Source of the DNA: a virus
Direction: 5' to 3' (one strand)
Length of the DNA stretch: 24,822 nt
Virus record (IMG/VR): IMGVR_UViG_3300006752_000213
Span: 1 to 24,822 of that record
Numbering within the stretch: the stretch's first letter is position 1; the number at the start of each line of letters is the position of its first letter. This document shows positions 1 to 24,822 of this stretch, one piece after another. A model generated the notes under the pieces. That model was not told the origin of the DNA. It searched no databases and worked only from the letters and a program-made list of their open reading frames with translations. Both the position numbers and the translations under genes were made by a program.

Positions 1-1028
1 ATAAAACCGCAGAAGAATTAGCGGCAGAGTCTTCAGGGGCATATTCAGTAGGCGACATTGTAACTGACGACAGGATTGTTGGTAAGTATCAGTATATTTA
101 TGACGCAGATGCTGATGTGTTTCATTTCACTCCGTTTGATGACAGTGGCAATAGAATCTACACAGGGGAAACACTAGATGCTTCTACTGTGAAAGGCTTT
201 GATTCAGGCGAGGCAAGTACAGGTGATACTAAATCTATTATGTTTGACCCTGTAACAGGCGAGGCAAGCGTTGAGCAGATTGGCGATGCAAGCACTAACA
301 CAGACGACACTAAAGACACAGGCTCTACAGGTGATTTGTTAAACATCACTATTACCGGAGGCAGCTTAGTTGATGCTGTAATCAACTCTAAGATTTATGG
401 GCCATTTCAAACAGATGGCGATACGGTGGTTACAAACGGTGATGATAAAGCTGTTATTACTAACGGCGATGACAATTCTGATGATGAAGATGATGAAGCT
501 GAAGATGACACAATTGTAGATGACACAATTGTAGATGACACAATTGTAGATGATGACGGTGATGATGGCGGTGATGATGGCGACAAATCAATTATTGTAG
601 GAGACAAAGGGGACAAAGGGGACAAAGGGGACAAAGGGGACAAAGGTGATGACGGTGATGATGGCGATGATGGCGATGATGGTGATGATGGCGATGATGG
701 CAAGGATGGTGATGATGGCAAGGATGGCCTAGACGGTCGTGATGGATTAGATGGCCTAGACGGTCGTGATGGATTAGATGGCCGTGATGGTGATGATGGC
801 CTAGACGGCAATGACGGAAGAGATGGTAATGACGGTCGTGATGGTCTAGACGGAAGAGACGGTCGCGATGGGAAAGACGGCAAAGACGGAGTTATAGGAT
901 TATTTACTGCTATTCAAGGCGCTCCGTTAACAGAATCAATTTTATTCGAGCCTCAGTTTACAGAGCTTGATAACGTACAGCAGGGAATGTTTGAAAGATT
1001 CCTTCGTGCCGCAGGAGGCAGACGATGA
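1..1028 (+). CDS. Collagen-like virion structural protein, 5' end cut by window edge
   Basis: The frame is open from base 3, so the real start lies left of the window; the GTG at 117 is only an internal codon. The protein ends in TGA at 1026-1028. The N-terminal part is acidic and Ser/Thr-rich. From 600 to 887 there are 32 consecutive Gly-X-Y triplets (GDK x5, GDD x6, then GLD, GRD, GND and GKD), followed by a non-repetitive C-terminal cap of about 45 residues. Every triplet carries Asp and none carries proline. Gly-X-Y phage proteins usually form trimeric stalks on fibres or capsids. The gene overlaps the adaptor gene by ATGA. Its place just upstream of the tail-tube genes suggests a virion fibre or spike, but the exact location on the particle is inference. 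Confidence 0.8.
   Translation, partial: KTAEELAAESSGAYSVGDIVTDDRIVGKYQYIYDADADVFHFTPFDDSGNRIYTGETLDASTVKGFDSGEASTGDTKSIMFDPVTGEASVEQIGDASTNTDDTKDTGSTGDLLNITITGGSLVDAVINSKIYGPFQTDGDTVVTNGDDKAVITNGDDNSDDEDDEAEDDTIVDDTIVDDTIVDDDGDDGGDDGDKSIIVGDKGDKGDKGDKGDKGDDGDDGDDGDDGDDGDDGKDGDDGKDGLDGRDGLDGLDGRDGLDGRDGDDGLDGNDGRDGNDGRDGLDGRDGRDGKDGKDGVIGLFTAIQGAPLTESILFEPQFTELDNVQQGMFERFLRAAGGRR
504..548 (+). repeat. Three exact 15-bp tandem repeats in the collagen-like gene
   Basis: The unit GATGACACAATTGTA occurs at 504-518, 519-533 and 534-548 without mismatch and encodes repeated DDTIV. It is in frame, so gain or loss of a unit would leave the protein readable. Confidence 0.9.
603..647 (+). repeat. Five 9-bp tandem repeats encoding Gly-Asp-Lys
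   Basis: The unit GACAAAGGG is repeated from 603 to 647; only the last base of the fifth unit differs. It encodes the first GDK triplets of the collagen-like stalk. The near-identical codons point to recent slippage expansion, not just protein-level selection. Confidence 0.9.
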
Positions 1029-1672
1029 CATATTTAGAAGCTATTAACAGTGTGCTTCGGCGGTTACGAGAAGACCAAGTAGACACAGCCCTTGAGTCTG
1101 ACTACTCCGCATTGGTCGGAGACTTTGTTAATGACGCAAAGAGGATAGTAGAAAACTCTTTTAATTGGTCAGCCCTTCGCGACACAGTGACCTTTGATAC
1201 TGTTAATGGCACAGCGGAGTATTCACTAACAGGCTCAGGCCAAGAGGCCGTGCTGAAGGATGTAATCAACGACTCAGCTAATAGGATGATGAAGCTAGAA
1301 ACCAAGTCATTCTTTAATAATGTATACTTCAATCAAGACGTTACCTCGGGTTCGCCGTCTACCTACACCATCACGGGAGTAGATGCGAATGACGACCTCA
1401 AGGTTAAGGTCTACCCACAGCCTGACGGTATATACAACCTGCGGTTTGACATGGCTAAACCTCAAGGCTTGATTACGGCAGACGCTACAAAGATCAACGT
1501 ACCTCACAACCCTGTAGTCCAAATGGCCTTCGCTATGGCTCTGAGGGAGAGAGGAGAGACGGGAGGTCAGTCAGCAGCAGAGCAGTTCGCTATTGCTTCT
1601 ACGGCCTTATCTGACGCGATAGCTATTGACGCTAACCGTTACCCTGACGAAACAACATTTATGGTGGTTTAG
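1025..1672 (+). CDS. Head-tail adaptor / tail tubular protein A-like (T7 gp11 type)
   Basis: This is a 215-residue protein. The N-terminal helix TYLEAINSVLRRLRED and a following helical stretch ending near a conserved Trp (NSFNWSALRD) resemble the opening of podovirus adaptors such as T7 gp11 (about 196 aa), which sit as a ring under the portal. A beta-rich middle and a short C-terminal helical part follow. It starts within the ATGA overlap with the collagen-like gene and is immediately followed by the nozzle-type gene, the same order as T7 genes 11 and 12. Family assignment rests on size, motif and order, because sequence similarity to T7 itself is weak by eye. Confidence 0.72.
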   Translation: MTYLEAINSVLRRLREDQVDTALESDYSALVGDFVNDAKRIVENSFNWSALRDTVTFDTVNGTAEYSLTGSGQEAVLKDVINDSANRMMKLETKSFFNNVYFNQDVTSGSPSTYTITGVDANDDLKVKVYPQPDGIYNLRFDMAKPQGLITADATKINVPHNPVVQMAFAMALRERGETGGQSAAEQFAIASTALSDAIAIDANRYPDETTFMVV

Positions 1673-3196
1673 ATGGCTCAACAGCTACAAAGCATTACCA
1701 TTACTGCACCGGGATTCGCGGGGATAAACACCCAAGACGCACCCTTGGCGCAGGACGCAAGTTTCTCTGCGGTCGCGGACAACTGTGTCATTGATAAGGA
1801 AGGTCGTGTTGCCGCGAGGAAGGGTTATGAAATCCTGAATGGCAACGACCTTCTAGGGTCGTCTGACGGCATAGAGTCTATGGGTGAGTTTGTTGCTCAG
1901 GATGGAGACATTACGTTTTTCTCCGCAGGCAACAACAAGATATTCTCAGGCACTACCACGATGGTGGACGAGACTCCTGCGGCCTACACCATTACAGAAA
2001 GCAATTGGAAGATGGTCAACTTCAATGACCATATGTACTTCTTCCAACGTGGACATGAGCCTTTGGTGTACGCAGACCACACAGGCGCTTTAGTTGCTAT
2101 GTCTGATCATCCTCACTCTTCAGGCACACCTCCTGAAGGGCATGTAGCTATTGCTGCGTTTGGTCGCATGTGGGCAGCAGACTTTGATGATGATAAGTCT
2201 ACGATCTATTGGTCAGACCTGTTAGACGGCACTCATTGGTCAGGAGGCTCAACAGGGTCTTTAGACATCACTAACTTTTGGCCTACAGGGTATGACACTA
2301 TCACCGCTCTTGCGGCACACAATGGATTCCTGATCATCTTCGGTCGCCACTCCATTCTAGTCTACGAAGGCGCAGGCAGCCCTGCTAACATGACGTTGTC
2401 AGACACTGTTTCTAACATTGGTTGTGTAGGCAGAGACGCTGTAGTCAGTACAGGTAAAGACTTAATCTTCCTCGATGACTCAGGTGTGCGTAGCCTCTCA
2501 AGGACTATCCAAGAGAAGTCAGCCCCTATTGGAGATATATCCAAGAACGTCAACAACGATATTAAGTCTCTCTTCGCGGCAGAGACAGGGAATATCAGTA
2601 TGCACTACTCGCCACAGCAGGCGTTTGTGTTACTAAACTTCCCACAATTGGGTGTAGTGTATGCCTTTGACACACGTTTCCCGCTACAGGATGGGAGTTT
2701 CAGGTCGACTACTTGGAGTCATATGAACCCCTTGTGCTTCGCGGAGACATCTTCTGAGAAGCTGTACTTTGGCGTTCAGGACGGAATAGCAGAGTATAAA
2801 GGGTATTCCGACAACAACACCGGATACCTCTTGAGTTACTTCAGCCATCCCTTGAGCTTTGGTAATACCTCGAACCTCAAGTTCCTCAAGAAAATAAACC
2901 TCACTACCTTTGACGGAGCTGAGGCTACGGTCGTATTGAATTGGGCGTATGACTATTCAGGTAACTACAGGAAGCAAGCCTACACTTTACCGCAGTCAAA
3001 CGTGGGACAATACAACATCTCAGAGTTCAACACAGAGGCTGAGTATTCATCCTCTATCGCGTTGATTAAACGCAAGAAGATCAACGCCTCCGGTCAGGGT
3101 ACAGTCGTGGCTGTGGGTGTAGAAACAACGGTTGATGGTAAGCCCATCGCCTTACAAGAAATCAATATTCAAGCCCTTATGGGAAGGATAGTGTAA
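1673..3196 (+). CDS. Tail nozzle / tail tubular protein B-like structural protein
   Basis: This is a 507-residue protein starting directly after the stop of the adaptor gene. The N-terminus (PGFAGINTQDAPLA, then DNCVIDKEGRVAARKGYE) is typical of a large set of phage virion proteins. In these, a start segment describing bound ends is followed by beta-propeller-like repeats rich in Trp, Tyr and Gly. It is shorter than T7 gp12 (about 794 aa) but holds the same position after the adaptor. It would form the distal tail nozzle. Its stop overlaps the next ATG (TAATG). The assignment is by context and sequence character, with no catalytic motif. Confidence 0.7.
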   Translation: MAQQLQSITITAPGFAGINTQDAPLAQDASFSAVADNCVIDKEGRVAARKGYEILNGNDLLGSSDGIESMGEFVAQDGDITFFSAGNNKIFSGTTTMVDETPAAYTITESNWKMVNFNDHMYFFQRGHEPLVYADHTGALVAMSDHPHSSGTPPEGHVAIAAFGRMWAADFDDDKSTIYWSDLLDGTHWSGGSTGSLDITNFWPTGYDTITALAAHNGFLIIFGRHSILVYEGAGSPANMTLSDTVSNIGCVGRDAVVSTGKDLIFLDDSGVRSLSRTIQEKSAPIGDISKNVNNDIKSLFAAETGNISMHYSPQQAFVLLNFPQLGVVYAFDTRFPLQDGSFRSTTWSHMNPLCFAETSSEKLYFGVQDGIAEYKGYSDNNTGYLLSYFSHPLSFGNTSNLKFLKKINLTTFDGAEATVVLNWAYDYSGNYRKQAYTLPQSNVGQYNISEFNTEAEYSSSIALIKRKKINASGQGTVVAVGVETTVDGKPIALQEINIQALMGRIV

Positions 3197-3429
3197 TGTC
3201 GAACTATACTAAACTAACTAACTTCGCAGCCAAGGACGCTTTGGTTAGCGGCAACCCTGCCAAAGTAATCAAAGGCTCAGAGGTTGGGGCTGAATTTGAT
3301 GCGATTCAGGTAGCCGTAGCCACGAAGTCTGACGCTGCGAGTCCTACTTTCACAGGCTCAACTACAATGGCAGACCTAACAGTGAGTGGTACTTTCACCG
3401 TTGGCACGATTGATGGAGGTACATACTAA
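3196..3429 (+). CDS. Small fibre-N-terminus-like virion protein
   Basis: This is a 77-residue protein linked by TAATG overlaps to both neighbours. The sequence contains FDAIQVAVATKSDAASPTFTGS, a heptad-like segment followed by the PTFTG-S/T motif. That motif commonly opens phage tail-fibre shafts, but here the protein stops at about the point where a fibre would continue. It may be a short tail-fibre anchor or a truncated fibre whose receptor-binding part lies elsewhere, for example in the collagen-like protein. Function is inferred only from this motif and from its position among tail genes. Confidence 0.6.
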   Translation: MSNYTKLTNFAAKDALVSGNPAKVIKGSEVGAEFDAIQVAVATKSDAASPTFTGSTTMADLTVSGTFTVGTIDGGTY

Positions 3430-4436
3430 TGGGTGACGATATTTTAGATTTTCTTAAAGGAATTCCGGGCAGTTCTTTAGGAGGTTTAATCTCCGGAATT
3501 GGCGGTGCTGCTGCTCAAAACAAAATCATCAAAGATATTGAAGCGGCGGGTGAGAAAGACTTCTCTACAATCTTTGGTAAAAACTATCAATCGCCTGAAG
3601 GAGGGTTAATTGGTCAGGCTGAAAGGGATACAGAGTTTAAGGGTTTTACTGTAACAACTCCTACAGCTACTAGCACTGTAGGAAAAACGGGTGACGTTTC
3701 TTTAGGGTTAACTCCTGAGCAAATAGCTTTACAAGAACAGTTGTCAGGCTTTACTAAGAGCGCATTTGATACACTAGGTAGTCCTGAAGCAAGAGCTGAA
3801 GAGCAAGCTAATATTATCGGCATGCTTACTCAAGACCCTGCTCAACGAGCTACTCGCGAGCAAGAGCTTTATGACCGTATTCGAGCTACTCAAACACCCG
3901 AAGAGCAAAGAGAGGCTTTAGCTCTTGAGGAAAGGCTGTTTAATCAAGGCAGGCTTGGAGTAAACACCGCAATGTATGGCGGTACACCTGAACAGTTAGC
4001 GCGAGCAAAAGCAGTAGAGGAAGCAAAAGCAGGAGCATCTGTTGATGCAATTACACAGGCAAGACTTGAGCAAGCACTAAATTCAGAGCAAATTCTCGCG
4101 GGTCTTGGTGAAACTCGTGAAAGGTTAGGCTTGTTTGGCGATCTTGGCCTACAAGGCTTGCTTGCTTCTTATTTGCCGCAAGACAAAGCGCTCGAAGCAC
4201 TTAGCCCTTCTTTAGATGCTGCACGAATCCGCTCAGCACTACAGTCTACGGGTGCAACTTTAGGCGCGCAGCTTGGAGAAACGGGTCTTGAGGCTCAGTT
4301 GGCTTATTTCTCACTAGCCAACGCTCTACGTCAACAGCAGTTCCAAGGACTGTTTGATTTGTTGAAGGGCGAGCAGGCAAATCAAAAGCCTGACGTTGAG
4401 GCGGTGTTAAAGCAAATTGCCAATCAGGAATATTAG
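3429..4436 (+). CDS. Internal virion / ejection protein (short), glycine-rich N-terminus
   Basis: This is a 335-residue protein. The N-terminus has a hydrophobic glycine-rich stretch at residues 10-32 (GIPGSSLGGLISGIGG), as in small podovirus ejection proteins (T7 gp14, P22 gp7 class) thought to insert into the outer membrane. The remainder is Ala/Gln/Glu-rich and mostly helical. It is the first of three consecutive large proteins of this type downstream of the nozzle, the usual place of the DNA-ejection proteins. It starts at a TAATG overlap. I do not recognise a specific family by sequence, and the role is by analogy of order and composition. Confidence 0.6.
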   Translation: MGDDILDFLKGIPGSSLGGLISGIGGAAAQNKIIKDIEAAGEKDFSTIFGKNYQSPEGGLIGQAERDTEFKGFTVTTPTATSTVGKTGDVSLGLTPEQIALQEQLSGFTKSAFDTLGSPEARAEEQANIIGMLTQDPAQRATREQELYDRIRATQTPEEQREALALEERLFNQGRLGVNTAMYGGTPEQLARAKAVEEAKAGASVDAITQARLEQALNSEQILAGLGETRERLGLFGDLGLQGLLASYLPQDKALEALSPSLDAARIRSALQSTGATLGAQLGETGLEAQLAYFSLANALRQQQFQGLFDLLKGEQANQKPDVEAVLKQIANQEY

Positions 4437-4446
4437 GAGTTAAACA

Positions 4447-6126
4447 ATGGCTATAGACGTACAAAGCCTGTTCGCGGACATCATTGATACTCCTGAACAG
4501 CGTCAACAGAAACTACTTCAACAAGGCATGGCGCAAGGTCAACTCCTTGCATCAGGTCTTCGTGGTCGTGCAGCAGCGTTAGCCCCTCTTGCTCAGGTAG
4601 CAGGTCAACTTGGTGTTCAGCGTAGTGAAGACCTCCGCCGTGCAGTGCAGCCTATGATTGGTATTGACCCAAGGACTACGGGTGAGAAGCTTGCAGAGCA
4701 GCTAGGCCAAATAGACACCTCTACTCCTCAAGGCTTAATGCAAGCAGCTCAGGCTATTCAGTCTATTGATCCTGTTCGCGCGGCTGCATTAAGGCAATCT
4801 GCTACCGAACTAACACGAGAGTTAGAAGATCGCGAAAGAAAAATGAAACGAGAAGACGAGGCAGATGAAAGAGCTAGAGCAGCTCTCGCATTGGAGACTG
4901 GGTCTTTTATTGACAGAATGACTACAGCAGCAATGCAGCGCGATCAACTTGCACTCACAACACAAAGATTGCAAGGCACTATTGAAGATGAAGAAACTCG
5001 TAGAAATATCGAGCAAGAAGCTAGAGCCGCAAGAAAAGAGCTAGAAGAAAACTTAGCTGATGCTTATGCCGAAAATCCTTCGACTAGAGAGCTGTCTGAT
5101 TTTATTCGTAGCGGAGCTATGTCAACACAAGGACTGGAAAGCTTAATTACTCCCTCTCAAACTGAGTGGAGTTTTGATACTCAGCAGTTTGTTGGAAAGG
5201 ATGGCAAGACTGTAAATATGAGGGTTGCTGTTGATACTACAAACCCAAGCAACATTGTAATAATGAATCCCGCTAAAGATCAGCCAGAGCCTACCAAGCT
5301 TCCGGAAGTGCCAAAACTAACTGAGTCAGAGATAGATAATCAGTACGCTCCTGCAATAAATAACAACCCAACACTAAAATCTTTAGTTGAAGGAGAAAGT
5401 AATTTTTTGGGCGAAGATGATCCTGCTGCTATTACGATCGAAGAGCTTTCTGACGTAATGCACACTTTGAGATACAGCAAAAAAATTCCTTTACCTCAAG
5501 TTAATACCATTATCACTCAGTTAGCGAGAGAAAATCCTGACGCATTAGCTAGAGGAATAATTCCTCAGCAATATATAAATTTAGCGCAACAGTCTATTGG
5601 TAGTGGAGGAAATCCTCCTCTTAATCCGGCAGAACAAAACACAGGAACAAGCACCGACCCTCAACCTTTGTCTGATGACATTTTTTCACGGTATCCAGAC
5701 TTAAGAATTTTGCCAAGCAGAGATGTTACTCCTTCAACTCAAGCGCAAGGAGGCATGCCTATCCCTCCTGCTCAGGATTCTGTGCCTAATCCATTTAATG
5801 TAGGTATAAACACAACAGCTCAGCCTGTCTCAGATATGCGGCTTGGCTCACCCGCTGTAGGATATGACGAGGCATTTACTAGACAAATACAAATGGAAGA
5901 AGAAAGAGTTCGCGAAGGTATTGTTAGCCCTTATAGGCTCAACATAGTTAAACGCAACTTTTCTCGTCAGCTAGAAAAAAGACAAGAGCAACTTAAAAAC
6001 GAACTAAGATATTTGAAGGGCTTAAAAAGCTATGCTGCTCCCAATAAAGAAGAGCGCATTTCGGCAGTTCAGTCTCAGTTAAAAGACGTAGAGCAAAAGC
6101 TTAACCGATACAAAGTCTCAGACTAG
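4447..6126 (+). CDS. Internal virion / ejection protein (middle), coiled-coil
   Basis: This is a 559-residue protein preceded by a good ribosome site (AGGAG, 8 bases before ATG). The N-terminus is Gln/Ala-rich. Residues about 125-205 are charged and helical (ERKMKREDEADERARAAL and similar), predicting a long coiled coil. The middle is Pro/Asn-rich, and the last 70 residues are again a Lys/Glu/Gln coiled coil. The composition and position between the other two candidate ejection proteins resemble T7 gp15 or P22 gp20. No enzyme motif is visible. Function is inferred from context. Confidence 0.58.
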   Translation: MAIDVQSLFADIIDTPEQRQQKLLQQGMAQGQLLASGLRGRAAALAPLAQVAGQLGVQRSEDLRRAVQPMIGIDPRTTGEKLAEQLGQIDTSTPQGLMQAAQAIQSIDPVRAAALRQSATELTRELEDRERKMKREDEADERARAALALETGSFIDRMTTAAMQRDQLALTTQRLQGTIEDEETRRNIEQEARAARKELEENLADAYAENPSTRELSDFIRSGAMSTQGLESLITPSQTEWSFDTQQFVGKDGKTVNMRVAVDTTNPSNIVIMNPAKDQPEPTKLPEVPKLTESEIDNQYAPAINNNPTLKSLVEGESNFLGEDDPAAITIEELSDVMHTLRYSKKIPLPQVNTIITQLARENPDALARGIIPQQYINLAQQSIGSGGNPPLNPAEQNTGTSTDPQPLSDDIFSRYPDLRILPSRDVTPSTQAQGGMPIPPAQDSVPNPFNVGINTTAQPVSDMRLGSPAVGYDEAFTRQIQMEEERVREGIVSPYRLNIVKRNFSRQLEKRQEQLKNELRYLKGLKSYAAPNKEERISAVQSQLKDVEQKLNRYKVSD

Positions 6127-6134
6127 GAAAGTAA

Positions 6135-9080
6135 ATGCCTATTACTCAAGTAGAAACTCCAAATGGAGTAGTAGATGTTGAACATCCTGAAGGCACTCCA
6201 GACGCTCAGATCATTGAGTTTGTTGCTGCCTCTCAAGGAATACAGCCTACTACACAGACTCAAGCAGAAGCTCCTGACCCTGCTCGCAGTTTATTAGATT
6301 TACCTCTAGCATCTGAAAGAGGTATTGAAGATTTCTCCGCGATGGAAAGGTTTGCTTATGAGTTTTCAAAATCAGGCAACCTCACCACAAATGTCTTAGC
6401 TTTAGCTGCGTCAGCAAGCCCTATTGGCATGTTTGCAGGCAGCGAGAAGTATGGATTATGGGCAAGCCCTACAGAGTTGTTTGGCGAGGGGTGGGGTAGC
6501 ATGCCCGTAGATGAGCGCAGGCAAAGAATCCTAGAGTTTAAGGATGAGATGCTTCGCGAAGACTATCCCGAGCTTCACAGGCTTGCTGAAGAAGGAGGCG
6601 ATACAGGTGTTTCAGGGTGGGTAGGAGCTTTCTTTAAGGGTGTTGCAGACCCATCATTAATACTCCCCGCGGGAAGAACTATAAAAAGCATATCTGCTTT
6701 AGGAGCTTTGTATGGTGGGGCGTATGAAGTTTCTCGGGGCTTATTAGAAGACGGAGAAATAGATACTGCTATGGCTGCGGCTACAGCGGCAGGAGGCGCT
6801 GTTCTTGGCGCAGGCGTATCTGTCGCCGCAAAAAAATTATTTCCTTTACACAAAAGCATTACAACAAACCGCAAAAAACCTAAAACAGAAAGTCAGGTTA
6901 AAAAAGCAAACGAGAAAGCTGAAGAACTCAACAACCAAATGCTTGAGATTCAAGCAGAAGGAGGCTTGCAGCCAGATGCAAACATTCTTCTTGCAGCAGC
7001 AGAAAGAATTAAAATAAAACCCAAAGATTTGAAAAAGGTTATTGAGGACAAAACTGTTCCGTTTGAAGTGCAGCACCCAGAGATAGCTAAAACTCTTAAG
7101 TCTTACCAGAAGCAAACAAGGATAGGCAGGGTAATGGGGGCGGCAAGCGACATACTTGCTCCTATTGACGATAGAATTGGCTCTATTAGCAGACCTGTTC
7201 TTAAGGAAGTAAACGAGTACGACTTAAATTTATTGCAACGTACAGCTCGCTATCAAGACTCAATAGAAGGCTTTGAAAAACTTGACGCAGCACTACCTAG
7301 CGAGGAGTTAAAGATTCAGTTTGAAGAATCTTTGCTGAACTATGAGTTTGACACAACACTTCCGCGAAGACTGTTGAAAGAAAATGGTGTTGAGTCTGTA
7401 AAATTAAACCTTACAGGAACGCAGGCAAGAACTGTTGACGAGATATTTGACAGCGTTGATGAGACTCTCAAAGAAATTGGTTCAGAATGGAGTGAGTTGC
7501 GCGGAGAAAAGGTAACTTTGCGCGAGTTTTTCTTCCCTCGATCTGTTGCCGATATAGATGGGTTGTCAAAATACTTTGGTAAAGAAGCTCCTTCAGAGCT
7601 AGGAAAAATGTATGACATAAAAGCCAAGTCTCTTGGCTTTGCTTCTAGGTCAGAGCTGTCTCAGGATGAGATGTCTAAGGTGGCACTAGATTACTTTGAA
7701 GGAGTTCGCTACCAAGCAAAAGGCGGGAAAAACAAAGGAAACGTACGTCAGTTTAAGAAGCGAAAAATAACTCAAGTAAACAGAGACATGATTCCGTATT
7801 ACAAAAAATCTACTCAGACATTGGGGCAGTATGTTCGCGAGATGGCTGAGAATATAGAAAACGCAAAATTATGGAGCAGGCTTGGCACAAAAGTTGTAGA
7901 CCTTGATGATGTTGATCGCAACGAAAGTATTGCTCAGCTTATTTCCAAGAAAGTTGGAAGCGGAGAAATAGACACAGAAACCGCAGAAAGTCTTAGAGGC
8001 TTACTGGAAGCGAGGTTTGTTGGCGGCAAAAAAAGCATGAATGCAAATTTACAAGCCATCCGAAACAGTTCAAACATATTGTTGCTTGCTAACTTTCGTT
8101 CAGCCACCACACAGCTTGGAGATTTATTTACCAACCCATACAGATATGGAGCTAAAGCATCCCTTAAGTCTATCGCTCAAGTGGTTACTGGTCGCTCTGA
8201 TATAGATGTAGATCAACTTGGGTTAGCAAAGATTATCTCTACAGAATTTACCGGAGCAGGAAGAACTGCTGCATGGCTAGACAAGACCTTTGCTTTGTCT
8301 TTCTTTAGAGCTATAGATCGTTTTGGTAAAAATGTTTCTTTGCAATCTGCGTACAACAAACACAAAGCTTTAGCCAAAACAGAGAAGGGAGTAAAAGAGT
8401 TACGCGAAGAGTACGGTGATTATCTTGGCGCTAGATTTGATAACTATATCCGCGACCTAAACGCAGGAGTTATTACGCCTGATGCAAAGCTTGTAAACTT
8501 TACTGAGATTGTAAAGATGCAGCCTTTAACCCCGACTCAAAAATCAAAAGTGGCACTTATGAATCCTAATTATGGGATTTTTTATATGCTAAAAACCTAT
8601 GCGCTTAGGCATTTGTTTACGTTAAAAAATGACATCGGCAAAGAAATAAATAAAGGCAACTATCTTGGCGCAGGAAGGAAACTTGCAACCTACATGGCGT
8701 TAGTAAATGGAGGCAACGCAACAATCAAAGAAGTTAAAAACTGGGAAGACGGGAAAGGCTTTGACCCTGACCGAGTGCCAGATCATTTCTATGATTCTTT
8801 GCTGAACTCTGTATTGTTATCAAGGTATGCAGTTGAAAACAGATGGCAAGAGAAAGATATTGTCGGTCTTGCTACAGATGCGGTTGCCCCTCCTCTTTCT
8901 GTGTTTAGCAATATCTCTAAAGACATCATGTCTTTTAATAAAGCATTGATTGAGGGAGAAGAGCTTCCTGTAAAATGGCTAAGAAATATCCCTGTTGCAG
9001 GACGAACAATATACAATATATTCTTTGGAGGAGCAGAGGAGTTCCTTGAAAGAGAGGCTAAACAAAAAGATAAAGACTAA
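6135..9080 (+). CDS. Large internal virion / DNA-ejection protein
   Basis: This is a 981-residue protein and the largest in the window. It opens with MPITQVETPNGVVDVEHPEG and then TPDAQIIEFV, a short beta-helix module found at the N-terminus of many podovirus ejection proteins. Two hydrophobic, small-residue-rich segments (residues about 85-105 and 210-235, AAATAAGGAVLGAGVSV) could be membrane-active. The rest is long and helical. I saw no lytic transglycosylase motif of the kind found at the start of T7 gp16. It is the last late gene: its stop overlaps the end of the convergent DUF3310 gene by 4 bp and a terminator follows at once. Confidence 0.65.
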   Translation: MPITQVETPNGVVDVEHPEGTPDAQIIEFVAASQGIQPTTQTQAEAPDPARSLLDLPLASERGIEDFSAMERFAYEFSKSGNLTTNVLALAASASPIGMFAGSEKYGLWASPTELFGEGWGSMPVDERRQRILEFKDEMLREDYPELHRLAEEGGDTGVSGWVGAFFKGVADPSLILPAGRTIKSISALGALYGGAYEVSRGLLEDGEIDTAMAAATAAGGAVLGAGVSVAAKKLFPLHKSITTNRKKPKTESQVKKANEKAEELNNQMLEIQAEGGLQPDANILLAAAERIKIKPKDLKKVIEDKTVPFEVQHPEIAKTLKSYQKQTRIGRVMGAASDILAPIDDRIGSISRPVLKEVNEYDLNLLQRTARYQDSIEGFEKLDAALPSEELKIQFEESLLNYEFDTTLPRRLLKENGVESVKLNLTGTQARTVDEIFDSVDETLKEIGSEWSELRGEKVTLREFFFPRSVADIDGLSKYFGKEAPSELGKMYDIKAKSLGFASRSELSQDEMSKVALDYFEGVRYQAKGGKNKGNVRQFKKRKITQVNRDMIPYYKKSTQTLGQYVREMAENIENAKLWSRLGTKVVDLDDVDRNESIAQLISKKVGSGEIDTETAESLRGLLEARFVGGKKSMNANLQAIRNSSNILLLANFRSATTQLGDLFTNPYRYGAKASLKSIAQVVTGRSDIDVDQLGLAKIISTEFTGAGRTAAWLDKTFALSFFRAIDRFGKNVSLQSAYNKHKALAKTEKGVKELREEYGDYLGARFDNYIRDLNAGVITPDAKLVNFTEIVKMQPLTPTQKSKVALMNPNYGIFYMLKTYALRHLFTLKNDIGKEINKGNYLGAGRKLATYMALVNGGNATIKEVKNWEDGKGFDPDRVPDHFYDSLLNSVLLSRYAVENRWQEKDIVGLATDAVAPPLSVFSNISKDIMSFNKALIEGEELPVKWLRNIPVAGRTIYNIFFGGAEEFLEREAKQKDKD

Positions 9081-9328
9081 CTCCTCGGCAAACGCCTCTC
9101 CTCCATAGTGGGGAGGGGCTTTCTTTTTAGCTCCTCCTCAATCAAGAACTCGCAGAACTGCTTGATCTTTCTTAAATCCTCGACTCCTCCCTTGTCCCTC
9201 CATCGAGAGATGTACTTAACAATAGCCCCCTCACAGAACCCCAGTTGGTTAGCTAGGATATATTCCACAGGCTGTATCTTTAGTTTCTTGTAGTGGTCGC
9301 CACCTACTTGATGGTCTGTAGACTTCAT
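9077..9328 (-). CDS. DUF3310 protein (T7 gp1.7-type domain)
   Basis: This is an 83-residue protein with the DUF3310 signature in order: DHYKKLKIQPVEYI, then LGFCEGAIVKYISRWRDKGG, then EDLRKIKQFCEFL. The domain is widespread in phages and is found in T7 gp1.7, which is associated with nucleotide metabolism; the exact role here is unknown. The start overlaps the MazG-like stop (ATGA, 9325-9328), so the two are probably co-translated. The last 16 or so residues (KPLPTMEERRLPRS) are encoded by the DNA that forms the rightward terminator, so the C-terminus may be shaped by that constraint. Confidence 0.88.
   Translation of the reverse strand: MKSTDHQVGGDHYKKLKIQPVEYILANQLGFCEGAIVKYISRWRDKGGVEDLRKIKQFCEFLIEEELKRKPLPTMEERRLPRS
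9094..9128 (+). terminator. Intrinsic terminator of the late rightward operon
   Basis: A 10-bp stem pairs 9094-9103 (GCCTCTCCTC) with 9110-9119 (GGGGAGGGGC), including two G-U pairs. The loop is CATAGT, and TTTCTTTTT follows at 9120-9128. It begins 13 bases after the stop of the ejection gene and faces only rightward, because the left flank has no A-run. It lies wholly inside the 3' coding end of the leftward DUF3310 gene. Confidence 0.88.
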
Positions 9329-9624
9329 ACGTCACTCTCTTTAATAAACACACCGTTAGGCTGCATCTTACCCTTGCGGTCTTTGATGTCGTCATAGGCT
9401 ACCTGTAAACACTCCGCCAGGGTAGTCTCGTGCATCAGGGCTAAGTTATTTAAAACCACCAAGCAGTCGCCAATGTCATCCTTTACATCTCTTCCTTTCG
9501 CGATGTTGTCAGACAACTCCCCAACCTCTGAGACTAGCTTTAATCCCTGAGCCTGTACGCTGCTGTACTTTAGTATCCCTCGCGTCTCACTCCACTCGGA
9601 GCAAAGTTTAATTAATCTGTTCAA
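9325..9624 (-). CDS. MazG-like nucleotide pyrophosphohydrolase
   Basis: This is a 99-residue all-alpha NTP pyrophosphohydrolase. The metal-binding signature is visible as E33-V-G-E36 followed by D49-D-I-G-D53, the EXXE...DXXD pattern of the MazG/dUTPase-2 superfamily. Such enzymes hydrolyse NTPs or modified nucleotides to monophosphates; in phages they are proposed to alter host nucleotide or alarmone pools. ATGA overlaps join it to both neighbours, DUF3310 downstream and a 72-residue unknown upstream. Substrate cannot be told from sequence. Confidence 0.85.
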   Translation of the reverse strand: MNRLIKLCSEWSETRGILKYSSVQAQGLKLVSEVGELSDNIAKGRDVKDDIGDCLVVLNNLALMHETTLAECLQVAYDDIKDRKGKMQPNGVFIKESDV

Positions 9625-9839
9625 TGTATTGCCTCATCTTGCAGTTCTGATAGTTCTAAGTATTCCATAAACTTTGCTTTCAGCTTGGGATGGCTATGAA
9701 TAAACCCGCTGTAGTCCTCTAGCATAATCCCTATTGAGCCTATGACGTTCTTGTCATGCCCCTCCGCTTCGTACAGCGCGTCAACCAACCAATCGCTGAC
9801 CTCCTCCACGGATACAGGGTAGATTTCTATAGTCTTCAT
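9621..9839 (-). CDS. Small acidic protein of unknown function
   Basis: This is a 72-residue protein that I do not recognise. It is acidic, apparently helical (SVEEVSDWLVDALYEAEG) and has no membrane segment. It is embedded by ATGA overlaps between the PD-(D/E)XK protein and the MazG-like enzyme, with a strong ribosome site (GGAGGTGTAG before ATG), so it is very probably translated. Position alone suggests an accessory role in the nin-like block. Confidence 0.75.
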   Translation of the reverse strand: MKTIEIYPVSVEEVSDWLVDALYEAEGHDKNVIGSIGIMLEDYSGFIHSHPKLKAKFMEYLELSELQDEAIH

Positions 9840-10309
9840 CTACACCTCCTTTTATAAAGGTCATTCATTGGACGTAAATGGCTCAAGTCTATATAGTGAT
9901 TCGTCAAACCCCTGCCAAAATCTTTTGTTGGCGCAGCAAGAACTTCCGACCTCATAGCCCATCCAACAAAATCTATCATGCCATTTTCGTGCATTGCTGC
10001 CACATAAATGTCTGCTCGAACCTTTCCTTGCTCAACCAGAAGATTGTTTGCTCTTGATGTTTTGTCTGTAGTCTTTACATCAATGGTAAAGTTTAAAGGG
10101 ATTGTAAAATCAAACCCCCCATCACCATTTATTTTTTGCTCTAAATCAACAGAATGGCCGAGCAATAAAGCTAAGTACATTTCTCCCATCATACCCATAG
10201 GGTCTTGGTCTTTTACGAGAGCAGGTTGCTCTTCAATGGGGTTATGCAAATCCTTTCGGGCATTGCCGTGCGTCCTAGCGAAGACCTGTAGAGATTTGTA
10301 AAAATTCAT
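9836..10309 (-). CDS. PD-(D/E)XK nuclease-fold protein
   Basis: This is a 157-residue protein. The residues of a PD-(D/E)XK active site are in order: E43 in GEMYLALLLG, D67 in DGGFDFTI, then D77-V-K79 in FTIDVKTTDK. The spacing and beta-strand pattern match small Mg-dependent nucleases of the restriction-endonuclease fold. It lies next to a NinG-like gene and shares ATGA overlaps with both neighbours, suggesting a role in phage DNA recombination, repair or host DNA degradation. It could also be an inactive structural relative. The fold call is good and the substrate is unknown. Confidence 0.7.
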   Translation of the reverse strand: MNFYKSLQVFARTHGNARKDLHNPIEEQPALVKDQDPMGMMGEMYLALLLGHSVDLEQKINGDGGFDFTIPLNFTIDVKTTDKTSRANNLLVEQGKVRADIYVAAMHENGMIDFVGWAMRSEVLAAPTKDFGRGLTNHYIDLSHLRPMNDLYKRRCR

Positions 10310-10764
10310 GCGACCCTCTTCTCGTGGTACTCAATTAGCTTAAGAAACTCCGCAAGGATTTCCTCGTAGTCTGCTTTGTATCTCTTGATAGGAGTAGACT
10401 TCTTGGCAATCATCTCCTCAACAAAGTCCCTGCCGTACATATCCTCCATGAACAGGGTGTACTCTTGAGCAGCAGACCCATGCTTCATGCCCCACATATT
10501 ACAAGCAGGACACTGAGGGTGGACGTTTTCTATCTCTAAAGACCAGTAAGAAGAGTTGCCTTTCGGGATGAAATGACCGCCTTGCATGTCTTTATAATGC
10601 TTAGTCACTCCGCAGGACACACAGGAGCAGTATCCGTTATCGTCCGATGCTGCCAATCTGGCTAATTTTTGTACAGCTTTGTAGCACTCTTGTTTTAACT
10701 GAGCGGAAGTCTTGGTCTTGGGTTTAGATTTCCTTTTGACCCTGCGCTTCACGGCTCTAGTCAT
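10306..10764 (-). CDS. ninG: NinG/Rap-type recombination endonuclease
   Basis: Lambda NinG (Rap) is a Holliday-junction and D-loop nuclease, and this protein shows the family pattern. The N-terminus is very basic (KRRVKRKSKPKTKT). A zinc-binding CSCVSCG (C48, C51) follows, then MQGGHFIPKG with H64, then ENVHPQCPACNMWG (H82, C85, C88), and a C-terminal helical region. I chose the ATG at 10764 over an upstream TTG at 10770 because it forms an ATGA overlap with the preceding stop; this gives 152 residues. It is the most clearly lambdoid gene in the block. Confidence 0.88.
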   Translation of the reverse strand: MTRAVKRRVKRKSKPKTKTSAQLKQECYKAVQKLARLAASDDNGYCSCVSCGVTKHYKDMQGGHFIPKGNSSYWSLEIENVHPQCPACNMWGMKHGSAAQEYTLFMEDMYGRDFVEEMIAKKSTPIKRYKADYEEILAEFLKLIEYHEKRVA

Positions 10765-10952
10765 TTCCAATACCGCCCATCCTTGAGAGAGAGTAGGGTT
10801 TTCTCAGCCCTGATTTGAGTCTCTCTATCCATCCGGTCATAGCGCAGCTTGATAAGAGCCTCGCTAAACTTTCTATTCGTAACAGGGTAGGTCTTCCTAG
10901 CCGCTGCTACATCCATCGGCATGTCATAATCGCCTTCGCTATTTACTGCCAT
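10761..10952 (-). CDS. Small protein of unknown function
   Basis: This is a 63-residue protein that I do not recognise. It has an Asp-rich start and then a basic half (PVTNRKFSEALIKLRYDRMD). It overlaps its upstream neighbour by 14 bp and the NinG-like gene by 4 bp (ATGA), so it fits the translationally coupled chain. A role as a NinG partner is possible but rests only on adjacency. Confidence 0.65.
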   Translation of the reverse strand: MAVNSEGDYDMPMDVAAARKTYPVTNRKFSEALIKLRYDRMDRETQIRAEKTLLSLKDGRYWK

Positions 10953-11121
10953 AAAGGCCGAGCCTCTTCGTGTAGTGTGAAGTGTACTTCCTGTGCAGCT
11001 CTATCTGTAAAGCCACTAAAGCATTGTATGTCTCCTTTACTTGTTTGTCTTCAATTTTATCCAAGCCAATTTGTAATTCATCAATGGCTTTGTGTATCAC
11101 TTCCATCATGTCTGTACTCAT
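10939..11121 (-). CDS. Small helical protein of unknown function
   Basis: This is a 60-residue protein with an amphipathic, coiled-coil-like pattern (IHKAIDELQIGLDKIEDKQ). It has a clear ribosome site (GGGAG, 5 bases before ATG). Its stop lies inside the next gene. No family is recognised and nothing suggests membrane location. Confidence 0.65.
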   Translation of the reverse strand: MSTDMMEVIHKAIDELQIGLDKIEDKQVKETYNALVALQIELHRKYTSHYTKRLGLYGSK

Positions 11122-11123
11122 GG

Positions 11124-11232
11124 TTACTCCCGATAAAAGATATGACGACCTATCTGCCGTCTAGTGCCAAGGCCGTCAACCCAATAAGGATTAACTTCCT
11201 CCCTGTGGTAGTAAACAGGCTATCTCAAGCAT
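11124..11232 (-). pseudogene. Possible frameshifted small ORF
   Basis: An ATG at 11230-11232, overlapping the stop of the gene upstream, reads only 13 codons. One base shift after GCC would join it to an open stretch ending at TAA 11124-11126. That would give about 35 residues with a protein-like tail (NPYWVDGLGTRRQIGRHIF). The open stretch has no start of its own. It may be a decayed gene, a sequence error or chance. It fills an otherwise empty 103-bp gap in a region where genes normally overlap. Confidence 0.3.
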
Positions 11233-11410
11233 CTCTCACCTCGCTCTTAAAGCCTACCTCAATGTGCTTATATCTTCGTACACCCTTACGGTACTTGGGC
11301 AAGGCGTAGAACTTGCCATGCTTCTCCCTAACAATGTACTTGCGCTTCTCATCATTAGCGCAGAACACAGCCTCTTCGAGAGCGTCTTCCAAGTTATCGA
11401 AGGCAACCAT
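11225..11410 (-). CDS. Small basic protein of unknown function
   Basis: This is a 61-residue protein. The pattern YIVREKHGKFYALPKYRKGV followed by YKHIEVGF looks like a small beta-sheet domain, with a short acidic helix at the start. It begins 3 bp after the NinB-like stop, with GAGGTG as ribosome site partly inside that gene's last codons. No family is recognised. It is likely real given the spacing and codon pattern. Confidence 0.65.
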   Translation of the reverse strand: MVAFDNLEDALEEAVFCANDEKRKYIVREKHGKFYALPKYRKGVRRYKHIEVGFKSEVRDA

Positions 11411-11413
11411 GAT

Positions 11414-11848
11414 TCACCTCGCGGGAAACGGTATGTAGACATTAAACTTCTCGCTCAGGTGCTTGCTTAGAACCTGATGCACCTTGTCGTAATCTTCTGT
11501 CCCCACGGTAGAGGTTGAGTCTGTGCCAGTTACCGCTTCTTGCACAGGTTTCCATAGGTACTGTTTAACTAATTCTGTAGTCCAAGGAATCTCTGCCTCT
11601 TGCTTAAGGGTTTTCTTCATGTCATACCCTGCGTCATTCAAAGCCTCTGATAACATACGGCAGTAGACATGCAGTGCATTGTTCTGTTTGTGGGTTCTAG
11701 TCTTTCCTACCTTCCACTTCAAAGTCACATAGCCCTTCGTGTCGTACAGATGCTCTATATGCTTCTTGAACATATCCAAGCTATGCCTATTGTTGACGAC
11801 CCAAAACTCTCCTTGATCTATAGGACTATCCAAGTTTTGCCACCTCAT
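11414..11848 (-). CDS. ninB: NinB/Orf-like recombination mediator
   Basis: This is a 144-residue protein, almost the length of lambda NinB (146 aa), an ssDNA-binding recombination mediator. The pattern RTHKQNNALHVYCRMLSEAL, then IPWTTELVKQYLWKPVQEA, then STSTVGTEDYDKV near the C-terminus is shared by many phage proteins assigned to this group. Together with NinG in the same block it recalls the lambda nin region. Direct similarity to lambda NinB is limited to the Q-N core and overall size, so the call is by family resemblance. The start lies 23 bp inside the preceding HTH gene. Confidence 0.62.
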   Translation of the reverse strand: MRWQNLDSPIDQGEFWVVNNRHSLDMFKKHIEHLYDTKGYVTLKWKVGKTRTHKQNNALHVYCRMLSEALNDAGYDMKKTLKQEAEIPWTTELVKQYLWKPVQEAVTGTDSTSTVGTEDYDKVHQVLSKHLSEKFNVYIPFPAR

Positions 11849-12020
11849 CCATAGTCATGCCTAGCTGCTCGCAAACATTTCTAAATGTAGACACTAAAAC
11901 ATTCTGCCGCGAGAGTAGGTGAGAATAGTTAGCATGGCTCATACCTATAGCATCAGCCACGGTCTTACGAAGTATCCCAGTCTTCTCGTGGGCTTTCTTA
12001 ATACAATTCCCCGTGTGCAT
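11826..12020 (-). CDS. Small helix-turn-helix DNA-binding protein
   Basis: This is a 64-residue protein with an XRE-type helix-turn-helix: the first helix is KKAHEKTGILRKTVADAI, and turn plus recognition helix are GMSHANYSHLLSRQN, followed by a stabilising helix (FRNVCEQLGMTMDEVAKLG). It resembles Cro-sized regulators. It is the first gene after the leftward terminator at 12031-12052; its ribosome site (AGGAGA) follows the terminator T-run. It may regulate the nin-like block or the GTGTTAC repeats of the control region; both ideas are inference. Confidence 0.75.
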   Translation of the reverse strand: MHTGNCIKKAHEKTGILRKTVADAIGMSHANYSHLLSRQNVLVSTFRNVCEQLGMTMDEVAKLG

Positions 12021-12030
12021 TAACTTCTCC

Positions 12031-12052
12031 TAAAAAGGGGGCTTGCGCCCCC
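12031..12052 (-). terminator. Intrinsic terminator with GNRA-type loop, leftward
   Basis: Read on the minus strand, GGGGGC-GCAA-GCCCCC forms a perfect 6-bp G/C stem (12037-12042 with 12047-12052) with a GCAA tetraloop. TTTTTA follows directly (12031-12036). It lies 7 bp after the SSB-like stop and just upstream of the HTH gene. Confidence 0.88.
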
Positions 12053-12058
12053 GTCAAA

Positions 12059-12286
12059 CTAAAAAGGAATATCTTCGCTTGATACTGTTTCTTGCTTCTC
12101 TTGCGGAACGAAGTCATCCACTGAGATGCTAAGGAAAGGATTGCCTGCCTTGGACATTTTAATCCAACCTGCAATCTTGAACTCAGAACCCTTGTAGTTG
12201 AAATTACCTTTGTAATCAGGCGCTTTCTCGTTAGTCTTATCAGTCTGCTTGAACAGCACACCACGGTTAGTATTGTCGTAATCCAT
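12059..12286 (-). CDS. Miniature SSB-like protein with conserved C-terminal tip
   Basis: This is a 75-residue protein with GGAGG four bases before ATG. The body (GVLFKQTDKTNEKAPDYKG, then KIAGWIKMSKAGNPFLSISV) has the beta-strand and aromatic pattern of small OB-fold-like phage proteins. It ends in SSEDIPF, which matches the acidic-hydrophobic tip of bacterial SSB (DDDIPF in E. coli) that recruits repair and replication proteins. It is less than half the length of a cellular SSB. The exonuclease and the ERF protein are encoded just upstream, so an ssDNA-binding role in annealing is a reasonable inference. Confidence 0.62.
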   Translation of the reverse strand: MDYDNTNRGVLFKQTDKTNEKAPDYKGNFNYKGSEFKIAGWIKMSKAGNPFLSISVDDFVPQEKQETVSSEDIPF

Positions 12287-12294
12287 AAGTCCTC

Positions 12295-12894
12295 CTATTG
12301 GAAAAATTTTTCTACATTCTCTTCGATCAGTTTCACAGCTTTAGAAACACATGCTTCTAACTCTGCAATGTAATCCTCGTCTCGCTCTACACGAACGATC
12401 AGAGGTTTCATGTTGGGATGGTAGGACATAAAATCCCACCACTCCCGTCCGGTTATCCATAGACAACCCATGACCTGCTGCTTGTACTTGGAGGGGAGTT
12501 TGTCCCCCCTCAGGTACTCAACGTGTGTGGCAGGAGCGGGGCATTTAATCTCTAATCCCCCGTCCTCGCCTATCAGTCCATCAGGACTTGCACCTGCCTC
12601 GAGGGTGTCATGTAGGCAGAACCCTACCTGCTGCACCTCAGAGCCAGTAATAAACTCATACAGCTGTCTCGCGTCAGGCTCTAACTCTGTCCCTCTAATC
12701 ATGTGTTCGTTCTGGTAGAAGGGCGTAGTCTCTCCGGTAAGCTTCTCTGCCACCAGTTGATTAATATACGAGTCAGCCTGAGTAGACCACTTGCCTTGGG
12801 TCGTAATGATCTTGGCGTACATTGACGCTGAAGGAATACCTAGCCTCGCGGCTAACCACTCGTCTGTACCCTGCTCACAGTCAATGCAGCGCAT
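12295..12894 (-). CDS. YqaJ/lambda-type recombination exonuclease
   Basis: This is a 199-residue 5'-3' exonuclease candidate of the lambda exonuclease / YqaJ family. Visible motifs are QGTDEWLAARLGIPSAS (N-terminal family motif), MIRGTELEPDARQLYE, then GASPDGLI (D105) and GGLEIKCPA (E115, K117), giving the PD-(D/E)XK triad. QQVMGCLWITGREWWDF is the usual late motif. I chose ATG 12892-12894 because GGAGG lies 6 bases before it; a longer frame back to 12921 lacks such a site. With the ERF protein two genes upstream it forms an exonuclease-annealase pair that resects and anneals phage DNA ends. Confidence 0.88.
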   Translation of the reverse strand: MRCIDCEQGTDEWLAARLGIPSASMYAKIITTQGKWSTQADSYINQLVAEKLTGETTPFYQNEHMIRGTELEPDARQLYEFITGSEVQQVGFCLHDTLEAGASPDGLIGEDGGLEIKCPAPATHVEYLRGDKLPSKYKQQVMGCLWITGREWWDFMSYHPNMKPLIVRVERDEDYIAELEACVSKAVKLIEENVEKFFQ

Positions 12895-13090
12895 CTTTAG
12901 CCTCCAAGATTTCAAACTCAATCAAGGACACAATTTTAGAAACTTTGTCCGAAATATCAGAGTTGAGGATTGCAGACACTTCACGTTTTAGCTCGCGGTT
13001 CTTTTCTAGCTCAAGCTGCTCCTCCTCATCAAGAGCCTGTTCCTGAGCGGAGAGATAGCGGTTTAGGTCTACCATTACTGGGTCGCTCAT
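12881..13090 (-). CDS. Small coiled-coil protein between annealase and exonuclease
   Basis: This is a 69-residue, highly charged helical protein (EEEQLELEKNRELKREV) predicted to form a coiled coil. The ribosome site is GGAGG four bases before ATG. It starts in an ATGA overlap with the ERF gene and ends 14 bp inside the exonuclease gene, so all three are coupled. It has no recognised family; a bridging role between the two enzymes is only a positional guess. Confidence 0.7.
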   Translation of the reverse strand: MSDPVMVDLNRYLSAQEQALDEEEQLELEKNRELKREVSAILNSDISDKVSKIVSLIEFEILEAKDALH

Positions 13091-13665
13091 AAAGCCTCCG
13101 CTTTCTTATCAAGGATTTCCTTGGCCATATCAAACTTGTTCGCATCTAATTCAGATACAGACTCGCACTTAAAAGTTTTGCAGAACCTTTGTAGGTCTGA
13201 CTCTGTTTTCTCAATCAGATCAGAGATAACTTTGGCCTGAGCCTTGGTGATAGTTTTAGCTTGTGCTATAGGCGCGGCCTGTGTCGCAGCGTTACCATCG
13301 TCATCCTCTGAGGGAATCCCTGCGATAGACTGTAGTGCGTAGCGTCTCGCGTAGGTGATAGCTGAACCCGCTGCCTGTGCATCCATCTTCCCCAAGGGGA
13401 TGAAGTAGTCCTGCTCTAACCACTCGCCTGACGAGTGCATGAGGCGGGTAGTAACACCGACTGAGTTTTCTCCAGTAACAGGGAATTGCACATAGCTAAG
13501 TCCATGCTTGGCAAAGGGAGGCTTGACTGCATCGATGACATCCCCCAAGTCGGCGTATTTAGATTTGAAGAATGGGTTGGAAGCTGATTTCGTTGCCGCG
13601 CCCATATCGCCCTGTGCCGCCGCCATTGCTCCGGCTAGGTTCTTAATTGATTCTGACTGCTTCAT
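13087..13665 (-). CDS. erf: ERF-family single-strand annealing protein
   Basis: This is a 192-residue member of the ERF superfamily (P22 Erf type), which anneals complementary single strands. Family signatures are AGAMAAAQGDMGAATKSA with NPFFKSKYADLGDVIDAV, then GLSYVQFPV, then YFIPLGKMDAQAAGSAITY followed by ARRYALQSIAGIPSEDDDGN. The C-terminal 60 residues are a more variable helical part. The start is ATG 13663-13665, which forms ATGA with the upstream stop and has AGGGG before it; a further-upstream start would overlap that gene needlessly. Confidence 0.92.
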   Translation of the reverse strand: MKQSESIKNLAGAMAAAQGDMGAATKSASNPFFKSKYADLGDVIDAVKPPFAKHGLSYVQFPVTGENSVGVTTRLMHSSGEWLEQDYFIPLGKMDAQAAGSAITYARRYALQSIAGIPSEDDDGNAATQAAPIAQAKTITKAQAKVISDLIEKTESDLQRFCKTFKCESVSELDANKFDMAKEILDKKAEAL

Positions 13666-14054
13666 ACTGTTGCCCCTTGTGTTTCCCATAGGTGAATGAT
13701 CTGTGCATCTTTTGCGTAATCTTTCTCGAACTTCTTCAAAGCTGACACAGCTATCTCCACGTTCTGATCTAATACATACCGCGCATAGTCGCGCAGTGTA
13801 GTGTTAGCCTGTTCGTGAAACATAGCTATGTCGGAGATGTTGCCTGAGTGTAGCGATTTGATTAGGTCAACCGCGAATGTCTCGCAGTAGGCCTGTGTGT
13901 GTAGCGCCTCAATCAGGAAGTCGAACCCTGACTCGCGGACTACGATTGATACGAATTCATCCACGAGGGAATCAGGCAGGTCTAGCTGACCTTCGTGAAT
14001 CCAAGTGAATACATCTTCGCGGTTTAGAAATGACTCGATGGTTTGTATTTTCAT
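13662..14054 (-). CDS. Protein of unknown function upstream of erf
   Basis: This is a 130-residue helical acidic protein (IESFLNREDVFTWIHEGQ ... NTTLRDYARYVLDQNVEIAV). The start is ATG 14052-14054, with GGGAGGGG five bases before it; an in-frame TTG further up would lie on the ribosome site itself. No family is recognised. It lies between the helicase and erf, so it may serve either recombination or replication. Confidence 0.72.
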   Translation of the reverse strand: MKIQTIESFLNREDVFTWIHEGQLDLPDSLVDEFVSIVVRESGFDFLIEALHTQAYCETFAVDLIKSLHSGNISDIAMFHEQANTTLRDYARYVLDQNVEIAVSALKKFEKDYAKDAQIIHLWETQGATV

Positions 14055-14083
14055 AATATCCCCTCCCAAGGAATAACTGTACT

Positions 14084-15055
14084 CTAAAACATAAACTTGT
14101 CGCGGTCAACATTATCATCAAAATAAAAATGCACCGGCCTATCTTCCTGCTCGGTTACCTGTAAGCTGTTGGAATGAAAGTAAAAATTGTATCTTCCCTC
14201 CCAACTACCATGCCTTTGTTTCGCTACCACGATGTACTGGTCGTAACTTTTTTCTAAGTATTCCTGCTGCTTTTCGTCTAGCTCTACCAGTTTGGATAGC
14301 TCTTTCAGCTTGTGTCTTTTCTGATTGGCGGCAATCACTAGCACGTTGTCCGCGAGGTCTGAGATAGTAGACGCGCCCCGAATGTCATGCTTATCACCTA
14401 TGTAATCATCCCCTGCTTGCTGAGGCTTTCGTAGGTGAGCGATGAGCATTACATGAATACCCAGAGTCTTACACGCATGCTGTAGTCGGTTGATGAAATC
14501 AGTCTCACCGTTGCGGTCGTCAAACTTAATCCCGCACTTGGTAAGGGAGTCTATGACCATAAACTTAACCCCTAACTCCTTCGCGCAGTAGTGGACTACC
14601 GCGAGGATTCTGGCGCTCTCCACTGTGTCCAGTTGGTCGTAAATTACTATGTTCTTGTCCACAAAATCCGCGAACTGGTTGATAAAATCCTCAGTAGGCT
14701 CGCCGTCCTTAGCCCCCGCAGACTGTAGGCACATCCGCCATAGTGTTTCGGAGGGTTTCATCTCGAGTGACGCAATGCAAACCTTGGAATGCTTCGCGAG
14801 CTTCAAGCAAAGCTGTCCAACAAGAATCGATTTCTTCGCGCCATTAGCTCCTGCCACGATGGTTAGCTCGCCCTCCCTCAAGCGAAACGTGTCGTATGTC
14901 TTAGGCCAAGGCAGCTTAGCTCCCCATATTTTCTCGCCCTTCGATCTTTCAATCACATCTTCCCGCCAGTGTCCGGCAGATTTAACTTGCTGCGCCTCCA
15001 TCATCGAGGTGAGCTCGATGTATTTGTCTAGCTCCAGTCCTTCGGGTATTTTCAC
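14084..15055 (-). CDS. DnaB/gp4-type replicative helicase with altered Walker A
   Basis: This is a 323-residue RecA-fold helicase of the DnaB / T7 gp4 C-terminal type, without the usual N-terminal domain. Motifs in order: Walker A region GANGAKKS (69-76); SLEM (96-99) with the family's catalytic Glu; Walker B FMVIDS (165-170); HVMLIAHLRKP; and RGASTISDLADNVLVIA, the DnaB motif 3/4 region. The sixth Walker A position, normally Gly, is Lys74 (codon 14834-14836). The start is GTG, forming a GTGA overlap with the initiator gene upstream, so helicase translation is probably coupled to it. Confidence 0.85.
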   Translation of the reverse strand: MKIPEGLELDKYIELTSMMEAQQVKSAGHWREDVIERSKGEKIWGAKLPWPKTYDTFRLREGELTIVAGANGAKKSILVGQLCLKLAKHSKVCIASLEMKPSETLWRMCLQSAGAKDGEPTEDFINQFADFVDKNIVIYDQLDTVESARILAVVHYCAKELGVKFMVIDSLTKCGIKFDDRNGETDFINRLQHACKTLGIHVMLIAHLRKPQQAGDDYIGDKHDIRGASTISDLADNVLVIAANQKRHKLKELSKLVELDEKQQEYLEKSYDQYIVVAKQRHGSWEGRYNFYFHSNSLQVTEQEDRPVHFYFDDNVDRDKFMF

Positions 15056-15660
15056 AGCTCAATCTCCCACGAGGCGGTCGGCTTTTCTTTTGCTAACTGT
15101 TCCTTCCTGCGGCCTTCCCATGTTCTAACTGTAGCCTTCCAAGATTTCATTTTATTTGTCCCCACAATCCATCCCCTTGATTCGTACCAGTCCACAAATC
15201 TCTCAGCATCTAAACCATTCCCTCGCTCCTCACAGTAGGCCTTCACCTGCTCCACTGTTGGTGGCTTAAATATATTTGTTTCTTGTTTATTGTTTAGTTG
15301 TTGTCGCTTTGTTTGTCGTTTGCTTGTCGTTTGCTTGTCGCTGTCCTGATACTGGCAGTAGTTAGTTATTGATATGATTGAGTATTTACTGAAATTCTGC
15401 TTGTCAATTTGGTGACAGTTTTCGAACCGTTTGATTGTCGTTCTTAAACGCCTCACTGATATGCCTAGTCTGGCACTCACTGAGTTAAGGCCGAAAACTA
15501 TCTGTCCTCTCTTTAAATTCAATGGCTTACCGTTAAATGAGACGGTCTTATCCTCCACCGCAGCACCCATCAGGAGGTAGAGCCAAAGCTTCAGCGCCTC
15601 GGGGTCGTCCCAAACAAACGAGTCTTGTATCTTGCGGTCTAATCTAATCCACCCGATCAT
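15052..15660 (-). CDS. Winged-helix replication initiator / helicase loader
   Basis: This is a 202-residue protein. The N-terminal half (GWIRLDRKIQDSFVW, ALKLWLYLLMGA, LKRGQIVFGLNSVSARLGIS) is the winged-helix domain of phage replisome organisers of the DnaD-like / lambda O-like group. A Lys/Gln/Thr linker (about 108-133) contains the iteron-like DNA repeats. The C-terminus (PPTVEQVKAYCEERGNGLDA, then FVDWYESRGWIVG, KMKSWKATVRTWEGR) is a motif common at the end of phage initiators and probably contacts the helicase. It is joined by 4-bp overlaps to the primase zinc finger and the helicase, forming one replication unit. Confidence 0.8.
   Translation of the reverse strand: MIGWIRLDRKIQDSFVWDDPEALKLWLYLLMGAAVEDKTVSFNGKPLNLKRGQIVFGLNSVSARLGISVRRLRTTIKRFENCHQIDKQNFSKYSIISITNYCQYQDSDKQTTSKRQTKRQQLNNKQETNIFKPPTVEQVKAYCEERGNGLDAERFVDWYESRGWIVGTNKMKSWKATVRTWEGRRKEQLAKEKPTASWEIEL
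15265..15344 (-). repeat. Iteron-like array plus AT-rich stretch, candidate replication origin
   Basis: The core TTGTCG (plus strand) starts at 15301, 15313, 15324 and 15335, in near-identical units such as CTTGTCGTTTG spaced 12, 11 and 11 bp. Outliers are TTGTCA at 15401 and TTGTCG at 15435. Beside it, 15265-15300 holds 29 A/T in 36 bases. The 11-bp period is not a multiple of three, so protein-level repetition cannot explain it. Lambda has iterons and an AT-rich element inside its initiator gene O in the same arrangement. Confidence 0.6.
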
Positions 15661-16049
15661 ATCTCAACCCCTGCCGCATCTAGCACGGCCTGAGCCTTAT
15701 AGATTGCCTTGCGGTCTTCAGGGGTAGGGTTTAGATTCCCCTCGCTTGCCCATACCTGCACCAATTCCATCAGGCATTTAGCTGAGTCTATCTCCTCGCG
15801 GGTAGCCTTGTTAAACTCCGGCTTATACCCGTCCTCGGGGTAAATATCTGGCCACGATAATGACGCAGCCGATAGAATCACCTCTGCGGTACATCCTGCG
15901 AAACAGTGAATAAGAATCTTACCGTTGTCTAAGTGTTTGATACTTAAAGAATTAGACCCGTCATCGTGGGCAGGGCATTTCGCCATTGCCTTGTCGCCAG
16001 ATTGCCTGACATCCTCGAGCCTTGATAATACTTTGCTATAGTCTGACAT
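15657..16049 (-). CDS. Stand-alone primase-type zinc-finger protein
   Basis: This is a 130-residue protein with a CHC2-type zinc site: C25-P-A-H28 and, 20 residues later, C49-F-A-G-C53, set in KCPAHDDGSNSLSI and ILIHCFAGC. In primases this domain recognises the template and is followed by a Toprim catalytic core; here the protein ends without one and no Toprim gene is seen in the window. The following genes are initiator and helicase, so a role at priming is likely, perhaps with host DnaG. Its ribosome site (AAAGGG) lies inside a stable hairpin. Confidence 0.78.
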   Translation of the reverse strand: MSDYSKVLSRLEDVRQSGDKAMAKCPAHDDGSNSLSIKHLDNGKILIHCFAGCTAEVILSAASLSWPDIYPEDGYKPEFNKATREEIDSAKCLMELVQVWASEGNLNPTPEDRKAIYKAQAVLDAAGVEI

Positions 16050-16055
16050 GATTTT

Positions 16056-16075
16056 CCCTTTGTGTTTTCAAAGGG
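16056..16075 (-). promoter_or_regulatory. Hairpin covering the ribosome site of the replication module
   Basis: On the minus strand CCCTTTG-AAAACA-CAAAGGG forms a perfect 7-bp stem (16069-16075 with 16056-16062). The right arm contains the AAGGG that is the only ribosome site for the ATG at 16047-16049. No T-run follows, so it is not a terminator. Confidence 0.6.
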
Positions 16076-16129
16076 ATAGGGTATTCTACGCATAGCCGCG
16101 CAGTTTCCCCTCCCCTTGTGTCTGCGTGG

Positions 16130-16735
16130 TTAGCCCCCTTCGGGGGGCGTTTCTAACAATTCACCCCAACGGGTAAGCCCTGCATACTCTAGCCTTTTCG
16201 GATTTCGCATTTTCCTTAAGGCCTTGCCGTATATTTGCCTCACCCTCTCCTTACTCACCCCGTACACATTGCCTATTGCCTCCCATTTATGTTCCTCCCC
16301 CTCGAAACCGAGCCGTAGCGATACGACCTCCGCCTCTCTTTTGGTTAGCATCCCCAACATACTGCCTACTGCCTCGCGCTTTGCCCCTATCTCCATAATT
16401 TGGGCAGGGTCTAGCGTGTCCTCCTCGAGGCGCACTAGCTCGTTAGCGTTTGCCTGTATAGTTTTTTTGTTGGTCTTTAGCGGCTCGATTATCTGAGCCT
16501 CGGGGTATAATTCGTGCGGCATGAGATTAAAAAAATCACATAGCCTCATAAAACACTTACGATACTCCCCGCGAAAATCGTACACGCTTTCCTGCAAGTT
16601 TAAATATCTGCAAGCCTGAGTATAAGTAATCCCCGCCTGCCTTGATAACTCAGCAGCGGAAGCAATCCCCTTCCGATCCATAGCACTAGCTAATAGATTA
16701 TTTTTAACCTTTATCTCTACCCTATAATCCTTCAT
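16130..16735 (-). CDS. HTH plus sigma-70 region 4 transcription regulator
   Basis: This is a 201-residue protein with two DNA-binding parts. Residues 1-80 (RVEIKVKNNLLASAMDRKG, then AAELSRQAGITYTQACRYLN) form a Cro/XRE-like helix-turn-helix. Residues about 130-190 (LTKREAEVVSLRLGFEG, then WEAIGNVYGVSKERVRQIYG) match sigma-70 region 4, which contacts the -35 element. No region 2 is present, so it cannot be a full sigma factor. Proteins of this layout occur in other phages and are often labelled sigma factor. The start is ATG 16733-16735 with GGGAGGG before it. It has its own upstream promoter-like region and is a candidate early-to-late switch. Confidence 0.82.
   Translation of the reverse strand: MKDYRVEIKVKNNLLASAMDRKGIASAAELSRQAGITYTQACRYLNLQESVYDFRGEYRKCFMRLCDFFNLMPHELYPEAQIIEPLKTNKKTIQANANELVRLEEDTLDPAQIMEIGAKREAVGSMLGMLTKREAEVVSLRLGFEGEEHKWEAIGNVYGVSKERVRQIYGKALRKMRNPKRLEYAGLTRWGELLETPPEGG
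16133..16148. other. Stable hairpin with UUCG loop at the end of the sigma-like gene
   Basis: GCCCCC-TTCG-GGGGGC is a perfect 6-bp stem with the extra-stable cUUCGg loop when read on the plus strand; it encodes the last residues of the leftward gene (PPEGG). Neither side has a good T-run, so I do not call it a terminator. It may protect the 3' end of the mRNA. Confidence 0.6.
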
Positions 16736-16747
16736 CAAACCCTCCCC

Positions 16748-16791
16748 TCGCTCAGGCCTTCACAGCGGCGATCTGAGCGATGTTAATTATA
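16748..16791 (-). promoter_or_regulatory. Candidate promoter and inverted-repeat operator for the sigma-like gene
   Basis: A perfect TATAAT lies at 16786-16791 on the minus strand, about 50 bp before the gene; no good -35 box stands 17 bp upstream. Just downstream, spanning the expected transcript start, is an 8-bp inverted repeat TCGCTCAG (16748-16755) / CTGAGCGA (16773-16780) with a 17-bp gap. An activator- or autoregulated promoter would fit. Confidence 0.45.
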
Positions 16792-16841
16792 CCCCTTGTG
16801 TTGGTATTAGTTTCCCATTTAAATCGCTTACACGCGAGCTG

Positions 16842-17063
16842 TTAAGCCTTCACGATGGATATTTCAGCTTGCATGTAGGCTGTCGCAATATCCTCACACT
16901 CTTTTTGGAGTAATCGCATACCATTATCGCGGTATTCTCTCTCTACCAGAAAGGATTTATCCTTTGCATGCTCGCGAATGTAAGCTTGCTTCGCTTGCTC
17001 GGCTTGCTCCTCGGTCTGATAACCCAAACCGAATAAGCCGTTCTTTCCCTTTAATCTGTACAT
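16842..17063 (-). CDS. Small charged protein of unknown function
   Basis: This is a 73-residue protein: a short beta start (YRLKGKNGLFGLGYQT), then a long charged helix (EEQAEQAKQAYIREHAKD). It overlaps the small membrane-protein gene by 13 bp. No family is recognised. It is the last of the small early genes before the promoter region of the sigma-like regulator. Confidence 0.65.
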   Translation of the reverse strand: MYRLKGKNGLFGLGYQTEEQAEQAKQAYIREHAKDKSFLVEREYRDNGMRLLQKECEDIATAYMQAEISIVKA

Positions 17064-17254
17064 ACTATGCCTAGCCCCTTATAGTCTGGATGTCCCGCCT
17101 CCCCTTCACTGGTTCGGCTACCACCTGTAGCGTACCACAGGCAAACCGACTCGGTATAGTATTCCTCGGCGTTTATTTCATCCTCGTAATCCCATTGCCC
17201 CGCGAGCAGTAATAAACCCGCGAGAGTTAGCATTGCCAGTGATTCCTTAAGCAT
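17051..17254 (-). CDS. Small exported or membrane-anchored phage protein
   Basis: This is a 67-residue protein starting at ATG 17252-17254, with GGAGG six bases upstream. Residues 1-21 (MLKESLAMLTLAGLLLLAGQW) form a hydrophobic segment that could be a signal peptide or membrane anchor. The mature part (EYYTESVCLWYATGGS, then GHPDYKGLGIVC) follows a pattern of small phage proteins with a Y-x-x-x-V-x-L-W core, a DYKG motif and two cysteines. Function is unknown. It is the only clearly membrane-directed early protein in this cluster, so a role at the envelope such as exclusion or lysis timing is possible but unproved. Confidence 0.72.
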   Translation of the reverse strand: MLKESLAMLTLAGLLLLAGQWDYEDEINAEEYYTESVCLWYATGGSRTSEGEAGHPDYKGLGIVCTD

Positions 17255-17429
17255 GATCGTCCTCCAGTTTTGGGTAAACATTGAGCGCGTACTCCTGCGC
17301 CTCCTCTATTTCCTTCGGTGTGCATAGCTGCGCTAGGTCATCGACTAGCTGTAAACTATCCGCCAGTCTGTGTTTTGGCGCTGTCAACGCGAGCATAAGC
17401 GCGTTAGTTAAGGCTTGTTGGTGATTCAT
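17247..17429 (-). CDS. Small helical phage protein of unknown function
   Basis: This is a 60-residue all-helical protein (QQALTNALMLALTAPKHRLAD, then LCTPKEIEEAQEYAL). Small proteins with this opening and an A-L-T-A-P segment are common in phage early regions; no role is known to me. It is joined by ATGA to the 121-residue gene upstream and by 8 bp to the membrane-protein gene. Confidence 0.72.
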   Translation of the reverse strand: MNHQQALTNALMLALTAPKHRLADSLQLVDDLAQLCTPKEIEEAQEYALNVYPKLEDDHA

Positions 17430-17791
17430 TTTACTTGCTCCGGCAATTCATCAAAGACCGCATAAGCTTCGCCGAACGATTCCGCGATCTTGGTAAACTT
17501 TTCCGCATAAGTTTCGCCATAAACCTCTGGCTTATCCCAAAACCCTGCGCCGTGGCCGTTGCGAGTAAGCCAGAAATCATGGCCCGCTTGCTCTATATTG
17601 TCCGGTGATAGGTAACACACAATGCGGCTATAGAATGCCAGACAATCGATTATAGACTCGCGGAGGAATTCCTCGTCTATTTCTGCGCCAATTGGCGGCT
17701 GCCCCTCCTCGCCCAATTCTGTAAAGTCTACCGCTTCAAGGTACGCGGCGATAAATTGAGACTCTTTCTTATTGGTTTCTATTATGTGCAT
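17426..17791 (-). CDS. Conserved phage protein with GHDFWLTRNGHGAGFWD motif
   Basis: This is a 121-residue protein whose central motif AGHDFWLTRNGHGAGFWD is familiar from many hypothetical phage proteins. An acidic N-terminal helical part (FIAAYLEAVDFTELGEEG) and a DCLAFY segment precede it. The His/Asp/Trp-rich core could be a metal or nucleotide site, but that is speculation; the family has no function I can name. The leader CACTTAAGGGGAA before the start is shared with other genes in the cluster. Confidence 0.78.
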   Translation of the reverse strand: MHIIETNKKESQFIAAYLEAVDFTELGEEGQPPIGAEIDEEFLRESIIDCLAFYSRIVCYLSPDNIEQAGHDFWLTRNGHGAGFWDKPEVYGETYAEKFTKIAESFGEAYAVFDELPEQVK

Positions 17792-17792
17792 T

Positions 17793-17936
17793 TTATTTTC
17801 CCCTTAAGTGATTGATTAGCGATAGGCATAATTCTATATCGCGAGCAGCCCCTTCCTGTCCGGCTTCTGTTAAATCTGGAAGTAGCGTTGTTTCTAGCCA
17901 TGCGGTATAGGCATTGATTTCGGATTCAGTCCACAT
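17793..17936 (-). CDS. 47-residue small protein
   Basis: This is a short frame from ATG 17934-17936 to TAA 17793-17795, with GAGGGG seven bases upstream in the leader CACTTGAGGGGAA. The product begins MWTESEINAYTAWLETTLL and ends CLSLINHLRGK, an amphipathic helical pattern. The stop lies 1 bp before the start of the 121-residue gene, and the last codons (LRGK) are made from that gene's ribosome-binding leader. No family is recognised. Confidence 0.68.
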   Translation of the reverse strand: MWTESEINAYTAWLETTLLPDLTEAGQEGAARDIELCLSLINHLRGK

Positions 17937-17969
17937 AAAATTCCCCTCAAGTGTTTGATTGTGTTATGA

Positions 17970-18230
17970 TTAGCTGTACTTTATATGTTCTGCTATTTGC
18001 TCATCTAGTAACGGTTTGACCGATTCGGATATAAATTTTGCCCCGTCTGGCGTTTCATTAGGTAAGGCCGCCAATAGCCCCTTGAGCGCTTCAGAGTGAC
18101 TAACAGTCATATAGGCCGCCAATTCTGCATAGTGACATAGAGTCTCGTATAGCCCCTCATCATTGTTTAGCCATAAGGCCACGTTCCAATCATTCTTATT
18201 TGCATAACCTTTGAATGTTTCTTTTGTCAT
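17970..18230 (-). CDS. Small phage protein with WNVALWL motif
   Basis: This is an 86-residue protein. The N-terminal part FKGYANKNDWNVALWLNNDE resembles a widespread group of phage and plasmid proteins that start with a G-Y/W-x-N-x-x-x-W-N-V-x-L-W motif. The rest is helical and ends in KPLLDEQIAEHIKYS. The ribosome leader TTACAAGGGGAAAGACA fits the shared cassette pattern. Function is unknown. Confidence 0.7.
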   Translation of the reverse strand: MTKETFKGYANKNDWNVALWLNNDEGLYETLCHYAELAAYMTVSHSEALKGLLAALPNETPDGAKFISESVKPLLDEQIAEHIKYS

Positions 18231-18252
18231 TGTCTTTCCCCTTGTAAGTAAT

Positions 18253-18270
18253 GCCCCGCCGAAACGGGGC
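18253..18270. other. GC-rich intercistronic hairpin
   Basis: GCCCCG-CCGAAA-CGGGGC is a perfect 6-bp stem between two small leftward genes, 6 bp after the stop of the 71-residue gene. No T-run follows. It is probably an mRNA stabiliser or processing site. Confidence 0.55.
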
Positions 18271-18276
18271 GATTGA

Positions 18277-18492
18277 TTAGATCATGCTATCGAGTCTTTC
18301 TTCCAATTCCGCTTTGCTCGAGCAATAGATTTCATTAAGCCAGTCCGCCCCTTCAATCCAATAGCCGATGTCCCTACCGACTCGATCTATTTCTATCGTC
18401 AATCCTAGCTTTGCCGCTTTGCGTCTTAGCTTGGCAAGTGATATAGGGTTGCTTTGGTTTAGCGTGTTACTTAAAAGCTTCTCGAGTTTCAT
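18277..18492 (-). CDS. Small protein of unknown function
   Basis: This is a 71-residue alpha/beta protein. A helical start (LEKLLSNTLNQSN, LAKLRRKAAKLGLTI) is followed by two likely strands (EIDRVGRDIGYWIEG) and a final helix. The layout resembles small single-domain phage proteins, but I cannot name it. The leader TTACCGAGGGGAATATC precedes ATG. Confidence 0.68.
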   Translation of the reverse strand: MKLEKLLSNTLNQSNPISLAKLRRKAAKLGLTIEIDRVGRDIGYWIEGADWLNEIYCSSKAELEERLDSMI

Positions 18493-18510
18493 GATATTCC
18501 CCTCGGTAAT

Positions 18511-18526
18511 GCGCCCCGTAGGGCGC
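18511..18526. other. GC-rich intercistronic hairpin
   Basis: GCGCCC-CGTA-GGGCGC is a perfect 6-bp stem placed between the stop of the first early gene and the ribosome leader of the next. It has the same arrangement as the hairpin at 18253-18270 and also lacks a T-run. Confidence 0.55.
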
Positions 18527-18533
18527 GTATTGT

Positions 18534-18773
18534 TTAAAGTCTATTATCTTGCATAGCTTCCGCTAGTGTTTCGCAATAATTACCGCTTTCAAAGAATGGC
18601 GCATCGCCCGATCTAGAAGGATCAATTGCTCGCCAGACAACGAACGGGTGTAGCGAGTGTTCGCGCTTTACTATTGCCATCGCGGATGGATAGCTAAACG
18701 AGTCACCGTTCGAATTCTTAACTAGGTCAATTAACTGGCCGTTTACTTGTTCTAATGCTTTGCTTAAATCCAT
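18534..18773 (-). CDS. First early leftward gene, unknown function
   Basis: This is a 79-residue protein. I start it at ATG 18771-18773 because CACTTAAGGGGAA lies just before it; an open frame continuing to 18860 has no such site and runs into the control region. The sequence (ALEQVNGQLIDLVKNSNGDS, then HPFVVWRAIDPSRSG) ends in a short acidic helix (CETLAEAMQDNRL). No family is recognised. As the first gene after the leftward promoter it should be the earliest expressed and is a candidate host-takeover protein, by position only. Confidence 0.66.
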   Translation of the reverse strand: MDLSKALEQVNGQLIDLVKNSNGDSFSYPSAMAIVKREHSLHPFVVWRAIDPSRSGDAPFFESGNYCETLAEAMQDNRL

Positions 18774-18925
18774 TGCGTGATTCCCCTTAAGTGATGCGCT
18801 GCACCGTTGCCGCGCTTTCGTAAAGTACATTGCATGCGCCGTGCCAAGTCCTGCCAACAATCGAAAACAATTTTAAAACTTCAATGATTACAACGCGTTG
18901 CGGATGAAAATAAATTCACCGGATT

Positions 18926-18954
18926 GTTTTACTGTATAAATACACAGTGTTCAA
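18926..18954 (-). promoter_or_regulatory. Candidate leftward early promoter
   Basis: On the minus strand TTGAAC (18949-18954), a 17-bp spacer and TAAAAC (18926-18931) match sigma-70 boxes at 4 of 6 positions each with ideal spacing. Transcription would start near 18919 and give a leader of about 145 nt before the first gene. Confidence 0.5.
18930..18949. promoter_or_regulatory. LexA-like SOS box
   Basis: TACTGTATAAATACACAGTG carries the gammaproteobacterial LexA core CTGT-N8-ACAG with an A/T-rich centre. It differs from the ideal TACTGT-N8-ACAGTA only at the last base. It fills the spacer of the leftward promoter, the usual place for LexA repression. Confidence 0.72.
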
Positions 18955-19013
18955 AAGTGTTACTGTGTTACCGTAAAGTGTTACCGTGTTACCGTGAAAG
19001 TGTTACCGGTAAC
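18955..19013. repeat. Five-copy GTGTTAC operator array ending in a palindrome
   Basis: GTGTTAC starts at 18957, 18965, 18978, 18986 and 19000. The 20-bp block AAGTGTTACYGTGTTACCGT occurs at 18955 and 18976, a 21-bp period, and a shortened third block at 18998 ends in the perfect palindrome GTTACCGGTAAC (19002-19013). The array lies just upstream of the leftward promoter. Confidence 0.85.
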
Positions 19014-19018
19014 AGATT

Positions 19019-19040
19019 GGGTTGGGGGTTGGGTGTAGGG
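19019..19040 (+). other. G-quadruplex motif
   Basis: GGG-TT-GGGGG-TT-GGG-TGTA-GGG has four G-runs of three or more with loops of 2, 2 and 4 bases, which fits the standard intramolecular G4 pattern. It begins 6 bp after the GTTACCGGTAAC palindrome. Confidence 0.75.
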
Positions 19041-19068
19041 TATTGGCTGCCTATCAATCCCTCACACC

Positions 19069-19103
19069 TAGCGAATCTCGCCAATAGTTAGCGAATCTCG
19101 CCA
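19069..19103. repeat. Pair of 15-bp direct repeats with internal dyad
   Basis: TAGCGAATCTCGCCA occurs at 19069-19083 and 19089-19103, a 20-bp period. Each copy contains GCGA-ATC-TCGC, a short palindrome such as a dimeric repressor would bind. It may be the operator for the rightward transcript. Confidence 0.8.
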
Positions 19104-19112
19104 CCTATTATC

Positions 19113-19139
19113 CGCGCGTGTGTGCGTGTGCGCGTATAT
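19113..19139. other. Alternating pyrimidine-purine (Z-DNA-prone) tract
   Basis: Twenty-seven bases alternate without a break, mostly CG and TG steps (from CGCGCGTGTGTG to GCGCGTATAT). A second 12-bp alternating tract lies at 19175-19186. Such tracts can adopt Z-DNA under negative supercoiling. Confidence 0.7.
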
Positions 19140-19142
19140 TGA

Positions 19143-19172
19143 GGGGGGACTTCCGGAGGGGACGGGGAGGGG
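19143..19172 (+). other. Second G-quadruplex motif
   Basis: G6-ACTTCCGGA-GGGG-AC-GGGG-A-GGGG gives four runs of at least four G with loops of 9, 2 and 1 bases. It lies between the two alternating purine-pyrimidine tracts. Confidence 0.65.
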
Positions 19173-19355
19173 ACTGTGTGCGCGCGAATTATTATAGTTG
19201 CCCCCCAAATTTGCAGCAGGCAAAATTAAAAAAAAGCCAGAATCAGCATTAACTCTCGCGCACGTAATATCTAGCGTTGTACAAAAATTAGACAATAATT
19301 AAAACTCATGTTTCAATGCAGTTAATTAATCTTAGATAATAGATACGAACCTGTT

Positions 19356-19718
19356 ATGAAAGACAACACAGATAAGCCTAAACGCAGAGTAGGTAGACCC
19401 CGCAAGGATGAGCTAATCCCACCCAAGAGGGGTAGGGGTAGACCCAAGGGCGACCACTCAGCTATGCAGGAGATGAAGCAGAGGTTCTTGGCTAGAAGAG
19501 ACACCCCTGCGGTAATCAACTCTATTTACAAGGCGGCTATGGATGACGACCACAAGAACCAAGCTGCTGCGTGGAAGCTGATTATAGATAGGGTCTTGCC
19601 TGTCAGTGCATTCGACAAGGACAAGATGGGCGGCAAGCCTACGGTCAACATCACTATCTCAGGCGTAGGAGAAACTCCTGTGATAGACGGAGAGGTTATA
19701 GACCATGAACCTGATTGA
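19356..19718 (+). CDS. AT-hook protein, probable small terminase subunit
   Basis: This is a 120-residue protein. The N-terminus has two AT-hook-like motifs, VGRPRKDE and RGRGRPKGD, which bind the minor groove of A/T-rich DNA. A helical middle (EMKQRFLARRDTPAVINSI, then AAAWKLIIDRVLPVSAFDKD) and an acidic tail follow (VNITISGVGETPVIDGEVID). Proteins with this C-terminal layout commonly precede phage large terminases. As first gene of the packaging block it is the likely DNA-recognition subunit. No strong ribosome site precedes ATG 19356, and an in-frame stop just upstream rules out a longer form. The role is inferred from order. Confidence 0.62.
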   Translation: MKDNTDKPKRRVGRPRKDELIPPKRGRGRPKGDHSAMQEMKQRFLARRDTPAVINSIYKAAMDDDHKNQAAAWKLIIDRVLPVSAFDKDKMGGKPTVNITISGVGETPVIDGEVIDHEPD

Positions 19719-20124
19719 TCTACTGGTTAAGCATGAGGGCTTACGGACTAAGCCGTATGAGGATACGACCGGACACCTAAGTATTGGTGTTGGGAGAAAC
19801 TTAGACTCATTGGGGTTATCCCACGATGAAATCTACTATATGCTCAAGAACGACATCAGAAGGTGTGAGGAAGAACTGGATAACACCTTCCGGTGGTACA
19901 AGTATCTAGATCAAGTGCGTAAGGATGCTATGGTATCATTATGCTTCAATCTTGGTATTACTAGACTGAGGAAGTTCAAACTGGCTCTTAAGTCTATGGA
20001 GACTGACGACTTCGAGGAAGCTGCCGATGAATTCTTAGATTCTCTGTGGGCGACTCAGGTTGGTCAACGGGCTGTAGAGATAACTTATATGATTCGATTT
20101 GGAGAATACTATGCCAATGGTTAA
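19705..20124 (+). CDS. T4-type lysozyme (GH24 endolysin)
   Basis: This is a 139-residue muramidase that cleaves peptidoglycan at lysis. The N-terminus HEGLRTKPYEDTTG matches T4 lysozyme, with E11 and D20 at the same numbers. The third active-site position, Thr26 in T4, is Ser26 here (HLSIGVGRNLD). Later motifs are DAMVSLCFNLG and FLDSLWATQVGQRA. No signal peptide or anchor is present, so a holin should be needed, but none is recognised in the window. It overlaps the AT-hook gene by 14 bp, an unusual place for lysis between the packaging genes. Confidence 0.9.
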   Translation: MNLIDLLVKHEGLRTKPYEDTTGHLSIGVGRNLDSLGLSHDEIYYMLKNDIRRCEEELDNTFRWYKYLDQVRKDAMVSLCFNLGITRLRKFKLALKSMETDDFEEAADEFLDSLWATQVGQRAVEITYMIRFGEYYANG

Positions 20125-20224
20125 TGGTAAGAAATACGCATACACAACTAAAGGTAAGGCCGCTGCGAAGAAGGCAGCAGCTAAAGCCGGAACTAAGCCT
20201 AAGATGGCGAAGAAGCGCAAGTAA
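20111..20224 (+). CDS. 37-residue Lys/Ala-rich basic protein
   Basis: This is a short frame from ATG 20111 to TAA 20222-20224, preceded by GGAGA. The product starts MPMVNGKKYAYTTKGK and continues as AAAKKAAAKAGTKPK with a KKRK end, like a histone H1 tail. It overlaps the lysozyme by 14 bp and joins the next gene by TAATG, so translation is very likely. Similar tiny basic proteins lie near terminase genes of other podoviruses. It probably binds nucleic acid; whether it is in the virion is unknown. Confidence 0.75.
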   Translation: MPMVNGKKYAYTTKGKAAAKKAAAKAGTKPKMAKKRK

Positions 20225-20619
20225 TGGCCTACACTAAACCCGGATTACGCGAGAGCATTAAGAAGCGCGTAATGGCAGGGTCTAAAGGTGGTAAGGCAGG
20301 TCAGTGGTCAGCCCGTAAAGCCCAACTCGTAGCACAGGAGTACAAGGCTAAAGGAGGCGGCTACTCTGGCGGCAAGACTAGTAATCAAAAGTCTTTATCC
20401 AAGTGGACTAAAGAGGATTGGGGTACTAAGTCAGGCAAGCCGTCAACCCAAGGCAAGAAAGCCACAGGTGAAAGGTATCTCCCTAAGAAAGCTAGGGATT
20501 CTCTTTCCTCTAAGGAATACGCCGCTACCTCGCGGAAGAAACGTGAGGATACAGCTAAAGGGAAGCAGTTTTCTAAGCAGCCCAAGAAGATAGCTAAGAA
20601 GACCTCGAGAAGTAGATGA
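20224..20619 (+). CDS. DUF5872-type very basic protein
   Basis: This is a 131-residue Lys/Arg/Ser-rich protein. The order YTKPGLRESIKKRVMAGSKG, GQWSARKAQLVAQEYKAKGG, SLSKWTKEDWGTKSGK, then GERYLPKKARDSLSS and EYAATSRKKREDTAKG is the DUF5872 pattern, a domain I know from phages and also from large eukaryotic DNA viruses. Function is unknown; the charge points to DNA or RNA binding. It lies between the 37-residue basic protein (TAATG) and the large terminase (ATGA). Confidence 0.8.
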   Translation: MAYTKPGLRESIKKRVMAGSKGGKAGQWSARKAQLVAQEYKAKGGGYSGGKTSNQKSLSKWTKEDWGTKSGKPSTQGKKATGERYLPKKARDSLSSKEYAATSRKKREDTAKGKQFSKQPKKIAKKTSRSR

Positions 20620-21863
20620 ACCTAAACATAAGTCTCCTAGAGTGGCAGAAGAAGGTTTGGAACGACCCCACGCGTTTCAAAGTGGTTGCTGCGGGTCGCC
20701 GGACGGGCAAGTCTCGTTTGGCGGCTTACCTTTTGATAGTCAACGCCCTGAAGTCAGATAAGGGGCAAGTGTTCTATGTCGCCCCCACTCAGGGTCAAGC
20801 TAGGGACATTATGTGGAATCTCCTCTTGGAGATAGGCCAACCCGTTATAGAAAACTCTCACGTTAATAATATGCAGGTCAGGCTGATCAACGGCACTACG
20901 ATTAGCTTGAAAGGTGCGGACAGACCTGAGACTATGCGTGGTGTAAGCCTTAAGTTTCTGGTCATGGACGAATACGCGGACATGAAATCAGATGTTTGGG
21001 AGCTTATCCTTAGACCTGCGTTGACAGACCTGAAGGGCGAGGCTTTATTTATCGGGACACCAATGGGTAGAAATCATTTCTATGAACTCTACAAACAAGC
21101 CAGTTTAGGCACAGACCCCACTTATAAAGCATGGCACTTTACCAGTTACGACAATGACTTACTTGATGAGTCAGAGATAGACGCAGCTAAGCAATCAATG
21201 TCCTCCTATGCCTTCCGGCAGGAGTTTCTTGCTTCCTTCGAGGCTAGAGGCTCTGAGATGTTCAAGGAGGATTGGATTAAGTTTGACGAGGAAGAGCCGA
21301 CTACAGGTGACTACTATGTCGCCATTGACCTCGCGGGCTTTGAGGAGGTCGGCAAAAAGACCCGAAACAAAAAGCTTGACAACACTGCTATATCTATAGT
21401 AAAAGTCGGCGAATATGGATGGTGGGTTTGTGATATAATAGCCGGACGTTGGGAGTTGAATGAGACTGCCCAAAAGATATTTCAGGTTGTTAGGGATTAC
21501 GAACCCGTCTCAGTAGGCATAGAGAAAGGCATAGCCCGTCAGGCTGTGATGTCTCCGCTTACCGATCTTATGAGGAAATATCAGCGTTTCTTCCGTGTTG
21601 AGGAACTGACTCACGGAAACAAGAAGAAGACAGACCGTGTGATGTGGGCATTACAGGGTAGGTTTGAGAATGGCATTTGTACCTTAAACAAAGGTGAGTG
21701 GAATGTCCAATTCTTAGACGAGATATTTCAATTCCCTGATGCTCTAACACACGATGACATGGTGGACGCACTAGCCTACATAGATCAGTTGGCTACTGTG
21801 TCCTACGCGTATGACTTTGAAATTGATGACTACGAAGTCATAGATTCTGTTTCGGGATACTAA
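20616..21863 (+). CDS. terL: Terminase large subunit
   Basis: This is a 415-residue packaging motor and nuclease. The ATPase domain has Walker A AAGRRTGKS (25-33), the YVAPTQGQARDIMW motif, Walker B LKFLVMDEY (113-120, with E119) and the coupling motif FIGTPMGRNHF. The nuclease domain shows YYVAIDLAGF (D238), the RFENGICTLNKG region and HDDMVDALAY near the end, giving the three acidic RNase-H-like sites. It works with the small subunit and the portal encoded directly downstream. The ATG lies in an ATGA overlap. Confidence 0.96.
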   Translation: MNLNISLLEWQKKVWNDPTRFKVVAAGRRTGKSRLAAYLLIVNALKSDKGQVFYVAPTQGQARDIMWNLLLEIGQPVIENSHVNNMQVRLINGTTISLKGADRPETMRGVSLKFLVMDEYADMKSDVWELILRPALTDLKGEALFIGTPMGRNHFYELYKQASLGTDPTYKAWHFTSYDNDLLDESEIDAAKQSMSSYAFRQEFLASFEARGSEMFKEDWIKFDEEEPTTGDYYVAIDLAGFEEVGKKTRNKKLDNTAISIVKVGEYGWWVCDIIAGRWELNETAQKIFQVVRDYEPVSVGIEKGIARQAVMSPLTDLMRKYQRFFRVEELTHGNKKKTDRVMWALQGRFENGICTLNKGEWNVQFLDEIFQFPDALTHDDMVDALAYIDQLATVSYAYDFEIDDYEVIDSVSGY

Positions 21864-21864
21864 T

Positions 21865-23796
21865 ATGCTAGATAGCAACGAAGATCAATTCGGCATAGAA
21901 GAGACGCTAGAGTCTTGGATAATGGAGAAGTGCCGCGAGTGGCGCGACCATTACGAGTCGAACTATGAACAGAAGTTCGATGAATACTACCGTCTATGGC
22001 GAGGAATCTTCTCTGCTGAAGACCGCAACAGAGACTCTGAGCGGTCGCAGATCATATCCCCTGCCCTCCAACAAGCCGTAGAATCTTCTGTCGCAGAGAT
22101 TGAGGAAGCTACCTTTGGTCGTGGTAAGTTCTTTGATATTAAGGATGACGATCAAGAGACAGCAGATGTCGCCTACCTTCGCGACCAACTGACTAAAGAT
22201 TTTAAGAAGAACAAAATCCGCAAGGCTGTTGGAGAGTGTCTAATTAACTCCGCTGTCTACGGTACAGGTATTGCCGAGCTAGTCCTTGAGGAAGTAAAGG
22301 ACATGCGTCCTGCCTCTCGTCCTACAATGGACGGGCAGTTGCAAGAAGTCGGCGTAGAAATGTTCGACAGGACTGTGTGTAAGCTAAGAAGCATCCAACC
22401 ACAGAACTTCCTGATCGACCCTGTAGCTACAAGTGTAGATGAATCCATCGGTGTAGCCATTGATGAGTTTGTCTCTGTACACCAAGTAGAACTCCTACAA
22501 GAGAAAGGGGTGTACAAAGATGTGCCGTTTAACTTCGCTTACCCTGACATCGACTTAGATGCAGACCACGAACTTACCACGCAGCCTACCGAGAAGGTTC
22601 GTCTCACCAAGTATTATGGTCTAGTCCCCCGCCATCTACTTGAGAATGATGATCTTTACGAAGAGGTTGAAGAGCTAGTACCAAGTGACGAAGATAAGAC
22701 CTTTTACGTTGAGGCAATCGTGGTAATAGCGAACGGTGGTACTCTCCTGAAAGCGGAGAAGAACCCGTACATGATGAACGACCGTCCCGTCATTGCATTC
22801 CCGTGGGACGTTGTGCCTAATCGTTTTTGGGGAAGAGGTGTTTGTGAGAAAGGTTATAACTCACAGAAAGCCTTGGACGCAGAACTCCGCGCAAGAATTG
22901 ACGCACTAGCTTTAACAGTCCATCCGATGATGGCTATGGACGCTACCCGTCTGCCTCGTGGAGCAAGACCTGAAGTCAAAGCAGGCAAGATCATTCTTAC
23001 TAATGGCAACCCTGCTGAGGTTCTACAGCCGTTTAACTTCGGTCAGGTTAATCAAATCACCTTCGCGCAAGCAGGTGAGTTGCAGAAGATGGTACAGACT
23101 GCCACAGGCGCTATAGACTCTGCGGGTATTCCCGGCTCTATCAATGGTGAGTCTACGGCGGCAGGAATTTCAATGTCTCTCGGGGCTATCATCAAACGCC
23201 ACAAGCGTACACTGATTAACTTCCAAGAATCATTCTTGATTCCGTTTGTCTCTAAAGCTGCTTATAGGTATATGCAGTTTGAGCCTGAGATTTATCCTGT
23301 TGCGGATTATCAGTTTGAAGTGTCTTCTTCTCTAGGGATTATTGCCCGAGAGTATGAAGTTACTCAGTTGGTACAACTGCTACAGACTATGGGTCAAGAC
23401 TCACCTCTGTATCCTACATTGATTCAGTCCATCATAGACAACATGAATCTCTCGAACAGAGAAGAGTTAATCCAAGCTCTTGCTCAGGCGGGACAACCCT
23501 CACCTGAACAGCAACAAGCTCAACAGGCTGCACAGCAAGCACAGGCGGCCTTCCAACAATCACAGACCAACGCACTCAACGGTCAGGCTGCGGAGTCTCA
23601 AGCGCGAGCAGGTAAGATTGCGGCAGAGACTAAAGCTATTCCTGTTGAGTTGGAAACAGATCAGATCAAAGCCATCACCTCTAACCTCAAGGTGGGTGAC
23701 GCAGATGACCGTGAGTTTGAAAGAAGACTCAAGGTCGCAGACACAGCTCTTAAAGAGAAGAGGCTAAATCTTGACGCAGCAAAGGCTATATCCTAA
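21865..23796 (+). CDS. Portal protein
   Basis: This is a 643-residue podovirus portal. The N-terminus has WIMEKCREWRDHYESNYEQK and LWRGIFSAEDRNRDSERSQI, followed by SPALQQAVESSVAEIEEATF, the usual portal start. WDVVPNRFWGRGVCEKGYNS and the NGESTAAGISMSLGA region form the crown and stem core. The C-terminus is a Gln/Ala-rich coiled coil (from about residue 545), as in portals with a long barrel. It follows terL by one base and leads into a TAATG overlap. Confidence 0.93.
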   Translation: MLDSNEDQFGIEETLESWIMEKCREWRDHYESNYEQKFDEYYRLWRGIFSAEDRNRDSERSQIISPALQQAVESSVAEIEEATFGRGKFFDIKDDDQETADVAYLRDQLTKDFKKNKIRKAVGECLINSAVYGTGIAELVLEEVKDMRPASRPTMDGQLQEVGVEMFDRTVCKLRSIQPQNFLIDPVATSVDESIGVAIDEFVSVHQVELLQEKGVYKDVPFNFAYPDIDLDADHELTTQPTEKVRLTKYYGLVPRHLLENDDLYEEVEELVPSDEDKTFYVEAIVVIANGGTLLKAEKNPYMMNDRPVIAFPWDVVPNRFWGRGVCEKGYNSQKALDAELRARIDALALTVHPMMAMDATRLPRGARPEVKAGKIILTNGNPAEVLQPFNFGQVNQITFAQAGELQKMVQTATGAIDSAGIPGSINGESTAAGISMSLGAIIKRHKRTLINFQESFLIPFVSKAAYRYMQFEPEIYPVADYQFEVSSSLGIIAREYEVTQLVQLLQTMGQDSPLYPTLIQSIIDNMNLSNREELIQALAQAGQPSPEQQQAQQAAQQAQAAFQQSQTNALNGQAAESQARAGKIAAETKAIPVELETDQIKAITSNLKVGDADDREFERRLKVADTALKEKRLNLDAAKAIS

Positions 23797-23930
23797 TGGT
23801 TTCGCAAAGAGAGTTGCAGGAGGTCGTTACACAGATCAACGGCATCCTAGAACGCCTAGACAAAAGAATCACGGCGTTAGAAAAGAAGCAAGAGACTCCA
23901 AAGAAACAAGGGCGACCTAAGAATGGATAA
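23796..23930 (+). CDS. 44-residue coiled-coil protein
   Basis: This is a short frame from ATG 23796 (TAATG overlap with portal) to TAA 23928-23930. The product is one amphipathic helix with heptads (LQEVVTQINGILERLDKRI) and a basic tail KKQGRPKNG that resembles half an AT-hook. It is in the usual place of a portal accessory or head-assembly helper. Function is unknown. Confidence 0.72.
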   Translation: MVSQRELQEVVTQINGILERLDKRITALEKKQETPKKQGRPKNG

Positions 23931-24162
23931 AGCAACAGAAAAGTATTATGACGACCTTCAGGGAATGTTTATGACTGACGGTTGGAAAGAATTGATGAAA
24001 GAGCTAAGTGCCAATGCTCTTCAGATAAATTCAGTTGAGGCAACAAAAGACAACGAGGATTTGTACTTCCGTAAAGGACAGTTAAACATTCTCTCTTTTA
24101 TCCTTAACTTAGAATCTACGGTTGACCATTTACAGAAAGAGGATAGCAATGAAGGTGTTTGA
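23923..24162 (+). CDS. Small conserved phage head-region protein
   Basis: This is a 79-residue helical protein. The segment YFRKGQLNILSFILNLE is familiar from small proteins found between portal and scaffold genes of many podoviruses, but has no assigned role. It overlaps both neighbours by 8 and 14 bp. Confidence 0.75.
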   Translation: MDKATEKYYDDLQGMFMTDGWKELMKELSANALQINSVEATKDNEDLYFRKGQLNILSFILNLESTVDHLQKEDSNEGV

Positions 24163-24376
24163 TTTTCAGTGTGAAGAAGGCCACATACATGAGGCTTTTG
24201 TGAAGACTGACGAAGACCGTCCTTGTCCCGACTGTGGTGGAAACAGTAGTAAGGTTATCTCTGCACCTCGTGTAGTCCTTGACCCAATATCCGGTGCGTT
24301 TCCGGGCGCTACGATGAAGTGGGCAAAAGACAGGCAGCAGAAGATAAAAAAAGAACGCAAGGTAGCCGAGCAATAG
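24149..24376 (+). CDS. Zinc-ribbon protein (FmdB-like)
   Basis: This is a 75-residue protein starting at ATG 24149-24151, with AGAGGA before it; a longer frame from 24122 has no ribosome site. The N-terminal half is a zinc ribbon (FDFQCEEGHIHEAFV ... CPDCGG), and then a conserved phage tail motif RVVLDPISGAFPGATMKW and a basic helix follow. Such proteins sit beside portal and scaffold genes in many podoviruses. Role unknown; a head-assembly factor is likely. Confidence 0.8.
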   Translation: MKVFDFQCEEGHIHEAFVKTDEDRPCPDCGGNSSKVISAPRVVLDPISGAFPGATMKWAKDRQQKIKKERKVAEQ

Positions 24377-24426
24377 TCCCACTTCGGGGTAGCTAGAATC
24401 GGTCTTGTTAGTTATGGAGTTAAATA

Positions 24427-24822
24427 GTGGCACAATTAATTGATGAAGTTACGCAAGAGGTAGATGAAACACAGAACGAAGAAGCGGTCTTAGAGGAAAC
24501 TCCCGAGGTAGCCGCAGAAGACGACTTACCCGAGCAGTACCGTAATAAAACGGCTGCTGAGTTGGTTAAGATGCACCAAGAGGCAGAGTCTCGCATCGGT
24601 CAACAGGGTGAAGAAGTCGGCAAGTTAAGAAGCGTTGTTGATGATTTCATTCTTAAGCAGACAAAATCAACTGAACCGGAAGAGGCTGAGGAGATAGACT
24701 ACTTCGCTGACCCCGACAAAGCTGTAGAACACAAGATTGCAAACCATCCAACCATTAAACAGTTGGAGCAGTTAGGTGTTCAGATGCAACAAAGTCAGAC
24801 TCTCTCTGCGTTACAGCAGAAG
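24427..24822 (+). CDS. Scaffold protein, 3' end cut by window edge
   Basis: The first 132 codons of a head scaffold candidate start at GTG 24427. The N-terminus is very acidic, and DLPEQYRNKTAAELVKMHQE followed by AESRIGQQGEEVGKLRS is the typical opening of podovirus scaffolds. A further acidic, helical stretch runs to the edge. The frame is open at 24822. The upstream 50 bp hold no gene. The major capsid gene should follow outside the window. Confidence 0.85.
   Translation, partial: MAQLIDEVTQEVDETQNEEAVLEETPEVAAEDDLPEQYRNKTAAELVKMHQEAESRIGQQGEEVGKLRSVVDDFILKQTKSTEPEEAEEIDYFADPDKAVEHKIANHPTIKQLEQLGVQMQQSQTLSALQQK

Follow-up and report, generated by a model that had tools for sequence, protein, structure and literature searches.

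The stretch of DNA analysed here (the window) covers all 24,822 bases of a single linear virus record (IMGVR_UViG_3300006752_000213), for which no near DNA match was found among 50,697 isolate phage records. A nearly identical record, G002, extends over 34,853 bases, and a relative, G003 (34,719 bases), begins and ends with the same 127 bases, suggesting a complete genome of ~34.6 kb; among the records whose ends were compared (G002–G006), only G003 had signs of completeness. The rightward genes of the window include a lysozyme-like protein, the terminase large subunit (TerL), and a portal protein, while a leftward block (~18773 to 9077) contains recombination and replication genes and regulators, with SSB-like, NinB-like, and NinG-like proteins also encoded within it. 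A collagen-like protein with long GDD/GDKGD repeats, perhaps a tail fibre, occupies 117–1028 (+). Neither tRNAs nor Rfam families were detected in the window. The genes and control features considered below are:

11826–12020, minus strand: 64-aa Cro-like HTH protein, a candidate phage regulator (from its translation and homologues; the G003 homologue matches phrog_1373, transcriptional regulator, 0.0018)
12295–12921, minus strand: YqaJ exonuclease (PF09588, 8.2e-30)
13087–13689, minus strand: ERF single-strand annealing protein (PF04404, 1.1e-29)
14084–15055, minus strand: DnaB-like helicase (DnaB_C, 9.5e-14)
15052–15660, minus strand: DnaD-like helicase loader/initiator (via the G003 homologue, 91% identity: phrog_2514, 5.1e-32)
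15657–16049, minus strand: primase zinc-ribbon-like protein (phrog_6088, 2.8e-14)
16130–16738, minus strand: regulator with a weak Cro/C1-type HTH (HTH_26, 0.0024, under the HTH_26 cut-off) and sigma-70 region 4 (Sigma70_r4, 3.1e-12), the HTH-sigma4 protein
18534–18773, minus strand: first leftward gene, 79 aa, no assigned function (open reading frame; the ATG is our choice)
18831–18846, minus strand: candidate sigma-54-type (-24/-12) promoter TGGCACGGCGCATGCA, reading leftward (7/8 scored letters; conserved in relatives)
18926–18954, minus strand: TTGAAC-17-TAAAAC pair, probably no promoter (chance-quality match; TTGAAC not conserved)
18930–18949, palindrome, strand not given: LexA-type box TACTGTATAAATACACAGTG (matrix score, and counterparts at the equivalent position in relatives)
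18954–19008, plus strand: five GTGTTAC-type repeats with starts 8, 13, 8, and 14 bp apart (a repeat family, beside the box in near relatives too)
19001–19014, strand not given: perfect palindrome TGTTACCGGTAACA at the end of the GTGTTAC repeat array (from its sequence and inverted repeats)
19356–19718, plus strand: first rightward gene, with an AT-hook motif, perhaps the small terminase (homologue in 28 of 28 tabulated records or loci)
20616–21863, plus strand: TerL, the anchor for finding relatives (phrog_2, 3.7e-41)

Homologues of the first leftward gene occur at 68–80% in three relatives (L153, L159, and L168), and a longer reading of the gene, from a TTG at 18860, had no PHROG match. Upstream of it, a preliminary description of this DNA had reported a LexA-like site, and its sequence and coordinates were right: the box occupies 18930–18949, with a CTGT-N8-ACAG core between a TTGAAC and a TAAAAC. 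The likeness to LexA also held up when scored. The matrix was built from 16 E. coli LexA sites, five of which (recA, lexA (two), sulA, and umuDC) were verified in MG1655. On this matrix TACTGTATAAATACACAGTG scores 23.5 bits, a value exceeded by only one of the 16 matrix sites (own range, 13.2–25.7 bits), and the next best place in the window reaches 10.5 bits. No score this high arose in 100 mononucleotide shuffles of the window (maximum, 19.7 bits), and the expected number of such full-site scores in the window is ~1e-4. The palindrome, with its TA-rich core, has the form of a beta- or gammaproteobacterial LexA operator. The bare core, by comparison, is not above chance, as CTGTN8ACAG with at most one mismatch has 14 matches in the window compared to 10.7 ± 3.3 expected, and two further exact cores lie at 11203 and 17125. 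This frequency would agree with a chance likeness devoid of function, an account that is contradicted by the full-site score and by conservation beside unrelated flanks and that we regard as barely credible. Because the bare core is no commoner than in shuffles, the weight of evidence falls on the full site and its conservation, and judged on these the box is a real site with a fit to LexA.

Relatives were collected by a terminase scan, from which the best 80 of at least 600 matches were kept, and boxes were counted in the 35 of these 80 TerL loci with at least 2.5 kb upstream (the other 45, with <2.5 kb, were left out). A box of at least 16 bits was present in 15 of these 35 relatives, themselves among the 80 matches kept, compared to ~0.2 boxes expected over the same DNA from the chance rate. 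The box belongs to the control region of the leftward recombination and replication operon, as had been proposed for the window, and is conserved across the phage lineage. In the window's half of the terminase tree (20 rows including the window) it was present in 14 and absent from six, a tally in which L023, L027, and L029 count as box-less though they are probably short of the control region; L005, L016, and L038 are close relatives that reach the control region and are without the box. The other half of the tree had a box in 2 of 16 (L065 and L075), with 14 lacking one. L015 and L016 possess identical TerL, yet their early control regions differ, box included, and for this reason rapid exchange of the control region or left arm seems to take place. 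No other shared dyad was seen by eye in 19 relatives without a 16-bit box, and two ERF neighbours, Pseudoalteromonas phage Pq0 and Vibrio phage LP.2, had no box in the stretches covered (29,896 of 33,399 and 33,582 of 37,128 bases; best scores, 12.2 and 10.8 bits, respectively). Several contigs each had between two and five boxes scoring 13 bits or more (L030, L132 = L036, L133 = L031, L134, L136 = L033, L137, L140, L143, L144, L146, and L148), and LexA-like boxes are clustered in L030 (around 5112–5180, 15–18 bp apart), L031, L033, L036, L134, and L140.

Across ten representatives, mean pairwise identity was close to chance in the two flanks (0.287 and 0.289), compared to 0.891 in the outer box and 0.506 in the inner 8 bases, the box figures being inflated by the picking of these representatives on LexA score. 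A test of the inner bases on 37 score-selected boxes was repeated without score selection. When TACTG..CAG alone was used to choose the boxes (27 distinct ones), their inner 8 bases had a LexA score of 3.99 versus −1.03 ± 0.49 when permuted (0/5000), and for seven well-separated representatives the score was 4.07 versus −1.15 ± 0.98 (0/5000). L164, a locus without homology to the clade that fits the combined pattern of motif and box and scores 9.8 bits, was retained in this test. The base adjoining CTG was T or G and the base adjoining CAG was A or C, matching the LexA sites of the matrix. That TGCA, CGTGCCA, TACTG, and CAGTG are conserved in L149–L175 follows from the patterns used to search for these loci.

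The preliminary description had also placed the box inside the spacer of an early leftward promoter, and this was not borne out. On the minus strand, TTGAAC (18949–18954) and TAAAAC (18926–18931) are 17 bp apart and each match the consensus at 4/6 positions (8/12 in all), with the last T of the -10 missing; the window contains 100 pairs at this 17-bp spacing that match equally well or better (52 and 48 on the two strands). A promoter scan of the window did not list the pair. TTGAAC stood at the corresponding place in none of the relatives displayed, and TAAAAC was kept only in L131 (duplicate L095), L174, and L175 among the near-group relatives displayed. Over 30 distinct box regions, the best box-overlapping pair, with a poor -10 penalised, had a mean score of 7.5 leftward and 7.4 rightward, such that no promoter orientation stands out. 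Given its chance quality, non-conservation, and absence from the promoter scan, the pair is probably not the early leftward promoter, and the operon has a conserved sigma-54-like motif 83 bp closer to it. With respect to a LexA operator that overlaps or adjoins its promoter, the overlapping pair is of chance quality and not conserved, and the nearest strong candidate in the near group is 39–83 bp off.

This candidate, TGGCACGGCGCATGCA, presents GG-N10-GC within TGGCAYG-N4-NTGCW at 18831–18846, as do relatives, which retain TGGCAYG and TGCW while the spacer letters vary. It is the sole place in the window with at least 6/8 scored sigma-54 letters around GG-N10-GC, and 0.2 places with at least 7/8 letters are expected in random sequence of the window's dinucleotide make-up. 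The motif lies 57 bases before the chosen ATG of the first leftward gene and would put the leftward transcript start near 18820. Overall, the leftward operon in the window's subgroup probably starts at a sigma-54-type promoter. Such a motif was unexpected in the control region of a phage early operon; among the literature matches listed, titles and abstract openings showed no phage early operon driven by sigma-54 and no report of this lineage's box. At least 7/8 sigma-54 letters were present on the minus strand in 12 of the 35 relatives and on the plus strand in one (L009). Distant, box-less relatives such as L055, L058, and L079 carry three tandem 8/8 sites upstream of TerL, whereas a random sequence as long as the window should have 0.017. 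When viral contigs were scanned for the motif and box in combination, 26 stretches with short spacing and eight with long spacing were found. L164 was rejected as a clade member, being a chance match at 9.8 bits without such homology; the remaining new loci have this control region in common and, apart from the short L161, also code for homologues of window proteins. Motif and box stand 83 bp apart in the window, L131, L174, and L175, and 39–40 bp apart in the other clade members displayed.

The E. coli pspA sigma-54 promoter shares the TTGGCACG-type -24/-12 motif (TGGCACGCAAATTGTA lies upstream of pspA in MG1655), whereas the function of the phage motif is predicted from its sequence. The AAA+ domain of bEBPs (PF00158) was found in none of 10 records, most of which are possibly incomplete, and a host bEBP would be required for sigma-54 use, as none is phage-encoded in these records. 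At 19069–19103 (+), TAGCGAATCTCGCCA occurs twice, 20 bp apart, and is also present in the box-less L005; AGTTAGCGAAT within the TAGCGAATCTCGCC repeats of this segment was considered as a PspF-like site, with the likeness to E. coli pspF-pspA amounting to one 11-base match. Given that the box lies 39–83 bp upstream of the -24/-12 motif, and that both elements are conserved together in the near group, the box could be the upstream site of a host sigma-54 enhancer-binding activator. The two elements come apart, however: among 36 loci (the 35 relatives and the window), seven had both, nine the box only, six the motif only, and 14 neither, and because they occur separately the box is not simply an enhancer of the -24/-12 promoter. 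Further, we know of no activator with a CTGT-N8-ACAG site, and an activator site is considered improbable.

The GTGTTAC repeats adjoining the box are possible operators or replication iterons, and the palindrome TGTTACCGGTAACA at their end is kept in many relatives and broken in some. The box might be part of a replication origin that includes either these repeats, as iterons, or DnaA boxes; whatever protein bound it there, whether LexA or a different one, would control replication, not transcription. In L031 and L033, DnaA-like boxes of the TGTGGATAA type adjoin the tandem LexA-like boxes. The same region holds the promoter motif, which argues against an origin, and we rate this role as very improbable. 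Upstream of the rightward genes, a AATTATTATAGTNNSCNCCCANNTTTGCA element at 19187–19215 (+), exact in 21 viral-contig stretches, is perhaps a late promoter.

Control of the operon had been described as operating without a phage repressor, which stands in part. Within 10 records, most of them possibly incomplete, searches gave no S24 peptidase (PF00717, E 0.001) or LexA DNA-binding domain (PF01726, E 1), and in the same set there was no tyrosine integrase (PF00589), resolvase (PF00239), or ParA-type ATPase (PF13614). A PHROG scan of 30 G003 proteins likewise gave no integrase and no CI-like repressor. As in the Bacillus phage GIL01, then, no CI/LexA-type repressor of the phage's own was found in the 10 records, with small HTH proteins remaining; the part of the claim that fails is that the operon does encode the 64-aa Cro-like HTH protein and the HTH-sigma4 protein. 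The box could be the operator of a phage regulator, most likely the 64-aa protein, with its likeness to LexA only apparent. The 64-aa HTH gene is present in many box bearers (G002, G003, G004, G007, L010, L015, L022, L031, L163, L165, L143, and L146). Its presumed recognition helix, by our reading, nevertheless varies (SHANYSH, ERPNYSH, TPANYAH, SAANYSH, ASSNYNA, and DSGNYCR) while the box core is constant, the gene also occurs in the box-less G006 (L038/L118) and L145, and the inner bases of the box fit LexA. No homologue was found in the box bearers G008 and G009, a result that counts little, as the G009 record seems to be without that part of the operon and the G008 record may be. Among the loci covered, the HTH-sigma4 protein was confined to near-copies of the window, the G003 contig, L175, and L086; it was not found in the box bearers G004, G007, L010, and L015, and was rejected as a general box binder. 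From the varying helix beside a constant core, the box-less carriers of the 64-aa gene, and the absence of the HTH-sigma4 protein from several box bearers, we infer that host LexA is the likeliest ligand of the box; an operator for a phage regulator is rather unlikely.

With moderate confidence, the box is proposed to be a host LexA operator of the beta- or gammaproteobacterial type that would gate the early leftward operon from upstream and tune or defer lysis. A LexA dimer on 18930–18949 would keep the divergent control region of this operon partly shut, and DNA damage, or infection itself, would activate RecA, with LexA then cleaved and the operon opened as part of the SOS response. Given that neither integration genes nor a CI-type gene turned up in the records searched, the box probably serves to postpone or adjust an otherwise lytic cycle (an SOS-gated lytic deferment or carrier state) rather than to keep up an integrated prophage. 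The usual occlusion by LexA is not seen, because no conserved promoter overlaps the box. Since the best promoter candidate of the operon is sigma-54-like and downstream of the box, LexA would exert its effect from an upstream position, by hindering an enhancer-binding activator or by blocking some second promoter that went unrecognised, with no filling of a sigma-70 spacer. Against the LexA model, box bearers that lack the -24/-12 motif show no recognised promoter candidate, the box is absent from three close relatives that reach the region and from 14 of 16 rows in the other half of the tree, and either of the two phage HTH proteins could bind it. A broader proposal, put forward tentatively and with considerable doubt, is that a widespread, apparently non-integrating lineage gates its early operon by two host stress inputs, the release of LexA (SOS) and a host-activated sigma-54 promoter; the phage, lacking lysogeny genes, would wait in the cell for its host to run into trouble, and the box would persist through exchanges of the remaining control region.

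CTX is an integrating filamentous phage. Its rstA/rstR control region is described as under LexA plus RstR (PMC3323433), and the likeness to the present case is a LexA site in the control region of a Vibrio phage, the difference being that CTX has its own repressor, RstR (PMC3323433). For GIL01, LexA with gp7 is described as repressing P1 and P3 through host LexA boxes, tandem at P3 (PMC6182141), and GIL01 appears as a known LexA user in PMC4551915 also. GIL01 is alike in the lack of a dedicated repressor, as described, and in host LexA boxes in phage promoters (PMC6182141). It differs as a temperate phage on Bacillus thuringiensis with a LexA-like activator, gp6 (PMC6182141), whereas the best relative of the phage studied here is a tailed phage of ~34.6 kb, with no LexA-domain protein found. 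CtrA sites are described in promoter regions of alphaproteobacterial phages, with ‘lytic deferment’ proposed for the timing of lysis, and the same source describes LexA use as having evolved independently in several phage groups (PMC9437464). These phages also place host transcription-factor sites in their promoter regions, but the factor there is the cell-cycle factor CtrA, with binding shown (PMC9437464), whereas here the site is of LexA type and a response to DNA damage is predicted. The lineage, the apparent absence of lysogeny genes, and the sigma-54-like motif set this case apart from known LexA users; LexA co-option itself was already known.

A terminase search of genome contigs assigned no host, returning five MAG contigs with very different taxon labels that are probably misbinned. 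If this reading is right, the box offers a fragment of DNA short enough to be tested directly and points towards a host group. It also raises sigma-54-driven early phage transcription as an unusual possibility. The evidence suggests that phages with the box read a host distress signal despite no sign of the usual dormancy genes. If so, phages of an uncultured lineage that turns up often in samples would link their early genes to damage of the host's DNA via one borrowed operator, and SOS sensing by phages would not be limited to the classic temperate phages.
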